Shown here one piece after another: positions 1-64,000 of a DNA stretch of 64,000 bases (positions within the stretch are counted from its first letter, which is position 1; the number at the start of each line of letters is the position of its first letter). A program made the position numbers and the translations under genes. Below the pieces are notes generated by a model, which made no database searches, was not told where the DNA came from, and worked only from the letters and a program-made list of their open reading frames with translations. The stretch lies in NCBI RefSeq assembly GCF_020991365.1, contig NZ_JAJLRA010000004.1, forward strand, positions 248,001 to 312,000. The letters run 5' to 3'. This DNA is from Streptacidiphilus sp. ASG 303. GTDB taxonomy: Bacteria; Actinomycetota; Actinomycetes; Streptomycetales; Streptomycetaceae.

Positions 1-264
1 GGCCTGGTGATGACGCCGCTGTTCCGGGTGGTGCTGGCGGACGTGCCGGTGGAGCGGGCCGGGGTGGGCAGCGGCGTGCTCGTCACCACCCAGCAGTCGA
101 GCCTCGCCCTGGGCGTGGCGACGCTGGGCACGCTCTTCCTCTCGCTCGCGCCGGCCTCCGCGCTGGGGATGCGGGACGCCGTCGTGCTGGTGCTCCTGCT
201 GCAGCTGGCCGGTACGGCGGCGGTCGTGCTGCTCAGCACCCGGCTGCCGCGCACGGTGGGGTGA
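1..264 (+). CDS. MFS transporter, DHA2-type, C-terminal end (partial)
   Basis: The window opens inside this gene, so only about the last 85 residues are visible. They contain the segment RAGVGSGVLVTTQQSS, typical of the cytoplasmic loop before helix 13 in 14-TM drug:H+ antiporters of the DHA2 group, and then two hydrophobic helices (LGVATLGTLFLSLA and VVLVLLLQLAGTAAVVLL). It ends with TGA at 262-264. By family it would be a proton-driven exporter in the cytoplasmic membrane. The substrate cannot be inferred from this fragment. A second, decayed remnant of the same kind of C-terminus lies near 54.3 kb. Confidence 0.85.
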   Translation, partial: GLVMTPLFRVVLADVPVERAGVGSGVLVTTQQSSLALGVATLGTLFLSLAPASALGMRDAVVLVLLLQLAGTAAVVLLSTRLPRTVG

Positions 265-276
265 GGCCCCGGGGAG

Positions 277-312
277 CGGCCCCGGCTGCGGTCCCTGGCC
301 CGGCCGGGGCCG
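277..312 (+). terminator. Possible terminator after the MFS gene
   Basis: A 10-bp perfect inverted repeat (CGGCCCCGGC / GCCGGGGCCG) with a 16-nt loop starts 13 bp after the MFS stop. There is no T-run, which is usual for Streptomyces. The large loop makes it weaker than the other hairpins in this window. Confidence 0.4.
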
Positions 313-506
313 TGGTCCGGGCTGCGGCCCGGTCCGCGACCGGGTTCGGCCGGACGGGTGGCGGGGGCCCGGAGGGGGTTTGGCGGGGCGATGTCACACC
401 TACGGGCTAAATGAACCGTTCGTGCTGGAACTTTGTCGATTTGTTGCGGAACGCTGGTCCCGGCGTCGCAGCCCGCACATCCGACTCCAGCCTCCCGGAG
501 GACACC

Positions 507-830
507 ATGGCTCGTTTCCGGACCGCCCGCCCGACCGGCCTCCTCGCGGCCGCGCCCCTGGCGGCGGCCCTGCTCCTCGCCGGGGCGGCCGCCGCCCAGG
601 CGGCCCCCGGCGTTCCGGCCGGCGACGGCTCCAGCGGCTCCGCCGTCTCCGCCACCGGCAGCGGGAACGTCTTCGGCCGGGTCGACGGCAACACGGACTG
701 GGCGCAGCAGACCGCCACCGGCTCCGGCGCCTCCAACCAGGACAACACCCTGGGGGTGAGGGGCAACTCCGGCCAGCTCTACTCCACGCAGAACAACCTG
801 AACATCCACTACGCGCAGCCCGCCGGCTGA
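507..830 (+). CDS. Small secreted protein, unknown function
   Basis: A 107-residue protein starting at ATG 507, which sits 5 bp after a good GGAGG (497-501). The N-terminus has a classic signal peptide: RFRTARP, a hydrophobic Leu/Ala core, then AAAAQAAP with an AxA cleavage site near residue 30. The mature part is about 75 residues, rich in Gly, Ser, Asn and Thr, with no Cys. It has repeated SGSGN/TGSGASNQDN-type stretches and ends in an aromatic, Asn-rich tail. The composition resembles small surface-active or cell-wall associated Streptomyces proteins, but it lacks the chaplin Cys pair and I do not recognise the family. It stands alone, followed by a strong hairpin at 875-905. Confidence 0.75.
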   Translation: MARFRTARPTGLLAAAPLAAALLLAGAAAAQAAPGVPAGDGSSGSAVSATGSGNVFGRVDGNTDWAQQTATGSGASNQDNTLGVRGNSGQLYSTQNNLNIHYAQPAG

Positions 831-874
831 CGGGGGCCTCCGGCGGCGGAAAGGGTCACCGCACGCCGGTCCCG

Positions 875-905
875 GGGGGGCGGCACCGCCACGGTGCCGC
901 CCCCC
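875..905. terminator. Bidirectional terminator hairpin
   Basis: A perfect 14-bp G/C stem with a CCA loop lies between the secreted-protein gene (+) and the EamA transporter (-), which converge here. Its position suits both transcripts. Confidence 0.7.
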
Positions 906-985
906 GGGCCTCCGCGCGCCGGGCGGTCGCGCCGGGCCGCCGCACAGGGGCCCGGCCGAGCCCCGGGCGGCCCGCCCCGGAGGGC

Positions 986-2062
986 TCAGCCCGCTCCGCG
1001 TCCGGTCAGGGTCGCCCCGGCGCTGGCCGCCACCACGCAGGCGATGCCGAGCGCCTGCGGCAGCCCCACCAGCTGCCCCAGCACCACCGCGCCGACCCCG
1101 GCGCTCACCGCCGGCTCCAGGCTGACGACCACGCTGAACACCCGCTGCGGCAGGTGCCGCAGGGCGGTCATCTCCAGGGCGTAGGGGATGACCGGGAAGA
1201 GCATCGCCACCCCCGCGACCCGCAGCAGCAGGGCCCACGGGTGCGGGTCCGCCACCAGTCCGTGCCAGGCCGGGGCCAGTCCGACCGGGGCGAGCACGAC
1301 GGCGCCGACCGCGATGGAGACGGCCAGGCCCTCGAAGCCGCGGAACGCCGCGCCCACCCGGTGGGTGAGCAGGATGTACCCGGCGTAGCAGGCGGCCGCG
1401 CCGAACGCGCAGGCCAGGCCGGCCGGGTCGAGGCCCGTGTGCCCGCCCCCGCCCCCGGCGCCGTGGCCACCGGCCGCGGTGAGCAGCACCACGCCGCCGC
1501 CGGCCAGGCACGCCCACAGCACGTGGCCGAGGCGGCGGGCGAGGGCGAGGGACACCGCGAGGGGGCCGAGGAACTCGATGGTGGCGGCGGTGCCCATCGG
1601 CAGCCGGTGCACCGCCCCGGCGAAGAGCAGGGTCATCCCCGCCGAGGCGACGCCGAGCAGGCCGGCCGAGGCGAGGTCGCGCGGGGACCGGCCGCGCAGC
1701 CGGGGCCGGGTGGCGGCGAGCAGCACCGCGGCGGCGACGACCAGCCGCAGGAAGGTGGTGCCGGTGACGCCGAGCGGTCCGAAGAGCGGGGTGGAGAGCG
1801 CGATGCCCGACTGCACGGTCCCCATGGCGAGGAGGCAGAAAAGCGGCGCCGGGACCGAGTCCAGGCGCCGCAGCAGGGTCGGGGTCCGCCGCCCCGGGGG
1901 GCGGGGGGCCGGTCCGGGCGCGGGGCCCGGGTCCCCGGTGCGGACGGCGCCTCGTCGCCACCCGCCGCGCTCGCCTGCGGGCTCGCCCTTGGGGGAGGGC
2001 GGCACGACGAGGGCCTCGGCGGGGACGCCGGGCAGGACGCGCTCGGGGGCGGGGGAGGACAT
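986..2062 (-). CDS. EamA/DMT-family (RhtA-like) exporter
   Basis: A 358-residue membrane protein with about ten hydrophobic segments arranged as two EamA repeats. After an unusually long, Pro/Gly-rich cytoplasmic N-terminus (about 65 residues), the first helix reads FCLLAMGTVQSGIALSTPLF. The motifs MGTAATIEFLGPLAVSLA and LEPAVSAGVGAVVLGQ are typical of the RhtA threonine/homoserine exporter subgroup. I chose the ATG giving MSSPAPERV; an in-frame start lies 12 codons upstream. The family exports amino acids or small metabolites using the proton gradient. It is a single gene read toward the secreted-protein gene, with no operon partner. Confidence 0.85.
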   Translation of the reverse strand: MSSPAPERVLPGVPAEALVVPPSPKGEPAGERGGWRRGAVRTGDPGPAPGPAPRPPGRRTPTLLRRLDSVPAPLFCLLAMGTVQSGIALSTPLFGPLGVTGTTFLRLVVAAAVLLAATRPRLRGRSPRDLASAGLLGVASAGMTLLFAGAVHRLPMGTAATIEFLGPLAVSLALARRLGHVLWACLAGGGVVLLTAAGGHGAGGGGGHTGLDPAGLACAFGAAACYAGYILLTHRVGAAFRGFEGLAVSIAVGAVVLAPVGLAPAWHGLVADPHPWALLLRVAGVAMLFPVIPYALEMTALRHLPQRVFSVVVSLEPAVSAGVGAVVLGQLVGLPQALGIACVVAASAGATLTGRGAG

Positions 2063-2156
2063 GGGCCCAGTCTGTCGTAAGGACCGCAGAGGCCGCAAAC
2101 TCGTTACCTCGGCGTGGCGATAAGTGGAAAATCATCTCAAAAGGAAACGATGGACC

Positions 2157-2981
2157 GTGCGCCTACCGCGACCCGCGGCCGTCCTGGCCGCCACCCTCGT
2201 CCTGCTCGCCCCGCCCGCCGCCGTGCTCGCCGACGCCCCGCCGGCCGCCGCGGCCGCCCGGGCCCGCTACTTCACCGGGCGGGCCTTCGACTCCTGCTCC
2301 GCCCCCTCCCTCGACGCCATGCGCCGCTGGTACCGCCACTCCCCGTACCGCGCGGCCGGCATCTACATCGGCGGCGTCAACCGGGCCTGCGCCCAGCCGC
2401 GCCTCACCGCCGGCTGGGTCCGCGCCGTCGACCGCATGGGCTGGCGGCTCCTGCCGGTGTACGTCGGCCTCCAGCCGCCCTGCCGCACCTCGCCCCACCA
2501 CCGGCTCGCCCGCATCGACCCCCGCCGCGCCCGCTCCCAAGGCCGCGCCCAGGCCGCCGACGCCGTCCGCCGCGCCCGCGCCCTCGGCCTGCGGGCCGGC
2601 AGCCCGCTCTACCTCGACGTCGAGAGCTACCGGCGGAACGACGCCCGCTGCACCCGCGCCGTCGTCGACTACGCCGTCGGCTGGACCACGGGGCTCAGGG
2701 CCGCCCGCTACCGGTCGGGCTTCTACGGCAGCGCCGCCTCCGGCATCGCCGACCTTGCCGCCGCCCGCCGGGCCGGCCGCGGACCGCTGCCCGGCACCGT
2801 CTGGTTCGCGCACTGGAACGGCCACCGGGGCACCGGACGCACCTGGTGCCTCCCGCACCACGCCTGGCGGCACCACCGCATCCACCAGTACAGCGGCAAC
2901 GTCCGGGAGAGCCACGGCGGCGCCGCCCTCACCATCGACCGCAACTCCGTGGACGCGGCGGTGGCGGTGGTCCGCCGGTGA
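2157..2981 (+). CDS. Secreted DUF1906 glycoside-hydrolase-like protein
   Basis: A 274-residue exported protein. The signal peptide (RLPRPAAVLAATLVLLAPPAAVLADA) is followed by a DUF1906 domain, the Rv2525c-like TIM-barrel fold related to GH25 lysozymes. Visible hallmarks are FDSCSAPS near the start, YIGGVNRACAQ, LPVYVGLQ, LYLDVESY with the acidic pair at the position of the GH25 catalytic acids, and the C-terminal HQYSGNV. By family it acts outside the cell, probably on the wall; enzymatic activity is not established for many members. I prefer GTG 2157, which has AAGGAAA 9-10 bp upstream. The longer GTG start at 2124 has no ribosome-binding site. It is monocistronic. Confidence 0.8.
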   Translation: MRLPRPAAVLAATLVLLAPPAAVLADAPPAAAAARARYFTGRAFDSCSAPSLDAMRRWYRHSPYRAAGIYIGGVNRACAQPRLTAGWVRAVDRMGWRLLPVYVGLQPPCRTSPHHRLARIDPRRARSQGRAQAADAVRRARALGLRAGSPLYLDVESYRRNDARCTRAVVDYAVGWTTGLRAARYRSGFYGSAASGIADLAAARRAGRGPLPGTVWFAHWNGHRGTGRTWCLPHHAWRHHRIHQYSGNVRESHGGAALTIDRNSVDAAVAVVRR

Positions 2982-3280
2982 CGGGGCGCCGGCCGGACGG
3001 CGGCGGCATCCCGGCCGGGCGCTGACCGTACGCTGACCGGACACCGGCCGGGCACCGGCCGGGTGCTGACCCGGTGGCGGGCGGACGGCGACCGGCCGGT
3101 GGGCGGACGGGCCGGGCGCCCGGGGCGGCGGCGCGGCCGGCCCGGGCGCGCGGGCCGGGTTGCAGTACGGAATCGCCTGCTGACATCCGGCCGCCACGGG
3201 GACAGAATCGGGCCACGACCCCCGCTACCGGCGGGTAGGGAGCGGGGGTCGCAGCAGCCGCCCGGTCAAGGAGGACCCGA

Positions 3281-4936
<1,656 letters not shown>

Positions 4937-4941
4937 CCCGC

Positions 4942-4974
4942 CGGGCGGGCCGGGGCGCCGCCCCGGCCCGCCCG
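4942..4974. terminator. Terminator between convergent genes
   Basis: A perfect 15-bp G/C stem with a 3-nt loop lies 6 bp after the acyl-CoA synthetase stop and 42 bp before the stop of the convergent PAS/kinase-like gene. Confidence 0.75.
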
Positions 4975-5015
4975 CGCGTGCCCGTTCCGGGGCCGCGCCC
5001 GTGCCCGTTCCGGGG

Positions 5016-8000
5016 TCAGTGGACCTCGCCGGCCGGGGACCCGATCTTGCCCAGCAGGTCGACGATCCGGCCCTGGACGTCCGGCGTGGTGGAGCGCTCC
5101 GCCAGGAACAGCACCGTCTCGCCGGTCCGCAGCCGCGGGAGCTCCTGCGGGTCCATGTCCACCGAGGTGTAGACGACCAGCGGCGTCCGGTACAGCCGGT
5201 CGTTGGACCGCAGCCAGTCCACGATCCCGACCCGGCGCCGCCGCACCAGCAGCAGGTCCATCACCACCAGGTTGGGCTGCACGCTGCTCGCCCGGGACAC
5301 CGCGTCGCTCTCCGACGCCGCGTGCTCCACGTGCATGCCGCGCCGCTCCAGTCCGGAGGAGAGGGCCGTGGCGATGTCCGGGTCCGCCTCCACGAGCAGC
5401 ACCCGCGGCGCGTGGCTCTCGCTGTCGCGCGGCGACAGCGCCCGCAGCAGCACCGCCGGGTCCGCGCCGTACGCGGCCTCCCGGGTGGCCTGCCCCAGAC
5501 CCGCCGTCACCAGCACCGGCACCTGCGCGTTGACGGCGGCGGTGCGCAGCGACTGCAGGGCGGTGCGGGTGATCGGACCGGTCAGCGGGTCGACGAAGAG
5601 CGCCGCCGGGCGGGCCCCGGCCTGCGCGTCCACCTCCTCCCGGGAGCGGACGATCACCGGGCGGTAGCCGCGGTCCTTGAGCGCCTGCTTGGTGGACGGC
5701 TCCGGCTCCGGCCACACCAGCAGCCGGCGCGGGCCGTCGTCCGGCGACGGCGCGGCGCCCGGGGCCTGGGCCGGGTCGTCCGGCCCGGTCCCGACGGTGC
5801 CGGGGGCACCGTGCGCACCCGGGGCGCCGTGCGCACCGGCGCCGTCCGGCGAGGGCAGTCCGGCGCCGTCCGTGTCGTCGGTCCCGGTGAGCGGCGGCAC
5901 CGCGATGGGCTGCGGCGGGGCGGGCGCGGCCGCCGGGGCCGCCGCCAGCGCCAGGGGGCCGTCGGCGGGCCGGTCCGCGGCGCGGGGCGCCAGTTCCCGT
6001 ACGGGGCCGGCCGCGACGCCGTCGGTCCGGATCGCGGTCACCGGCAGCACCGCCGGACCGGCCGCGCCCGGGGCGAACGGCCCCGGGGGGAAGGGCGCCG
6101 GCAGGAAGCCGGAGCCGGTGACGAAGGGATCCCCGGGCGCCGGTCGGGCGGGCTCCAGCGCCGCCGGGCCGCCGACGGGCTGCGCGGGGGCGGGTGGGAG
6201 CGCCGGCTGGGGGAGGGGCGCCTGCGGCGCGGCGGGCGCCCCCTGGTCCGGTGCGGCCGGGCCGGCCTGCTCCCCGGGCCGGGCGTCGTCGCCCGGGGGC
6301 ACCGCCAGCCGCCGGCGGCGGCCGGTGGGCGGGGGCGCGGAGGCCTGCGCCGGTACGGCCGGGGCGGCGGGCAGGGCGTTCTCCAGGCCGGGGTAGAGGG
6401 GGGCCGCGGGCAGGGGGAGCCCGTGCGGCGGGGTGGCCTGCGCCGGGAGGCCGTGGGGGCCGCCGTGCGGTGCGGCGCCGCCGTGCTCGGGGCCGTACGG
6501 TGCGCCGCCGTCCGCCGCGCCCGCGGGCCCGCCGCCGGCCTGCGGCGGCGCGGACGCGGTGTCCTGGGGCGGGGTGCCGCCCCGGGGGTCGGCCGCAGGG
6601 GTCCGGGCGCCCCGCGAGGGGTCGCCCGGGTAGGACTCGGCGCCCTCGGCGGCCGGGAGCGCGCGCCTGCGCCGCCCGTCGCCGGACCGGTCCGGCCGGG
6701 GCCCGTCCTCGGCGGTCCGCTGCCGGGGCGGCCGGGGGCCGTCGTGCTCCTCCGGCTCCCCGGCGGGGGAGCCGGGGCCGAGGGCTATCGGCCCCCGGGA
6801 GGCCTGCGGGCCGCCCGGGCCGCCGGTCGGGCCGTCGCCCGGGCCGCGGTCCGCCGCCCGTGCGGCCTCCGCGCCCCGTCCGCCGTCCGCTGCGCCGTCT
6901 CGGGGACCGTCCTGCGGCCCGCGCGCCGCGGGGATGCCCTCGGGCAGCTCCGGCAGGACGGCGGTGTCCGTCTCCTTGGGCGCGTCGCGGCGCCCGGCCG
7001 CCCCGGCCCGCTCCGCCGCGGCCCGCGCGGCGGCCGGGTCCAGGGGCAGCTCCACGACGTACGTGGTGCCCTTGCCGTCCGGCAGCCGGTGCGGCTGCAG
7101 CACGCCGCCGTGCCGCTCCACCATGCCGCGGGCTATCGGCAGGTGCACCGGGCTCCCGCCGTCGCCGGGGCCGCGCACCTCGATCCGGGCCACGTCCCCG
7201 CGCTGCGCGGCCGCCACGACCACCACGGGCGCGTCGCCGCCCACCGGCGGCAGCGCCGGCGCGCCCCCGTAGGGGACGGCCGCGGCGCGCGCCGCGTCCT
7301 CGGCGGCGTCCAGCGACAGGGTGACCCCGCTGACGTCGGCGACCAGGTGGGCCAGGGCCTGGGCGAGGCGGGCGGAGTCCGCGACCACCTCCACGGGCGC
7401 CGCGTGCACCGAGATCCGCACCCGGTCGGCCCCCACGAGCTCCCCGGCCGCGTCCACGGACCGCTGCACGACCTTCTCCAGGCTCACCGGCCTGCGGTCC
7501 AGGGCGTCCTTGCCGGCCTCCGCGGCGGCCTCGAAGCGCTGGTACGACAGCACGCCGTCGACCAGCCGGGAGAAGCGGGCGCACTCGTCGGCGAGGCGCC
7601 GCAGCGTCCAGTTGGCCTCCGGCCACAGCTGGCCCGCCGGGTCGCCGGCCAGGCCGTCGATGCGGCGGCGCAGCTGGTCCAGCGAGCCGCGCAGCTCCTC
7701 CTCCAGCACCGCCGTCAGGTGGCGGCCGCGGGCGGCCAGCGCCAGCTCCCTCGTCCGGTCGGTGAAGGTCATCACGGCGCCGACGAGCTGCTCGCCGTCG
7801 CGCACGGGCGCGGTGGTGAGGTCCACGGTCACCGGCCGGCCGTCCTTGCGCCACAGCACGGTGCCGCGCACCCGGTGCTTGCGGCCGGAGGCCAGGGTGT
7901 CGTTCAGCGGGGACTCGTCGGCGGCCACCGGGGTGCCGTCCGCCCTGGAGTGCTGGACGAGCGGCTGCAGTTCGCGGCCGCCCAGCTCGCTCGCCCGGAA

Positions 8001-8609
8001 GCCGAGGATGTGGGCGGCGGCGGGGTTCACCAGGACCACGCGGCCGTCGAGGTCGACGCCGACGATGCCCTCGGCGGCGGCGCGCAGGATCATCTCGGTC
8101 TGCTTGTGCTGGCGCCGCAGCTCCGCCTCGACGCCGAGCCGGTCCGTCAGGTCGCGGACCATGATCAGCAGCAGCTCGCGGGCGCCGCCGTCGGAGGTCC
8201 CGTACCCGGGGGCGGCCCAGCCGGAGGAGCCGCCGCGGAACGGGTCGTAGGGGACGAGGGGGGAGAGGGAGTACTGCGAGCCCTCGTCCTCGAAGTCGTT
8301 GGAGGAGACCTCGACCTGGAGGCTGGTGCCGTCGGTGCGGTGCGCGGTCATCCGGACGGGGCGGTCCAGCCCCTGCGGGCCGCCCTGGGAGGGGCGCATG
8401 GATCCGGGGATGCGGCTGGGGTCCAGGTCGGGGAGCAGCGCGAGCACGCCCATCCCGACCAGTGAGGTGCCCGGCGCCTGGAGGCTCTCCACGGCAGCGG
8501 TGTTCGCGTCCACGACCGTGCCGTTGCTGTTCACGAGGAGCAGCGCGTCCGGAAGGGCGTCGAGTATCGCTGCGAGGCGAGCAGCGCCTCGGGTCGGCCT
8601 GCTGCTCAC
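5016..8609 (-). CDS. PAS-kinase-like-receiver hybrid, apparently catalytically degenerate
   Basis: A 1197-residue regulator. GTG 8609 is chosen because AGAGGAGGA lies 9 bp upstream and the resulting N-terminus (SSRPTRGAARLAAILDALPDA) opens directly into a PAS fold. In order: PAS 1 (about 10-160), PAS 2 (about 175-290, TEMILRAAAEGIVGVDLDGR), a HisKA-like helical pair (about 305-370), an HATPase-like domain (about 400-545), a 350-400 residue Pro/Ala/Gly-rich disordered linker, a receiver-like domain without the usual acidic pocket, and a C-terminal receiver (VLLVEADPD, PNLVVMDLLL). The H-box reads EEELRGSL, with Glu where the phospho-accepting His is expected. The N-box reads HLVADV and the G2 box SPVHLPI, so neither looks functional. 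I infer a signalling scaffold or pseudokinase. Conserved in streptomycetes as far as I recall; partner unknown. Confidence 0.85.
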   Translation of the reverse strand: MSSRPTRGAARLAAILDALPDALLLVNSNGTVVDANTAAVESLQAPGTSLVGMGVLALLPDLDPSRIPGSMRPSQGGPQGLDRPVRMTAHRTDGTSLQVEVSSNDFEDEGSQYSLSPLVPYDPFRGGSSGWAAPGYGTSDGGARELLLIMVRDLTDRLGVEAELRRQHKQTEMILRAAAEGIVGVDLDGRVVLVNPAAAHILGFRASELGGRELQPLVQHSRADGTPVAADESPLNDTLASGRKHRVRGTVLWRKDGRPVTVDLTTAPVRDGEQLVGAVMTFTDRTRELALAARGRHLTAVLEEELRGSLDQLRRRIDGLAGDPAGQLWPEANWTLRRLADECARFSRLVDGVLSYQRFEAAAEAGKDALDRRPVSLEKVVQRSVDAAGELVGADRVRISVHAAPVEVVADSARLAQALAHLVADVSGVTLSLDAAEDAARAAAVPYGGAPALPPVGGDAPVVVVAAAQRGDVARIEVRGPGDGGSPVHLPIARGMVERHGGVLQPHRLPDGKGTTYVVELPLDPAAARAAAERAGAAGRRDAPKETDTAVLPELPEGIPAARGPQDGPRDGAADGGRGAEAARAADRGPGDGPTGGPGGPQASRGPIALGPGSPAGEPEEHDGPRPPRQRTAEDGPRPDRSGDGRRRRALPAAEGAESYPGDPSRGARTPAADPRGGTPPQDTASAPPQAGGGPAGAADGGAPYGPEHGGAAPHGGPHGLPAQATPPHGLPLPAAPLYPGLENALPAAPAVPAQASAPPPTGRRRRLAVPPGDDARPGEQAGPAAPDQGAPAAPQAPLPQPALPPAPAQPVGGPAALEPARPAPGDPFVTGSGFLPAPFPPGPFAPGAAGPAVLPVTAIRTDGVAAGPVRELAPRAADRPADGPLALAAAPAAAPAPPQPIAVPPLTGTDDTDGAGLPSPDGAGAHGAPGAHGAPGTVGTGPDDPAQAPGAAPSPDDGPRRLLVWPEPEPSTKQALKDRGYRPVIVRSREEVDAQAGARPAALFVDPLTGPITRTALQSLRTAAVNAQVPVLVTAGLGQATREAAYGADPAVLLRALSPRDSESHAPRVLLVEADPDIATALSSGLERRGMHVEHAASESDAVSRASSVQPNLVVMDLLLVRRRRVGIVDWLRSNDRLYRTPLVVYTSVDMDPQELPRLRTGETVLFLAERSTTPDVQGRIVDLLGKIGSPAGEVH

Positions 8610-8828
8610 GTCGAGGGGTCCTCCTCTGGCTGAACTCGTGCTGTGCCGCGGTGTCCCTTCCACCGCTCCCCCGCTCCCCCGGGCTGTGCCACCCAGCACT
8701 ATCGCATTGTTTTTGCGGTTCCGACGACCCGCCTAGTAACGTTGGCGGCGGTTGGCCGCGGCCGGGTAGGCTGTGGCACCATCCAGGCACGTGGTGCGCG
8801 TCGCTCGTCGTGACGCGGACCCGCGCAG

Positions 8829-8919
8829 GGAGGCTTCGCCTAGTCTGGTCTATGGCGCCGCACTGCTAATGCGGTTTGGGCCTTAAAGCCCATCCGGGGT
8901 TCAAATCCCCGAGCCTCCG
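8829..8919 (+). tRNA. tRNA-Ser(GCT)
   Basis: A 91-nt class II tRNA. The acceptor stem is GGAGGCT/AGCCTCC with discriminator G. It has a long variable arm, a GCT anticodon in CTGCTAA, and a T-arm with GGTTCAAATCC. CCA is not encoded. A terminator follows. Confidence 0.97.
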
Positions 8920-8930
8920 CACTCCGGGAC

Positions 8931-8957
8931 AGCCCCGCCGACACGGTCGGCGGGGCT
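8931..8957 (+). terminator. Terminator of tRNA-Ser(GCT)
   Basis: A 12-bp perfect stem (AGCCCCGCCGAC / GTCGGCGGGGCT) with an ACG loop lies 11 bp after the tRNA and is followed by TCT. Confidence 0.85.
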
Positions 8958-9131
8958 TCTCCGTCTCCCGGCCCGGCGGACCCCGCCGGCCGCCGCCGCC
9001 CCTGTTCGCCGTGAGCGAACGGAGGGCCGCCGGCGGCGCCCGGCCGGGCGCGGATATCCGATTTCGTCCCGGCGCGGAGGTCATGTAATGTTGTCCCCGC
9101 ACCACCGCAGGAGGCCGCAGGCCGACTGAGG

Positions 9132-9204
9132 GCGCTCGTAGCTCAACGGATAGAGCATTTGACTACGGATCAAAAGGTTGCAGGTTCGAATCCTGCCGAG
9201 CGCA
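9132..9204 (+). tRNA. tRNA-Arg(ACG), copy 1
   Basis: A 73-nt tRNA with acceptor GCGCTCG/CGAGCGC, discriminator A, and anticodon loop CTACGGA giving ACG, the precursor of ICG that TadA deaminates. The tadA gene lies 17 kb away in this window. CCA is not encoded. Confidence 0.97.
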
Positions 9205-9210
9205 CAGCAC

Positions 9211-9246
9211 GCAGAGGGCCCCGGGCACCAGCCCGGGGCCCTCTGC
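9211..9246 (+). terminator. Terminator of tRNA-Arg copy 1
   Basis: A perfect 16-bp stem (GCAGAGGGCCCCGGGC and its complement) with an ACCA loop starts 6 bp after the tRNA. Confidence 0.9.
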
Positions 9247-9464
9247 GTCGTGGGGGTGCCCACGCGGGGTGCCCGCCCCCGGGCCCGGGCCCCGCGCGGC
9301 GTCCGGGGGCGCCGCACCGGGAGCCCGCCGGCCCCGTCCCGGGGTCCTCCGCACCGGAATCCGGGCGGCCCGCCCCGCGTGCCGGGCGTGCCTGGTCGGA
9401 ACCGCCTCCCGGATCGGGTAGTGTTGTCCCCGCACCACCGCAGGAGGCCGCAGGCCGACTGAGG

Positions 9465-9537
9465 GCGCTCGTAGCTCAACGGATAGAGCATTTGACTACG
9501 GATCAAAAGGTTGCAGGTTCGAATCCTGCCGAGCGCA
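9465..9537 (+). tRNA. tRNA-Arg(ACG), copy 2
   Basis: Identical to copy 1 in every base, with the same leader and terminator. Both copies should be expressed. Confidence 0.97.
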
Positions 9538-9543
9538 CAGCAC

Positions 9544-9579
9544 GCAGAGGGCCCCGGGCACCAGCCCGGGGCCCTCTGC
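9544..9579. terminator. Terminator shared by tRNA-Arg copy 2 and the flavohemoglobin
   Basis: The same 16-bp perfect stem as at 9211-9246. Here it ends 1 bp before the flavohemoglobin stop codon on the other strand, so it probably works in both directions. Confidence 0.85.
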
Positions 9580-9580
9580 G

Positions 9581-10780
9581 TCATGCGCCTCCCAGCTCGG
9601 TGCCGTTGATCCAGGGGACGTCCCGCTGCATGAGGAACCAGTCCGAGGGGGTCAGCGGCCGGCCCTCCTGCGGCGCGGGCACCGGGTCGTACCGGATCCG
9701 CTCCGGCTCGGCCCCGCAGGAGCGCAGCAGCGCCGCCAGCGAGTCCCCCATGCCGGGCGGCCCGCTCAGGTGCACGTCGTACCCCTCCCAGCCGCCGCGC
9801 TCCGCCAGCCCCGCGCGCAGCAGCCGCGCCGCGTCCTCCCGGCTGCCGCCGTCCTCCGGTGCGGCGAGGACGACCTCCAGCCACGGGTGGCGGCCGACCA
9901 GGGCCCGGATCCGTTCCAGGTCGTAGTGGTCGGCGTCGCTGCGGGCGCCGACGAAGGCCACCGCCGGGCGCGGGGCGGCCGCCGCCTGCTCCAGCAGCGC
10001 CCCGGTCTGCGCCCACCCCGTACCGCCGCAGACCGCCAGCAGCGGCCGGCGGGAGGCCGGGTCGAGGACGGCGCCGCCCATCGGCGGGCCCAGGCGCAGC
10101 CACTCCCCGGGGACCGCGAGGTCCACCAGCACCCCGCTGAGCAGCCCGCCGGGGATCCGGCGCACGTGGATGTCCAGGGTGCCGTCGGCGCGGGGCGCGT
10201 TCGCGACCGAGTACGGCCGCCAGACCCGGGACGCCCGGGCGCTGCACACGCTGAGGTACTGGCCCGCGGTGAACGGGTACGGCCGGTCGGGGGCGAGGGT
10301 GAGCACGGCGACGTCCGGGGCGGCCCTGCGCCGGCCGGTGATGCGGGCGTTCCACCAGGCGGGCTCGTCGGCCGGCACCGCGCGGGCGGCGTCGGTCATC
10401 GCCTGCGAGATCACCGCGTACGCCTCGCACCAGGCCTTCTCGACCTCGGCGGTCCAGGAGTGGCCGGAGAAGTGGCGCAGGGCGGCCACGAGGCTGGCGC
10501 CGACTGCCGGGTAGTGCTCCTCCAGCGCCTCGAACTTGCGGTGGTCGCGGCCGAGGGCGCCGAGGTAGGCGGTCAGCCGGCCGGGGTCCTCCAGCCGCAG
10601 CACCAGGTGGGTGAGCGCGCCGAAGAGCCGGTCGCGCTGCTCCCCCATGTCCTCGGGGAAGAGCGCGCGGACGCCCGGGTTGTGGGTGAACAGGTGGGCG
10701 TAGAAGTACTTGGCCACGTGGTCGGCACGGCGCTCCACGACGGCGAAGCTGTCGCGGAGGACCGCGGGGTCGAAGGCCAC
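9581..10780 (-). CDS. Flavohemoglobin-type globin/oxidoreductase
   Basis: A 399-residue fusion of an N-terminal globin domain (about 1-140) with an FAD-binding (about 150-250) and NAD(P)-binding domain (about 255-380), the Hmp layout. The proximal heme ligand is expected at the His of LGRDHRKFEAL. FAD contacts are seen in RPYSVANAP, and nicotinamide binding in CGGTGWAQTG. Hmp proteins convert nitric oxide to nitrate with O2 and NAD(P)H. I infer NO detoxification, but a plain heme reductase role is possible. GTG 10780 lies 11 bp after the stop of the upstream globin gene, with a weak GAGGCGA, so the two are probably co-translated. Confidence 0.85.
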   Translation of the reverse strand: MAFDPAVLRDSFAVVERRADHVAKYFYAHLFTHNPGVRALFPEDMGEQRDRLFGALTHLVLRLEDPGRLTAYLGALGRDHRKFEALEEHYPAVGASLVAALRHFSGHSWTAEVEKAWCEAYAVISQAMTDAARAVPADEPAWWNARITGRRRAAPDVAVLTLAPDRPYPFTAGQYLSVCSARASRVWRPYSVANAPRADGTLDIHVRRIPGGLLSGVLVDLAVPGEWLRLGPPMGGAVLDPASRRPLLAVCGGTGWAQTGALLEQAAAAPRPAVAFVGARSDADHYDLERIRALVGRHPWLEVVLAAPEDGGSREDAARLLRAGLAERGGWEGYDVHLSGPPGMGDSLAALLRSCGAEPERIRYDPVPAPQEGRPLTPSDWFLMQRDVPWINGTELGGA

Positions 10781-10791
10781 GGGCGGTCGCC

Positions 10792-11214
10792 TCAGGCGGC
10801 CGGGGTCGGTTCGCCCGCGGCGGCGCCGGTCATGGTGCTGCTGACCACCCCGTAGACGGCGGCCCAGGAGGCGGCGGTCTCGGGGGTCCAGGTGTCGCCC
10901 GCGAAGTGCTCCAGGGTGGCCAGCAGGCTGGCGCCGACGGCCGGGTAGTGCTCGGGGAGGGCGCCGTAGGAGGCGTGCCGGCGGCCGAGGTTCTCCAGGA
11001 TCCGGGTCAGGGCCGCGGGGTCCTCCAGGTTCGCCACGAGCGCGCCGAGGGCCGCCCACAGCCGGTCCTGCTGCTGCCCCAGGTGCTCGGCGAAGAGCCC
11101 GCGGACCTCGGGGTGGCGGGCGAAGAGGTGGTCGTAGAACCAGGCGGTCACCTCCGTCCCGTGGGGCTGGACGGCCGAAAAGCTTCTCTTGATGAGATCG
11201 GGGTTCACTGTCAC
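10792..11214 (-). CDS. Single-domain bacterial globin
   Basis: A 140-residue globin that aligns along its length with the globin half of the next gene (both contain EHYPAVGASL). The proximal His is expected in LGRRHASYGAL. It lacks the reductase domains. The start is a GTG, with a second GTG two codons later; no clear Shine-Dalgarno precedes either, and TACAGT upstream could be a -10 of a nearly leaderless transcript. As the first gene of a two-gene unit it probably binds O2 or NO and may be reduced by the flavohemoglobin partner. The tandem pair looks like a gene duplication followed by domain loss or gain. Confidence 0.85.
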   Translation of the reverse strand: MTVNPDLIKRSFSAVQPHGTEVTAWFYDHLFARHPEVRGLFAEHLGQQQDRLWAALGALVANLEDPAALTRILENLGRRHASYGALPEHYPAVGASLLATLEHFAGDTWTPETAASWAAVYGVVSSTMTGAAAGEPTPAA

Positions 11215-11478
11215 GGGGCCTGACTGTATCGATGCCGTGACTCTGCGAACAGATTGTGCAGATGAAGAGTCAGAAAGCGCTCTGTACGGTCAATTCCGGA
11301 CAGTCGTTTACAGGTCACAGGTTGAAGGGCGGACGAAGCGGAGGGCGGCCCTCCGTCCGGCTTCGCCCCGGCGCCCGGATCCGCAAGGATGCCCCGGGGC
11401 CCGTGCCTGCCCGGGAGCGCTCCGGGCAGACGCACCCCGTCCTCCCACGACCCGTCCCCCCATGAATGGAGCAGCCAC

Positions 11479-11916
11479 GTGAAGGGCTTCCGCAGCTTCC
11501 TGCTACGCGGCAACGTCGTCGACCTCGCGGTCGGCATCGTCATCGGCGCGGCCTTCACCGCCGTCGTCAACGGCTTCGTCACCGCGTTCCTCACCCCGCT
11601 GATGGGCCTGGCCACCGGCACGGTGGGCGACTACAGCAAGAAGTACTTCACGGTCGCCGGCACCCGGTTCCCCTTCGGCGCCTTCCTCAACGCGCTGATC
11701 AGCTTCGTGCTGATCGCGGCGGTGATCTACTTCCTGGTGGTGCTGCCGTTCGCCAAGCTCAGCGACCGCTTCCTGCCCCGCAAGGACATCGAGGCGCCCA
11801 AGGCCGAGTGCCCGAAGTGCCTGAGCTCCATCCCGGCCGCCGCCACCCGCTGCGCCTTCTGCACGGCCGAGCTCGGCCAGCGGCCGTTCCCCGAGCAGGC
11901 GCACACCAGGGTCTGA
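11479..11916 (+). CDS. mscL: Large-conductance mechanosensitive channel with zinc-ribbon-like tail
   Basis: A 145-residue MscL. The start is GTG 11479, giving MKGFRSFLLRGNVVDLAVGIVIGAAFT, with GGAG 7 bp upstream. TM1 is around 14-40 and TM2 around 70-92 (LISFVLIAAVIYFLVVLPF). The channel opens under membrane tension to release solutes on hypo-osmotic shock. The C-terminal cytoplasmic tail carries two CxxC knuckles (CPKCLSSIPAAATRCAFC), a putative metal ribbon absent from E. coli MscL but found in actinomycete homologues as I recall. It is divergent from the globin gene across 264 bp in which I see no further gene. Confidence 0.95.
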   Translation: MKGFRSFLLRGNVVDLAVGIVIGAAFTAVVNGFVTAFLTPLMGLATGTVGDYSKKYFTVAGTRFPFGAFLNALISFVLIAAVIYFLVVLPFAKLSDRFLPRKDIEAPKAECPKCLSSIPAAATRCAFCTAELGQRPFPEQAHTRV

Positions 11917-11984
11917 CCCGGGCGGCGCGGGGCCCCGGGCCCGCGCCCGCACCTGCGCCCGTGCGCCCGCACGCGCGTGCCGTC

Positions 11985-12017
11985 CCGGCCCGCACCGGCC
12001 CCGCCGGTGCGGGCCGG
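11985..12017. terminator. Terminator between mscL and the kinase-like gene
   Basis: A 15-bp perfect stem based on CCGGCCCGCACCGG with a 3-nt loop lies between two convergent genes. Confidence 0.75.
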
Positions 12018-12054
12018 TCCGCGTGCGGGGCCCGGCGGTGCGGACCGGCGCGGG

Positions 12055-12696
12055 TCAGCCCGGCCGCTCCACCAGCGCGGGGTGCCGCGGGTCGTCGGCG
12101 CGCACGACGACGTCGGCGGCCTCGGCCGGCCCGACCTCCTCCTCGTAGCGGGCGTACGCCGGGAGCGTCCAGCGGTCCTCCGGCGGCGTGCGCCGGGAGA
12201 GCGCGCCGGGGGTGAGCGCCAGGTGCACGGTCAGCTCGAACGGCAGCCACCGCCCCAGCAGCAGGTACCCGTCGAGCAGGAGCACCCCGCCGGGGGGCAG
12301 GTCCGCGTACGGGGCCCGGGTGGACCGGTCCGAGGCGGCGTCCCGCAGCGAGGGCAGCACCCGGCCGCTGCCGCCCGGGTCCAGCGGGGCGAGCACCTCG
12401 CGCAGCAGCCCGCCGGAGTCCAGCCAGCCGTCGTAGTAGGAGTCCGGGTCCTGGTGCCCGTACTCCAGCCGGAGCGAGGCGGGCCGCAGGAAGTCCCCGG
12501 CGGACACCCGCAGCACGGGCCGGCCGCGCAGGCGCAGCGGCGCGCAGAGGGCGTCGGCGAGGGCTCCGGGCCCTGCCGCGGGGGCGCCGTCCACGGCGAC
12601 CCGCAGCCAGGGCGTGCCCGGCAGGGCGGTGATGCGGTCCGCCAGTTCGCCGGCGAGCCGCTCGGGGGTGATGGGGCGCACGGTGGAGGGCGTCAC
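12055..12696 (-). CDS. Uridine-kinase-like P-loop fold protein with altered Walker A
   Basis: A 213-residue protein resembling nucleoside/pantothenate kinase-fold proteins annotated as uridine kinase in actinomycetes. The phosphate-binding loop reads VDGAPAAGPGALADAL: Gly and Ala are kept, but the Lys-Ser/Thr of GKS/T is replaced by Pro-Gly, so ordinary ATP binding is doubtful. Later landmarks are VSAGDFLRPASLRLEYG, DSYYDGWLD, and LLLDGYLLLGRWLP, a Walker-B-like strand. A genuine uridine kinase role is therefore uncertain. It is monocistronic, convergent with mscL, with an in-frame GTG/ATG choice at the start that does not affect the domain. Confidence 0.7.
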   Translation of the reverse strand: MTPSTVRPITPERLAGELADRITALPGTPWLRVAVDGAPAAGPGALADALCAPLRLRGRPVLRVSAGDFLRPASLRLEYGHQDPDSYYDGWLDSGGLLREVLAPLDPGGSGRVLPSLRDAASDRSTRAPYADLPPGGVLLLDGYLLLGRWLPFELTVHLALTPGALSRRTPPEDRWTLPAYARYEEEVGPAEAADVVVRADDPRHPALVERPG

Positions 12697-13042
12697 GCCC
12701 CCATCCTGCCCCGTCCGGCCGTGTGCGGCCGTGTCCGGCCGTGTCCGGCCTTATCCGGCGGGCCCGTGTGCGGCCCCGTCCGGTGCGGAGAGCGTCCCCG
12801 GGGAGGGCGGGTCTTCCCGCACCGGCCGTGCTCCGGCCGTGCCCGGCCGGGAGCCGACGGACGGGGCCGGTGGAGGGGTGCGGCCCGGAGTGCGGCAGGG
12901 CGTCCCGCCGGGCGCCGGGACCCGGCGGGACCGTGGTCCGCAGGATGCCGATTGCGACACGAGCGTTCCTCTATGCCGGAATTGATGGGTTATATGCCTA
13001 CCCTGGCCGGGGAACCGGACCCACAGACCACGAGGACCGTGC
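12697..13042. other. Intergenic region with short tandem repeat
   Basis: This 346-bp divergent region holds the promoters of the kinase-like gene (-) and the SPFH gene (+). At 12713-12757 a 10-bp unit (GTCCGGCCGT and variants) is repeated about four and a half times. At 12960-13015 the composition becomes less GC-rich, which is likely promoter DNA for the SPFH gene. I see no open reading frame with coding character. Confidence 0.5.
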
Positions 13043-14479
13043 ATGGACGTGATCCCCCGCAGCCTCCAGCGCTCCGTCCCCCGGGCGCAGCATCCCGAGG
13101 AGGAGCCGCCCGTCGGCACGGCCGAACCCTTCGACGGCCCGCCCGGACGCTCCGCCCGCCCGGACGGCCCCGTCCGCGACCCCTACGGTGGTGCGGACCC
13201 GTACGGCGACCCGGCCCGGTACGGCGGCGAACCCCGCGGCGCCGCCCGGCAGTCCGGCGCCGCCGCCGGGGCGCCGGGCGCGCCCCCCGCGGCCCGGCCC
13301 GCACCCGTCAGGCCCCTCACGGTGGCCGCGTCCCTCGCCGGGACCGCACTCGCCGACGCGCCCCTCGCCGGCGCACCCGCCGCCGGTGCGCGCCCCGCCG
13401 CGGCACCTCCCGCGGCCGCCGCGCCGTCCGCCGCCACCGCCGCGTCGTCCGCCGTCCCGGCCGGGCCCGCCCCCTCCGCAGCCGCCCCCGTCGACACCGG
13501 CACCCCGGCCGCCGCCGCAGCCGCGGCCGCCGCCGTGCACGGCCGGCGCCCGCCGCGGGCCGACGCCGGCCTGAAGGAGCACCTGCCGCGGGTCGTGCTC
13601 CCCGGCTGGGCCGCCCTCCTCCTGCTGCTCGCCTGCGCCGCCGGCGCGGAGATGCTGCTGGGCCGGGCGGGCATGCTCCCGTGGTGGCTGCCCGGACCGG
13701 CGGAGGCGTTCCCCGCCGAGCGGGTCACCGCCGCCCGCCTCGCCGTGCTGCCCGCCTGCGTCGGCCTCTTCACGCTCGCCGGCCTGATGGCCAACGTCGG
13801 CGGCGAGGCCCGGGTGCTCGCCTGCTGGGGCCACTACCGGGGCACCGTGCGCAGGACCGGCCTGGTCTGGGTCAACCCGGTCCTGCGCCGCCGCCGCGTC
13901 GACGTCCGGATCCGGCACTGGCGCAGCGAGCCGGTGGAGGCGGTGGACCGCCAGGGCGTCCCGATCCGGGTCGGCCTGCTCGTCGTCTGGCGGGTCAGGG
14001 ACACCGCCCGGGCCGTCCTCTCCGTGCTGGACCACGAGGACTACCTGCGCGAGCAGGTCCACGCCGTGCTGAGCCGCACCGCCGCCCTCCTGCCGTGCGA
14101 CACCTTCGACGGGCCCGGCCCGTCGCTGCGCGACGGGCAGTGGTTCGGCGAGGAGCTCACCCGCGCCCTGGCCGCGGAGGCCCTCCCGGTCGGCCTGGAG
14201 GTGTACTCCGTCCAGCCGCTCTCCCTGGAGTACGGGCCGGACGTCGCCGACAGCATGCGCCGCCGCCGGGTGGCCGACCTCGACGCCGGCCTGCGGAACG
14301 TCATCGTCGACGACGCGGTGGAGGCCGCCGCGCTCGCGGTGCGCCGGCTGGAGCGCGCCACCTCCCAGGAGCTGGACCGCCAGGCCCGCAGCGCGCTGAT
14401 GGAGCAGCTGCTGGTCGCCTTCGTCGCCCCGGCCGGCGTGCCCGGCGCGTCCGCGCGGCGGGACGGCCGGCGCAGGTGA
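13043..14479 (+). CDS. SPFH/Band 7 (stomatin-like) membrane protein
   Basis: A 478-residue protein starting at ATG 13043, with GAGGA 6 bp upstream. Residues 1-175 are Pro/Ala/Gly-rich and probably disordered, including a run of ten or more Ala. Two hydrophobic segments follow (about 187-206 and 232-252). The SPFH domain occupies about 265-420: AFPAERVTAARLAV precedes it, and the core shows VLACWGHYRGTVRRTGLVWVNP, EAVDRQGVPIRVGLLVVWRV and a helical C-terminus RLERATSQELDRQARSALMEQLLVAF. SPFH proteins oligomerise on membranes and organise microdomains. The partner and process here are unknown. It is followed by a strong terminator. Confidence 0.85.
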   Translation: MDVIPRSLQRSVPRAQHPEEEPPVGTAEPFDGPPGRSARPDGPVRDPYGGADPYGDPARYGGEPRGAARQSGAAAGAPGAPPAARPAPVRPLTVAASLAGTALADAPLAGAPAAGARPAAAPPAAAAPSAATAASSAVPAGPAPSAAAPVDTGTPAAAAAAAAAVHGRRPPRADAGLKEHLPRVVLPGWAALLLLLACAAGAEMLLGRAGMLPWWLPGPAEAFPAERVTAARLAVLPACVGLFTLAGLMANVGGEARVLACWGHYRGTVRRTGLVWVNPVLRRRRVDVRIRHWRSEPVEAVDRQGVPIRVGLLVVWRVRDTARAVLSVLDHEDYLREQVHAVLSRTAALLPCDTFDGPGPSLRDGQWFGEELTRALAAEALPVGLEVYSVQPLSLEYGPDVADSMRRRRVADLDAGLRNVIVDDAVEAAALAVRRLERATSQELDRQARSALMEQLLVAFVAPAGVPGASARRDGRRR

Positions 14480-14562
14480 GGCGGGGCGGCCGGGCGCCCG
14501 GGCCGGCCCCGGGGCACCCGCCGCCCGGCCCGCGCCGCCCGGCCCGCGCCCCGGCGTCCGCC

Positions 14563-14598
14563 CGGTTCCGGCCCGGGGCCGCCCCCGGGCCGGAACCG
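14563..14598. terminator. Terminator between SPFH and aldo/keto reductase genes
   Basis: A perfect 16-bp stem (CGGTTCCGGCCCGGGG and complement) with a 4-nt loop lies in the 153-bp gap between convergent genes. Confidence 0.85.
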
Positions 14599-14632
14599 CC
14601 GCGGGCCCCCGCCCCGGGCCGGACCTGTCCGC

Positions 14633-15586
14633 TCAGGCGGACGCCGCGGTGAGCGCCGCCAGCTCGTCCGCCGTCAGCTCCAGCTCCGCCGCCGCCAGCA
14701 GTGCCGGCACCTGCTCCACCGTGCGGGCGCTGGCGATCGGTGCGGCCACCGTCGGCTGCGCCGCCAGCCAGGCCAGCGCCACCGTGGCGACCTCCGCGCC
14801 GCGGGCGGCGGCGACCGCGTCCAGTGCCTCCAGGACCCTCGGCCCGCGCGGGTCCTCCAGGTACTTCCCCGCGCCGGCCGCCCGCGCGCTCTCCACCGCG
14901 GCGCCCCCCGGCCGGTACTTGCCGGTGAGGAAGCCCGAGGCCAGCGCGAAGTACGGCACCGCGGAGAGGCCGTGCCGGGCGGCGGTCTCCGCGAGGGGGC
15001 CCTCGTAGGTCCCGCGGGAGACCAGGTTGTAGTGCGGCTGGACGGCCACGTACCTGGCCAGCCCCTCCCGCTCGGAGGCCGCCAGCGCCTCCTCCAGCCG
15101 CTCCGGGCTGATGTTGGAGGCCGCGATGTGGCGGACCTTGCCCGCGCGGACCAGTTCGTCCAGCGCGCCGAGGAACTCCTCGACCGGGGTCTCCGGGTCG
15201 TCGAAGTGGGTGTACAGCAGGTCGATGCGGTCGGTCTGCAGCCGGCGCAGGGAGTCCTCGGCCGCGGCGCGGACGTTCGCGGCCCGCAGGCCCTTGCGCT
15301 CGGGGTGCGCGCCCACCTTGGTGGCGACCACGACGGCGTCGCGGTTGCCCCGGGACCGCATCCACCTGCCGATGACCGTCTCGGACTCGCCGCCGGAGTT
15401 CCCCGGCGCCCAGGCCGAGTAGACGTCGGCGGTGTCGACGAAGTTGCCGCCGCCGGCCGCGTAGGCGTCGAGGACGGCGAAGGACTGCTGCTCGTCCGCG
15501 GTCCAGCCGAAGACGTTGCCGCCGAGGGAGAGGGGGAGGACGGCCAGGTCGGAGCCGCCGAGGGTCACCATGCGCTTGTCGGTCAT
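14633..15586 (-). CDS. Aldo/keto reductase
   Basis: A 317-residue TIM-barrel oxidoreductase of the AKR superfamily, expected to reduce aldehydes or ketones with NADPH in the cytoplasm. Catalytic tetrad residues are recognisable: Asp in FVDTADVYSAWAPG, Tyr of that same motif, Lys in VVVATKVG, and His in LLYTHFDDP. The NADP-binding C-terminus contains AAPIASARTVEQV. The start at ATG 15586 has no strong Shine-Dalgarno; an ATG five codons later is an alternative. It stands alone, and the physiological substrate cannot be told from sequence. Confidence 0.92.
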   Translation of the reverse strand: MTDKRMVTLGGSDLAVLPLSLGGNVFGWTADEQQSFAVLDAYAAGGGNFVDTADVYSAWAPGNSGGESETVIGRWMRSRGNRDAVVVATKVGAHPERKGLRAANVRAAAEDSLRRLQTDRIDLLYTHFDDPETPVEEFLGALDELVRAGKVRHIAASNISPERLEEALAASEREGLARYVAVQPHYNLVSRGTYEGPLAETAARHGLSAVPYFALASGFLTGKYRPGGAAVESARAAGAGKYLEDPRGPRVLEALDAVAAARGAEVATVALAWLAAQPTVAAPIASARTVEQVPALLAAAELELTADELAALTAASA

Positions 15587-15753
15587 GCAGGGGCCAACGT
15601 ATCGGCGCCGCCCGTTGTTTCACCCCGCCGGACCCGGTCCCGGCCCCGGTCGCACCGTTCGCCGGAGCGCCGCCGGACCGCCGTCGGGCCGACCGCAACT
15701 CCTCCGGGGGACCGGGGTCCCGCGGGGGCCCCGGGTTCGTTAGAGTCCTCGCC

Positions 15754-15939
15754 ATGGCCGACAACGACATCGACCCCGCCGCCTCCACCCAGATGTTCCG
15801 GGCTTTCGTCGACACCCCGGAACCCCGCACCCCCGCCGCCACCGGCACCGACGGCGGCAGCCGCACCGGCGTGATCGCCGCCGTGGTGATCGCCGCCGTG
15901 GTCGTCGTGGCCGCGGTCGCCTGGCTCGCCTTCTCCTGA
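15754..15939 (+). CDS. Small single-pass membrane protein
   Basis: A 61-residue protein. About 38 hydrophilic residues (ADNDIDPAASTQMFRAFVDTPEP, then a Gly/Ser linker) lead to one C-terminal hydrophobic helix, VIAAVVIAAVVVVAAVAWLAF. That makes it a likely tail-anchored membrane protein with its N-terminus in the cytoplasm. Codon use is typical of the host. It is divergent from the aldo/keto reductase by 167 bp. I do not recognise a family, and no function is assigned. Confidence 0.65.
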   Translation: MADNDIDPAASTQMFRAFVDTPEPRTPAATGTDGGSRTGVIAAVVIAAVVVVAAVAWLAFS

Positions 15940-16073
15940 CCGTTCCGCCTCCCCGACCTGCGTCCCCGACCCGCCTCTCCGGTCCTCCGCCCCGGCCGAC
16001 CGGCCGGGGCCGTCCGCCCTCCGGGCCGGCCGGCAGTCCGGCCGGCCGGCGCGCGGCCGGGGTCCCCGGGCCG

Positions 16074-16127
16074 CACGTCCGGTCACCTCACGTCCGGTCA
16101 CCTCACGTCCGGTGGCCGCACGTCCGG
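16074..16127 (+). repeat. 15-bp tandem repeat, about 3.6 copies
   Basis: The unit CACGTCCGGTCACCT occurs twice exactly (16074-16088, 16089-16103), then as CACGTCCGGTGGCCG, then CACGTCCGG. It is non-coding. Confidence 0.85.
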
Positions 16128-16210
16128 CAGGGAGCCGCCGGTCGCTTCCGTGCGCCCGGCGGAGGGGCGCACGCCAGGCGGTGCGCGCCCCCGGCGCGAG
16201 CCCGGTCGAC

Positions 16211-16224
16211 GTTCCACGTGGAAC
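16211..16224. promoter_or_regulatory. parS-like palindrome
   Basis: GTTCCACGTGGAAC is a perfect 14-bp palindrome. The ParB site of Streptomyces, as I know it, is GTTTCACGTGAAAC, so this differs by one symmetric base pair in each arm. It could be a weak ParB site, consistent with a core, origin-side location, or an operator for the phosphatase gene 47 bp downstream. Confidence 0.45.
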
Positions 16225-16270
16225 ATCCACCGAACGCCAGTCCATCAGCCCCACCCCCCGGGAGGAAGCG

Positions 16271-17239
16271 ATGACCGACCGCCAGCAGCCGCCCGCCGAG
16301 GCCGTCGCCACCGCCCCGTCCGGCGTGGAGGCGGCCTCCGGCGCCCCCGCCGTCGCCGACCGGCCCGCGGCCCGCAGCCTCGGCCTCGGGGGCGCCCTCA
16401 ACGCCCGCGACCTCGGCGGCTACCGCACCGCCGACGGGCGCACCGTCCGCCACGGGGCGGCCCTGCGCAGCGACGCCCTGCACCGGCTCTCCGCCGAGGA
16501 CCTCGAAGCCCTCAGCGTCCTCGGCCTGCGCCAGGTCGTCGACCTGCGGGGCCTCGCCGAGGTCCGGGAGAACGGGCCGGACCGGGTGCCCGGCCTGCCC
16601 GTCGCGGAGATCGACGCCGCCGAGCACTCCGCCACCCCGATGACCGTCGTCCCGGAGGACCCGGACGGCGTCACCCTGCACCACCTGCCGGTGTACTCCC
16701 ACCACTTCGACATCTACGTGGCCCTGCGCGACGCCCTCGCCGGCCGCGACCCCGCCTCCCAGCGCGCCCTGCTCGGCGACGGGGGCGGCGAGGCGATCAT
16801 GACCGGCCTCTACCGCTGGTTCGTCACCGACGAGGACGCCCGCGGCCGCTTCGCCCGCGTCCTGCGGCTGCTGGCGCAGCCGGGCGGCACGCCCCTGCTC
16901 TTCCACTGCACCGCGGGCAAGGACCGCACCGGCTGGACCGCCGCCGTGCTGCTCACCGCGCTCGGCGTCGACCGGGACACCGTCTTCGACGACTACCTGC
17001 TCACCAACGAGCGCCACGCCGTCCTCGTGGAGCGGATCATGGAGGCCTTCGGCACCCGCGGGGTCATGGAGGAGCCGGAGCTGCTGCTGCCCGTCTACCG
17101 CGCCGAGGCCGCCTACCTGGAGGCCGCCTTCGCCGAGGTCGAGGCGGGCTGGCCGGACTTCGACGGCTTCCTCGCGGACGGCCTCGGCCTCGGCGACGAC
17201 GTGCTGCGGGGTCTGCGGGCCAACCTGCTGGAGGGCTGA
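16271..17239 (+). CDS. Tyrosine/serine protein phosphatase (PTP-like)
   Basis: A 322-residue protein starting at ATG 16271 after GGAGGAA (4 bp spacing). The catalytic P-loop HCTAGKDRTGW is a full CX5R signature, near residue 215. Upstream family motifs are NARDLGGYRTADGRTVRHGAALRSD and VVDLRGLAEVRENGPDRV, as in the Y_phosphatase3 family (MptpB/IphP-like). These are cytosolic or secreted phosphatases acting on phospho-Tyr, -Ser or phosphoinositides; no signal peptide is seen here. The first 35 residues are low complexity. It is monocistronic; the target is unknown. Confidence 0.92.
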   Translation: MTDRQQPPAEAVATAPSGVEAASGAPAVADRPAARSLGLGGALNARDLGGYRTADGRTVRHGAALRSDALHRLSAEDLEALSVLGLRQVVDLRGLAEVRENGPDRVPGLPVAEIDAAEHSATPMTVVPEDPDGVTLHHLPVYSHHFDIYVALRDALAGRDPASQRALLGDGGGEAIMTGLYRWFVTDEDARGRFARVLRLLAQPGGTPLLFHCTAGKDRTGWTAAVLLTALGVDRDTVFDDYLLTNERHAVLVERIMEAFGTRGVMEEPELLLPVYRAEAAYLEAAFAEVEAGWPDFDGFLADGLGLGDDVLRGLRANLLEG

Positions 17240-17277
17240 GCCGGGCCCGGGCCACGGAGACGCGGGGCCGGGGCGCC

Positions 17278-17322
17278 CGGACCACGCGGACCATGCGGAC
17301 CGCGCGGACCGCGCGGACCACC
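17278..17322 (+). repeat. 9-bp tandem repeat, five copies
   Basis: The unit CGGACCNNG/C occurs five times in a row just after the phosphatase gene and before the stop of the sigN-like gene. It is non-coding. Confidence 0.8.
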
Positions 17323-17356
17323 GTCCCGGGCCGGTGGCGGCCCGGGACGCGGCGTC

Positions 17357-18205
17357 CTACTCCTCCGAGGTCAGGCCGTGCCGGAGCTGCGCCAGCGTGC
17401 GGGTGAGCAGCCGGGAGACGTGCATCTGCGAGATCCCGATGTCCTCGCCGATCTGGGACTGCGTCATGTTGGCGAAGAAGCGCAGCATGATGATGCGCCG
17501 CTCGCGGGCCGGCAGCCGCGCCAGCAGCGGCTTGAGCGACTCCCGGTACTCCACGCCCTCCAGCGCGACGTCCTCGTACCCCAGCCGCTCGGCGAGCGGC
17601 CCGTCGCCGTCCTCCTCGGCCGGGGTGGAGTCCAGGGAGCTGGCGGTGTAGGCGTTGCCGACGGCGAGGCCCTCCACCACGTCCTCCTCGCTCACGCCCA
17701 GGCAGCGGGCGAGCTCGGCGACGGTGGGGGAGCGGTCCAGCTCCTGCGCGAGCTCGTCGCCGGCGCGGGTGAGGGCCAGCCGGAGCTCCTGCAGCCGCCG
17801 CGGCACCCGCACCGACCAGCTGGTGTCCCGGAAGAACCGTTTGATCTCGCCGACCACGGTCGGCATCGCGAAGGTGGGGAACTCCACCCCGCGCTCCGGG
17901 TCGAACCGGTCGATCGCCTTGATCAGGCCGATCGTGCCGACCTGGACGATGTCCTCCATCGGCTCGTTGCGGCTGCGGAACCGGGCCGCCGCGTACCGCA
18001 CGAGCGGCAGGTTGAGCTCGATCAGCGTGTCCCGCACGTAGAGCCGCTCGGGGCAGTCGGGTGCGAGGTCCGCGAGCCGCAGGAAGAGCGAGCGCGACAG
18101 TGTGCGGGTGTCCAGTCCCTCCGCCGCCTCCGGGCCCGTCCCCGCGGGGACCGCCTCGACCGCCTCCGCACCGTGGATCTCAGAGCTGTCCAGGTCGACC
18201 GACAT
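17357..18205 (-). CDS. sigN: SigB/F-family sigma factor (SigN-like)
   Basis: A 282-residue group 3 sigma factor. ATG 18205 is preceded by AGGAGGGGG at good spacing. Region 2 is clear ([56 protein letters not shown]), then region 3 ([12 protein letters not shown]...) and region 4 ([45 protein letters not shown]). It directs RNA polymerase to SigF-type promoters. The side-by-side arrangement with a second such factor matches the sigN-sigF pair of S. coelicolor as I remember it, which is the basis for the symbol. Activity is normally held by an anti-sigma kinase, and none is adjacent. Confidence 0.85.
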
Positions 18206-18408
18206 CAACCCACCCCCTCCTGACTGACCAACGGAGTCCGCCGCGCGGCGGTTCCCGGCTACGTCCAGTGGAATACCGGCCCACGCTCCCCGGCAAACCC
18301 CGGCGTCGCAAGATGTCACGCGCCGGTAACGCGCCGACGGTCGCGCGTCCGCCGCCCGGACCCGCCGGGGCCCGCCGTCCGGCGGGCGGGGGCGGCGCGT
18401 CAGGTCCT

Positions 18409-19263
18409 TCACGACTCCCAGGCGTTGCTGCTCCGCAGCCGGGCGAAGATCCGGGCGAGCAGCCGGGAGACGTGCATCTGCGACATCCCCAGCTCGCTGC
18501 TGATCTGGGACTGCGTCAGGTTCCCGAAGAAGCGCAGCATGATGATCCGCCGCTCCCGCTCGGGCAGCTGCACCAGCAGGTGCCGCACCATGTCGCGGTG
18601 CTCCACGTCCGTCAGCGCCGCGTCCTCGTAGCCGAGGCGGTCGAGCAGGGCCAGTCCGCCCTCGCTCTCCTGGGCGGCCTCCAGCGAGGCGGCGTTGTAG
18701 GCGCGGCCGGCGTCCAGGCAGTCCCGCACGTCCTCCTCGGGGATCCGCAGCCGGGCGGCGATCTCGGGGATGCGCGGCGTGCGGCCGTGCGCCACGGTGA
18801 GCTCCTCCATGGCGCCGCTGACCTGCACCCACAGCTCCTGGAGGCGCCGGGGCACGTGCATGGTGCGCACGTTGTCGCGGAAGTACCGCTTGATCTCGCC
18901 CAGGATGGTCGGCAGCGCGTACGTGGGGAACTGGACCCCGCGCCCCGGGTCGAAGCGGTCGATCGCGTTGATCAGCCCGATGGTGCCGACCTGCACGACG
19001 TCCTCCATGGGCTCGCTGCGGCCCCGGAAGCGGGCCGCCGCGTACCGGACCAGGGGGACGTTGACCTCGATCAGCGCGGCGCGGACGCGCTCGTGCTCGG
19101 GGGTGCCCGGTTCGAGCTCGGCCAGGCGTTCGAAGAGCACCCTGGTGAGGGTCCTGACGTCCAGGGGCGACCGCGCCCCGGGCGCAGGTGCCCCTGCCGT
19201 CAGGACCCGCTGCCCCGTGTCCTGCTCCGCGCCCGCGTCCGGCGCGCTGCCCTGTGCCCGCAC
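18409..19263 (-). CDS. sigF: SigB/F-family sigma factor (SigF-like)
   Basis: A 284-residue sigma factor closely related to its downstream neighbour, with the same region 2 ([44 protein letters not shown]) and region 4 ([45 protein letters not shown]). Two GTG starts are possible. I list 19263; the one at 19287 adds eight residues, and GGAGG lies between them. SigF acts late in sporulation in S. coelicolor, and the symbol rests on the tandem layout with the sigN-like gene. The 203-bp gap to that gene contains room for a separate promoter. Confidence 0.85.
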
Positions 19264-19443
19264 GGACCCGCCACCCCTCCGTACCACCTGGTGCCGGGGT
19301 CGACTGGTGTCTCTCCCCTATCCGGCAAAACCGGTCATAGCATCACAAGACGACTGTAGTTCGGGCAAGCACCGCCCTTACGCGTGTTGGTGGACTGTGG
19401 GCGGCGGGACCCGGGCCCCCGGGGCCGCGGAGGCCGTGCGGGG

Positions 19444-19473
19444 GGGCGGGCCCGTACGGCGGCGGGCCCGCCC
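19444..19473 (-). terminator. Terminator after the Dabb gene
   Basis: An 11-bp perfect stem (GGGCGGGCCCG / CGGGCCCGCCC) with an 8-nt loop lies just beyond the stop at 19485. Confidence 0.6.
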
Positions 19474-19484
19474 AGGGGAGGTGC

Positions 19485-19781
19485 TCAGACCTCGATGTCG
19501 GCGATCACCCAGGTGGCGAACTCCCGCCACTGCGCGGCGGCGGCCTGGTGGGCCGGGTGGTCGGCGTAGGCCTTCAGTGCCTCGCGGTCGTCGACCAGGC
19601 AGCTGATGGCGTAGTCGTACGCGATGTCGCGCTGCGTGGTGTTCCAGCCGCACTCCCACGCGCGCAGCTCGGGGACCAGCGCGCCGAGCTCCTCGAAGGC
19701 CTTGGCGCCGGCCGGGACGCGCTCGTCGCGCTCCCGGTCGACGCCGTCGTTGAGCTTGAACAGGACCAGGTGCCGGATCAC
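19485..19781 (-). CDS. Dabb (stress-response A/B barrel) protein
   Basis: A 98-residue protein beginning MIRHLVLFKLNDGVD, the hallmark of the dimeric alpha/beta-barrel stress-response domain. The later stretch AYDYAISCLVDDREALKAYADHPAHQAA is also typical. The GTG start is set by GAGGAG 7 bp upstream. Members form small dimeric barrels; some are stress-induced and some are cyclases or decarboxylases, so no reaction is assigned. It sits between the sigF-like gene and another small gene, all on the same strand, but with gaps that suggest separate transcripts. Confidence 0.85.
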   Translation of the reverse strand: MIRHLVLFKLNDGVDRERDERVPAGAKAFEELGALVPELRAWECGWNTTQRDIAYDYAISCLVDDREALKAYADHPAHQAAAAQWREFATWVIADIEV

Positions 19782-19843
19782 GGTGGCGCTCCTCGCGTGA
19801 GGGGACGGGGGTTCCCCGCCACCGTAACCGCCGGGTGTTCCGG

Positions 19844-20008
19844 TCAGTTGATCAGACCCGTCATGAAGGTGCCCACGGACTTGGCCGCGCCGGAGATCCC
19901 CTCGAAGCCGACCTGCACCAGGTCGGCGGCGCGGGACGGCGAGGTGATGATCGTGTACAGCACGAAGATGAGCAGGAGATACATGCCGATCTTCTTCGCC
20001 TGAGCCAT
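19844..20008 (-). CDS. Very small membrane-associated protein
   Basis: A 54-residue protein (AQAKKIGMYLLLIFVLYTIITSPSRAADL..., ending FMTGLIN) with one hydrophobic segment at residues 8-21 and an amphipathic C-terminus. GGGAGG lies 11 bp before the ATG. The short basic N-terminus followed by a helix suggests a bitopic membrane protein or a signal-anchor. Codon use is normal. I do not know the function. Confidence 0.7.
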   Translation of the reverse strand: MAQAKKIGMYLLLIFVLYTIITSPSRAADLVQVGFEGISGAAKSVGTFMTGLIN

Positions 20009-20802
20009 GAACCTGACCCGCCTCCCTGCCGCGGCCCCGCACACCGGGGCGTCCCGCTCCCTCGGCAGCTCCGGAGGCCCCGGGAAGGGCCGCCTCGGGG
20101 CGGCTGCCGTGCTCCCCCGGACGACTTGCAAGCCGCAGCCTATCCATCCGGCGGCGGGGGCGGCACCGGTCGGAGCCCCGCCCGCCCCGGCCCGGGGCGG
20201 GTCCGCGCCCCCGACTGCGGCCGAAAGGACCAAAGTCCCCGGTCCGGATGGCTTCGCCGGGGTGCCGCGCGCCCGCCCATGGCGCACGATGGAGGTGTAC
20301 CGAGGGTCTGGCAGGAACCCGCCGGTACCGGATCCGGAGCCCCCGCTGTGGGACCGGGCGCCGCGGCTTCCCCCCGACGCGGCCCCGGTTGTGGGACTCC
20401 GTCCCGGGGGAGCGGCTTGTCCCCCCGAAGCCGCTCCCCCTCCTGCAGTCCGCTCCCCCCTGCGCTCCGCTCCCCCCTGCGCTCCGCTCCCCCCTGCGCT
20501 CCGCTCCCCCCTGCGCTCCGCGCCCCGGGCACCGGTCCACGTACCGGTCGTTCCCCGTGCCGCCCTCCGTCGCACCCCGTGCCCGGCCCCTGCCGGGGCG
20601 CGCCGGGTGCACCCGCCGGGGGCCGCGCCCCGGCCACGCGCCCGTGCGGGCCGCCCGCGCCCCCACCCCCGGGCCGCCCGCGCCCCCCGACCCCAGTGCG
20701 CCGGCGGCCCGCCGCCCCTCCCGGAGGACGCCGCAGGGGCCGCACCGCGGAGGCGGGAGCGCCGCCGCTCCGGAGAGACGGGAGCGGTGCCGCTCCGGGG
20801 TC
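20009..20802. other. 794-bp gene-free region
   Basis: Very GC-rich DNA between two minus-strand genes. I find no reading frame with signals for translation. It contains a 17-bp tandem repeat at 20447-20520, a long C-rich tract, and hairpin-forming GGGGCC/GGCCCC stretches near 20580-20720. It may hold the promoter of the small membrane protein near its left end. Confidence 0.5.
20447..20520 (+). repeat. 17-bp tandem repeat, about 4 copies
   Basis: The unit GCTCCGCTCCCCCCTGC is repeated exactly at 20464-20480, 20481-20497 and 20498-20514, with partial copies on both sides. It is non-coding. Confidence 0.9.
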
Positions 20803-21531
20803 TCATGCCGCCGGAAGGCCGAACGTCTCGGCGAGGAACCGGCTCGCGTCCGCGAACGAGCGTCCGTCGGCGCGCTCGTCGTAGGCCACTCCGGGTACGG
20901 CGCCGGGTCGGGCGTGCCGGTGGGTGAAGCCGTGCACGGCCCCGCCGTACATGACGAGCTGCCAGTCCGCGTGGGCGTCCTCCATCTCCCGGGCGAACGA
21001 CGCGACGTCCGCCGCCGGGACGTGGGGGTCCGAGGCGCCGTGGCAGACCAGCACCTTGGCGCGGACGGCGTGCGGCCGTGCCGGTGCCGGTGTGGTGAGG
21101 CTGCCGTGGATGCTGACGGCGCCGGCGATCCCCTCCCCGGACCGGGCCAGCGACAGGGCGGCCATGCCGCCGAAGCAGAACCCGACCGCGGCGAAGCGCC
21201 CGTCGGTGTCCGGGCAGTCCCTGAGCGCGTCCAGTCCGGCCCTGGTGCGCCTGAGCAGCATGGCGGGGTCGTCGCGCAGGGCCGTCACGCAGTCCATGAT
21301 CCGTTGACGGTCGCCGGCCACGCCGTCGCCGTACATGTCGCAGGCCAGGACGACGTAGCCGAGGGCGGCCCAGCGTTGCGCCTGCTCGCGTGCGTGGTCG
21401 TCCAGCCCCGCGCCGCCGTGGACGAGCAGGATGCCGGGCCGCGGCCCCCGCTGTGCTTCGTCGCGGTGGAGCACTCCCGTCAGGGGAGTCCTCCCGTCCC
21501 GGTAGGCCAAGGTGCGACCGGTGGATGGCAT
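20803..21531 (-). CDS. Dienelactone hydrolase family protein
   Basis: A 242-residue alpha/beta hydrolase. The nucleophile elbow is GFCFGG (Cys, as in dienelactone hydrolase), with the Asp in GASDPHVP and the His in AVHGFTH completing a Cys-Asp-His triad. The substrate motif ILLVHGGAGLDDHAREQAQRWAALGYVVLACDMYGDG is typical. It would hydrolyse lactones or esters in the cytoplasm. ATG 21531 follows GGGAG at 6-bp spacing. It is just outside the left end of the tRNA-Ser island and has an AT-rich palindrome upstream, so it may be regulated separately. Confidence 0.9.
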   Translation of the reverse strand: MPSTGRTLAYRDGRTPLTGVLHRDEAQRGPRPGILLVHGGAGLDDHAREQAQRWAALGYVVLACDMYGDGVAGDRQRIMDCVTALRDDPAMLLRRTRAGLDALRDCPDTDGRFAAVGFCFGGMAALSLARSGEGIAGAVSIHGSLTTPAPARPHAVRAKVLVCHGASDPHVPAADVASFAREMEDAHADWQLVMYGGAVHGFTHRHARPGAVPGVAYDERADGRSFADASRFLAETFGLPAA

Positions 21532-21850
21532 GTGCGCTCCCGACGTTGCCGTGAATGTCCACGGAAACGCTATCCGGTCGATCTGACATCATATCAGAAA
21601 TATGTCTTTTTTGCCAGCACCCTGGGGTTTCGATCCTGCATCGACCGGGGCTACGCGGAACGGGGTGCCCGGTGCAGCCCCTCTGCCCGGCCGGGGCTGC
21701 GTGACGGCTCCTGCCGCGTCACCGGGCGGCGGCGGCCGCCGGGGCGTCGGCGCCGGCCGCGGCGTTGCGGGGAAGCCTGGGAGTCGGGGGGATGTGCGGG
21801 GGAGGGGCCGGGGTCCGCACGGCCCGACCCGGACCGGAGCGGAGGCCGGA
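21532..21850. other. Intergenic region left of the tRNA-Ser island
   Basis: The first 80 bp hold the hydrolase promoter and the palindrome at 21582-21598, with unusually AT-rich DNA to about 21620. The rest is GC-rich with no gene signals. Confidence 0.5.
21582..21598. promoter_or_regulatory. Operator-like palindrome upstream of the hydrolase
   Basis: TCTGACATCATATCAGA is an imperfect 17-bp palindrome with TCTGA/TCAGA arms, and GACAT/ATGTC arms also nest around it. It lies about 50 bp upstream of the hydrolase start in the most AT-rich stretch of the area. No adjacent regulator gene is present to name. Confidence 0.5.
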
Positions 21851-21962
21851 CAACGCGAAGGGCCGGACGGTTCACCCGTCCGGCCCTTCGTCGCTCCTGC
21901 TCAGAGCGGTAGCGATGGGATTCGAACCCACGGTGGAGTTGCCCCCGCATACGCTTTCGAGG
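21851..21962 (-). repeat. Decayed att-type copy of the tRNA-Ser(CGA) 3' end and terminator
   Basis: This 112-bp stretch matches 25620-25731 with about ten differences. It contains a 15-bp terminator hairpin (21856-21890) and positions 21907-21962 of a tRNA-Ser, from the discriminator to the anticodon (CTTTCGAGG), then diverges into unrelated DNA. The 5' half of the tRNA is absent, so it is not a functional gene. Confidence 0.9.
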
Positions 21963-22059
21963 TCTGCCTCCCGCTGTACGCGGGGCTCCGTGACCGTTCT
22001 CCCGCCAGGTCAGGGAGCCTGCGCGAGGCACCGGCGAACGCCCCCGGATGCCGACGAAT

Positions 22060-22078
22060 GAGACCACAACTGGGACCA
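22060..22078 (+). repeat. Possible integrase C-terminal tail remnant, left copy
   Basis: GAGACCACAACTGGGACCA matches 25599-25617 with two mismatches. Read in frame, both encode ETT-x-x-T tails of the kind I associate with actinobacterial tyrosine integrases next to att sites. No integrase body remains. Confidence 0.35.
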
Positions 22079-22079
22079 C

Positions 22080-22391
22080 TCAGGGCGCGCGCTTCGGGGT
22101 GACGGGGCCACGCCGTCGGCCCTTCAACCGCAGCAGTTCCTGCAAGGCCGGCCCCTCCTCCGCCCAGCGCCGCAGCCCCTCACGGTCGAGCCGGTGCACG
22201 CTGTGCCTGTCGCCCCGGCGCTGGGCATCGAGGGTGAAGCCGCCGTGATCGAGTGGCGCGGCGGCCGCGCGCATCAGTGGAGCGCTGCGTCGACGACACG
22301 TCAGCGTGATCGGCCCGGGGGCCGCTGCCCGCACAGGCCTGGCCCGAGCGCGGTGGTCCGGTGTGTCGCCCCGCTGCCCTGGCGTGATCAC
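22080..22391 (-). pseudogene. Possible gene fragment, unknown family
   Basis: A 103-residue minus-strand frame whose last 60 residues look protein-like (GFTLDAQRRGDRHSVHRLDREGLRRWAEEGPALQELLRLKGRRRG). The first 40 residues are low-complexity Arg/Pro/Ala and unlike a real N-terminus. It may be the C-terminal piece of a mobile-element or DNA-binding protein broken when the island decayed. I do not recognise the family, and it may be non-coding. Confidence 0.25.
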
Positions 22392-22552
22392 AGGTAGGGG
22401 CCGTCATGGACCGGGTAGGGGTGCGGCCGGCGGCGCACCGGGCTTGTCCTTCTCGCCCGTGTGGTTCAACCCGAGCTCACCCTGTACCTGGGCGACAGCG
22501 ACGTACCCGACCCGATGGTCAAGGACCAGGACGCGTTCAACGTGCGCCGTCC

Positions 22553-23033
22553 TCATCGAGGCAGGGACGGCTCTCCACGCCGGCCGGCCTCCAGGGTGAC
22601 CGACTGACCCGCCGCGGCGGCCAGGATCTCGTCCACGATCCTGTCCGCCGCGTCCGGACGGCCAGACGCGCGGGACCGCTCCGCCATGCCCCACCTCGGC
22701 CGGGCATCGGCCAGGAGCGAGCCCGTCGCCGCCTGCAGCCGGGCCGCCGTCACCTCGCCGGTCAGCGCGACCGGTGCCCCCACCTCCTCCGGATGCCGCG
22801 TGTTGTGCACCTGCTTGTTTCCCGCCGCCGACGCCAACGGCACGGACACCGCCGGTTTGCCCAGCGTGGTCAGCTCCGCCAGCGTTCCCGCCCCACTGCG
22901 CGACACGACCACGTCCGCCAGGGCCAGGACGTCAGACGGCTCGCCGCCGATGAACCCGGCCGGGCAATAGCGGCCTGCCGGCTCGGCCGGGAGCCCGGTC
23001 GCCGCCGGATGCAACGCCTCCGGGGGGACTCCG
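22553..23033 (-). pseudogene. MurG-like glycosyltransferase (GT28) C-terminal remnant
   Basis: The frame encodes a clear GT28 C-terminal domain. LALADVVVSRSGAGTLAELTTLGKPAVSVPLA is the nucleotide-sugar binding segment with the SGAGT loop. AGNKQVHNTRHPEEVGAPVAL and a helical end DAADRIVDEILAAAA follow. Only about 140 residues with homology remain, compared with about 350-380 for an intact enzyme. The N-terminal half is missing and the sequence becomes unrelated upstream of about 23010. It sits inside the tRNA-Ser island and is presumably non-functional. Confidence 0.75.
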
Positions 23034-23102
23034 CACGATGTACGGCGAGTCCCGCCTGTACTTGACGGTTGAACGAGCGTGCGGCAAGCTACACAAAGAC
23101 GG

Positions 23103-23125
23103 CTTAACTTGTTCAGTAAGTTAAG
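23103..23125. promoter_or_regulatory. Perfect inverted repeat upstream of the SDR gene
   Basis: CTTAACTT-GTTCAGT-AAGTTAAG has 8-bp perfect arms around a 7-nt centre, 50 bp before the SDR start. The size and position suit a TetR-type operator. The TetR gene at 24388-24981 is the obvious candidate regulator. Confidence 0.65.
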
Positions 23126-23174
23126 TCGCACGGTGTCTCCCGTCAGGAGACACACAGCAATCTGGAGATCCCGC

Positions 23175-23984
23175 ATGAGCAAAACAGTCCTGATCACCGG
23201 AGCCTCTTCGGGCATGGGAGAGGAGGCCGTCTTCCAGTACGTCGAGCGCGGGTGGAACGTCGTAGCCACCATGCGTGACACGTCGAAGGCGAACCCTCAC
23301 TTCGCCGCACTCAACGAGGTCCTCGTCCTCCGCATGGACGTCACCGATGCGCCCAGCATCGAGCGAGCCGTCTCCACGGCGATCGACCACTTCGGGTCAG
23401 TGGACGCTGTGATGAACAACGCCGGCTACGGACAGCTCGGAGGCCTCGAGGAGGTCACCCCGCAGCAGATCCGCGCCCAGTACGAGACCAATGTCATCGG
23501 CCCGGTCCTCGTCATCCAAGCCGTCCTGCCGCACATGCGTGAACGCCGGTCCGGACAAATTCTCAACGTCGGCTCGATGGGAGGGCACGTCAGCTTGCCC
23601 ACGATGGCTGTGTACACCTCTTCTAAGAGCGCTGTGCAAAATCTCACCGAAGGGCTCGCCAAGGAGGTGGGGCCGCTGGGTATCCACGTCACCCTCGTGG
23701 AACCTGCTGGATACACGACAAACTTCGGCAGCAACGCCCAGCCCGTGGCCAACCGACTGCCGGACTATGACCCCGCTTACAGCGCCATGGCTGAGTTCGC
23801 GGCAACGTCCGTGCGCGGCGACCTCGCCAAGTCCATGGCCGCCGTCGTGGAGATCACCGGCACCGACGCCCCTCCGCTGCACCTGGCCGTCGGCGCCTTC
23901 GGATTGGACCTGGTCAGGGGTCGATTCGAAGAACTGATGGCTGAATACGAGGAGTGGGAGCACGTTACTCGCACGACAGGCTGA
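23175..23984 (+). CDS. Short-chain dehydrogenase/reductase
   Basis: A 269-residue classical SDR. ATG 23175 is chosen because GGAG lies 7 bp upstream and the cofactor motif follows at once (VLITGASSGMG). NNAG is at about residue 85, the catalytic Ser is in LNVGSMGG, and Tyr-Lys is in AVYTSSK. The Asp in LRMDVTD suggests the usual adenine-site geometry. It reduces or oxidises a carbonyl/alcohol with NAD(P); the substrate is unknown. Codon use is less GC-extreme than the flanking core genes, in line with acquisition on the island. It is convergent with a TetR gene 400 bp downstream. Confidence 0.92.
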   Translation: MSKTVLITGASSGMGEEAVFQYVERGWNVVATMRDTSKANPHFAALNEVLVLRMDVTDAPSIERAVSTAIDHFGSVDAVMNNAGYGQLGGLEEVTPQQIRAQYETNVIGPVLVIQAVLPHMRERRSGQILNVGSMGGHVSLPTMAVYTSSKSAVQNLTEGLAKEVGPLGIHVTLVEPAGYTTNFGSNAQPVANRLPDYDPAYSAMAEFAATSVRGDLAKSMAAVVEITGTDAPPLHLAVGAFGLDLVRGRFEELMAEYEEWEHVTRTTG

Positions 23985-24387
23985 TCCTCGGCCGCAGGCG
24001 AGCGTGCTCAAAATCGCTGGCGGGATTACATCCCACCGCTCACCGCCACCGGGTCGCCCGGGCTTGGGTGCCGTCGGATGGGGTGGGATCCCTGCGGGCT
24101 GGCAGGTGATGCGGACCAGAGCGCGATGTCGGTGCTTCTCGCCGTGTCAGGGCCGGACCTCGAGGTGCCGGCCGCAAAGATCGGCTCCATACGGGGCAAC
24201 GGGGCCTCTGAATCGGGACGTCGGCGAATCTGGCCATGGGGCGTGACGCCCGGGATCCCGGCGGCGTCAGAGTCCTGCATTCGTGACACCGGTGGCCCCG
24301 TCGGCAAGGAAAGCCGACCAGTCAAAACCGCACCACGGGCGTGGCCTTGCGAGATGACCGGTGACGTCGCGCCGTTCCACTCTCGAC
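23985..24387. other. 403-bp gap between SDR and tetR
   Basis: DNA of mixed composition separating two convergent genes. I see no coding frame and no strong terminator hairpin. It may be degraded coding DNA. Confidence 0.4.
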
Positions 24388-24981
24388 TCAGTGGATCTGC
24401 TGGTGACTGCTGGGCGGTTGTCCACCGACGGCAATTCGAGTTGCCGTATCCAGCTTGTTCTTGAACTCGTGACGCGAGCTTACGCGGTACTTCCAGCCCG
24501 TTGCAGCGGCGTGCAACATATCAGCCACGTCTGCAGGAGTTGCAGCATCGCTGCGCGGTCCGTCGTCAGCGATCGCCCTCGCCAAGGAGGCCAGGATGAG
24601 GGTTCGATACTCGTCATACAGATCGCCCAACTGTTGCGGCCCCTGCTCCATCAAGGCGTCCACGCCGCGGTTGAGGTGGGTGCCGACATAACGGCCGAGC
24701 CACGCGTCCAGCGCTGCCGACAGCCGTTCGGCGAGGCTCCCAGTCGGATCATCGAGGGCGGCGTGCACATCCGCCATCGTCCCGTCCATCGCATGCCGCA
24801 TCGTTTCGCGGAACAGCACGTCCTTGCTCTCGAACAGGAAGTACAGGCCGGGTCTTGAGATGTCGGCGGCCTGCGCCACCGAATCCATGGATGTCTTACG
24901 GAACCCGAAAGTGGCGAACACGTCGAGCGCGGCAGTGAGAACGCGCTCGCGCCGCTGGGCACCGCCTCGCATCGTCGTCAT
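24388..24981 (-). CDS. TetR-family regulator
   Basis: A 197-residue repressor. The N-terminal HTH is RVLTAALDVFATFGFRKTSMDSVAQAADISRPGLYFLFESKDVLFRE, and the rest is a helical ligand/dimer domain. The start at ATG 24981 gives MTTMRGGAQRRERV, with a second ATG three codons later; no clear ribosome-binding site is seen. A perfect 16-bp palindrome lies 35 bp upstream (25016-25031), suggesting autoregulation. It probably controls the nearby SDR gene, which has its own palindrome. Downstream of tetR the DNA is gene-free; upstream it is interrupted by a deleted IS element. Confidence 0.9.
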   Translation of the reverse strand: MTTMRGGAQRRERVLTAALDVFATFGFRKTSMDSVAQAADISRPGLYFLFESKDVLFRETMRHAMDGTMADVHAALDDPTGSLAERLSAALDAWLGRYVGTHLNRGVDALMEQGPQQLGDLYDEYRTLILASLARAIADDGPRSDAATPADVADMLHAAATGWKYRVSSRHEFKNKLDTATRIAVGGQPPSSHQQIH

Positions 24982-25015
24982 GCAGTAACCATACTGGGAA
25001 GGCTGACTGTATCTG

Positions 25016-25031
25016 AACAGGCTAGCCTGTT
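25016..25031. promoter_or_regulatory. Perfect palindrome upstream of tetR
   Basis: AACAGGCTAGCCTGTT is a perfect 16-bp palindrome 35 bp upstream of the TetR start and 5 bp from the left end of the IS remnant. Its half AACAGGCTAGC recurs in front of the TetR pseudogene at 57639-57649. Confidence 0.65.
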
Positions 25032-25036
25032 TACTG

Positions 25037-25582
25037 ATCGTCTCAGAATGAGATCGGTGTGTCGGCTGGCAGTGGGCGGTCTTCGCAGGCAGGGTCTGCC
25101 GGATGTCCGGTGATCTTGTCCCGGATGGCCTGTGGGAGCGCATGGCTCCGCTGCTGCCGCCGCCTCCCGAGCGCAGGCACCGCCACCCCGGACGGCTGCG
25201 CGTACCCGGCCGCGTCGCGCTCGCCGGGATCGTCTACGTCCTGCGCAAGGGTGTCGCCTGGCGGGACGTCCCCGCCCCCGTGGTCGGCTGCTCGGGGATG
25301 ACCGCTTGGCGCCGACTGCGGGACTGGACCGAGGCCGGCGTCCGGCCCCGGCTGCATGCACTGCTCCTCGCCGAGCTCCGCGGTGCCGGCCTGCTGGAGA
25401 TGGACGACTGCGCGGTCGACGGCTCCCGTGTCAGGGCTCTCAAAGGGGGGATCATGTCGGGCCGTCCCCGGTCGACCGCGGCCGCCCAGGATCCAAGCAC
25501 CATGTGATCGTCGATCGCCGCGGCACCCCGCCGGCCCTCTCCGTCTGCCTCCGTCGCCTCCGCCCCTCATTCTGAAACGATC
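25037..25582 (+). mobile_element. Internally deleted IS5-type element with both inverted repeats
   Basis: The left end GATCGTCTCAGAATGAG (25037-25053) matches the complement of the right end GATCGTTTCAGAATGAG, one mismatch in 17. The 546-bp body holds only the N-terminal third of the transposase, so the element has lost most of its interior. No clear target duplication can be read. Confidence 0.8.
25103..25576 (+). pseudogene. IS5-family transposase, truncated and frameshifted
   Basis: The first 115 codons encode the DUF4096-type N-terminal domain (LVPDGLWERMAPLLPPPP, GIVYVLRKGVAWRDVP, GMTAWRRLRDWTEAGV) and reach the first catalytic Asp region (DDCAVDGSRVRALKGG). At a G-run (25445-25450) one base appears to be missing. 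In the next frame the expected continuation is found (DHVGPSPVDRGRPGSKHHVIVDRRGTP). The sequence then stops at the right inverted repeat, so about two thirds of the DDE domain is absent. It cannot be active. Confidence 0.88.
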
Positions 25583-25598
25583 GGTTAGAAGGCCAACT

Positions 25599-25617
25599 GA
25601 GACCACAATTGAGACCA
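25599..25617 (+). repeat. Possible integrase C-terminal tail remnant, right copy
   Basis: GAGACCACAATTGAGACCA lies 3 bp before the att-type repeat that leads into the intact tRNA-Ser. It is the partner of 22060-22078. Confidence 0.35.
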
Positions 25618-25619
25618 GC

Positions 25620-25731
25620 CAACGGCGAAGGGCCGGACGGGTACCCGTCCGGCCCTTCGCCGTTGCTGCTCAGAGCGGTAGCGGTGGGATTCGAACCCAC
25701 GGTGGAGTTGCCCCCACACACGCTTTCGAGG
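25620..25731 (-). repeat. att-type repeat, intact side (tRNA-Ser 3' half plus terminator)
   Basis: The partner of 21851-21962, offset by 3769 bp. The homology runs from the terminator hairpin through the tRNA 3' half to the anticodon region, the usual footprint of integration into a tRNA gene. Confidence 0.9.
25621..25664 (-). terminator. Terminator of tRNA-Ser(CGA)
   Basis: A perfect 21-bp stem with a minimal TA centre (AACGGCGAAGGGCCGGACGGG and its complement). It lies 12 bp beyond the tRNA 3' end on the minus strand. Confidence 0.85.
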
Positions 25732-25762
25732 CGTGCTCCTTTGGCCGCTCGGACACGCTACC
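25676..25762 (-). tRNA. tRNA-Ser(CGA)
   Basis: An 87-nt class II tRNA on the minus strand. The acceptor is GGTAGCG/CGCTACC, the discriminator G, the anticodon CGA in CCTCGAAAG, with a long variable arm. It is the insertion target of the 21.9-25.7 kb island. CCA is not encoded. Confidence 0.97.
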
Positions 25763-25823
25763 GGGACAGACTCTACCGGACGGCCCGGGCGCCGGTGAAA
25801 TCCATTGCCGGGGTGGCGGCCGA

Positions 25824-26333
25824 TCAGCCCGGCTCGGCGCGGTGGGTGTCGAAGAAGGCGGTGAGGGCGGCGCCGCACTCCTCCGCGAGGACGCCCGGCA
25901 CCACCTCGGGGCGGTGGTTCAGCCGCCGGTCCCGGACCACGTCCCACAGGGATCCCGCCGCGCCCGCCTTCTCGTCCACGGCGCCGTAGACGACCCGGTC
26001 CAGCCGGGACAGCACGACGGCGCCCGCGCACATCGTGCACGGCTCCAGGGTGACCACCAGGGTGCAGCCGGACAGCCGCCACTCCCCGACGGCCCGGGCC
26101 GCCTCCCGGATCGCGATCACCTCGGCGTGGGCGGTCGGGTCGCCGACCGCCTCGCGCTCGTTGCGGCCGCGCCCGACCACCGTCCCGTCCGGCCCCAGGA
26201 CGACGGCGCCGACCGGCACGTCCCCGGTGGCCGGGGCCAGGGCGGCCTCGGCGAGCGCGAGCCGCATGGGGCCGGTCCAGCGGTCGCGCACCGGGTCGGG
26301 GCGTACGGGGGCCGGGAGGGGCGTGGTCTGCAT
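25824..26333 (-). CDS. tadA: tRNA-specific adenosine deaminase
   Basis: A 169-residue zinc deaminase. The active-site motifs HAE (in DPTAHAEVIAIREAA) and PCTMC (TLEPCTMCAGAVV) bind the zinc and supply the proton-shuttle Glu. TadA converts the wobble A34 of tRNA-Arg(ACG) to inosine; two identical tRNA-Arg(ACG) genes lie at 9.1-9.5 kb. The position beside tRNA-Ser(CGA), and next to the tadA-associated gene on the same strand, is the order I recall from other streptomycetes. ATG 26333 is used; an internal ATG at codon 23 would still keep the whole domain. Confidence 0.95.
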   Translation of the reverse strand: MQTTPLPAPVRPDPVRDRWTGPMRLALAEAALAPATGDVPVGAVVLGPDGTVVGRGRNEREAVGDPTAHAEVIAIREAARAVGEWRLSGCTLVVTLEPCTMCAGAVVLSRLDRVVYGAVDEKAGAAGSLWDVVRDRRLNHRPEVVPGVLAEECGAALTAFFDTHRAEPG

Positions 26334-26486
26334 GCCCTCCAGTGTCGGGCACCCGGCGGCCCGGCCGGGTCCCGGGGCGGCCCCGATCCGCGGGCCGTGC
26401 CGGGCACGCGGCCTGCGCCGGGCCCGCGGGCGGGTCGGTTCCCTCGTCCGGCGGCCCCGCCGGCCGTACGGGCCCCGCCCGGTCCG

Positions 26487-27053
26487 TCAGCGGACGGCCT
26501 CCAGGACCTCGGCGCAGCCCAGCGAGTCGGCGATCTCGGCGAGCGCGTCGCCGGGGACGGCGCCCTCGCCGCTCATGGCGAGCAGCTCCCGGGCCGTGAT
26601 CCCGAACTCGGCGAGCACCTCGGTGTCGCCCAGCGGCCCGGCCGGCACGCCGTCCGGGTCCGCGGCCGTCCCGCTGTCGTCGTCGTCCTCGGAGGCGGAG
26701 CCCGCGGCGCCGTCCTCGTCGTCCAGTTCGGCCACCAGGGTGTCGAGGTCGTCCAGCCCGTCGCCCGGGCTGCGCCCCACGAGCTCGTCGGTGAGGACGA
26801 TCTCCCCGTAGGCGCTGCGGGCGGCGGCGGCGCCGTCCGACACGAAGATCCGCGGATCCTCCTCGCCGTCCACGCGGACGACGGCGAACCACGCGTCCTC
26901 CTGCTCGATGAAGACCAGGACGGGCTCCTCGTCGTCCGAGGCCTGGCGTGCCAGGTCGGCCAGGTCGGCGAGGGTTTCCACGTTGTCGAGCTCGGTCTCG
27001 CCCACGCTCCACCCGTCCTCGGTGCGAGCGAGCACTGCAGCGAAGTACGCCAC
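26487..27053 (-). CDS. tRNA adenosine deaminase-associated protein
   Basis: A 188-residue acidic protein. GTG 27053 follows GGAG at 7 bp and gives [26 protein letters not shown], the conserved start of this actinobacterial family named for its position next to tadA. A central beta-rich part contains [19 protein letters not shown]. Then comes an Asp/Glu/Ser-rich stretch (about 115-145), and a helical end [33 protein letters not shown]. Its molecular role is not known. The 153-bp gap to tadA suggests a shared or closely coordinated transcript. Confidence 0.88.
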
Positions 27054-27273
27054 CAGGACACTCCCATGGTCTCGGCTGTCGGAGAGCCGGTGCGGGTCGG
27101 CGGCCCTGCGAGAACGCCCCCCGCTCCAGGGCTGCCCGCCTCTCGGGCACCCCAACCGGAATCGTGACAGAAACCCTGCCACTGCGGGGGGTGTTCCGCA
27201 GCGCGTCCCCGCAGGTCGTGTCGGAGCGGATCACGCCCCCGGCCCCGGCCGCCGACGCCGTCCGGACCGGACG

Positions 27274-27624
27274 TCAGATGCGGAAGGTGCGCATCCGCAG
27301 CGCCTCCCGCATCCTGCGCTCCTTGGTGCGGCGCGGCTGGACGCGGGCCCGCAGCTCGCGGGCCTCGGCCAGTTCGCGCAGGAAGAGGGCCCGGCGCCGG
27401 CGCCGCTCGGCGTCGGTCTCCTGGCGCCGTCCGGCGGCCCCGCGCGGCGCGCCCGCCCCCGGCTCCCCGCCCGCGGATATGACCCCGTCGGCCGCGCCCC
27501 TGCGGGGCGCCGGTCCGTCCGTACGGGTGTCGTCGCCCCCGGCCTCCGCCCCCGTCCCGGAGGCGGCCGCGCCCCCGGGGCGCCGCCGGACGCGGTCCCG
27601 TCCGGACCGGTTCTGCTCAGCCAT
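27274..27624 (-). CDS. Basic hypothetical protein
   Basis: A 116-residue, strongly basic protein. The first 70 residues are low-complexity Gly/Ala/Arg. The last 45 form a charged helix ([46 protein letters not shown]) that looks conserved and could bind nucleic acid or a membrane. ATG 27624 has AGGGGATC upstream. It lies between the tadA-associated gene and upp, as in other streptomycetes from memory. No function is known to me. Confidence 0.65.
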
Positions 27625-27918
27625 GCGATCCCCTGCGATCCGCGCGCACTGCCTGCCCGCTGTCCCGTACGGGGCCGGACGGGACGCGCCTGTCGCGGCC
27701 CCCCGTCCTTTCATACGGTCAGCCTTTCCCCGTCCGGCGGCATCGACACCGCCGGACGGGTCCCCGCCGGGACCGCCCCAAGTCCCCGCCGGGGCCCCGC
27801 CGGGTCCGCGCCGGGGCGGTGCCGGGGCCGCGCCGGTGCTGCCGCCCGCCGCGTCCGGCGCCCCCGCCGGGGCGCCCGCAGGTCGTACGGGTGTCCGGGC
27901 TCGGTTACTGTCTCAGTC

Positions 27919-28554
27919 ATGCGGATCCACGTCCTCGACCACCCGCTGGTCGCCCACAAGCTGTCGACGCTGCGCGACGAGCGCACCGACTCGCCCACCT
28001 TCCGCCGGCTCGCCGACGAGCTGGTCACCCTCCTCGCGTACGAGGCGACCCGGGACGTCCGCACCGACGAGGTGGAGATCACCACCCCGGTGGCCGTCAC
28101 CACCGGCACGCGGCTGAGCTACCCCCGGCCGCTCGTGGTGCCGATCCTCCGGGCCGGCCTGGGCATGCTCGACGGCATGACCCGGCTGCTGCCGACCGCC
28201 GAGGTCGGCTTCCTCGGGATGATCCGCAACGAGGAGACCCTGGAGGCCTCCACGTACGCGACGCGGATGCCCGACGACCTCTCCGGCCGCCAGGTGTACG
28301 TGCTGGACCCGATGCTCGCCACCGGCGGCACCCTGGTCGCCGCGATCCGGATGCTGATCGACCGCGGCGCCGACGACGTGACCGCGATCTGCCTGCTGGC
28401 CGCCCCGGAGGGTGTGGCCGCGATGGAGAAGGACCTGGCCGGACTGCCGGTGACGGTGGTGACCGCCGCGGTCGACGACCACCTCAACGAGCAGGGCTAC
28501 ATCGTGCCGGGCCTCGGTGACGCGGGCGACCGCCTGTACGGCACCGCGGGCTGA
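27919..28554 (+). CDS. upp: Uracil phosphoribosyltransferase
   Basis: A 211-residue enzyme of pyrimidine salvage: uracil + PRPP to UMP + pyrophosphate. The PRPP-binding loop is [17 protein letters not shown]. Other family segments are [39 protein letters not shown], and the uracil-binding C-terminal [18 protein letters not shown]. Length is normal. No Shine-Dalgarno precedes ATG 27919. A -10-like TACTGT ends 8 bp before it, so the mRNA is probably leaderless. A 25-bp terminator stem follows. Confidence 0.96.
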
Positions 28555-28565
28555 CCCCGCCCCAC

Positions 28566-28619
28566 GGACGCGGCTGCGGCCGGCCACCCCGCACGGGGTG
28601 GCCGGCCGCAGCCGCGTCC
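28566..28619. terminator. Very strong bidirectional terminator
   Basis: A perfect 25-bp stem with a GCAC loop, the longest in the window. It separates the convergent upp and LytR_C genes. Confidence 0.92.
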
Positions 28620-28662
28620 GGGCGCCGGCGGGGCGGCCCGGAGGGGCCCCGCCGCGCCGGGT

Positions 28663-29304
28663 TCAGCAGTGGGAGGCGGAGGGCTTCGGCGCGGGCCTGG
28701 TGAGCACGGCCAGTGCCTGCGCGGCCTGGGCGGGGGTGCGCAGCGCCTTGAAGCCGTCGCCGATGACGAAGTCGACCGAGCCGTCCTTGCGGGCGTCCGC
28801 GGTGTTCCTCGCCCCGGTGACGTGGGCGCCGAGCAGGGCGGCCGCCCTGCTGCCGGCGCGGCCCTCGAGCAGGCGGACGGCCTCCTTGACCTTCTTGTCC
28901 AGCGAGGCCGGGGCGTTGCCGACCTTGCCGATCCTGAAGCCGCGCCTCTTCAGCTCGTCGGCCGTGTGCCCGGCCAGGCCGGACTTGGCGGTGGCGTTGT
29001 AGACGTTGACGGTGACGGCCTTCGGGCTGGGCACGGGGCCGGGCGCCGGGAAGGTCCCGGCCGCCGCGCGGGAGGCCGAGGGGGAGGGCGCGGGGCAGGC
29101 CGCGGCGGAGAGCTTCCTGCCCTTGCCGCCGAAGACGCCGGCCAGCTGCACCGTGCCCCAGCTGATCAGGGCCACCGCCAGCACCGTCGACACCAGGGCG
29201 GTGATCCGCCGCCGGCGCTTGTTGGGCGGAACCAGGCGGGGGTAGCTCGTACCGGTGACCCGGTACTGCTTCCCCTTCAGTCCGGGGGGCGTCAACATGC
29301 TCAC
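28663..29304 (-). CDS. Membrane-anchored LytR C-terminal domain protein
   Basis: A 213-residue protein. GTG 29304 (MSMLTPPGLKGKQYRVTG) has GAGGGG 10 bp upstream. A cytoplasmic N-terminus of about 30 residues with KRRRR leads into one TM helix (ITALVSTVLAVALISWGTVQLAGVF). A Pro/Ser-rich extracytoplasmic linker follows, then a LytR_C domain (VTVNVYNATAKSGLAGHTADELKRRGFRIGKVGNAP ... VDFVIGDGFKALRTP). These domains occur in wall-associated proteins beside or fused to LytR-CpsA-Psr enzymes; this one lacks the catalytic part. The single Cys near the C-terminus (ASHC) and the one after the helix (AACPAPS) could pair. Confidence 0.85.
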   Translation of the reverse strand: MSMLTPPGLKGKQYRVTGTSYPRLVPPNKRRRRITALVSTVLAVALISWGTVQLAGVFGGKGRKLSAAACPAPSPSASRAAAGTFPAPGPVPSPKAVTVNVYNATAKSGLAGHTADELKRRGFRIGKVGNAPASLDKKVKEAVRLLEGRAGSRAAALLGAHVTGARNTADARKDGSVDFVIGDGFKALRTPAQAAQALAVLTRPAPKPSASHC

Positions 29305-29404
29305 CGTGGGTCGCCCCCTCGCGCGGGACAGGCAGGTGGATACGGCTGCGGGCATCGCAGAGGCCGTGGTCAACAGCGTAGTGCCGACCTTGCGCGAGCG
29401 TACT

Positions 29405-29419
29405 AAATGATCATCATTT
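29405..29419. promoter_or_regulatory. AT-rich palindrome upstream of the LytR_C gene
   Basis: AAATGATCATCATTT is a perfect palindrome around one central C, framed by TACT on the left and AGTA two bases further out on the right. It is striking in this GC context and lies 100 bp upstream of the LytR_C start. It looks like a regulator site, and the family is not clear. Confidence 0.55.
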
Positions 29420-29553
29420 GGAGTATGGGGGCACCCGAAAGCGTGCACAAAGCGATACCGGGCGGCGCGTCCCCGCCCGCCGCCGCGGCTCCCCCGGCCG
29501 CGCGTCGGCCGGTACGGGACCGTCCGGCGCCGTCCCGGCGCCGCCGGGGCGGG

Positions 29554-29850
29554 TCACTCCATGTCGAGGACCCGGGCGTGCAGGACCTGCCGCTGCTGCA
29601 GGGCCGCACGCACGGCGCGGTGCAGGCCGTCCTCCAGGTAGAGGTCGCCCTGCCACTTCACCACGTGGGCGAAGAGGTCGCCGTAGAAGGTGGAGTCCTC
29701 CGCGAGGAGGGTCTCCAGGTCGAGCTGGCCCTTGGTGGTCACCAACTGGTCCAGCCGCACCGGACGCGGGGCGACGTCCGCCCACTGGCGGGTGCTGTTC
29801 CGGCCGTGATCCGGGTACGGCCGCCCGTTGCCGATGCGCTTGAAGATCAC
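29554..29850 (-). CDS. Small conserved actinobacterial protein (often labelled VapB-family)
   Basis: A 98-residue protein beginning MIFKRIGNGRPYPDHGRNSTRQWADVAPRPVRLDQLVTTKGQLDLETLLAEDSTFYGDLFAHVVKWQGDLYLEDG-like sequence; I cite it here only by its segments IGNGRPYPDHG, DQLVTTKGQLDL and HVVKWQGDLYLEDGLHRA. It reads as a compact alpha/beta ParB-like fold with the HxVxxxxGxxYLEDGLHR signature. Database labels of VapB antitoxin are common for this family as I recall, but no VapC toxin gene is adjacent, so a toxin-antitoxin role is doubtful. GTG start at 29850. It is monocistronic. Confidence 0.8.
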   Translation of the reverse strand: MIFKRIGNGRPYPDHGRNSTRQWADVAPRPVRLDQLVTTKGQLDLETLLAEDSTFYGDLFAHVVKWQGDLYLEDGLHRAVRAALQQRQVLHARVLDME

Positions 29851-30126
29851 ACGGAAAGCCTACCGTTCCCGCGGGCGGCGGCGCAGCAAGGACGCCCCAC
29901 CTCTCGCACCGGCCGCCTCCCACCAGCGCCGACGCGCGAAGGCGGCGACGGCTGCCCGGGCAGGTCGTACCGCCCCGGGCATGCCGTCCGTCATGTTTCG
30001 CCGCCTATGGGGGTTTTGGGGGCGCGCCGCCGGCGTACCCCTCCGGCCCCCGCGTGCCCGGCCGGTTGTCGGTGGCGGGCGGTAGCGTCCCGCCCCATCG
30101 CACATCCGACGGCAGGAGGGCACCTG

Positions 30127-31278
30127 ATGAGGTTCCGGATCGAGCGCGGCGCACTGGCGGACGCGGTGGCCTGGGCCGGCCGCGCGCTGCCGGCCCGGAC
30201 GCCGCTGCCCGTCCTCGGCGGCCTGCTGCTGGAGGCGTCCGACGGCCGGCTGTCGGTCTCCGGCCACGACCTCGAGGTCTCCGCCCGGACCGCCGCCGAG
30301 GCCGACACCGCCGAGCCCGGGCGGGTGCTGGTCGCCGGGCGCCGGCTGCTCGACGTCTGCCGGGTGCTGCCCGACGGCCCGGTGGAGTGCGTACGGGAGG
30401 GTGCGCGCCTGGCCGTGGCCTGCGGCGGCGTCCGCTTCGGGCTGGCCGCGCTGCCGATGGAGGACTACCCGGCGCTGCCCGCGGTGCCGGAGGTGTGCGG
30501 CGAGCTGGACGCCGCCGCCCTCGCCGCCGCGGTGGCGCAGACGGCGGTGGCCGCGGGCCGCGACGACACCCTCCCGGTCCTGACCGGCGTCCGGATCGAC
30601 CTGCACGACGACACCCTGGTGCTGGCCGCCACCGACCGGTACCGCTTCGCCGTGCGGACCCTGGACTGGCGGCCCCTGCCCGGCCGGTCCGCCCCAAGCG
30701 GGTCCGGTACCGACAAGGCCGGCACCGGGGGGTCCGTGGTCGTGCCGGCGCGCCGCCTGCTGGACGCGGCGCGCGCCCTGGCGGGCGCCGGCACGGTCCG
30801 GCTCGCCCTGGACGACGGCGTCCTGGGCCTGGAGGGCGGCGGCGCGGTCGCGACGATGCGGCTGATCGACGGCGTCCTGCCCCGCCACGAGCGGCTGTTC
30901 GCGCTGGACGGCCCGGCCGTCGTCGTGGCCGAGCGGGCCCCGCTGGCCGAGGCGGTCCGGCGGGTGGCGGTGGTCGCCGACCGGCACGGCCCGGTGCGGC
31001 TGGACTTCTCCGCCGGCTCCCTGCTGCTGGAGGCCGGGGCGGGCGACGACGACACCGCCTCCCAGCGGCTGCCGGCCGCGCTGAGCGGCCCGGCGACCCA
31101 CGCCTCCTTCAACCCCGCCTACCTCGCGGACGCGCTCGGCGCGCTGGAGGCGCCCTACGTCCAGTTCTCGCTGCTGGGCCCCGGGCAGCGCGTCCTGCTG
31201 GCCGGGCGGGGCACCCAGGACGGTCCGGAGGAGCCCGGCCACCACCACCTGCTGATGGCCCTCAAGAACGCCGGCTGA
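30127..31278 (+). CDS. DNA polymerase III beta-clamp-like protein (DnaN paralogue)
   Basis: A 383-residue protein with three repeated clamp domains, starting at ATG 30127 after AGGAGGG. Clamp features are MRFRIERGALADAVAWAGRALPARTPLPVLGGLLLEA (domain 1), LPVLTGVRIDLHDDTLVLAATDRYRFAVRTL (domain 2), and a third domain ending HHHLLMALKNAG, where replicative DnaN proteins end in PVRLP/MPMR-type residues for partner binding. The replicative dnaN is expected beside dnaA at the origin, which is not in this window, so this is probably a second clamp of unknown role. Gly/Ala/Asp-rich linkers interrupt the conserved core. Confidence 0.85.
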   Translation: MRFRIERGALADAVAWAGRALPARTPLPVLGGLLLEASDGRLSVSGHDLEVSARTAAEADTAEPGRVLVAGRRLLDVCRVLPDGPVECVREGARLAVACGGVRFGLAALPMEDYPALPAVPEVCGELDAAALAAAVAQTAVAAGRDDTLPVLTGVRIDLHDDTLVLAATDRYRFAVRTLDWRPLPGRSAPSGSGTDKAGTGGSVVVPARRLLDAARALAGAGTVRLALDDGVLGLEGGGAVATMRLIDGVLPRHERLFALDGPAVVVAERAPLAEAVRRVAVVADRHGPVRLDFSAGSLLLEAGAGDDDTASQRLPAALSGPATHASFNPAYLADALGALEAPYVQFSLLGPGQRVLLAGRGTQDGPEEPGHHHLLMALKNAG

Positions 31279-31352
31279 CCGCCCGGGCCGGGCGCGCCCC
31301 CGCCTCCGGCTCAGCGGTCGCCTCCGCGATCGAGGCAGTGTAGACATGGGGT

Positions 31353-34139
31353 ATGGCCCGACAGCCGGGCCGATCCAGGGCCCAGTCGGCCCCGACGACC
31401 CCCGGTCGGCGCCCGCGGACTCGGCCTGACCAGCGAACCGAGCGGCAGGCCGGGCGGTGGGCCGGGCGGTCCGGCGACGGCCGCGGCCCGGCATACCGCC
31501 CGCGGCGGCTGCTGGGCATGCGGAGCCTGGCGGGCCAGGTCTTCGTGCTCCAGGTGACGGTGGTGCTGCTGCTCGTCGTGGCGGCCGTCGCCGAACTCGT
31601 GCTGCAGGCCCGGTACGACAGCGTCAAGGAGGCCCGCAACCGTTCGGTCGCGGTGGCCCAGGCGTTCGCCAACGCGCCCGGCGTGCCGCAGGCGCTGGCG
31701 GGCCCCGACCCGACGGCGGTGCTCCAGCCGAAGGCCGAGGCGGCCCGCGCCCTGTCGGGCGTCGACTTCGTCGTGGTCACGGACACCCGCGGCATCCGCT
31801 ACACCCATCCCCATCCGGACCGCATCGGCAAGAGGTTCGTCGGCACCATCGGACCGGCGCTCCGGGGCGGGGTCGTCACCGAGACCGTCAACGGCACCAT
31901 CGGCCCGCTGGTGCAGGCGGTCGTGCCGGTCAGGGACGGCGGCCGCGTCGTCGGCCTGGTGTCGGCGGGCATCACCATCGCCAAGGTCTCCGGCGCCGTC
32001 GACCGCCAGCTGCCGCTCCTGCTGGGCGCGGCCGCCGTCGCGCTCGCCCTGGCCACCGCCGGCACGGCGCTGGTCAGCAGGCGGCTGCGGCGCCAGACCC
32101 GCGGGCTCGGACCCACCGAGATGACCCGCATGTACGAGCACCACGACGCCGTCCTGCACTCCGTCCGCGAGGGCGTGCTGATCGTCGGCGGCGACGGCCG
32201 GCTGCTGCTCGCCAACGACGAGGCGTCCCGCCTCCTGGACCTGCCGCCCGACGCCGAGGGAAGGCCCGTCGCCGACCTCGGCCTCGAACCCCGCGCCGCC
32301 GAGCTGCTGGCCTCGGGCCGGACCGCCACCGACGAGGTGGTCCTGGCCGGCGACCGGCTGCTGGCGGTCAGCAACCGGCCCACCGACCGCGACGGCGGCC
32401 CGCCCGGCAGCGTCGCCACGCTCCGCGACTCCACCGAGCTGCGGGCCCTGTCGGGGCGCGCCGAGGGCGCCCGGGAGCGCCTGCGGCTGCTGTACGACGC
32501 GAGCGTGGACGTGGGCACCACCCTCGACGTGGTGCGCACCGCCGAGGAGCTGACCCGGGTCGCGGTGCCGCGGTTCGCCGACTTCGCCACCGTGGACCTC
32601 GTGGAGTCGGTGCTGTCCGGCGAGGAGCCCCACGCGGGGGCCCGCGCCGAGATGCGCCGGGTGGCGGTGCGCGGGATCCGCGACGACCACCCCCTGTACC
32701 CCGTCGGGCAGCTGATCCGCTTCTCCCCCTCCTCCCCGCAGGGCTGGGGCTTCGGCCATGCCCGGGCCGTGGTGGAGCCCGACCTGCGCTCCTCGGTCGG
32801 CTGGCGGGCGCAGGACCCCGACCGCACCGACCGGGTCCTCGCCCACGGCATCCACTCGCTGGTCACCGCGCCCCTGCTGGCCCGCGGCGTCCTGCTGGGC
32901 ATGGTCCACTTCTACCGGTCGGAGAAGCCCGAGCCGTTCGAGGACGACGACCTCTCCCTCGCCGAGGAGCTGACGGCCCGGGCGGCGGTCTGCATCGACA
33001 ACGCCCGCCGGTACACCCGCGAGCACGCCGTCGCCGTCACCCTGCAGCACAGCCTGCTGCCCCGCAGGCTGCCCGAGCAGTCCGCGCTCGACGTCGCCTT
33101 CCGCTACCTGCCCGCGCAGGCGGGCGTGGGCGGCGACTGGTTCGACGTCATCCCGCTGCCCGGCGCCCGCGTCGCCCTGGTGGTCGGCGACGTCGTCGGG
33201 CACGGCCTGCACGCCGCCGCCACCATGGGCCGGCTGCGCACGGCCGTCCACAACTTCTCCGCCCTCGACCTGCCGCCCGACGAGCTCCTCGGCCACCTCG
33301 ACGAACTGGTCGCCCGCATCGACCAGGACGAGGCCGCGGGCGGCGTGGGCGCCATCACCGGCGCCACCTGCCTGTACGCGATCCACGACCCGGTCTCCGG
33401 CCGCTGCGCCCTCGCCCGCGCCGGCCACCTGCTGCCCGCCGTGGTGACGCCCGGAGGGGACGTCGTCTTCCCCGACCTGCCCGCCGGGCCGCCCCTCGGG
33501 CTGGGCGGCATGCCGTTCGAGACCGCCGAGCTGGACCTCCCCGAGGGCACCCGGCTCGTCCTCTACACCGACGGGCTGGTGGAGGCCCGCGACCGGGACA
33601 TCGACGTCGGGCTGGAGCTGCTGCGCAGCACCCTGGCCGCCGCCGCGGACCGCACGCCCGAGGAGGTCTGCACCGCGGTCCTGGACGCCATGCTCCCCGA
33701 GCGGCCCGGCGACGACATCGCCCTCCTCGTGGCGAGCGCCCGCACGCTCCCGGCGGACCGCGTCGCCGAGTGGGACGTGCCCTCCGACCCGGCGGCCGTC
33801 GCGGGCGTCCGCGCGGCGGTCTCGCGGCAGCTCGCCGCGTGGGACCTCGACGAGGCGGCCTTCACCACCGAGCTGATCCTCAGCGAGCTGATCACCAACG
33901 CCATCCGCCACGCCACCGGGCCCATCCGGGTGCGCCTGCTCCGCGACCGCGCCCTGGTCTGCGAGGTCTCCGACACCAGCAGCACCTCGCCCCACCTGCG
34001 GTACGCGGCGGACACCGACGAGGGCGGCCGGGGGCTGTTTCTGGTCGCCCGGTTCGCGGAGCGCTGGGGCACCCGCTACACCCGGGACGGCAAGGTGATC
34101 TGGGCCGAGCAGGCGGTCCCCGGGCCGGACGGCCCGTGA
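31353..34139 (+). CDS. Membrane sensor: Cache-like, PAS, GAF, SpoIIE phosphatase, HATPase
   Basis: A 928-residue signalling protein. In order: basic disordered N-terminus (1-55); TM1 (about 60-85); an extracytoplasmic Cache/CitA-like sensor (about 86-205, with DFVVVTDTRGIRYTHPHPDRIGKRFVGT); TM2 (about 210-232); PAS (about 262-365); GAF (about 385-560); PP2C/SpoIIE phosphatase (about 570-790, with GGDWFDV, VVGDVVGHG, and YTDGLVEARD carrying metal-binding Asp residues); and a C-terminal HATPase_c_2 anti-sigma-like kinase (about 800-925, LILSELITNAIRHA). By family it senses a ligand and dephosphorylates an anti-anti-sigma factor. Two SigF-type sigma factors lie 12 kb away. The ATG 31353 has no Shine-Dalgarno; TAGACA just upstream could make the mRNA leaderless. 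Confidence 0.9.
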   Translation: MARQPGRSRAQSAPTTPGRRPRTRPDQRTERQAGRWAGRSGDGRGPAYRPRRLLGMRSLAGQVFVLQVTVVLLLVVAAVAELVLQARYDSVKEARNRSVAVAQAFANAPGVPQALAGPDPTAVLQPKAEAARALSGVDFVVVTDTRGIRYTHPHPDRIGKRFVGTIGPALRGGVVTETVNGTIGPLVQAVVPVRDGGRVVGLVSAGITIAKVSGAVDRQLPLLLGAAAVALALATAGTALVSRRLRRQTRGLGPTEMTRMYEHHDAVLHSVREGVLIVGGDGRLLLANDEASRLLDLPPDAEGRPVADLGLEPRAAELLASGRTATDEVVLAGDRLLAVSNRPTDRDGGPPGSVATLRDSTELRALSGRAEGARERLRLLYDASVDVGTTLDVVRTAEELTRVAVPRFADFATVDLVESVLSGEEPHAGARAEMRRVAVRGIRDDHPLYPVGQLIRFSPSSPQGWGFGHARAVVEPDLRSSVGWRAQDPDRTDRVLAHGIHSLVTAPLLARGVLLGMVHFYRSEKPEPFEDDDLSLAEELTARAAVCIDNARRYTREHAVAVTLQHSLLPRRLPEQSALDVAFRYLPAQAGVGGDWFDVIPLPGARVALVVGDVVGHGLHAAATMGRLRTAVHNFSALDLPPDELLGHLDELVARIDQDEAAGGVGAITGATCLYAIHDPVSGRCALARAGHLLPAVVTPGGDVVFPDLPAGPPLGLGGMPFETAELDLPEGTRLVLYTDGLVEARDRDIDVGLELLRSTLAAAADRTPEEVCTAVLDAMLPERPGDDIALLVASARTLPADRVAEWDVPSDPAAVAGVRAAVSRQLAAWDLDEAAFTTELILSELITNAIRHATGPIRVRLLRDRALVCEVSDTSSTSPHLRYAADTDEGGRGLFLVARFAERWGTRYTRDGKVIWAEQAVPGPDGP

Positions 34140-34268
34140 GCCCGCTGTCCCGGACGGCCCGTGAGCCCCCCGCCCCGGGCCCGGCCGCCCGTCGGCCGGA
34201 CCGTCCGGTCCGCCCGTCGGCCGGGCGCCGCGCGGGTACGGACATAGGTGTGCACACCAGGGCATAGC

Positions 34269-35423
34269 ATGCGTGAGGTGCGCAGACGTCCCCCCGAACC
34301 GGTCCAGGACCCCCGCGAGACCACCTGGTTCCTGCTGCTCCTCTCCCTGGTCGTCCTGGTCGTCGCCCTCGACCTGGCCACCGCGCGCCACTACTGGATC
34401 AGCGTGGTCCTCCTCGTCGTCCCCGGACTGGCCGCCAACGTCTGCTCCGTCGGCCGCACCGCCTCCCTCGGCGGGCTCACCGTCCTGGCGCTCGTCCTGC
34501 TGTACGGCGTCTCCCCGCGCTACGGCGGCACCCCCGGCGACTGGCTCACCATCGGGTCGGCCGTCGCCGTCTCCGCCGTCTGCACCGCCGTCTGCCGCTA
34601 CCGCCTCCAGCGCGAGCGCGACCTGATGCGCGCCCGGGTCACCCTCCGGGCCCTCCAGCGCACCCTGCTCCAGGCCCTGCCCCTGCGCACCGCGGACGTG
34701 GAGGTGCACGGCTTCTACGCCCCCGCCCAGGCCGACGCCCTGGTCGGCGGCGACGTCTATGCCGTCGTGGAGTCCCCGTACGGCACCCGCGTGCTCATCG
34801 GGGACGTCCAGGGCAAGGGCCTGGACGCCATCCAGACCGGGGCCGCCGTGCTCGGCGCCTTCCGCGAGTCCGGCTACCACCTCGCGGCCCTCCCCGACGT
34901 GGCCGACCGGCTCGACCAGGCCGTGGTCCGCCACAACCGCCGGGCCGCGGAGGCCGGGCAGCCGGAGCGCTTCGTCACCGCGCTGCTCGCGGAGTTCGCC
35001 CCCGGGGGAGCCCTGTCGCTGCTCTCCTGCGGCCACCTCCCGCCGCTGCTCCTGCACGGCACGCGGGTGACCGAGGACGAGTGCCCGGACCCCGGCCTCC
35101 CGCTCGGCCTCACCGCGCTGGCCGGCCCGGGGCGCAGCCCCTGGTGCCCGGACCTGGCGGAGGGGGACCTGCTGCTGCTCTGCACCGACGGCGTGCCCGA
35201 GGCCCGCGACGCCGCCGGGGTCTTCTACCCGCTGGCGGACCGCGTCGCGGAGCGGCTGCCCGCCGGGCCCGCCGCCCTCGTCCGCGACCTGCGTGCCGAC
35301 CTCGGCCGGTACGCGGACGGCCGCCTCGGGGACGACGCGGCGGTGCTCGTGGTCCGCCGCCTGGGCGCCCCCGCGGAGCGGGCGTCCGCACCCGAGCCCG
35401 CGGACGGTTCGCGACGGCGGTAG
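34269..35423 (+). CDS. Membrane-bound PP2C/SpoIIE phosphatase
   Basis: A 384-residue protein. Three to four hydrophobic helices lie between residues 18 and 110 (TWFLLLLSLVVLVVALDLA, ISVVLLVVPGLAANV, LGGLTVLALVLLYGV, TIGSAVAVSAVCTAVC). A SpoIIE-type PP2C domain follows (about 140-370): VGGDVYAVVESPYGTRVLIGDVQGKGLDAI and LLCTDGVPEARDAAG carry the metal-binding Asp residues. It should dephosphorylate a phospho-Ser protein such as an anti-anti-sigma factor at the membrane. ATG 34269 is used; an in-frame GTG lies seven codons upstream. It follows the larger phosphatase by 129 bp on the same strand. Confidence 0.9.
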   Translation: MREVRRRPPEPVQDPRETTWFLLLLSLVVLVVALDLATARHYWISVVLLVVPGLAANVCSVGRTASLGGLTVLALVLLYGVSPRYGGTPGDWLTIGSAVAVSAVCTAVCRYRLQRERDLMRARVTLRALQRTLLQALPLRTADVEVHGFYAPAQADALVGGDVYAVVESPYGTRVLIGDVQGKGLDAIQTGAAVLGAFRESGYHLAALPDVADRLDQAVVRHNRRAAEAGQPERFVTALLAEFAPGGALSLLSCGHLPPLLLHGTRVTEDECPDPGLPLGLTALAGPGRSPWCPDLAEGDLLLLCTDGVPEARDAAGVFYPLADRVAERLPAGPAALVRDLRADLGRYADGRLGDDAAVLVVRRLGAPAERASAPEPADGSRRR

Positions 35424-35748
35424 CGGAGCCGGATCCGGCCGTCGTGCCGGGGCCGGTCGTGCCGCCGGGGCGGGCTCGGGGAGGGGGGTGGGGTCGGGCT
35501 CGGGGCCGGGGCCGTGACCGGTCCGCCGGGCCGCGCCGCGGGGCGGGTGACGCGGGCGGGACCCCGTTCCGGAGGGTGCCCGTCCGCTCCCCGCCGGCCG
35601 GGTCCATGCTGGTGGGGGGGCGGAACCCGGCCCCGGACGGGGCGCCGCCGGGCTCCCCGCCCTCCGCCCGGAGGCTGCGCCCGCCCTGCCACCGCCCCCG
35701 CACCACCGCCCCCGCACCACCCGCACAGCGAAAGGCGGCCTCACCGGC
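35424..35748 (+). other. Gene-free region with G-run cluster
   Basis: 325 bp between the phosphatase and rmlB-like genes. At 35467-35513 the plus strand has nine runs of three to six G separated by one to three bases, a textbook G-quadruplex pattern. No coding frame is supported. Confidence 0.6.
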
Positions 35749-36720
35749 GTGAAGGTCCTCGTCACCGGCGGAGCCGGCTTCGTCGGCTCCCACTTCGTCC
35801 GCGCGCTGCTGTCCGGCCCGGACGCGCCCGACGCCGTCACCGTCCTCGACGCCCTCACCTACGCGGGCAACCCCGCCAACCTGCGCGAACACGCCGGCGA
35901 CCCGCGCTTCCGCCTCGTCCGCGGCGACGTCCGCGACGCCGCCCTGGCCGCGGCGCTGCTCCCCGGGCACGACGCCGTGGTCCACTTCGCCGCCGAGTCG
36001 CACGTCGACCGCTCCATCGCGGGCGGCGCCGACTGCACCGCCACCAACGTCCTGGGCACGCAGACGCTGCTGGAGGCCGCCGTCCGGGCCGGCACCCGCA
36101 CCTTCGTCCAGGTCTCCACCGACGAGGTCTACGGCTCGATCCCCTCCGGCTCGTGGACCGAGGACGCGCCCCTCGACCCCAGTTCCCCCTACTCCGCCTC
36201 CAAGGCCGGCGCCGACCTCCTCGCGCTCGCCTACCACCGCACCCACGGCCTGGACGTCAGGATCACCCGCGCCTCCAACACCTACGGCCCCCGCCAGCAC
36301 CCGGAGAAGCTGGTCCCGCGCTTCGTCCGCCGCCTGCTGGCCGGCCGCACCGTCCCCCTCTACGGCGACGGCCGGAACGTCCGCGACTGGCTGCACGTGG
36401 AGGACCACTGCCGCGCCGTCCGGCTCGTCCTGGACGGCGGCCGCCCCGGCCGGGTCTACCACGTCGGCGGCGGCACCGAGCTGTCGAACCTGGAGCTCAC
36501 CGGCATGCTCCTGGAGGCGTGCGGGGCCGGCCCCGACCGCGTGGAGCACGTCGCCGACCGCAAGGGCCACGACGCGCGCTACAGCCTCGACTGGACCAGG
36601 ATCCGCACCGAGCTCGGCTACCGCCCCCGCCGCCCCTTCGCCGAGGGCCTCGCCGGCACCGTCGCCTGGTACCGCGCCCACCCCGACTGGTGGGACACCG
36701 CCGCGCCCGCCGGCGGCTGA
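35749..36720 (+). CDS. dTDP-glucose 4,6-dehydratase (RmlB-like)
   Basis: A 323-residue extended SDR. It begins with VTGGAGFVGSHFVRALL (NAD-binding GxxGxxG). The substrate/catalytic motifs are ALTYAGNPANL, HFAAESHVDRSI, VSTDEVYGSI (Thr-Asp-Glu) and YSASKAGAD (Tyr-Lys), then YGPRQHPEKLVPRF and DGRNVRDWLHVEDHC. It would turn dTDP-glucose into dTDP-4-keto-6-deoxyglucose, the entry to deoxysugars. No rmlA, rmlC, rmlD or glycosyltransferase is nearby, so it may complement a pathway elsewhere. GTG 35749 has only a distant AAAGG. Confidence 0.88.
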   Translation: MKVLVTGGAGFVGSHFVRALLSGPDAPDAVTVLDALTYAGNPANLREHAGDPRFRLVRGDVRDAALAAALLPGHDAVVHFAAESHVDRSIAGGADCTATNVLGTQTLLEAAVRAGTRTFVQVSTDEVYGSIPSGSWTEDAPLDPSSPYSASKAGADLLALAYHRTHGLDVRITRASNTYGPRQHPEKLVPRFVRRLLAGRTVPLYGDGRNVRDWLHVEDHCRAVRLVLDGGRPGRVYHVGGGTELSNLELTGMLLEACGAGPDRVEHVADRKGHDARYSLDWTRIRTELGYRPRRPFAEGLAGTVAWYRAHPDWWDTAAPAGG

Positions 36721-37312
36721 CCGCCGCCGGGCCGCCGCGTCCCCCGGGTCCTCGCGCGCAGGGCCTTCCTGCAGGGCGCGACGGTGTCCCGCAGCAGAGG
36801 ACATCTCCCACGGACGCAGCAAAATCTGTTGTGTCCGCAGTAGACATTGGGTGGCGCCCCGGCTAGGGTTTCTCCCGTAGCCAGAAGTCGTCGAAGCGCG
36901 GCAGAGACGGACCGCCGCGCGCGGTGCATCGGCACGGCAGTGGAGGCGCGGGGCCGGGAAGCACAGGAAGGTCCCGCGGCTGACTGCCGGGCCGGGCGGC
37001 CCGAGGGGCCGCCGGTCGGTACCGCAGTCCGAAGCAGTACCAGCCAGTACAGATGAGAAAGAGAGGAGCGGACGACGCCATCAGGATCGCCCGAGCCACG
37101 ACCTGGTCCGCTCGGGTACCGCAGACCCCGGAATGGAAGGTGGTCCCCGGTCACGCATCCGCGATCCCCGCACTCCCGTCCTCCCGGACGGCCGTGCGGA
37201 CACAGAGAGGCGCACAGCGCCGGTAGATGTAGATGGTGTTGAACCCCTCGGGGCCCCGGTGCCGCACGGCACCGGGGCCCCTCGACGCGTTCCAGTTCCA
37301 GAAGAGGTGCAA
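36721..37312 (+). other. 592-bp leader region of the MerR-like gene
   Basis: No gene is supported here. The composition is less GC-extreme at 36790-36900 and 37020-37060, where promoters are likely. It ends in a perfect hairpin at 37250-37281, then the ribosome-binding site of the regulator. A 26-codon frame from ATG 37233 or GTG 37236 runs through the hairpin and stops at TGA 37314-37316, overlapping the regulator start (GTGA). That would be compatible with a coupled leader peptide, but it has no clear Shine-Dalgarno. Confidence 0.45.
37250..37281 (+). promoter_or_regulatory. Leader hairpin before the MerR-like gene
   Basis: A 14-bp perfect stem (GGGGCCCCGGTGCC / GGCACCGGGGCCCC) with a GCAC loop, 31 bp upstream of the GTG start. 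It could be a terminator of an upstream small RNA or an attenuator. Confidence 0.6.
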
Positions 37313-37660
37313 GTGACCCCAGAGGCCAAACCGCGTACCGCCGACCGGTTCGACGACGACGACTACCCCGCCTACACCATGGGCCGCGCCGCCGAGATGA
37401 TCGGCACCACACCCGCCTTCCTCCGCGCCGTGGGCGAGGCGCGCCTGATCACCCCGCTGCGCTCCGAGGGCGGCCACCGCCGCTACTCCCGCTACCAGCT
37501 GCGCATCGCCGCCCGCGCCCGCGAACTCGTCGACCAGGGCACCCCGATCGACGCCGCCTGCCGCATCGTCATCCTGGAGGACCAGCTCGAGGAGGCCCTG
37601 CGCCTCAACGAGGAACTGCGCCAGGAGGCCGCCGGCCCCGGCACGGACACCGGTTCCTGA
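37313..37660 (+). CDS. MerR/HTH-type small DNA-binding regulator
   Basis: A 115-residue protein. GTG 37313 lies 7 bp after AGAGG. The winged-helix core is [42 protein letters not shown], with the GGHRRY signature of MerR/BldC-type DNA readers. It continues with a helix [43 protein letters not shown], a probable coiled coil for dimerisation. There is no effector domain. It is likely a transcription factor with no small-molecule sensor. The gene has an extensive leader and lies upstream of the cold-shock gene, with which it may be co-regulated; that is inference. Confidence 0.85.
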
Positions 37661-37697
37661 AGCCGCGGCCCGAAGCCGCGGCCCGAAGCCGCGGCCC
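37659..37697 (+). repeat. 13-bp tandem repeat, three exact copies
   Basis: GAAGCCGCGGCCC is repeated three times, starting inside the stop codon of the MerR-like gene. Confidence 0.9.
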
Positions 37698-38199
37698 GAG
37701 GAGGCGACGATCGGACGGCGGGCCGCTCCGACGGTCCCGGATGCACGCCGGCAGGACGGGAAGGGGCGGGGCCCGGCGCCGTGCGCACCGGGCCGACGCC
37801 GTCGGCCGGCCCCGGCGGACGCCCGTGCGGCGACCCCCGTCCCACCCGCACCCGTCCGCCCGGACCGGGCGGCCGCCGCCGCCCGTCCCGCCCGCGCGGC
37901 GCGCCCGCCCCGTGCGAATACCTGTCGCCGCAGGAAGAGAAATTCAGTGCAATGAAAGACGAGAATTCATGGACCGGCGGGCGGGGGGAGGAAACTCACC
38001 GCGCCCGTTGGCCTGCTCCGTGCTACGGTTAATCCCGGTTGCAGTTGTGGTTCCCAGAGACTTCAAGTGCCCCCGCCGGCCCTCTGTGCCGGCGGGAGCA
38101 CTTCTTTATGTCCGGCGTTCTTTCCGGGCCGGGCACCATCGCGGCGACGCCGGCCCCGCACAGTGCGGGTTCCGGGTACTGCCCCGAAGGAGATCGACT
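37661..38199 (+). other. Leader and promoter region of the cold-shock gene
   Basis: 539 bp without a supported gene. The first 250 bp are GC-rich with the 13-bp repeat. From about 37910 the DNA turns AT-richer (GAAATTCAGTGCAATGAAAG). The promoter is probably at 38005-38035, followed by the attenuator-like hairpin 38065-38103 and about 95 nt of untranslated leader. Confidence 0.55.
38065..38103 (+). promoter_or_regulatory. Attenuator-like hairpin in the cold-shock leader
   Basis: AAGTGC and CCCGCCGG pair with CCGGCGGG and GCACTT, one bulge between them, and the hairpin is followed by CTTT. It looks like an intrinsic terminator placed upstream of the csp coding region, so readthrough may be regulated. 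Confidence 0.65.
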
Positions 38200-38403
38200 A
38201 TGGCATCTGGCACCGTGAAGTGGTTCAACGCGGAAAAGGGTTTCGGCTTCATCGAGCAGGACGGCGGCGGCGCTGACGTCTTCGCCCACTACTCGAACAT
38301 CGCCGCCCAGGGCTTCCGTGAGCTTCAGGAGGGCCAGAAGGTGAACTTCGACGTCACGCAGGGCCAGAAGGGCCCGCAGGCCGAGAACATCGTTCCCGCC
38401 TGA
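38200..38403 (+). CDS. Cold-shock protein (CspA family)
   Basis: A 67-residue single-stranded RNA/DNA-binding protein. It has the standard CSD fold with RNP1 KGFGFIEQ and RNP2 VFAHYS, the start [16 protein letters not shown], and the end [17 protein letters not shown] lies 7 bp before ATG 38200. CspA-type proteins melt RNA structure and act as antiterminators or translation helpers. A leader hairpin and a strong terminator frame it, so it makes a short monocistronic mRNA with possible readthrough to the helicase 340 bp downstream. Confidence 0.97.
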
Positions 38404-38746
38404 CGCGCACGACGTCGCCGGGGCCCGCACCTTGGGGTGCGGGCCCCGGCCCGTTGCTTTTCACGCCCGTGGACCGGCACGGTCCCACGGGCGACGGCGG
38501 GACGGCGTTCCGCCGTCGATCCGCCCGCGGCCGCGGCCCCGGCCGGACGGAGGACCGTCCCGCCCCCGTGGTCCGGCATCCGGGCCGTCCTTTCCCCTCG
38601 GCTGACGCCGATCCCCTCGAAGCTCCGGCGCGATTTCTCCGCCCGGCTTCGTCTTCGTTTTTTCCCCGGCTCGTTCCTGCGATCCTCCCGGCCGTCATCG
38701 GACGCCGGGAATTCCTCGAAACGCGCCGCATCGAGGAAGGTTCTCC
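38404..38746 (+). other. Intergenic region between csp and the helicase
   Basis: 343 bp. The csp terminator is at 38417-38450. DNA from about 38600 to 38740 is AT-richer (TTTCTCC, CGTTTTTTCCCC) and likely holds the helicase promoter and its leader. No gene is seen. Confidence 0.5.
38417..38450 (+). terminator. Terminator of the cold-shock gene
   Basis: A perfect 15-bp stem (GCCGGGGCCCGCACC and complement) with a TTGG loop, 14 bp after the stop. Confidence 0.88.
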
Positions 38747-40234
38747 ATGAACCGCACCGCTCGCACGGACGACCGTTACTCCCGCACCCGGTCCGCCGGC
38801 TTCCCCGGCTCCGGCAGGGGGGACCGCTTCGGCTCCCCCGCCCCGGGCCGCCCGGGCTCCCCGGGCCGTCCCGGCGGCTCCGGGCGGCGTCCCGCAGCGC
38901 TCCGGGGGGAGTTCGCGCTCCCGGTCACCACCACCCCGGCGCTGCCCGCCGCCGCGTCCTTCGCCGACCTGGACATGCCGGCCGCGCTGCTGGCCTCCCT
39001 CACCGCCGAGGGCCTGTCCGTGCCGTTCCCGATCCAGGCGGCCACGCTCCCGAACTCGCTGGCGGGCCGGGACGTCCTGGGCCGCGGGCGCACCGGGTCG
39101 GGCAAGACCCTGGCCTTCGGCCTGTCCCTGCTCGCCCGCACCGCCGGACAGCGCGCCGAGCCGCGGCAGCCGCTGGCCCTGGTCCTGGTGCCGACCCGGG
39201 AGCTGGCCCAGCAGGTCAAGGACGCCCTCGCCCCCTACGCCCGATCGCTGAGGCTCCGTCTGACCACGGTCGTCGGCGGTATGCCGATCGGCCGTCAGGC
39301 CAACGCGCTGCGCGCCGGGACCGAGGTCGTCGTCGCGACCCCGGGCCGGCTCAGGGACCTCATCGAGCGCGGCGACTGCCGTCTCGACCGGGTCGCCACC
39401 ACCGTGCTGGACGAGGCCGACCAGATGGCCGACATGGGATTCATGCCCCAGGTCACCGCCCTGCTCGACCAGGTCCGGCCCGGAGGCCAGCGGATGCTGT
39501 TCTCCGCCACCCTCGACCGCAACGTCGACCTCCTGGTGCGCCGCTACCTGACCGACCCGGTGGTGCACTCGGTCGATCCGTCCGCGGGCGCGGTGACGAC
39601 GATGGAGCACCACGTCCTGCACGTGCACGGCGCCGACAAGTACGCCACCACCACCGAGATCGCCGCCCGCGACGGCCGGGTGATCATGTTCCTGGACACC
39701 AAGCACGCCGTCGACCGGCTCACCGAGCACCTGCTCAACAGCGGGGTGCGCGCCGCCGCCCTGCACGGCGGCAAGTCCCAGCCCCAGCGCACCCGGACCC
39801 TCGACCAGTTCAGGACCGGCCACGTCACGGTGCTGGTGGCGACCAACGTCGCGGCGCGCGGCATCCACGTCGACAACCTCGACCTCGTCGTCAACGTCGA
39901 CCCGCCGACCGACCACAAGGACTACCTGCACCGCGGCGGACGCACCGCCCGCGCCGGCGAGTCCGGCAGCGTCGTCACCCTCGTCCTCCCCGACCAGCGC
40001 CGCGGCATGAACCGGGTGATGGCCGACGCCGGCATCACCCCGCAGACCACCCGGGTCCGCTCCGGCGAGGCCGAGCTGAGCCGCATCACGGGCGCCCAGG
40101 CCCCCTCGGGCGTCCCGGTGACCATCACCGCACCCGTCGTGGAGCGTCCCCGCCGCAGCGCCCCCTCGGCCCGCGGGCGGCGCGGCCGCACCGTCCGGGC
40201 CCGACGCGGCCCCTCGCTCGGCGGCACCGCATAG
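38747..40234 (+). CDS. DEAD-box RNA helicase
   Basis: A 495-residue helicase. ATG 38747 has GAGGAAGG 6 bp upstream. A basic Gly/Arg/Ser-rich N-terminus (about 1-60) precedes the core. Motifs in order: Q-motif region PFPIQAATL; I GRGRTGSGKT; Ia PTRELA; Ib TPGR; II DEAD; III SAT; IV VIMFLDTK; V VATNVAARGIHV; VI HRGGRTARAG. The C-terminal tail is again Arg-rich (RRSAPSARGRRGRTVRARRG), suited to RNA binding. It unwinds structured RNA with ATP. Its position after a CspA gene and before a CBS protein suggests a cold-adaptation module. Confidence 0.95.
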   Translation: MNRTARTDDRYSRTRSAGFPGSGRGDRFGSPAPGRPGSPGRPGGSGRRPAALRGEFALPVTTTPALPAAASFADLDMPAALLASLTAEGLSVPFPIQAATLPNSLAGRDVLGRGRTGSGKTLAFGLSLLARTAGQRAEPRQPLALVLVPTRELAQQVKDALAPYARSLRLRLTTVVGGMPIGRQANALRAGTEVVVATPGRLRDLIERGDCRLDRVATTVLDEADQMADMGFMPQVTALLDQVRPGGQRMLFSATLDRNVDLLVRRYLTDPVVHSVDPSAGAVTTMEHHVLHVHGADKYATTTEIAARDGRVIMFLDTKHAVDRLTEHLLNSGVRAAALHGGKSQPQRTRTLDQFRTGHVTVLVATNVAARGIHVDNLDLVVNVDPPTDHKDYLHRGGRTARAGESGSVVTLVLPDQRRGMNRVMADAGITPQTTRVRSGEAELSRITGAQAPSGVPVTITAPVVERPRRSAPSARGRRGRTVRARRGPSLGGTA

Positions 40235-40290
40235 ACGCCGCCCGGACGGCACGCACCCGACCCGTCGCCCCACTGACAAGGAGAAGCCCT

Positions 40291-40689
40291 GTGACACCGG
40301 TTCGGACGCAGCCTCGGCAGACCGACGGCACGGGCCTGACGGCCCTCGACGCCATGGCCCCGCCCGGACCGCAGGTCGGCGACGACATGGTCGTCGACAT
40401 CGCGCTGTCCGTCCTCATCAGCGCCCGCGTCGAGCACCTGCTCGTCCAGGACGAGGACGGCCGGTGCTCCGGCCTGGTCACCCGGGACCAGCTCACCGCC
40501 CACCGCGGCGGCTCCTGGTACTGCGAGCAGACCCGGCTGCGGGACATCGTCCACGACCGGGGCCCCTTCACCTCCTCCGCGACCTCCCTGGGCAGCGCGG
40601 ACGGCGCCCTGCGCGACCGGATGCTGGGGGCCTCCCCCGTGGTCGACGAGAACGGGTACGCCCTGGGCGTCCTCGCGCTCGCACGCTGA
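40291..40689 (+). CDS. CBS-domain protein
   Basis: A 132-residue protein starting at GTG 40291 with AAGGAGAA upstream, 56 bp after the helicase stop and probably in the same transcript. It has two CBS-like halves: MVVDIALSVLISARVEHLLVQDEDGRCSGLVTRDQLTAHR and LGSADGALRDRMLGASPVVDENGYALGVLALAR. CBS pairs bind adenosine nucleotides and report energy state. There is no fused enzyme, so it may act on the helicase or another partner; that is inference. Confidence 0.75.
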   Translation: MTPVRTQPRQTDGTGLTALDAMAPPGPQVGDDMVVDIALSVLISARVEHLLVQDEDGRCSGLVTRDQLTAHRGGSWYCEQTRLRDIVHDRGPFTSSATSLGSADGALRDRMLGASPVVDENGYALGVLALAR

Positions 40690-40808
40690 CCCGCCCGGGC
40701 CGGCCCGCCCCGGGCCGGCCGTCCGAGGCAGGAGACGGCGGGGCAGGAGACGGCGGGGCGCCGGTGCCGGGCCCTCCACGCCTGCAGCGGCGCGGCGGTG
40801 GAAACGAC

Positions 40809-40842
40809 GAGGGCCCGGACCGCTGGTGCGGTCCGGGCCCTC
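40809..40842 (-). terminator. Terminator of tRNA-Ser(GGA)
   Basis: A perfect 15-bp stem (GAGGGCCCGGACCGC and complement) with a TGGT loop, 7 bp beyond the tRNA 3' end on the minus strand. It may also end the CBS-gene transcript. Confidence 0.88.
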
Positions 40843-40848
40843 TGCCGG

Positions 40849-40933
40849 CGGAGGATACGAGATTCGAACTCGTGAGGGGTTGCCCCCAACACGCTTTCCA
40901 AGCGTGCGCCCTAGGCCTCTAGGCGAATCCTCC
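40849..40933 (-). tRNA. tRNA-Ser(GGA)
   Basis: An 85-nt class II tRNA with acceptor GGAGGAT/ATCCTCC, discriminator G, GGA anticodon in CTTGGAAAG, and a long variable arm. CCA is not encoded. Unlike the other two Ser/Pro insertion sites in the window, it shows no duplicated fragment nearby. Confidence 0.97.
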
Positions 40934-41042
40934 GTGGGAGAGCTTACTAGATGTTCGGGGGTGCTCGTGCACACCGGCCGGGAGGCGCGCGGCGGGCCCG
41001 AGCTGCGGTCATGAGCGGTCCCGGGATCCGCTACTCTGGTGC

Positions 41043-41132
41043 CAGCCCCTCGTGCGGCGTCATCTCGCTGAACCCCCCCAGGGCCGGAAGGCAGCAAGGG
41101 TAGGTGAGCTCTGGCGGGTGCACGGGGGGTCC
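41043..41132 (+). ncRNA. ffs: Bacterial small SRP RNA (4.5S RNA)
   Basis: The conserved domain IV hairpin is plain: GCTGAACC, then CAGGGCCGGAAGGCAGCAA with the GGAA tetraloop and the asymmetric internal loop bound by Ffh, then GGGTAGGTGAGC. The ends pair (CCCCTCGTGC with GCACGGGGGG). TACTCT at 41032-41037 is a good -10. The 3' end is approximate. It lies directly upstream of dnaX, the usual order in actinobacteria. Confidence 0.9.
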
Positions 41133-41262
41133 TGTCGTTCCCGGGGCCCTCCGTCCGGGGCCTGCCGTGCGGGCCCCCGCGCACCGGCCCCGCCGGGACC
41201 CGCCGCGGTCCGCGGAGCACGCGGGGCGCCGGTTGTCGGTCCTCCCCTATATCGTCGGTGGC

Positions 41263-43476
41263 GTGTCCCTCGCCCTGTACCGCCGCTACCGCCCCGAGAC
41301 CTTCGCGGAGGTCATCGGCCAGGAGCACGTGACCGCTCCGCTCCAGCAGGCCCTCCGCAACAACCGGGTCAACCACGCCTACCTGTTCAGCGGCCCCCGC
41401 GGCTGCGGCAAGACGACCAGCGCCCGCATCCTGGCCCGCTGCCTCAACTGCGAGCAGGGCCCCACGCCCACGCCCTGCGGGACGTGCCAGTCCTGCACGG
41501 ACCTGGCGCGCGGCGGCCCGGGGTCGATCGACGTCATCGAGATCGACGCGGCGTCCCACGGCGGCGTCGACGACGCGCGCGAGCTGCGCGAGCGGGCGTT
41601 CTTCGCCCCGGTCCACAGCCGGTACAAGATCTTCATCCTGGACGAGGCCCACATGGTCACCCCGGCGGGCTTCAACGCCCTGCTGAAGGTGGTCGAGGAG
41701 CCCCCGGAGCACCTGAAGTTCATCTTCGCCACGACGGAGCCGGAGAAGGTCATCGGGACCATCCGGTCCCGCACCCACCACTACCCCTTCCGCCTGGTCC
41801 CGCCCGGCACCCTGCGCGACTACCTGGCCGAGGTCTGCGGCCGGGAGTCCATCCGGGTGGAGGAGAGCGTCTTCCCCCTGGTGGTGCGCGCGGGCGCCGG
41901 CTCGGTCCGCGACTCGATGTCGGTCATGGACCAGCTGCTGGCCGGCGCGGGGGAGGAGGGTGTGACGTACGCCATGGCGACCGCCCTGCTCGGCTACACC
42001 GACGCCACCCTGCTGGACGAGGTCGTCGACGCCTTCGCCGCGCACGACGGCGCCACGGTCTTCCGCGTGGTGGACCGCGTGGTCGAGGGCGGCCACGACC
42101 CGCGCCGCTTCGTCGCCGACCTGCTGGAGCGGCTCCGCGACCTGGTCGTCCTGGCCGCCGTGCCGGACGCGGGGGAGAAGGGCCTGATCGACGCCCCCGC
42201 CGACCGGGTGGAGGTCATGGCCCGGCAGGCGTCCGCCTTCGGACCGGCCGAGCTGAGCCGCGCCGCCGACATCGTCAACACCGGGCTGACGGAGATGCGC
42301 GGCAACGCCGCCCCCCGGCTCCAGCTGGAGCTGATCTGCGCCCGGGTGATGCTGCCGGGCGCGTACGACGACGAGCTGTCGCTGCAGGCCAGGGTCGACA
42401 AGCTGGAGCGGCGCGCCTCCCTGGGCGGTGCGGGCCTGCCCGCGGCCTCGGGTGCGCCGGCCCCGGGCTCCCTTCCGGCGCCGGGTGCGCCGCAGGCGTA
42501 CCCCGCCGCAGCGCCCGCCGAGGCCCGGCCCGCCCCCGTGCAGCAGGCGGCCCCTCCGCAGGCCGCTCCCGCGCAGGTCCACGCCCAGGCCCAGCCGGCG
42601 GCGGTCGCGCCGCAGGCGGCCCCGGCGCCCTCCCGCACCCCGGCGGGGGCGCCCGCCCCGGCCTCCGCGCCGGGCGCGTGGCCGGTACCGCGGAGCTTCA
42701 CGCCCGGCGGTGGCGCGGCGTCCCCGCCGCCCGCGGCCGCACCGCAGGTCCGGCCCCAGGCCCAGGACGCCCCGGCCCCGCAGGCCGCCGCCCCGCAGGC
42801 GCCCGCGCAGCAGCCCGCCTCCCCCCAGCCCCACCAGCCCCAGTCCGCGGCGGCGCAGCCGTCGGCCGCGGCCCAGCAGGGGGCGGCCCAGATCCGGCAG
42901 CTGTGGCCGCAGATCCTCGACGCGGTGAAGGGCCGCCGCCGCTACACGTGGATCCTGCTCAGCCAGCACGGGCAGGTGGCCGGCTTCGACGGCAACGTGC
43001 TGCAGGTCTCCTTCGGCAACCTCGGGGCCCGCGACAGCTTCGTCAACAGCAAGAGCGACGAGATCCTCCACCAGGCGGTCGCCGACACCCTCGGCGCGGA
43101 CTGGCGCATCGAGGCCATCGTCGACCCGTCCGGCGGCTCGGCCCCGCCGGCCCCGCCCTCCGGGGGCGGCGGCTGGGGAGGCGGCGGCTTCGACGCCCCG
43201 CGGCCGGCCGCCCCCTTCCAGCCGCCCGCCGCCCAGGCGGCTCCGGCTGCCGCCCCCGCGGCCCCGGCGCCGACCGCCGGCCCGCAGCGGACCCCGGCAC
43301 CCGCCGTGCCCGCGCCCGCACCGGCGGCGACCCCCGCGGCGCCGCCGCCGGTCGCACCCGAGGACGACATCCCGGAGGACGACGACCCCGACCTCAACGA
43401 GGAGGCGTTCTCCGGCCAGGAGCTCATCGTCCGCGAGCTGGGCGCCACCGTCCTGGAGGAGATCCGCCACGACTAG
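41263..43476 (+). CDS. dnaX: DNA polymerase III subunits gamma and tau
   Basis: A 737-residue clamp-loader ATPase and replisome organiser. GTG 41263 gives MSLALYRRYRPETFAEVIGQEHV, the family start. Then Walker A GPRGCGKTTSARILAR, the zinc module (CLNCEQGPTPTPCGTCQSC), Walker B LDEAHM, sensor 1 and the AAA+ lid. A Pro/Ala/Gln-rich linker spans about 395-590. A tau-type C-terminal domain follows (LWPQILDAVKGRRRYTWILLSQHGQVAGFDGN). A second disordered stretch and an acidic C-terminus (EDDIPEDDDPDLNEEAFSG) end it. No Shine-Dalgarno is seen; TATATC 10 bp upstream hints at a leaderless mRNA. No A-run slippage site for gamma was noticed. Confidence 0.96.
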   Translation: MSLALYRRYRPETFAEVIGQEHVTAPLQQALRNNRVNHAYLFSGPRGCGKTTSARILARCLNCEQGPTPTPCGTCQSCTDLARGGPGSIDVIEIDAASHGGVDDARELRERAFFAPVHSRYKIFILDEAHMVTPAGFNALLKVVEEPPEHLKFIFATTEPEKVIGTIRSRTHHYPFRLVPPGTLRDYLAEVCGRESIRVEESVFPLVVRAGAGSVRDSMSVMDQLLAGAGEEGVTYAMATALLGYTDATLLDEVVDAFAAHDGATVFRVVDRVVEGGHDPRRFVADLLERLRDLVVLAAVPDAGEKGLIDAPADRVEVMARQASAFGPAELSRAADIVNTGLTEMRGNAAPRLQLELICARVMLPGAYDDELSLQARVDKLERRASLGGAGLPAASGAPAPGSLPAPGAPQAYPAAAPAEARPAPVQQAAPPQAAPAQVHAQAQPAAVAPQAAPAPSRTPAGAPAPASAPGAWPVPRSFTPGGGAASPPPAAAPQVRPQAQDAPAPQAAAPQAPAQQPASPQPHQPQSAAAQPSAAAQQGAAQIRQLWPQILDAVKGRRRYTWILLSQHGQVAGFDGNVLQVSFGNLGARDSFVNSKSDEILHQAVADTLGADWRIEAIVDPSGGSAPPAPPSGGGGWGGGGFDAPRPAAPFQPPAAQAAPAAAPAAPAPTAGPQRTPAPAVPAPAPAATPAAPPPVAPEDDIPEDDDPDLNEEAFSGQELIVRELGATVLEEIRHD

Positions 43477-43658
43477 CGTCCGCCGCCCTCCGCCCGGGAG
43501 CTCCGTGCCCGGCCCGCCCGGCCCGCCCGGCCCGCCCGGCGCCCCCGGGGGCGGCGCGCCCCGGGCCCCCGCCGGTTCGGAGGCCGCCCCGCGCCCGTCC
43601 GGGCGAGCACGTAGGCTCGGAGGCGTCGTACGACGTCGTCCTCAGGCAGGAGTGAGCC

Positions 43659-44006
43659 GTGTTCCCCGGTGGCGGTCAGCCCAACATGCAGCAGCTGCTC
43701 AAGCAGGCGCAGAAGATGCAGGAGGACCTCGCCAAGGCCCAGCAGGAGCTGGCCGAGGCGAAGGTGAGCGGGACGGCGGGCGGGGGCCTGGTGGAGGCGA
43801 CCGTGTCCGGCGCCGGCGAGCTGCTGGCGCTGACCATCGCCCCGGCCGCGGTGGACCCCGAGGACACGGAGACCCTGGCGGACCTCGTCCTGGCCGCGGT
43901 GCGGGACGCGTCCGCCGCCGCGCAGAAGATGCAGTCGGACCGGCTGGGCCCGCTCACCCAGGGCCTCGGCGGCCCCGGCGGGGGCATTCCCGGCCTGCCG
44001 TTCTGA
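43659..44006 (+). CDS. ybaB: YbaB/EbfC nucleoid-associated protein
   Basis: A 115-residue protein: [51 protein letters not shown]-type N-terminal coiled coil, shown here by its segments [13 protein letters not shown] and [14 protein letters not shown], then a beta sheet and a C-terminal helix [16 protein letters not shown]. YbaB dimers bind DNA and are encoded next to dnaX and recR across bacteria. GTG 43659 has AGGAG 6 bp upstream. The gap to dnaX is 182 bp and to recR 115 bp. Confidence 0.95.
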
Positions 44007-44121
44007 GCGGATCCGGGGAAGAAACGGTTTCGGTGGGCGTCGGACGGTGTGTCCGGCGCCCCTCCCGTTGGATGATGGCCATGGACGTCCGCCGCCGGCG
44101 GCGGCTCACGGAGGGCATGAC

Positions 44122-44721
44122 GTGTACGAAGGCGTTGTTCAGGACCTGATCGACGAACTGGGCAGGCTGCCCGGCGTCGGGCCCAAGAGCGCCCAGCGGA
44201 TCGCCTTCCACATCCTGCAGGCGGACCCGGTGGACGTGCGGCGCCTGGCCCATGCGCTCCAGCAGGTCAAGGAGAAGGTGCGGTTCTGCGCGGTCTGCGG
44301 CAACGTGGCCGAGGCGGAGCTGTGCCGCGTCTGCCAGGACCCGCGCCGCGACCCCGCGCTGATCTGCGTGGTGGAGGAGCCGAAGGACGTCGTCGCGATC
44401 GAGCGGACCCGCGAGTTCCGCGGCCGGTACCACGTGCTCGGCGGGGCCATCAGCCCCATCGAGGGCGTGGGCCCGGACGACCTGCGGATCCGCGAGCTGC
44501 TGGGCCGGCTCGCCGACGGCACCGTCACCGAGCTGATCCTGGCCACCGACCCCAACCTGGAGGGGGAGGCGACCGCCACCTACCTGGCCCGGCTCTGCAA
44601 GCCGATGGGCCTGAAGGTGACCCGCCTGGCCAGCGGCCTGCCGGTGGGAGGAGACCTGGAGTACGCCGACGAGGTCACCCTCGGACGGGCCTTCGAAGGG
44701 AGACGACTGCTCGATGTCTGA
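44122..44721 (+). CDS. recR: Recombination mediator RecR
   Basis: A 199-residue protein. GTG 44122 ([32 protein letters not shown], HhH motif) follows GGAGGG at 6 bp. It has a four-Cys zinc finger ([19 protein letters not shown]), a Toprim fold ([16 protein letters not shown]...), and the loop [16 protein letters not shown]. With RecF/RecO, RecR loads RecA on SSB-coated gaps. The stop overlaps the start of the next gene by 8 bp. Confidence 0.97.
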
Positions 44722-45451
44722 CGCCGTACACACCGCCGTACCCGCCCCCGTGCCCGCGGCCCCGCACATCGCCCCGCGCGCCGCCGCGCGCACCGCCCCG
44801 GACGCCCCCGGACACGCTCCCGGCGCCGGGCCCGACGAGTTCGCGGTGCAGATCGCCGACTCCGTCGACAGCTTCGTGCTGGCGGTGCACGAGATCGCCA
44901 AGGGCGACGAGCCCGGCAGCGCCGTCTCCCTCCTGCTGCTGGAGGTCTCCCAGGTGCTGCTGGCCGGCGGCCGCCTGGGCGCGGTCGAGGACGTCCTGCC
45001 CGACGACCGCTTCGAGCCGGACACCGGCCCGGAGCCGGACGGCGACGAGCTGCGGGAGCGGCTCGCCGCGCTGCTGGCGCCGATCGACGTGTACCACGAG
45101 GTCTTCGACCCGTACGGGCCGCCGGAGAAGCCCGCGACCTTCCGGATCTCCGACGACCTGGCGGGCGTGGTCGCCGACCTGTCCCACGGCCTGACCCACT
45201 ACCGCGAGGGCCGGGTCAGCGAGGCCATGTGGTGGTGGCAGTTCTCCTACCTGTCCAACTGGGGCTCGACCTGCACCGGCGTGCTGCGCGCGCTGCAGTC
45301 GCTGGTGGCGCACGTGCGGCTGGACAGTCCGCTGGGCGCGGTGCCGGACGGCGCGGACACCGACGACGACGGCCTCACCGACGAGCAGCTGGAGGCGCAG
45401 GCGGGTGCGCTGATGGCGGCCGAGCTGGGCCGGCACGGCGGGAGCCGCTGA
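44714..45451 (+). CDS. DUF5063 protein coupled to recR
   Basis: A 245-residue protein with its ATG inside the last codons of recR (8-bp overlap), so translation is probably coupled. After a Pro/Ala N-terminus, the DUF5063 core shows [72 protein letters not shown], and [26 protein letters not shown]. It is all-helical by appearance, with no enzymatic motif. Its constant place after recR in actinobacteria suggests a link to DNA maintenance, but no function is established to my knowledge. Confidence 0.85.
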
Positions 45452-45600
45452 GGGCGGCGCGGCGGGCGCGGGGCGGCGCCCCGCGGCACCTCTGCGCCCA
45501 CCCATCGGAACCGGTGTCCCACGATGTGGAACGAGGGCGTCGGTGCAGTCCTGCTCGTTAGACTGGACCGACCGCAGGACACACCGATCGAGGAGCGCAC

Positions 45601-46881
45601 GTGGGCCTTGTCGTGCAGAAGTACGGCGGCTCCTCCGTGGCGGATGCCGAGGGCATCAAGCGCGTCGCCCGGCGGATCGCCGACACCAAGAAGGCCGGCC
45701 ATGAGGTCGTCGTCGTGGTGTCCGCGATGGGCGACACCACGGACGAGCTCATCGACCTCGCGGAGCAGGTTTCCCCCATCCCTGCCGGACGCGAGCTCGA
45801 CATGCTGCTGACCGCCGGAGAACGCATCTCCATGGCGCTCCTGGCGATGGCGATCAAATCCCTGGGCCACGAGGCCCAGTCGTTCACCGGCAGCCAGGCC
45901 GGAGTGATCACCGACTCCGTCCACAACAAGGCCCGCATCATCGACGTCACACCCGGCCGCATCCGCAACGCCCTCGACCAGGGCAACATCGCGATCGTGG
46001 CCGGCTTCCAGGGCGTCTCGCAGGACAGCAAGGACATCACCACGCTGGGCCGCGGCGGCTCCGACACCACCGCGGTGGCGCTCGCCGCCGCCCTGGACGC
46101 CGAGGTCTGCGAGATCTACACCGACGTCGACGGCGTCTTCACCGCCGACCCGCGCGTGGTGAGGAAGGCCCGCAAGATCGACTGGATCGCGTACGAGGAC
46201 ATGCTGGAGCTCGCCTCGTCCGGGTCCAAGGTGCTGCTGCACCGCTGCGTGGAGTACGCGCGGCGCTACAACATGCCCATCCACGTCCGGTCGTCGTTCT
46301 CCGGCCACGTGGGCACCTGGGTGAGCAACGAGAAGCCGACGAAGCCCGAAGGGGGCGAGATGGAGCAGGCGATCATCTCCGGAGTCGCCCACGACACGTC
46401 CGAGGCCAAGGTCACGGTCGTCGGCGTGCCGGACAAGCCGGGCGAGGCGGCCCGCATCTTCCGCGTGATCGCGGACTCCGACATCAACATCGACATGGTG
46501 GTGCAGAACGTCTCGGCGGCCTCCACCGGCCTCACCGACATCTCCTTCACCCTGCCGAAGACCGACGGCCACAAGGCCATCGAGTCGCTGGGGAAGATTC
46601 GCGCCGTCGTCGGCTTCGAGTCCCTCCGCTACGACGACCAGATCGCGAAGATCTCCCTGGTCGGCGCCGGCATGCGCTCCAACCCCGGCGTCACCGCCGC
46701 CTTCTTCGAGGCGCTCTCGGGTGCGGGCGTCAACATCGAGCTGATCTCGACCTCCGAGATCCGCATCTCGGTGGTCACCCGCGCCGAGGACGTCAACGAG
46801 GCCGTGCGCGCCGTCCACACCGCTTTCGGCCTGGACAGCGAGTCCGACGAGGCCGTCGTCTACGGAGGTACCGGCCGATGA
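45601..46881 (+). CDS. ask: Aspartokinase
   Basis: A 426-residue enzyme catalysing L-aspartate + ATP to 4-phospho-L-aspartate, the first step to lysine, threonine, methionine, isoleucine and diaminopimelate. GTG 45601 has GAGGAG upstream. The kinase domain (1-240) shows [26 protein letters not shown], and [19 protein letters not shown]. Two ACT domains follow (about 265-420: [23 protein letters not shown] and [22 protein letters not shown]) for feedback control by Lys/Thr. An internal ATG at 46360 likely makes a separate beta subunit. It overlaps asd by 4 bp. Confidence 0.97.
46360..46881 (+). CDS. Internal start: aspartokinase beta subunit
   Basis: ATG 46360 ([23 protein letters not shown]), in frame within ask at codon 254, is preceded by the purine-rich GAAGGGGGCGAG. 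It would give a 173-residue protein of the two ACT domains only. Alpha2-beta2 aspartokinases made this way are established in Corynebacterium and other Gram-positives; here it is inferred from sequence. Confidence 0.7.
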
Positions 46882-47930
46882 GCCGCAAGCCCACCCTGGC
46901 CGTCGTCGGCGCCACCGGCGCCGTCGGCACCGTCATGCTCGACATCCTCTCCACCCGGGAGGACGTCTGGGGCGAGATCCGCCTCATCGCCTCCCCCCGC
47001 TCGGCCGGCAAGCGGCTGACCGTGCGCGGCGAGGAGGTCGAGGTCGTGGCGCTCTCCGAGGAGGCGTTCGACGGCGTCGACGTCGCGATGTTCGACGTCC
47101 CCGACGAGGTCTCCGCCCAGTGGGCGCCGGTCGCGGCGGCCAGGGGCGCGGTGGCGGTCGACAACTCCGGGGCCTTCCGCATGGACGCCGACGTGCCGCT
47201 GGTCGTCCCGGAGGTCAACGCCCCGGCGGCCCGCAACCGCCCGCGCGGCATCATCGCGAACCCCAACTGCACCACCCTCTCCATGATCGTGGCGATGGGT
47301 GCGCTGCACGCCGAGTTCGGCCTCCAGGAGCTGGTCGTCGCCTCCTACCAGGCGGCCTCCGGCGCCGGCCAGCCCGGCGTGGACACCCTGCGCGACCAGA
47401 TCGCCAAGGTCGCCGGCACCGAACTGGGCACCGCCACCGGCGACCTGCGCGCCGCCGTCGGCGACACCGGCCCGTTCCCGGCCCCGCTGGCCCTCAACGC
47501 CGTGCCGTGGGCCGGCTCCCTCAAGGAGGACGGCTGGTCCTCCGAGGAGCTCAAGGTCCGCAACGAGTCCCGCAAGATCCTCGGCCTGCCCGGCCTGCGG
47601 GTCTCCGCCACCTGCGTGCGCATCCCGGTGATCACCACCCACTCGCTGGCCGTCCACGCGGTCTTCGAGAACGAGGTCACCGTCGAGCGGGCCCACGAGA
47701 TCCTGCGCACCGCCCCCGGCGTGGTGCTCTACGACAACCCGGGCGCCGGGGAGTTCCCGACGCCGAACGACGTCGTGGGCACCGATCCGACCTGGGTGGG
47801 CCGCGTCCGCCGCGCCATCGACGACCCGCGCGCGCTGGACCTCTTCCTCTGCGGCGACAACCTCCGCAAGGGCGCGGCGCTGAACACCGCCCAGATCGCC
47901 GAGCTCGTGGCGGCCGAGCTGTCCTCCTGA
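46878..47930 (+). CDS. asd: Aspartate-semialdehyde dehydrogenase
   Basis: A 350-residue NADPH enzyme that reduces aspartyl phosphate to aspartate semialdehyde. It starts with an ATGA overlap with ask, so the two are co-translated. The NADP loop is [13 protein letters not shown]. The active-site Cys is in [14 protein letters not shown], with the Gln in [13 protein letters not shown] and the His in [12 protein letters not shown]. Length and motifs are normal. A 16-bp terminator stem with T-rich tail ends the operon. Confidence 0.97.
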
Positions 47931-48289
47931 GCCCCGGCCGGTTTCCCGGCCCCCGGCGCAACCGTTCGCACCTCCGGTGCGTGTCCCCCTCGGGAGAGTC
48001 CCCCGGACTCTCCCGAGGGGGTTCTGCTTTGTCCCGATAGGCCCCGGAACTGCACCGATACGTACGCGAAGCAGGAGGGGGGCGTCGCCATGACGGACCG
48101 GCACCCGACTACGGTGGGGCGACCACCGGCAGCCGGCGCCCGCCCGGCGCCGACCGCCCGGCACCCCCGGGCGGGGAGGGCGGCGGGCCCGGCCGGGACG
48201 TCCGCGGGTCCCGCAGGGGAATCCGGGGGACGGACCGGAAGGTCCGCGGGAGAGCACAACCGTGACGGGGGGTCGAGTGTCCAACAGGC
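47931..48289 (+). other. Intergenic region after asd
   Basis: 359 bp. It contains the asd terminator (47985-48021) and, from 48030 on, a less GC-extreme patch (CTGCTTTGTCCC, CCGATACGTACG) that may be the sigma-gene promoter. No gene is supported. Confidence 0.5.
47985..48021 (+). terminator. Terminator of ask-asd
   Basis: A perfect 16-bp stem (CCCCCTCGGGAGAGTC and complement) with a CCCCG loop, followed by TTCTGCTTT. It is the most canonical intrinsic terminator in the window. Confidence 0.93.
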
Positions 48290-49069
48290 GTGGTGGAGAT
48301 GCGGAGCGTGCGGAGCACAGCCGTCGGGGCGGCAGCCGGCAGAGCCCTGGCGGGGGCCGGTGCGGCACGGCGGGCGCCCCTGCTCGCGGCTGCTCCCGAC
48401 CGGGTCCCCGCGCCCCGCGGGGGCACCGCCGGGCGGACCGCCCGGCTCGCCCTCGCACCGGCCCCGCCGCCCGTCCCGGCGACGGCCGGCGGAGCGGTCG
48501 TGACCACGTCCTTCCCGGCCGTGCGCCGGCCCGCTGAGCGCGGCGAGGACGTGCGGACCGCCGAGGCGGCCTCCGAGGGCACCAGCGTCGACCTGCTGAC
48601 CGAGACGTACCGCGCGCACTACCGCTCCCTTCTCGGCCTCGCGGCCCTGCTGCTCGACGACACCGCCTCCTGCGAGGACGTCGTGCAGGAGGCGTTCATC
48701 CGCGTGCACGCCGCCCGCCGCCGCGTCCGCGAGCCCGAGAAGACCCTCGCCTACCTGCGGCAGACCGTGGTCAACCTCTCCCGTTCGGCACTGCGCCGGC
48801 GCATCCTGGGCCTGCGGCTGCTGCCCAAGCCGATGCCCGACATGGCCAGCGCCGAGGAGGGCGCGTACGAGGCGCTGGAGCGCGACCAGCTCAAGGCGGC
48901 CATGCGCGGCCTGCAGCGGCGTCAGCGCGAGGTCCTGGTGCTGCGCTACTTCGCCGACATGACGGAGGCCCAGGTGGCGGAGACACTGGGGATCTCGGTG
49001 GGTTCGGTCAAGGCGTACGGTTCGCGGGGCCTGGCGGCCCTGCGCACCCGCATGGAGGCGCAGGCATGA
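48290..49069 (+). CDS. ECF-type RNA polymerase sigma factor
   Basis: A 259-residue protein with an unusually long, low-complexity N-terminus (about 85 residues, Ala/Arg/Pro). Then sigma region 2 (LTETYRAHYRSLLGLAALLLDDTASCEDVVQEAFIRVHAA) and region 4 (MRGLQRRQREVLVLRYFADMTEAQVAETLGISVGSVKAYGSRGLAALRTRM). The true start may be GTG 48290, GTG 48293 or ATG 48299, or further in; no clear Shine-Dalgarno decides it. It overlaps the next gene by 4 bp (ATGA), the usual sigma/regulator arrangement. In S. coelicolor a sigma gene also follows ask-asd, as I recall. Confidence 0.88.
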   Translation: MVEMRSVRSTAVGAAAGRALAGAGAARRAPLLAAAPDRVPAPRGGTAGRTARLALAPAPPPVPATAGGAVVTTSFPAVRRPAERGEDVRTAEAASEGTSVDLLTETYRAHYRSLLGLAALLLDDTASCEDVVQEAFIRVHAARRRVREPEKTLAYLRQTVVNLSRSALRRRILGLRLLPKPMPDMASAEEGAYEALERDQLKAAMRGLQRRQREVLVLRYFADMTEAQVAETLGISVGSVKAYGSRGLAALRTRMEAQA

Positions 49070-50415
49070 GCGGCGACGAGCGCGGCGGCGGCACCGGGCG
49101 GCCGGAGGACGGCCCCGGTACCGCCGGTACCGCCGCCTTCCTCCGGCTGGTGCGCGGCTCGGGCGACTCCGGCGGCTCCGGTGGTTCCGGTGACGGGTCA
49201 CCGGGGGCGGACCGGGGCGGCCGCGCCGCAGGTGCCGGGCCCGTCCACGCGGGCCCGGTGGGCGAGGGCCCGGTCCGCGCGAAGCCGCTCCGCGGGAGTG
49301 CGGTTCCCGACGGTCCGGTCCACGGCGGTCCGGACGGTGGCGGCCCGGGTGGCGACGGCCCCGACGGCGACGGCCTGTACGGCGACGAGCGCGAGGTCCG
49401 CGAGCTGTTCCACCGGGCGGTGGAGGGGCTCGCCCCGACCCCCGACGCCCTCCGGCGCATCCAGCAGGCCGTGCCGCGCCGCCGCGCCCGGCGCCGCCAG
49501 GCCTGGACCGGCGCCGCCGCGCTCCTGCTGCTCGCCGGAGCGAGCGTCCCCGCCCTGTGGACGGCGACCGGTGCGGACGGCGGCGACCGGGTGTCGGCCG
49601 CCCGCCGGGCCGACGGCACCGGCGCGCCCCTGCCCGCCGCGTCCGGCTCCCGGGTCGTGGACTCCACCCCCCGCGCCGGCCTGCCCCTCGACGGGTCCTC
49701 CCCGAGCCCCGGCGACGGTGCGGGCGGCACGGCCGGTACCGGCCCCGCCGGATCCAGCGCCCCCACCGCCGGACGGAGCGCCACCGGTGCGGCGGGAGGC
49801 CTTCCGCCCGGCGGCGCGCGGACCGGCGCGCCCAGTGCCGCCGCCGCTCCCGCCTGCCGGGCCGACCAGCTGTCCGCGGGGGCGAGCGGGGTCGATCCGG
49901 CCGACGCGGCCGGCCGCGTCTACGGCTTCTTCTCCGTGGTCAACTCCTCCTCCGAGTCCTGCACGGTCGAGGGGGCCGGCACGGTGCAGGTCCGTTCGGC
50001 GGTCGGCACCGACGCGTCGAAGATCACGATCCTCGTGCACACCGGCGGCGACCCCGCCTCCGGCCTGCCCGCGCCGTCGGCCGGGGCGGACCGGCTGGTC
50101 CTGCGCCCGGGGAGCGCCTACCGGATCCGGTTCGGCTGGGTGCCCGGGGAGGGCAACGCCACCGTGTGCTCCCCCACCCCCACCCCCGAGCCGAGCGGCA
50201 GCCCCGGCACGCCCTCCGCCACGCCGAGCACCCCGGAGACCGCCGTCAGCCCGGCCCCGGCCCAGGCGGGCACGGCGGGCGGACCGGGAGCACCGGGGAG
50301 CAGCATCAGCCTCGGCCACACCCCGGACGCCGGCGGGCCGCAGGTGGGCCCGGCCACCATCGAGGGCGCCTGCACGGGCACCGTCTACCACACGGGGCCG
50401 CTGCCCGCCGGATAG
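49066..50415 (+). CDS. Single-pass membrane protein coupled to the ECF sigma gene
   Basis: A 449-residue protein starting in the sigma stop codon (ATGA). A long Gly/Asp-rich cytoplasmic stretch with GPVHAGPVGEGPV-like repeats leads to a helix ELFHRAVEGLAPTPDALRRIQQAVPRRRARRR, then one TM segment (WTGAAALLLLAGASVPALW, about 146-164). Outside is a Pro/Ser/Gly-rich linker and a globular domain (CRADQLSAGASGVDPADAAGRVYGFFSVVNSSSESCTVEGAG) with a Cys pair, resembling DUF4232. The topology suits an anti-sigma or signal-transducing partner, but no zinc-containing anti-sigma motif (HxxxCxxC) is present, so this is inference. Confidence 0.75.
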   Translation: MSGDERGGGTGRPEDGPGTAGTAAFLRLVRGSGDSGGSGGSGDGSPGADRGGRAAGAGPVHAGPVGEGPVRAKPLRGSAVPDGPVHGGPDGGGPGGDGPDGDGLYGDEREVRELFHRAVEGLAPTPDALRRIQQAVPRRRARRRQAWTGAAALLLLAGASVPALWTATGADGGDRVSAARRADGTGAPLPAASGSRVVDSTPRAGLPLDGSSPSPGDGAGGTAGTGPAGSSAPTAGRSATGAAGGLPPGGARTGAPSAAAAPACRADQLSAGASGVDPADAAGRVYGFFSVVNSSSESCTVEGAGTVQVRSAVGTDASKITILVHTGGDPASGLPAPSAGADRLVLRPGSAYRIRFGWVPGEGNATVCSPTPTPEPSGSPGTPSATPSTPETAVSPAPAQAGTAGGPGAPGSSISLGHTPDAGGPQVGPATIEGACTGTVYHTGPLPAG

Positions 50416-50673
50416 CCAGCCAGCCGGACAGCGGGGCAGCCGGACGGCGGCAGCAGTCGGACAGCGCGGCGGCCCGGGTGGCCGGGCGCCCGGGCAGCCG
50501 CCGACCCGCCCCCCCCGGGCGCGTCCCGCACGCCCGGGCTCCCGGCGCCGACCGCCCGGGCTCCCGGCGTCGACCGTCCGCCGGACCGGCCCCGCCGCCT
50601 CCGGACGCCGCGGTGGCCCCGCCGGGACCGACCCTGCCACCCCTGCGTCCGCCGCAGTCGTTACCGTGGGGGT

Positions 50674-51492
50674 GTGTACCGGTTCCTCCTCACCCCGCGC
50701 TGGATCGGCGCCACCCTCCTCGCGGTGACCGCCGTGACCGCGTGCCTGTGGCTGGGGACGTGGCAGCTCGGCCGGTTCGAGGCCCGCGTGGAGTCCCACC
50801 ACGGCGGCCGTCCCGCCGCCGGCGCGGCCGCGGCCCCGCTTGCGCAGGTCCTCGGCACGCCGCCCGCCGTCCGCACCGACACCGTGGGCCGCGCCGTCAC
50901 CGCGACCGGCAGCTACGACCCCGCCCACCAGCTCCTGGTGCCCCACCGGACCGTGGAGGGACGGGAGGGCTACTACGTCCTCACCCCGCTGCGCACCGGC
51001 GACGGCCGGGCCGTCGCCGTGGTACGCGGCTGGCACGCCGGGGACCCGCCCGCCGCCGGGCCCCCCGCGCCCGCCGGCCGGGTGACCGTCACCGGGCGCC
51101 TCCAGGCCGCCGAGGGCACCGGCACCTCCGGCGCCGTGGCGGGCGGGCTGCCCCCGGGCCAGCTCGGCACGATCAGTCCGGCGACGCTGGTCAACGTGCT
51201 TCCGTACGGCGTGTACGACGGCTGGGTCGCCGCCGACGCCGCGCCGGCCGGCCTCACCGCCGTGCCCACCGTGCAGCCCGAGGGCGGGGACGGCCTCACC
51301 CTGCGGGCCTTCCAGAACCTGGGCTACACCCTGGAGTGGTTCGTCTTCGCGGGCTTCGTGGTCTTCATGTGGTTCCGGCTGGTGCGGCGGGAGGGGGAGA
51401 CGGAGCGCGACCGCGCCCTCGGCCTGCTGCCCGGGCCCGCCGCGGGCGCCGCCCTCCCGGCCGAGGCCCGCCCGACCGGCGGTACCGGCTGA
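50674..51492 (+). CDS. SURF1-family protein
   Basis: A 272-residue membrane protein with the SURF1 two-helix hairpin. TM1 (IGATLLAVTAVTACLWLGTWQLGRFEAR) carries the WLGTWQL signature. A periplasmic-side domain contains VTATGSYDPAHQLLVPHRTVEGREGYYVLTPL and VVRGWHA. TM2 is at the C-terminus (LGYTLEWFVFAGFVVFMWFRLVRRE). SURF1 helps assemble the cytochrome c oxidase heme a site. GTG 50674 has no Shine-Dalgarno, and a leaderless mRNA is possible. It is monocistronic. Confidence 0.93.
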   Translation: MYRFLLTPRWIGATLLAVTAVTACLWLGTWQLGRFEARVESHHGGRPAAGAAAAPLAQVLGTPPAVRTDTVGRAVTATGSYDPAHQLLVPHRTVEGREGYYVLTPLRTGDGRAVAVVRGWHAGDPPAAGPPAPAGRVTVTGRLQAAEGTGTSGAVAGGLPPGQLGTISPATLVNVLPYGVYDGWVAADAAPAGLTAVPTVQPEGGDGLTLRAFQNLGYTLEWFVFAGFVVFMWFRLVRREGETERDRALGLLPGPAAGAALPAEARPTGGTG

Positions 51493-51704
51493 CCCGCCGC
51501 CCGCACGAACACCGCCCGCCTCCCGCGCGAACACCGCCCGCCTCCCGCGAGAACCCAGCCCGGCCACCGCCCGGCCGGCCCCTGCGGTCCGGCCACCGCA
51601 CGGCCGCGGGCCCGCGGCCGCCGGGCGCCCCGCCCCCCGCCCCGCAATCCGCTCCACCCCGCTCCACCCCGCCCCGCTTCGCTTGATCCCGTCAGGAGGA
51701 CACG

Positions 51705-52346
51705 ATGGACCAGCGCGACTGGGACGCCCGCTACGCCGCCGCCGACCTGGTGTGGGGCGCCGAGCCCAACCGCTGGGTGGTGCGGGAGACCGCCGGGCTC
51801 CCGCCCGGCCGCGCGCTCGACCTCGCGGCCGGCGAGGGCCGCAACAGCATCGCCCTCGCCGCGGCGGGCTGGCAGGTCACCGCCGTCGACCTCTCCCCGG
51901 TCGCCCTCGACCGCGGCCGCCGCCTGGCCGCCGCGCAGCCCCCCGGTACGGCCGACCGCATCACGTGGGTGCACGCCGACGCGACCGCGTACACCCCCGA
52001 GCCGGCCGGGTACGACCTGGTGATCCTCTGCTTCCTGCACCTGCCCGCCGCCGACCGGCGGACCGTGCTGGACCACGCCGCCCGCGCGCTCGCCCCCGGC
52101 GGCACCCTGCTCGTCATCGGCCACGACACGTCCAACCTCACCGAGGGTGTCGGCGGCCCGCAGGACCCGGCCGTGCTGTTCACCCCCGACGACGTCCTCG
52201 CCGACCTCGCCGGCGCCGGACTGGAGGCCGTGCGCGCCGAACGCCTCCGCCGCCCCGTCGCCCCCGGGCACGCGCGGGGACAGGACCAGGGCGGCGGCCC
52301 CGCCGCCGAGGCCGTCGACGCGCTGGTGCGCCTGCGCCGCCCCTGA
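51705..52346 (+). CDS. Class I SAM-dependent methyltransferase
   Basis: A 213-residue protein with ATG 51705 after AGGAGG. It starts MDQRDWDARYAAADLVWGAEPNRWV and has the SAM-binding loop ALDLAAGEGRNSIALAAAGWQVTAVDLSPVAL. LVILCFLHLPAADRRTVL and LAPGGTLLVIGHD follow. It resembles TehB/UbiE-like small-molecule methyltransferases. The substrate is unknown. It converges with the ATP-grasp gene 141 bp away. Confidence 0.88.
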   Translation: MDQRDWDARYAAADLVWGAEPNRWVVRETAGLPPGRALDLAAGEGRNSIALAAAGWQVTAVDLSPVALDRGRRLAAAQPPGTADRITWVHADATAYTPEPAGYDLVILCFLHLPAADRRTVLDHAARALAPGGTLLVIGHDTSNLTEGVGGPQDPAVLFTPDDVLADLAGAGLEAVRAERLRRPVAPGHARGQDQGGGPAAEAVDALVRLRRP

Positions 52347-52487
52347 GCCCCCGCAGTCCGCCCCCGCCCCCGCACGCCCTGCCCCCGGGGGCGGGGGCGC
52401 CGGCCGGCCACCACCCGGCGCCGGCCCCGGCGGCACGGCTGTCCCCGCCCCGCGCTCGGGCCGCCCCGCGCTCGGGCCGCCCCGCGT

Positions 52488-53519
52488 TCAGCCCGCATCC
52501 GTCCGGACCGTCGTCCCGTCCTGGCGGGCACGCGCAAGTCCGCCGGGACGGTTCCCGACCAGGTCGCGGACGAGGGCGAAGAGCTCACGGCCGAGAGAGC
52601 GCCCGGCGGCGGCGAACAGACCGGGGTAGAGGCCGGGGAAGGTGTTCTCGTCCACGATGACGGGCCGCCCCTCGGACAGGATCAGGTCGAAGCCCACCAG
52701 CGGCAGGCCCAGGGCCTGCTGGGCACGCCGGGCGAGTCGGGCGTGCACCGGGGGGACCTCGCAGCCGTCGACGTCGCCGCCGGCCCCCTCGGGGTCGTAC
52801 ACCTTCCAGGCGTCGGCGGACAGGCGGGCGAAACGGTGGCTGCGCTTGCGGTAGCCGTACATCAGCGTGCCGCCGACGAGGGTCGTGCCGATCCAGTCCG
52901 CGGGGCTGTTCGGGTAGAAGCGCTCCAGGAGGAAGGTGCTCTCCGTGGTCGCCGCGAGAGTGCTGTCCAGGTAGTCCGCCAGGTCCCGCAGGGTGGCGGG
53001 GTCCTCGATCAGCAGGACCCCGTGCCCGAAGGAGCCGTGCCTGGGTTTCAGCAGGGCGCGGCCCCACTCCGCGACGACGGGCGCGGCGGCGGCCGCGTCG
53101 CGCCGGTCGAGCAGGACCGTGTCGGGCACGGGGAGGCCGGCCCGGGACAGCCGCAGGTGTGCCCGGTACTTGTCGAGGCCGGTGGAGAAGCGCACCGGGT
53201 CGGGGACGACCGGTACGTCCGCGCTGAGCGTGCGCAGGGCCTCCATGGCGTAGCTGCCGGGCTCCCGAGCCATCCAGGCGTGCCAGACGTAGAGGTCGAG
53301 GTCGTTGAGGCAGACCTCACCGCAGTGCACCCTGCCGTTGCGGATGCAGGACCGGCGGATGTCCAGGTCGTGGACGAACTCGACGTCGGTGAGACCGGCC
53401 AGCAGCTCCATGAGCAGCGCGTGGTCGTCGGGCGGGATCCTGCCGACGCCGGTGTGCGGACGCGGCGCCGCCGTCCCTCCGCGGGCGGCGGGCGGCAGGA
53501 AGGTCCCCACCCTCAGCAT
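52488..53519 (-). CDS. ATP-grasp (RimK-like) ligase, orphan
   Basis: A 343-residue ATP-grasp enzyme. An N-terminal Rossmann-like domain (about 1-115, LDLYVWHAWMAREPGSYAMEAL) is followed by the ATP-grasp core. Visible parts are KYRAHLRLSRAGLPVPDTVLL, RALLKPRHGSFGHGVLLIED (phosphate loop), FLLERFYPNSPADW, and the Mg-binding end LVGFDLILSEGRPVIVDENTFPG (D...E-N). Such enzymes join a carboxylate to an amine, as in ribosomal S6 modification, glutathione or peptide ligases. ATG 53519 has GAAGGG at 8 bp. No substrate or precursor-peptide gene could be identified beside it. Confidence 0.87.
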   Translation of the reverse strand: MLRVGTFLPPAARGGTAAPRPHTGVGRIPPDDHALLMELLAGLTDVEFVHDLDIRRSCIRNGRVHCGEVCLNDLDLYVWHAWMAREPGSYAMEALRTLSADVPVVPDPVRFSTGLDKYRAHLRLSRAGLPVPDTVLLDRRDAAAAAPVVAEWGRALLKPRHGSFGHGVLLIEDPATLRDLADYLDSTLAATTESTFLLERFYPNSPADWIGTTLVGGTLMYGYRKRSHRFARLSADAWKVYDPEGAGGDVDGCEVPPVHARLARRAQQALGLPLVGFDLILSEGRPVIVDENTFPGLYPGLFAAAGRSLGRELFALVRDLVGNRPGGLARARQDGTTVRTDAG

Positions 53520-54235
53520 GGGCGGTGCCCTTCGGGAAGGCGGCCGGAGGACGCCCGCGACGGGTCCGCCCCGGGTCTCCCGCCCATGCGGGACACAGCC
53601 TGGCCGCTCATCACACCACCCCCGGCGTCCCCGACGTCCCAGTCCGGATCACGGGTGCCGAACGGCCTCGCCCGGGCCGGAGGTCCGCGCCCCGGTGAGA
53701 ACCGTGCTTCCTCGCGATCGGGTACCGCACCGTCGGTGCTCTCTCCGTCCATGACGCCGCCGCACCGTCCCCGTGCAGGCACGGGCGGGAGGTGCGGCGC
53801 TCCCCGTAGTGCTGTCCCCAGCCCAGCACACTCCTCCGAAGGGCGCACCCCGGGGCTCCTCCCGCCCCGGCCCGACGTCGGCGGGCGGAGGGCGGAGGGC
53901 GGAGGGCGGAGGGCGGAGGGCGGGGACGGCGGCCCTGCCTGCGGTCGGGTCTCGGAGGGGGCGCCTCTCGCCGCGAGGTCGCCGGGAGGACGGGCTCGAG
54001 GTCTCCGGCCAGGGGCGGCCGGAAGTCGGGGGCGCGGACGGGGGCATGGACGGGGGCACGCTCCGCACGATCGGGGCGCCGGCCGCATGCCGGTGGGCCC
54101 GGCGCGAGGTGGAGCCGACACCGGCCATCGACCGGTCGAACCGCCCGGTGAGGTCGGCGTCGGCCTGGAGCGCCCGCAGGACCGGATCGGGCCGCGCATC
54201 CCGCTGACCGTCGGCCCGCCGCCGCCGGCCATGGC
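53520..54235. other. Gene-free, apparently decayed region
   Basis: 716 bp upstream of the ATP-grasp gene. It has lost the strong codon-position bias of the host. A 7-bp tandem repeat lies at 53887-53921. A 72-codon minus-strand frame (53829-53611) is open but lacks a convincing ribosome-binding site. I could not identify any protein family. Confidence 0.45.
53887..53921 (+). repeat. 7-bp G-rich tandem repeat, five copies
   Basis: GGAGGGC repeated five times and followed by GGGG. The G-runs could form a quadruplex. Confidence 0.9.
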
Positions 54236-54562
54236 GATGCCCCTGATGCCGCGCGTCGGCGAGGGCGCCGGCCCTCTGACGGGGTGTCTGCCGGCCGTGC
54301 CGGTCACGGGCGCGGGCATGGTCACGCTGGTCGCCCCGCTGACCGCCACCGTGCCCGGGCCCGTCGACGTCTCACGGGCGGGTACGGCCGGCGGCGTCAA
54401 CAACGCGGCCGCGCGGCCGGCGGGCCTGGCCGTGGTGGCCGCGCTGCCGGTGCCGACCGTCATGGGCGCGGACGCCCACCGGAACGCGGACGCCTCCGAC
54501 GCGTCGTTCCGCAGGGCCGTCCTGATCCGCGCAGGGTGCTCGCCCTCGGTGCGGTGCCGGCG
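54236..54562 (+). pseudogene. MFS (DHA2) exporter C-terminal remnant
   Basis: The plus-strand frame reads MVTLVAPLTATVPGPVDVSRAGTAGGVNNAAARPAGLAVVAALPVPTV-type sequence, recognisable by its parts TLVAPLTATV, RAGTAGGVNNAAAR and LAVVAALPV. This is the penultimate-helix region of 14-TM exporters. Helix-breaking Pro substitutions and the loss of sequence on both sides show decay. About 100 of some 480 expected residues remain. Confidence 0.7.
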
Positions 54563-54782
54563 TTCTCGTTCGTTCGGCGGCCCGCTCCGGGCTTTCAGCG
54601 CCCGGCATGCCGTACCCGCGGTGCTCCGACGGCTCGGCCCCCGGAGGGCAGAGGGGGCCGGGGCGCCGGGCTGTGAGCCGTCCGCGTCCCAGGAGGCATG
54701 GCCGGAAGGCATGCCGAGCGGTCCGGTCGCTCCGGTTCCGCACGGCATGCCCCGCACCACCGGCGGCTGCCGGGCCCCGCGC

Positions 54783-55805
54783 CTACTTGGTGGCGTAGAC
54801 GGCGGAGTAGCCCCCGGTGAGGTGGCGAGCCTCGACCTTGGCGAAGCCGACCGTCCGGAGCCACCCGGTGGCGTCCGCGACGGTGTACTCGGAGCCGCCC
54901 TCGGTGTCGATCAGCATGTTCAGCGACAGCATCAGGCCGTAGGTGTTGTGCCGGCGCTCGTCGTCGATCATGGCGTCGTACACGATGAGGGTGCCGCCCT
55001 CGGGCAGGGCGTCGTAGGCCTTCTGCAGCAGGACCAGGCGCTGCTCGAGGTTCCAGTCGTGGAGGATCTGGCCCATGACGTAGACGTCGGCCTCGGGCAG
55101 CGGGTCGGAGAAGAAGTCGCCGCCGTGGAAGGCGAGACGGCCGGTCAGGCCGTGCGCGGCGACGAACTCCTCGAACACCGGCTGCACAGGCGGCAGCTCG
55201 AAGACGGCGCCGGTGATGTCGGGGTTGGCGCGCAGCACCGCGGCCGGGACGGCGCCGAGAGCTCCGCCGAGGTCGATGACGTGGCGGCGGCCGGTCCAGT
55301 CGAAGTCGGCGGCGAGGGCGCCGGCCAGCGGGGTGCTGACACCGTTCATGCCGTTGAGGAAGTTGCGCCAGGCAACCGGGTCCTGGCTGAGGGTCACGAA
55401 GAACGGGGCGCCGCTCCGGGCGACCTCGTTCTGCTGCGCGCCGGTCCTGAGTGCGTCGGTGAGGTTGCTCCAGAAGCCGAAGAGACGGGCGTTGGCCATC
55501 TCCAGGATCCCGCCGACGTACGACGGCTTGGCGCGGTCGAGGAACAGGTCCGCGGCGGGGGTGTTGGCGTAGACGCCGTCCGCGTCGCGGGTCAGCACCC
55601 CGAGCGAGACCAGGGCGTCGAGGAAGTCGCCGGAGGACCGGGTGTGCAGGCCCACCTCGGCGGCGAGGGAGGCGCGGTCGCGGCCGCCGCCGGCCAGCAC
55701 GGTGAACACTCCCAGCTCCACTGCGCTCAGCAGGGTCTTGGAGGCCATGAAGCCGAGGCCGAGCTGGAGGAGCGGCTCAGGGGTGATGGGGTCGTTGACG
55801 GACAT
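54783..55805 (-). CDS. SAM-dependent O-methyltransferase
   Basis: A 340-residue member of the plant/fungal-type O-methyltransferase family (acetylserotonin OMT-like). The N-terminal dimer domain has LLQLGLGFMASKTLLSAVELGVFTVLAGGGRDRASLAAEVGL. The SAM site is VIDLGGALGAVPAAVLRANP, and DFFSDPLPEADVYVMGQILHDWNLEQRLVLLQKAYDALPEGGTLIVYDAMID holds the catalytic His (HDW). It methylates a hydroxyl of a small molecule, often in secondary metabolism. GGAGAA lies 7 bp before the ATG. It is isolated, with an AT-rich promoter palindrome, and no pathway partner is visible. Confidence 0.92.
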   Translation of the reverse strand: MSVNDPITPEPLLQLGLGFMASKTLLSAVELGVFTVLAGGGRDRASLAAEVGLHTRSSGDFLDALVSLGVLTRDADGVYANTPAADLFLDRAKPSYVGGILEMANARLFGFWSNLTDALRTGAQQNEVARSGAPFFVTLSQDPVAWRNFLNGMNGVSTPLAGALAADFDWTGRRHVIDLGGALGAVPAAVLRANPDITGAVFELPPVQPVFEEFVAAHGLTGRLAFHGGDFFSDPLPEADVYVMGQILHDWNLEQRLVLLQKAYDALPEGGTLIVYDAMIDDERRHNTYGLMLSLNMLIDTEGGSEYTVADATGWLRTVGFAKVEARHLTGGYSAVYATK

Positions 55806-55828
55806 GTCGGGTTCTCCATTCGAGCAAG

Positions 55829-55846
55829 AAGTTGAATTTTAAACTT
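55829..55846. promoter_or_regulatory. AT-rich operator-like site before the methyltransferase
   Basis: AAGTTGAATTTTAAACTT is a near-palindrome (7 of 9 positions per arm), 24 bp upstream of the methyltransferase start in a markedly AT-rich patch. Confidence 0.45.
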
Positions 55847-56169
55847 ATTTGAGATGCGCCCGCACAGGCGACTGCCGACAGGGCGCCGCCGCGGAGAGGC
55901 GGTTCGGGCGGGTGGGGCTCGACAGGAGTCGTGGTCGAGCGCTGCGCGTCCTATGACGGGGCGGTGGCGGGTGGGGCGTTCTTGCGCGATCGGCCCGCCG
56001 GGGGTGTGCGAAGGTGCCGTTCCGGGTGACCGGCGGACGGACGGGCCCTCGCGCGGTGAGCGGGGAGGGCGGGGTGTCGGGCGTCGCGGCCGGCCGGATC
56101 CGTACGGCGTCCCGGCGTCATGGCCGGGGGCCGTGAAGCCGCGACGTGAGCTGGCCCGACGGGGGCGTG
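55847..56169. other. Gap between methyltransferase and SDR
   Basis: 323 bp between two minus-strand genes. It holds the methyltransferase promoter at its left edge. The rest is GC-rich with no supported gene or clear terminator. Confidence 0.4.
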
Positions 56170-56964
56170 TCACAAGGTCTTGACCTGGCCGCCGTCGATG
56201 ATGATCTCGGCTCCGGTGATGTTGCCCGCCACCGGCGAGGCCAGGAAGAGGGTGAGGTCGGCGACCTCGTGCGCCTCGGTGATCCGGCCGGAGCTGATGC
56301 CCATGCTCTGCGGCAGGACCACGTCGAGCGCTTCCTGTGCGGTGACTCCGGCGGCTGCGGCGGTGGCGTCGGCGAAGGCGCCCGGAGCGGTCCAGAAGGG
56401 GGTGCGGACCGGCCCCGGGGAGACGGCGTTGACGCGGACGCCCTGCGGGGCGAACTCCTCGGACAGCGCCTTGTTGAGGTTGGTCAGCGCCGCCTTGGCC
56501 GCCGAGTAGTCCACGACCGTGGGGAAGGGCAGCCTCGCGTTGATCGAGCTGATGTTCACGATCGATCCGCCGCCGGCCTGGACCAGGTGGGGGAGGGCCG
56601 CGCGGCTCGTCCGTACGGCGCTGAAGAAGGTGAGGTCGAAAATCCGCCGCCAGTCCTCGTCGGTGACCTTGAGGAACGACTCGCGGGGCTCGGCGGCGCC
56701 GACGTTGTTGACGAGGACGTCGATGCGGCCGTATTTCTCCACGGCCTGCTGGACCAGCCGCTCGGCCCCTTCGGCGGTGGAGAGGTCGACCGACACGACC
56801 GTGACGTCGTGCTTGGCCGCCAGGGCGTCCAGTTCGGGGGTGGAGGTGCGGCTGCCCGCTACGACCTTGGCCCCCTCGCCGGCCAGCCTCTCGACCACGG
56901 CCAGGCCGATGCCCTTGCTGGCGCCGGTGACGACGGCGACCTTGTCCTTGAGGTGCAGTTCCAT
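56170..56964 (-). CDS. Short-chain dehydrogenase/reductase
   Basis: A 264-residue classical SDR. ATG 56964 (MELHLKDKVAVVTGASKGIG) has a purine-rich AGAAAGAGAA upstream. VDLSTAEGA, VLVNNVGAAEP, catalytic Ser in VNISSINARLP, Tyr-Lys in VDYSAAKAAL, and a C-terminal substrate region ending GAEIIIDGG follow. It resembles 3-oxoacyl-ACP reductase/FabG-type oxidoreductases. A TetR pseudogene lies directly upstream on the same strand, so a former regulator-target pair is likely. Confidence 0.92.
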   Translation of the reverse strand: MELHLKDKVAVVTGASKGIGLAVVERLAGEGAKVVAGSRTSTPELDALAAKHDVTVVSVDLSTAEGAERLVQQAVEKYGRIDVLVNNVGAAEPRESFLKVTDEDWRRIFDLTFFSAVRTSRAALPHLVQAGGGSIVNISSINARLPFPTVVDYSAAKAALTNLNKALSEEFAPQGVRVNAVSPGPVRTPFWTAPGAFADATAAAAGVTAQEALDVVLPQSMGISSGRITEAHEVADLTLFLASPVAGNITGAEIIIDGGQVKTL

Positions 56965-56984
56965 GGTGTTCTCTTTCTGGATTG

Positions 56985-57000
56985 ATCGATATAAAACGAT
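56985..57000. promoter_or_regulatory. Operator-like site before the SDR
   Basis: ATCGATATAAAACGAT, with 12 of 16 positions symmetric and ATCG/CGAT ends, lies 20 bp upstream of the SDR start. Confidence 0.4.
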
Positions 57001-57056
57001 GGTACGCCGGAGACGGCGGGAAGGCGCGGTGCGGTGCCGGGGCTGCCGCTTCGCTC

Positions 57057-57635
57057 GGTCCGACAGGCGCATCGCGGCGGTCAGGGCGTCGTCGGCGAAC
57101 CGCCGTCCCGTGCGGGACCGGCCGGCGATGCGGACGCCTTGGAGGAACGTGGTCAGGAACCGGGCGGGCTCCCGCGGGTTTTCCTCGGAGGAGGGTCCAC
57201 CGCGCGCCTTCACTCGCTCGAGGGCTCCGGCGGTGAAGGGCTCCACCTGTCGGACCGCGGTGTCGGCGCGGTCGGCCACCGTCGACGACGGGTCGCCGCG
57301 CTGCGTGGAGGCGTTGGCTGCGAGACGCGCGTGTGCGGGGTCGGCCGGGTCCGCCTTGATCGGGGAGGATGGCATCCGGTGGACCGCGGGCCTGGGCCCG
57401 GCGGTCTCCTTGAAGATCTTCTCCGTGCCGCTGCCCGGGGAGCGGTGGGGCGCTCGAGAGAGCGCGGGTGCAGATCCTCCTTCGTGTCGAAGCCCGCGTG
57501 GAAACTGCCACTGCCTGCCGGCAGCTTCTTGAGCGGGTCCTGCAGGGACGTCCCGACGTGGCCGCGGCTCCGCCAGGGCAGATCCATGGCGCGGTCGATC
57601 GCCTGGTCCATGTCGAACTCCCTGGTTCGAGCCGT
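57057..57635 (-). pseudogene. TetR-family regulator, frameshifted, start codon altered
   Basis: The N-terminal HTH is plain in one frame (TREFDMDQAIDRAMD, then GTSLQDPLKKLPAGSGSFHAGFDTKEDL). After about codon 60 the homology jumps to another frame: KIFKETAGPRPAVHR, DPAHARLAANAS, PREPARFLTTFLQGVRIAGRS and FADDALTAAMRLSD. The shift is near 57440-57460. The expected family start MARTREFD reads ACG-GCT-CGA-ACC here, so the first ATG seems mutated; an ATG eight codons on could still initiate. It was probably the regulator of the SDR gene just downstream. Confidence 0.82.
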
Positions 57636-57657
57636 ATCAACAGGCTAGCGCAATTTA

Positions 57658-57673
57658 TGGATTAGTCAATCCA
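57658..57673. promoter_or_regulatory. Palindrome and promoter before the TetR pseudogene
   Basis: TGGATT-AGTC-AATCCA is a perfect inverted repeat with 6-bp arms. On the minus strand it overlaps a TTGACT -35, with TAGCCT 16 bp further as -10. AACAGGCTAGC, matching half of the palindrome at 25016, lies over the -10. Confidence 0.6.
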
Positions 57674-57779
57674 CTATGTCTCGGGGCGGGGGGCGGGGGC
57701 GGGGGGCGGGGGGCGGCGGGTGGAGCGGGGCCCCGGCGGGGCCGCTTGCCCCGTCCGCGCCCCGCGGCGCGGACGCCGG

Positions 57780-58340
57780 TCAGGTGCCGAGGAAGCTCTC
57801 CTCCTCTCGGATGCAGTGCCCGGAGTTCGGGACGACGAGGCCCGACCGCTGCTCCACTGCCATGGCGTTCGTCTGCGCCCGGAGAAGCCGGTTGTCCAGG
57901 AGGGTGCCCGGACACCGCGCCGGGTCCAGGTGGAGATCGATCCCCGGTGAGCCGTCGGGCTTCGGGTGGGTGAGCGTCCGGACGGGCAGCGCCGGGACCG
58001 GCGTGGGATCCGGCCTGGACACCGGCCCGGCGGGACTCTCGCCCTTGTCCGGCGCGAACGCGGCGACGGTGGAGGCCGGCAGCACCGCCGCGGCGGACGT
58101 CGCGCCCACGACCAGGAACCGGGACCCGCCCGGCAGGCCGTGGAGGGCGAGCGCGACCGGGGCGCCGTGGAAGGCGTTCTGCGGTGACACGCCGGCGATC
58201 TCCGCGCAGGCCACCGACTCCGGCACGATCAGTGCCCACGCCGTCAACGCGCCCGGCAGGTCGCCGCGCAGCCATGCGCGCCGGTAGCCGGTCCACCAGC
58301 CGGCCGCGGTGCGCCGCGGCCGCGGTTGTCCGGATGTCAC
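57780..58340 (-). pseudogene. Chimeric remnant: SulP transporter N-terminus joined to a hydrolase tail
   Basis: The first 100 codons match the start of SulP anion transporters (AWLRGDLPGALTAWALIVPESVACAEIAGVSPQNAFHGAP, GSRFLVVGATSAAAVLPASTVAAFAP), one tenth to a fifth of the normal length. The last 50 (DNRLLRAQTNAMAVEQRSGLVVPNSGHCIREE) resemble the C-terminal His region of an alpha/beta hydrolase. The middle is unrelated low-complexity sequence. Neither part can be functional, which suggests deletion joined two broken genes. Confidence 0.6.
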
Positions 58341-58458
58341 CGGGCGCCCCGGGCGCCCGGGTCCCGAGCCGCCCGCCGTCCGCGGGCGGCTCCCGACCGC
58401 AGGGCGCGGCTGCCCACCACGGCTTCCGCCGCTGCGGTGCGCCCGGCCCGGGCCGCCG

Positions 58459-59994
58459 TCAGCCGACGCGGGTGATCGGCGGGCAGTGCCACCGCGCGTC
58501 GACGACCTCGGGGTGCGGGAGGTACATGCGCAGCCCGACGTACCAGATGCCCTGCTTGGGTGTGGGCAGCCAGTTGGACTCCCGCTCGCGGCCCGGCGAG
58601 TCCGGCTGGAGGTACAGGGTCAGGCCCCCGTCGGTGTCCGTCACCAGCCCCTGGGTGCGGTCGCCGACGGAGTAGCGGTCGATCGGGTTGGGGATCAGGT
58701 TCCGGTCCTCGTCGTAGGCGGTCAGGGACCAGAACGCGTCGACCGGGGGCAGCTCACCCGCCCCGAAGCGGAGGCGGTAGCGGCCGGTGGTCAGCGTCCT
58801 GCCGTCCGAGTCGTCGAAGGCGGCCAGGTAGACGGCCTCCTCGGGGTCGTTGGCGGCGATGCCCACCAGGGACTGCTCCGCGGCCCGCCGCAGGAAGTCG
58901 TCGCCGAAGTGGCCCATCTGCGGGGGCGGGTAGCGCCACCCGTTGACGAGGGTGGCCCACTGGCCGCTGAGCAACTGCTGTTCGAGCATGGACAGGCCGG
59001 TGGCGGCAGCGCGGACCAGACCCTGCTTCACCGGTTCCGGCTGCGCCTCGACGTCCAGGCCCGGCCCGACGCCGATCTCCGCGAACTGCCGGAGCAGCAG
59101 GTCGTGGTGGGGCGGCGGGGGGTTCTCGGCCAGCATCGCGTTGAGCGTCTTCCACGGCCCCAGCGGGTCCCGGGCCGCGTCGACCGGTTCCGCCACGTCG
59201 CGCCGCTCCGGGAGCGTGACGCGCCTCCTGCCGTACAGGTGCAGCGGCGTCAACGTGTACTGCCGCTGGAGCGCGTGGACCCTCGGCAGGTCGTCCTCAC
59301 CCTCGACGAGGGTGCGCCCGGCGATCAGGACCCAGGGGGTGGGGGCGGTCGCCGTGCGGCGCACCCCCTCGGGCAGCTCCCCCGTCCAACCCGGCCCGAC
59401 GAGGGCGAAGGCGCCGGCTTCCGGCCCGGTCGCCCGCCGGCCCACGTAGTCGTAGTTGTCGGAGGTGAACGCGACCAGTTCGAACGTGAAGTAGCGGTCC
59501 CCCATGTCGGGGTGCGCGAGGACGACGGGTTCGGCGCCCAGGTCCACCCACGCCCACGAGTACAGCGTGTCGTTGTTGGGGGACAGGCCCTGCCGGTCGG
59601 AGGCGTCCCAGAGCTTGTCCGCGTGCCAGAAGACGTTCACGGGTGCGTGGGGCGACATCTCCGACTCGGGCTCCTGCGTCACCCAGCGGTGGCGGAGCCG
59701 GGCGTTGTAGATGTAGGGGAAGCCGTAGACGAAGGCCTCCTGCCCCAGCGCGTACGCGTACTCGTGCCGCCAGTCGTCCACGCGGCCGGTCAGCGAGGGC
59801 TTCGCCGCGCGCCACGCCGCGGGGACGGACCGCGTCACCTGCCTCGCGCGGCCCACCGCCGCGCCGGGGTGGCGGACCGCTGCCGCGGTGGCCCGGCCGG
59901 TGGCGGTGGCCGCCTGGACGATTCCTGACGCCACGTCGGCGAGGTCGTGACGCAGTCGCTGCGCGGGACGGTTGTCGGTGGCCGTGGATGCCAT
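58459..59994 (-). CDS. DUF1254/DUF1214 protein
   Basis: A 511-residue protein. After a helical N-terminus (about 1-75), DUF1254 covers about 80-210 (EYAYALGQEAFVYGFPYIYNARLRHRWV, SPNNDTLYSWAWVDLGAEPVVLAHPD, YFTFELVAFTSDNYDYVGRRATG). DUF1214 covers about 390-500 (DAFWSLTAYDEDRNLIPNPIDRYSVGDRTQGLV, SNWLPTPKQGIWYVGLRMYLP). Proteins with this pair are widespread and often annotated as hypothetical; the reaction is unknown. No signal peptide is seen. ATG 59994 has GAGAGGAA at 8 bp. It is intact although surrounded by pseudogenes. Confidence 0.9.
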   Translation of the reverse strand: MASTATDNRPAQRLRHDLADVASGIVQAATATGRATAAAVRHPGAAVGRARQVTRSVPAAWRAAKPSLTGRVDDWRHEYAYALGQEAFVYGFPYIYNARLRHRWVTQEPESEMSPHAPVNVFWHADKLWDASDRQGLSPNNDTLYSWAWVDLGAEPVVLAHPDMGDRYFTFELVAFTSDNYDYVGRRATGPEAGAFALVGPGWTGELPEGVRRTATAPTPWVLIAGRTLVEGEDDLPRVHALQRQYTLTPLHLYGRRRVTLPERRDVAEPVDAARDPLGPWKTLNAMLAENPPPPHHDLLLRQFAEIGVGPGLDVEAQPEPVKQGLVRAAATGLSMLEQQLLSGQWATLVNGWRYPPPQMGHFGDDFLRRAAEQSLVGIAANDPEEAVYLAAFDDSDGRTLTTGRYRLRFGAGELPPVDAFWSLTAYDEDRNLIPNPIDRYSVGDRTQGLVTDTDGGLTLYLQPDSPGRERESNWLPTPKQGIWYVGLRMYLPHPEVVDARWHCPPITRVG

Positions 59995-60420
59995 GTCCGC
60001 GTTCCTCTCCCTCAGGGACGGGCAGCACGGAGTGTCGCCACACCTCGGACCGGGGCGAGCCGGCGGGGGCGCCTCCTGGCTCCTCCCGGTGCGCCGCGGC
60101 AGTGCCGCGCGCCGTGCTCGGTCGGGGGCCTGGGCGGGATGGGCCGTCGGGCCCCCTCTTCCAGTAGAGGCCCGGCGGCACACCCCTGCAACCGTGCTCG
60201 GTGGGCCCGTCGGACGGTGCGGCGGGAACCGGAGGAGCGTGGCCGGGCCCGGGGCCGTGAGGGCGTCCGGTGCAGGTCCGCGGCAGGTCCGCGGCAGGTC
60301 GGCGGCAGGTCGGCGGCAGGCGCCCGGAGAGGCGCGTCGGTGCCCTGCGCGCAGCTCGACGAGGAGGTCCGGGAGGAACACCGGGGGCTCTCGGCTTCCC
60401 GACCGTCCCGGGAAACGGCT
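59995..60420. other. Gap upstream of the DUF1254 gene
   Basis: 426 bp. It contains the DUF1254 promoter at its left edge and an 11-bp tandem repeat (60272-60320). No gene is supported. The right edge meets the first tRNA-Pro fragment. Confidence 0.45.
60272..60320 (+). repeat. 11-bp tandem repeat, about 4.5 copies
   Basis: GCAGGTCCGCG occurs twice, then GCAGGTCGGCG twice, then GCAGG. Confidence 0.9.
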
Positions 60421-60638
60421 CAGGGCCGGCCCCCTGAGCGGAGGACCGGCCCTGAACTGCACTTTCCTGGGCTGGGGTGGCGGGATGTGAACCCACGGCC
60501 TCTTCGTCCCGAATGGCGTCCCGGTCTTCTCCCCGTCTGCAGCGAACCACGAAGGTGCTGGCCAGGGCTTCGGGATTCGTTGGAAAGGCTGGATCGGCCG
60601 GGGCGGTATCTCCGCTCCCCAGCCCCCACACAGCCCCC
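60421..60638 (-). repeat. tRNA-Pro 3' fragment with element end, copy 1 (oldest)
   Basis: 60472-60513 matches the 3' half of tRNA-Pro(CGG), from discriminator to anticodon, with three differences. To its left is the terminator-side sequence ACCGGCCCTGAACTGC. To its right 60514-60638 resembles 61777-61910 (for example CTCGTTGGA, CAGCCCCC), so it also contains the end of an integrated element. The tRNA 5' half is missing. I read it as the outermost attachment junction. Confidence 0.85.
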
Positions 60639-60730
60639 GCGAGGACCCGGGAAGGCTGCGGGCCACCGGTCCGTGCGGCGGGTGCCGCTCGGACCGGCGG
60701 CCCGTCCCGAGGGCTGTGTGGGGGTGCGGG

Positions 60731-61348
60731 TCAGAAGCGGGGGTTGGTGGTGGCGGTGCCGACCTTGAGGCCGCCGGCGAACGCCTTGGTCTTCAGGGTC
60801 GCGTCCAGGGCGCCGGCGGCCGTCTTGGTGAGGTTGAGGCCGACGTTGGAGGCGGTGGCGGAGTGCTTGCCGAGGTGGACCCGGGCCTTGGACAGGTCCA
60901 GGGTGAAGACGGGCACCCGGGTGCGGGTGCCGGCGACGCGGCCGGTGAGGTTCCCGTGCTTGAGGTCGATGACGAAGTCGCGGACCTCCAGGGACTTGCC
61001 GTTGTGGAGGTTGACGAAGCGCAGGCCGCCGCGGTGCTCGATGGTGCCGCCCAGCGGGGAGGGGGTCAGCCGTCCGCCGGTGACGGGGAAGGACGCGGTC
61101 AGGGTGGCCTGGCCGCCGCCGAAGGCGAGGCCGGCGTGGCCGGGGCGGGTGACGACCGGCAGGATGCCGGCCTTCAGCAGGGCGCGGGTCACGGCGGGGG
61201 CCAGGGTCACCTTGGTGGTGCCGGACTTCACCCGCACCGAGGCCGGTCCGTGCGCGGACGCCGGCGCGGCGCCGACGCCCGCGACCACCACGGCCGCCGC
61301 GGCGACCGCCACCGCGGAACGGACCCGCACTGCCGTCGTGATGCTCAT
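60731..61348 (-). CDS. Secreted protein, HtaA-like
   Basis: A 205-residue exported protein: signal peptide SITTAVRVRSAVAVAAAAVVVAGVGAAPASAHG, ATG set by AGGGAG 5 bp upstream. The mature domain is beta-rich (VKSGTTKVTLAPAVTRALLKAGILPVV, GGTIEHRGGLRFVNLHNGKSLEVRDFVIDLKHGNLTGRV, VPVFTLDLSKARVHLGKHSATASNVGLNLTKTAAGALDATL). The pattern of a Gly-rich H-x-GGL-x-F strand and repeated FxIDL resembles HtaA-type heme-binding domains and related wall proteins; this is a fold-level guess. There is no sortase motif or C-terminal anchor. It is the only intact gene on the outer tRNA-Pro insertion. Confidence 0.8.
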   Translation of the reverse strand: MSITTAVRVRSAVAVAAAAVVVAGVGAAPASAHGPASVRVKSGTTKVTLAPAVTRALLKAGILPVVTRPGHAGLAFGGGQATLTASFPVTGGRLTPSPLGGTIEHRGGLRFVNLHNGKSLEVRDFVIDLKHGNLTGRVAGTRTRVPVFTLDLSKARVHLGKHSATASNVGLNLTKTAAGALDATLKTKAFAGGLKVGTATTNPRF

Positions 61349-61623
61349 GGGGACTCCCTGGAAGACTCGGTAGCGACGGTCCCGGTGACCGTCAGGCCCT
61401 GCTTCCGCCACCTCCCCACACCCGGATGCACCCCGCACCAGAAAAATTTGGCGGCAGGTCAGGGCATACCGCTTCGTGGCTACTCCTGGACGCCATGGCG
61501 CCTCAGGTGCGGGACGGGCTGACCGAGAGGTGGGAGGAGTCGCTGGAGGAGCACCGCCGGCTCTCACCGGGCTCGCCGGTCGCCGTGCTGGACGCGCTGC
61601 TGAGGGAGCGTCCCGGGGCCCCC
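61349..61623 (+). other. Gap with a short gene fragment, truncated at the repeat
   Basis: A plus-strand frame (61490-61623) reads MAPQVRDGLTERWEESLEEHRRLSPGSPVAVLDALLRERPG-like sequence; key parts are ERWEESLEEHRRLSPGS and VAVLDALL. It looks protein-like but ends where the 153-bp repeat begins. Family unknown. The left half is the promoter of the secreted protein. Confidence 0.35.
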
Positions 61624-61910
61624 GGGGGCGGCCGGATTTCATGATCAGCCCCCGGGCCGGCCCCCACCGGCCGTGAAATACGTCAGGGCCGGTGCTCTCT
61701 CGCGAGAGCACCGGCCCTGACTGCACTTTCCTGGGTCGGGGTGGCGGGATTTGAACCCACGGCCTCTTCGTCCCGATGGCATCCCGGCTTGTGCCCCACC
61801 TGTAGCGATCCGTGGATGTGCTGCTCAGGGCTTTGGGACTCGTTGGAACGGGTGGGGCGTCGGGGGTCGTGCCTTCGCGCCCCAGCCGCCGTACAGCCCC
61901 CGGACCTCGC
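61624..61910 (-). repeat. tRNA-Pro 3' fragment with flank, copy 2
   Basis: 61624-61776 matches 63709-63862 with three substitutions and one indel, from GGGGGCGGCCGG through a 17-bp hairpin to the tRNA anticodon. 61736-61776 is identical to the tRNA-Pro 3' 41 bp. From 61777 the sequence leaves the tRNA and follows the element-end sequence also found in copy 1 (60514-60638). Confidence 0.92.
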
Positions 61911-61932
61911 TCCAGCGCGATCGTTCCTCTAG

Positions 61933-62712
61933 CTAGACGAGGGGGAGTTCCCCGCCGTCGACGGTCAGGCTCACTCCGGTGACCCACTGGGCCCGGTCCG
62001 ATACGAGGTAGGCGACGGCCTCGGCGATGTCGCGCGGGTCTCCGGGACGACCCAGAGGGACGCCCGCCGTGGTGGCGGCAAGCGGGACGTCCATCGCATC
62101 GGCGAAGTTCTGGCGGATCGCGTCGGCGCCCGGGGTGAGCACGTTGCCAGGGACGATCGTGGTGACGCGGATTCCGGCAGGCGCGAGCTCGGAAGCGAGC
62201 GCCTTGCTGTAAGCGCTGAGGGCGGCCTTGGCGGCAGCGTAGTGAGCCAGCGGCGGCGGCGGCGTGAGGGCCGCTCCCGAGGAGATGTTGACGATCGCGC
62301 TGCCCGACCCGGCCTCGCGCAGCGCCGGCAGCAGCGCGTTGTTGACCCTCACGGCAGACAGGTAGTTGAGGTCGAGCGCGTCGATCCATTCCTCATCGGG
62401 GATGGACGAGAGGCCCCCGATGTGGGCGCGTGCCGCGGCCGCGTTGTTGACCACGATGTCGACGCCGCCGAGTTCGTCGAGCGCCGCCGCGGTGAATGCC
62501 TGCACGCCCGCGAGCGTGCTGATGTCGCCTCGGATGAAGGTGGCGGCCTTCGGCGTCTCGTCGGAGGCGTTGCGCGCCGTGGTGACGACGGTCGCGCCGC
62601 CGTCGAGCAGCCGCTGCACGATCGCCGCGCCGATCCCGCGAGTGCCTCCCGTGACGATCGCGCGCTTTCCTGCGAACTCAGTGGTGTCGGGTGAAGTGCT
62701 AGTTCTGAACAT
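61933..62712 (-). CDS. Short-chain dehydrogenase/reductase
   Basis: A 259-residue SDR: AIVTGGTRGIGAAIVQRLLDGG (cofactor loop), FIRGDIST, IVVNNAAAARA, catalytic Ser in VNISSGAALTP, Tyr-Lys in LAHYAAAKAAL, and the closing GVSLTVDGG. ATG 62712 lacks a Shine-Dalgarno; TTATTGT 10 bp upstream could be a -10, giving a leaderless mRNA. It is divergent from a TetR gene 78 bp away, with two inverted repeats between them, so TetR control is very likely. Base composition is less GC-biased than core genes. It lies inside the inner tRNA-Pro insertion. Confidence 0.92.
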   Translation of the reverse strand: MFRTSTSPDTTEFAGKRAIVTGGTRGIGAAIVQRLLDGGATVVTTARNASDETPKAATFIRGDISTLAGVQAFTAAALDELGGVDIVVNNAAAARAHIGGLSSIPDEEWIDALDLNYLSAVRVNNALLPALREAGSGSAIVNISSGAALTPPPPLAHYAAAKAALSAYSKALASELAPAGIRVTTIVPGNVLTPGADAIRQNFADAMDVPLAATTAGVPLGRPGDPRDIAEAVAYLVSDRAQWVTGVSLTVDGGELPLV

Positions 62713-62730
62713 GCGGTCCACAATAACAGG

Positions 62731-62772
62731 TTCTGGACCGAACGTCCAGAATATCTGGACCGGTGGTTCAGA
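62731..62772. promoter_or_regulatory. Double operator between SDR and tetR
   Basis: TTCTGGAC-CGAAC-GTCCAGAA (62731-62751) is a perfect inverted repeat, followed by TCTGGACC-GGT-GGTTCAGA (62754-62772, 7 of 8). A further GTTCTGAAC palindrome lies at 62702-62710, next to the SDR start. They form a clear TetR-type operator set with the half-site TCTGGAC. Confidence 0.75.
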
Positions 62773-62790
62773 ACGGCGTACCGTGGAGGC

Positions 62791-63375
62791 ATGGGGCGAC
62801 CACGGAAGTTCAGCGAGCAAGACGTCCTGGCCACTGTGCACCGGCAGTTCAATGAGACCGGCTACCACGGCACCTCGGTCGACGATCTCTCCCGCGCGAC
62901 AGGGCTCAGCAAGGGAAGCCTCTACGGCGCGTTCGGCGACAAGCAGGCCCTGTTCCAGCGCATATTCGAGGAGTACTGCGCAAACTCCGACGAGGGTGCC
63001 GCCGCCCTGCTCGAAGGCCCGGAGGACCAGGCCCTCGACCGCCTCCGCAAATGGCTCACAGTGCCGGACAACCACACCGGTCGGCCTGGCTGTCTGCTGG
63101 CCAAGGCCACGGCCGAACTGGCGTCGGAGAACGACGCCATCGCGACCAGGTCACTCGCGGCGTACGAAGTGCTGCTCGACAGCTGCCGCCGACTTGTCGA
63201 GCAGGCGCAGCGCGCCGGGCACGTGGATCCGGCCACCGACGCCGAGGCGCTCGGCGGACTGATCCTCACCACGCAGCGCGGGCTCGAAGCGCTCGCCAAG
63301 GCAGGGGTCGACGCGAAGACCAGGAACCGAATCGCCGACGCCGCGATCGACAGCATCGCACTGCCGGTTTCTTGA
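62791..63375 (+). CDS. TetR-family regulator
   Basis: A 194-residue repressor: MGRPRKFSEQDVLATVHRQFNETGYHGTSVDDLSRATGLSKGSLYGAFGDKQALFQRIFEEY-type HTH, seen as FNETGYHGTSVDDLSRATGLSKGSLYGAFGDK. The C-terminal half (GCLLAKATAELASENDAIATRSLAAYEVLLDSCRRLVEQAQ, LGGLILTTQRGLEALAKAG) is a ligand domain of the TetR_C type with a Cys near position 95. ATG 62791 directly follows GGAGGC, too close for an ideal site, so TACCGT may give a leaderless message. It is divergent from the SDR with shared operators. Confidence 0.93.
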   Translation: MGRPRKFSEQDVLATVHRQFNETGYHGTSVDDLSRATGLSKGSLYGAFGDKQALFQRIFEEYCANSDEGAAALLEGPEDQALDRLRKWLTVPDNHTGRPGCLLAKATAELASENDAIATRSLAAYEVLLDSCRRLVEQAQRAGHVDPATDAEALGGLILTTQRGLEALAKAGVDAKTRNRIADAAIDSIALPVS

Positions 63376-63529
63376 CCCTGGAGCCGGCAGTTCCCGTCTG
63401 CGGCCCGGCAGACCTTGGTGCTCGGTCCTCGGCGGGAGCGGCCGGTGGCACGGTCGTGGGGCTTGCCCGCCGGGCCCCTTTTCTACGTGCCCCTGCCACG
63501 GGCGGGCGTACGTGTTCAGCGGCTTCGGC

Positions 63530-63720
63530 ACCGCCAACGGCGCGGGCCGCGGCCGGGGCGCGACGCTGCGGTAGGTGGCCGAGCGGGCGGATGTCTCCAC
63601 CGGCACCGTCTCCAACGTGCTGAACCGTCCCGGGTCGCTCGCGCCGGCGACCTTGGCCCGGGTGGAGGCGGCGATCCGGGAGGCCGGCTACGTGCGGCAC
63701 GGCTCCGCGGGGGCGGCCGG
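63530..63720 (+). pseudogene. LacI-family regulator, N-terminal fragment with nonsense mutation
   Basis: The frame reads ATLR-stop-VAERADVSTGTVSNVLNRPGSLAPATLARVEAAIREAGYVRH. This is the LacI HTH and hinge helix, in which TAG (63572-63574) replaces the usual Asp codon of TLRDVA. The gene runs directly into the 154-bp repeat at 63709 and stops there, so the effector domain (about 270 residues) is missing. Confidence 0.8.
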
Positions 63721-63862
63721 ATTTCATGATCAGCCCCCGGGCCAGCCCCCACCGGCCGTGAAACGCGTCAGGGCCGGTGCTCTCTCGCGAGAGCACCGGC
63801 CCTGAACTGCACTTTCCTGGGTCGGGGTGGCGGGATTTGAACCCACGGCCTCTTCGTCCCGA
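63709..63862 (-). repeat. tRNA-Pro 3' end with flank, copy 3 (intact side)
   Basis: The partner of 61624-61776. It includes the terminator and the 3' half of the intact tRNA-Pro(CGG). Confidence 0.92.
63768..63805 (-). terminator. Terminator of tRNA-Pro(CGG)
   Basis: A perfect 17-bp stem (TCAGGGCCGGTGCTCTC and complement) with a TCGC loop. An identical hairpin is duplicated at 61683-61720. Confidence 0.88.
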
Positions 63863-63895
63863 ACGAAGCGCGCTGCCAAGCTGCGCTACACCCCG
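63822..63895 (-). tRNA. tRNA-Pro(CGG)
   Basis: A 74-nt tRNA on the minus strand: acceptor CGGGGTG, anticodon loop TTCGGGA giving CGG, discriminator A. TAGAGT near 63935 on the minus strand is a good -10. It is the target of the tandem insertions at 60.5-63.8 kb. CCA is not encoded. Confidence 0.97.
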
Positions 63896-64000
63896 GTGTC
63901 GCGCCGTCTCCGGCGCGACGAGTAGTACTCTACCGGACCGCTGGCGGGAGACGAAATCCGATTCCGGGACGGCGGGGCGCGGTGCTGCGCCGCAGGTCAG

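Follow-up and report, generated by a model that had tools for sequence, protein, structure and literature searches.

A published count puts HisKA domains without the phosphoacceptor histidine at 722 of 76,471, making them rare, and DivL of Caulobacter is the main worked-out case in the literature consulted. In DivL the histidine is replaced by Tyr or Ala, yet the protein is reported to bind an ATP analogue weakly (PMC4211667). It resembles the protein described here in joining PAS domains to a DHp-CA fold that lacks the phosphoacceptor histidine. RetS of Pseudomonas is described as forming a heterodimer with GacS and inhibiting GacS by binding; it differs in being said also to affect GacS phosphate directly. 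Among pseudo-receivers, ShkA and FrzS are presented as acting by binding, their receiver folds having an incomplete active site, and the ShkA pseudo-receiver as binding c-di-GMP (PMC12632262).

In its entry on SCO4009 of S. coelicolor, a 2022 review lists the protein as an orphan hybrid histidine kinase, states that its receiver holds a phosphorylatable Asp, and makes no mention there of a loss of catalytic residues (PMC9739842). A literature search of open-licence PMC papers found SCO4009 named in that review alone, and no paper that calls this family inactive. Here we describe an orthologous family in which alignments show a family-wide loss of the two-component catalytic apparatus, while the family retains its architecture, occurs throughout the sampled order, holds its place in the genome and evolves under purifying selection.

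Gene structure, PAS domains and linker

The gene was analysed within a window of 64,000 nucleotides from Streptacidiphilus sp. ASG 303. The coordinates given in the initial annotation are correct, and the strand, which it did not mention, is minus.

5016..8609, minus strand: complete coding sequence of 1197 aa, opening with GTG at 8609 and closed by TGA at 5018-5016
8620..8625, minus strand: Shine-Dalgarno-like AGGAGG, 10 nt 5' of the GTG
8151..8588, minus strand: PAS1, residues 8-153 (Pfam PAS in two stretches, and model; loop of low confidence)
7758..8093, minus strand: PAS2, residues 173-284 (best-scoring Pfam PAS stretch, the protein as a whole reaching 76 bits)
5739..6989, minus strand: Ala/Pro/Gly-rich linker, presumed disordered, residues 541-957 (composition, and length in relatives)
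6654..6677, minus strand: linker motif GRRRRALP, residues 645-652 (conservation of RRRR)
6303..6326, minus strand: linker motif TGRRRRLA, residues 762-769 (linker comparison with relatives)
6381..6395, minus strand: linker motif YPGLE, residues 739-743 (in 42 of 60 distinct linkers)

The coding sequence has a GC3 of 0.97, and G/A-rich ribosome-binding sites also precede the orthologues examined, in agreement with the earlier description of a long, intact gene with strong translation signals. The domain order is PAS-PAS-DHp-CA-disordered linker-REC-REC. Sensing by the two PAS domains is plausible, since both are conserved. PAS1 matches the FixL PAS at the profile level (44 bits). Heme binding by PAS1 was considered and set aside as unlikely; no FixL-like histidine motif was seen in this domain of the window's protein. 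In the linker, RRRR occurs in 50 of the 60 distinct sequences, compared to a mean of 0.58 and a maximum of 3 in shuffles.

Degenerate DHp and CA domains

The kinase core was compared in 81 N-terminal rows, merged to 79 non-redundant rows after absorbing those contained in others. Its features in the window's protein are as follows.

7518..7754, minus strand: degenerate DHp helical hairpin, residues 286-364 (two long model helices; structural match to HK853 and DivL)
7698..7700, minus strand: Glu304 at the phosphoacceptor His position (family alignment)
7611..7643, minus strand: DPAGQLWPEAN, the DHp hairpin turn, residues 323-333 (invariant in 45 close rows of one alignment)
7035..7493, minus strand: degenerate CA (ATPase-like) domain, residues 373-525 (HATPase_c below cut-off; fold match)
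7335..7337, minus strand: Asp425 at the Mg2+-binding Asn of the N-box (Asp in 65/79 rows, Asn in 0/79)
7104..7175, minus strand: Arg479 at the G1 Asp, with the F-box, ATP lid and G2 box missing, residues 479-502 (alignment and spacing)

The replacement of the H-box histidine by glutamate, pointed out in the initial annotation, is confirmed as Glu304 in the motif EEELRGSL (residues 303-310). The phosphoacceptor histidine expected in the H-box of an active HisKA domain is absent throughout the family, being found in none of the 79 rows as opposed to 22/22 active relatives in the tree. A phosphomimetic role of Glu304 was rejected because only 6 of the 79 rows carry Glu. The E-x-x-T phosphatase motif is mostly lost as well, with the +4 Thr kept in 4/79 family rows versus 22/22 active rows. 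The hairpin-turn motif varies in distant members.

The alterations noted earlier in the N-box and G2 box likewise stand, and the G1 position is altered too, its Asp being retained in one of the 79 rows. Of the further marks of an active HisKA kinase, the window's protein has neither the N-box Asn nor the G1 Asp, and it lacks the G2 glycines and the ATP lid. The spacing between G1 and HGG is 24 residues, as compared to 48 in all five active relatives measured; the same 24-residue spacing was counted in 65 of the 67 rows with the pattern, out of 70 tried, duplicates included. Asp or Glu is kept at the N-box position in 71/79 rows, and judged from these residues the N-box may bind metal weakly.

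Neither Pfam kinase profile is matched above its cut-off by the window's protein, HATPase_c scoring 15.7 bits against a cut-off of 26.4 and HisKA giving no match. Among 24 family rows, HisKA matches 10 and HATPase_c matches 22 (E up to 0.1), so that the fold is still recognisable. Alignments of the DHp-CA model yield Z-scores of 16.8 with HK853 (203 residues, 4.8 Å), 16.1 with DivL (201 residues, 4.4 Å) and 14.7 with RetS (183 residues, 3.6 Å), and the best PDB profile match is DivL at 97.5 bits. RetS, which shares the DHp-CA fold, also carries tandem receivers. The window's protein keeps a DHp-CA fold without the catalytic residues, the structural mark of a pseudo-histidine kinase as the term is used for DivL, and like DivL it may regulate a two-component partner without kinase activity. 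In contrast to DivL, the family also lacks the N, G1, F, lid and G2 motifs and adds two pseudo-receivers behind a long linker.

Putative tandem pseudo-receivers

5430..5732, minus strand: pseudo-receiver 1 (REC1), residues 960-1060 (Asp1007 retained; no DD pair, no switch Thr; low-confidence model)
5040..5405, minus strand: pseudo-receiver 2 (REC2), residues 1069-1190 (Asp1118 and Thr1148 kept; the DD pair without its second D; Glu1171 at the Lys position)

One of the two receivers had been thought to lack an acidic pocket. The loss is real, but it affects both domains, with Pro967-Glu968 in REC1 and Glu1074-Ala1075 in REC2 at the DD-pair positions, and both retain an Asp at the phosphorylation position. 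Each lacks at least one of the DD, D, T and K residues, as expected of a pseudo-receiver. Unlike ShkA and FrzS, the window's protein has a tandem pair behind a dead kinase, and the family's receivers usually keep the Asp and not its partners. The Response_reg profile scores 28.5 bits on the whole protein against a cut-off of 30.2, and 32.2 bits on the REC2 piece alone. REC2 matches the fold of DivK (Z 8.8, 94 aligned residues, 3.5 Å); the receiver fold of REC1 is recognised mainly from the alternating strands and helices of the model, which has a pLDDT of 66 in the C-terminal part.

The initial annotation suggested that a receiver Asp might be served by another kinase; the receivers would then carry the signal after phosphorylation of Asp1118 or Asp1007, the kinase half being dead. 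The 90 non-redundant C-terminal rows agree with this to the extent that REC1 always has its Asp (90/90) and nearly always Arg or Lys at the Lys position (84/90), while REC2 has Thr in 90/90, Asp in 83/90 and a Glu-Glu pair in 30/90 rows; the Asp attributed to the SCO4009 receiver in the relevant entry of the review (PMC9739842) points the same way. However, Pro occupies part of the REC1 DD pair and Ala replaces the switch Thr in 89/90 rows, and the Lys position of REC2 is Glu in 81/90. The REC2 Asp itself is replaced by Asn in five rows (L023, L057 (Kitasatospora), L082 (f2), and L127, L128 (f15)) and by Gly in two (L125, L126 (f15)), and the tRNA-Ser neighbour is kept in all six of these loci that were checked (all seven but L057). 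The proposal is weakened because the REC2 Asp is missing from several members, and we regard it as unlikely.

Another explanation would be that a nucleotide second messenger or some other small molecule docks on the pseudo-receivers or in the altered CA pocket, for which the reported c-di-GMP binding by ShkA (PMC12632262) is a precedent. The motif DPLTGPITR surrounds the invariant REC1 Asp, and an RRRR run follows the REC2 Asp in many members but is absent from the f15 relatives. VpsR is weakly matched by 9 of 30 rows (best E 0.0065). PleD and ShkA chains are found among the Foldseek matches of the C-terminal model, although fold matches of a model with this pLDDT carry little weight. Such a ligand-gated platform appears improbable. 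As a separate observation, the frequencies of Asp in REC1 and REC2 would be odd if Asp chemistry were meaningless, which is a counterpoint to a sensor-scaffold role.

Family-wide loss of catalytic residues and retention of the gene

A conserved histidine elsewhere in the dimerisation helix was sought in the alignment and rejected, as the candidate His297, one heptad upstream of Glu304 (7 residues), occurs in 49/79 rows and is Q, E, R, A, S, D or T in the other 30. Autophosphorylation on another residue such as His297 by an active atypical kinase might also draw on the several histidines within a coil insert of some Streptomyces members; with the G1 Asp, N-box Asn and ATP lid gone in nearly all rows, we consider it very improbable.

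In a tree that sets 27 rows chosen from across the family against 22 kinases, with no DivL row, the inactive rows are separated from the active ones as one clade (SH-aLRT 99), and the split is consistent with one ancient loss. The more distant kinases L151 and L165 (minus strand), which likewise carry the histidine, in an SHDL motif, were left out of the tree together with five weaker N-terminal-profile matches (121-129 bits). The nearest relatives found in the tree are actinobacterial kinases, and we read the family as DivL-like in its working but of a separate lineage. Active Actinomycetes hybrids of the PAS-HisKA-HATPase-REC-REC type (L129, L130, L131), the only non-family matches near 90-100 bits among the matches listed, have the same order from PAS to tandem REC. 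They differ in their canonical H, N and G boxes, two Response_reg stretches and hydrophobic N-terminal stretches, and none of the three adjoins a tRNA-Ser.

All 119 genomes sampled from the host's order have one match each (E <= 1e-20), including partial ones in G318 and G320. The frame exceeds 1000 aa in 102 of them and is shorter than 1000 aa in 17, many of which are draft assemblies. The frame is just 493 aa in G350, an assembly of two contigs, and this copy may be broken. A search with an N-terminal profile matched 39 of the 40 family genomes listed, and the remaining one, G325, is matched at the C-terminal end, in a frame of 541 aa. A tandem-receiver search of the phylum, at a cut-off of 1e-18 that would miss divergent members, matched 4/149 genomes, all from the same family and including the window's own. 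In that genome no close paralogue was found, the other matches being weak (best E 5.5e-11, with a shortened query). In G003 there is a further, short relative (L089, in a frame of 396 aa), which was kept outside the main alignments and tree but is present among the 79 N-terminal rows. In two pairs compared, all domains are under purifying selection (dN/dS 0.08-0.39), and the linker has the highest value of all protein parts (~0.5). The genomic position is marked by two neighbours.

8829..8920, plus strand: tRNA-Ser(GCT), conserved neighbour
3281..4936, plus strand: acyl-CoA ligase (AMP-binding), convergent neighbour kept across families (Pfam AMP-binding on the L136 homologue)

Among 35 distinct loci, which extend to two further families, the tRNA gene lies within ~1.6 kb in 34. 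At L136 the order ligase-MFS-TetR-pseudo-kinase gene-SSI parallels SCO4006-4010, and by this synteny SCO4009 is the S. coelicolor orthologue. Loss of the catalytic motifs and the short G350 frame could be taken for decay of a gene without function, a reading with next to no probability: the gene is not decaying, to judge from its presence throughout the sampled order, mostly in frames longer than 1000 aa, its position near tRNA-Ser and purifying selection, and ribosome-binding sites are kept as well.

Proposed role and implications

The protein is likely a non-catalytic pseudo-hybrid histidine kinase that acts as a sensor-scaffold with an allosteric output. The earlier view of it as non-catalytic has held up across the family. 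It probably serves as a sensing and docking platform, not an enzyme, because the parts for phosphorylation are lost and yet every sampled genome of the order carries the gene. Inactivity is read here from residues, and other chemistries exist. In the proposed working of this soluble protein, the two PAS domains would sense an internal signal, and the DHp pair with the lid-less CA domains would form a dimerising conformational switch. The basic motifs of the flexible linker and the tandem pseudo-receivers would provide docking surfaces for partner proteins, for example response regulators or catalytically competent sensor kinases, so that output would be given by binding or heterodimerisation without phosphotransfer. 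More tentatively, and rather less likely than not, the protein could be a core regulator of the whole order that is fully non-enzymatic. Its sensor would join the dead kinase and both dead receivers in one allosteric hub. Through the basic motifs of the linker and the pseudo-receivers, this hub would bring other sensor kinases together or bind a second messenger, with phosphate involved at no step.

A sensor-scaffold of this kind would represent a second deeply conserved family in which kinase, phosphatase and receiver residues have been lost together, and the stepwise loss could be traced through the active sister kinases. The family is present throughout the sampled antibiotic-producing order and yet stands in print as a kinase, which would change how the gene is tested. 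Searches for a "cognate response regulator" of SCO4009 may be misdirected, and binding partners and ligands are also worth seeking.

Predicted fold and architecture

The pseudo-kinase gene has a GC3 of 0.97 and the following features.

8609 to 5016, minus strand: pseudo-kinase gene, 1197 residues encoded
Minus strand: GTG start of the pseudo-kinase gene, with AGGAGG before it

Two very long open frames, 5001-8465 on the plus strand and 4573-8790 in another frame of the minus strand, overlap the gene; these are read as an expected effect of high GC and not as genes. In Pfam searches of the window's protein, two PAS stretches are well over the cut-off, the receiver falls slightly short (28.5 bits vs 30.2), HATPase_c is weak (15.7 bits vs 26.4) and no HisKA match is found. 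In the AlphaFold model of residues 2-548 (pLDDT 77.4), PAS-PAS is followed by a DHp region of two long helices and by a CA domain resembling an ATPase, and the structural matches of this model are histidine-kinase cores (HK853, Z 16.8; DivL, Z 16.1; RetS, Z 14.7). Residues 958-1192 are modelled as two receiver-like units (pLDDT 66.0), and the matches of this model are receivers (DivK, Z 8.8). DivL is also the top-scoring PDB chain for the family profile, with 97.5 bits.

Loss of the kinase residues

The initial annotation described a protein lacking the usual catalytic residues; this is confirmed, and the same loss is conserved throughout the aligned family. Among 79 non-redundant N-terminal rows, including one short relative from genome G003, His is never found at the H position, which holds Ser (30), Thr (12), Gln (9), Asp (8), Gly (7), Glu (6), Ala (3), Asn (2), Arg (1) or Lys (1). 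The N-box Asn is likewise absent from all 79 (Asp 65, Glu 6, Ala 4, Thr 1, Ile 1, gap 2), and the G1 Asp is retained once, with Arg in 75 rows. E-x-x-T after the His is the usual phosphatase motif. It stands behind the His in 22/22 active relatives, and since its Thr is kept in only 4/79 family rows, this motif is mostly gone too. Two short PAS-type relatives, L089 and L013 (G003; frames of 396 and 360 aa), lie away from that genome's full-length copy.

Between the G1 position and the HGG motif lie 24 residues in 65 of the 67 family rows with a detectable pattern, and 48 residues in the five active kinases measured. Four more distant members without the motifs keep much of this length (39 to 45 residues), which suggests that the motifs decayed first and that the lid was deleted later.

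Receiver residues

The acidic-pocket loss reported for one of the two receivers holds, but in the window's protein it is not confined to one. Across 90 non-redundant C-terminal rows the DD pair starts with Pro in 89 (REC1) and with Glu in all 90 (REC2), where the second position is also Glu in 30. REC1 keeps Asp1007 in 90/90, has Ala in place of the switch Thr in 89/90, and carries Arg (53/90) or Lys (31/90) at the Lys position, a site in a low-confidence part of the model. In REC2, Thr1148 is kept in 90/90. The proposal that a receiver Asp is phosphorylated by another kinase is weakened by REC2, in which Asp1118 is Asp in 83 rows, Asn in 5 and Gly in 2, and the Lys position, again in a low-confidence part of the model, is Glu in 81/90. 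The protein is probably a pseudo-histidine kinase with pseudo-receivers.

Distribution and gene neighbourhood

The N-terminal query matched in 21/21 genomes of the first set, and 49 named loci were found, chiefly from Kitasatospora and Streptacidiphilus. A tandem-receiver match, one per genome, occurs in all 119 genomes sampled from the order Streptomycetales (E <= 1e-20; two matches partial), inside a frame of >1000 aa in 102 of them. This strengthens the non-catalytic reading, first made for one odd gene. In the class sample of 296 genomes, 28/28 family genomes matched (E < 1e-111), with weaker matches also in members of f10 and f15, two coded families outside the window's own; the N-terminal profile matched 1 genome of f10, 5 of f15 and 39/40 of the family. 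The phylum sample gave matches in 4/149 genomes, every one from the window's own family. Against two relatives, dN/dS ranges from 0.08 to 0.39 across the domains, and the linker has a value of about 0.5.

At 34 of the 35 distinct loci checked, some of them from f10 and f15 (L132 repeats L080 and is entered once), the gene has a tRNA-Ser(GCT) no more than about 1.6 kb away; the sole locus without it, L135, is cut off by a contig end. In L088 (5232-5322) this tRNA is reversed and co-oriented with the pseudo-kinase gene, opposite to the other loci checked. The window has two tandem tRNA-Arg(ACG) genes (9132-9205 and 9465-9538), and relatives carry one (several) or two. An acyl-CoA ligase is present at 16/21 orthologue loci in one comparison (15 convergent, L075 on the same strand) and at 7/12 in a second, f15 included. 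On the ligase side, the window (411-830), L136 (1-435) and L137 (10775-11146) encode small proteins that begin like signal peptides and have tails rich in Asn, Gly and Gln; we take them to resemble chaplin- or rodlin-type surface proteins.

Locus L136, which we infer to be of Streptomyces type from synteny and the genus code dominant in the family sample, reads sigma factor, acyl-CoA ligase, MFS exporter, TetR, pseudo-kinase gene, SSI-type inhibitor, tRNA-Ser, tRNA-Arg. From ligase to inhibitor, this order parallels SCO4006-SCO4010, described in the source passages as a lipid-degradation gene (SCO4006; PMC8062868), the MFS exporter MdrA (SCO4007) under control of the TetR SCO4008 (PMC3924187), a hybrid orphan kinase (SCO4009; PMC9739842) and an SSI protein (SCO4010; PMC5853079). 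The parallel makes SCO4009 the S. coelicolor orthologue, assigned from gene order. A review passage gives the SCO4009 REC a phosphorylatable Asp and calls its signalling unclear (PMC9739842).

Origin of the family

In a quick tree of PAS2-DHp-CA, built with the H-box and N-box columns removed and no bootstraps, one branch (SH-aLRT 99) splits 27 family rows from 22 active rows; there are weak forks beside the outgroup and long branches for five active rows. The family's domain order, PAS-HisKA-HATPase-REC-REC, is shared by three active hybrid kinases (L129-L131), which score 100.9, 92.4 and 88.5 bits (the last a partial match) with the tandem-receiver profile; among the matches listed, receivers follow at about 49 bits. 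The best active match to the N-terminal profile, L152 (285 bits), is a GAF-PAS-PAS kinase with canonical boxes, its GAF assigned by look. The simplest reading of these sequences is that a tandem-receiver hybrid kinase lost catalysis once, that the lid was then deleted in the order, and that the REC2 Asp losses came afterwards.

Linker, insert and proposed working

Linkers could be cut by pattern from 64 of 71 full rows (60 distinct), a set that leans to Kitasatospora relatives. They are Ala/Pro/Gly-rich, and nearly all span 309 to 844 residues. RRRR occurs in 50/60 (mean 0.58, maximum 3 in shuffled linkers) and YPGLE in 42/60; several distant members miss these motifs. The N-terminal profile match is broken in two in 24 of the 39 matched family genomes, and the three such loci read (L132, L136, L137) have a coiled-coil-like insert at the PAS2/DHp junction, which would lengthen the signalling helix. 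This insert is long, with repeats such as EEHAAELTALRRRHAAELAEL; the window's protein has none.

The linkers, their motifs and the insert fit a scaffold more readily than an enzyme. The PAS domains may sense, the DHp-CA pair may act as a switch, and output would come through binding. Precedents are DivL, described as having neither kinase nor phosphatase activity and as sensing a response regulator in its phosphorylated form (PMC4211667), RetS, described as inhibiting GacS by binding it (PMC12189002), and pseudo-receivers reported to bind ligands (PMC12632262). In the present family, the sequences show that catalytic residues are lost and the gene is conserved, and the fold is predicted. What had appeared as a single odd gene is now an order-wide family of putatively non-catalytic proteins.
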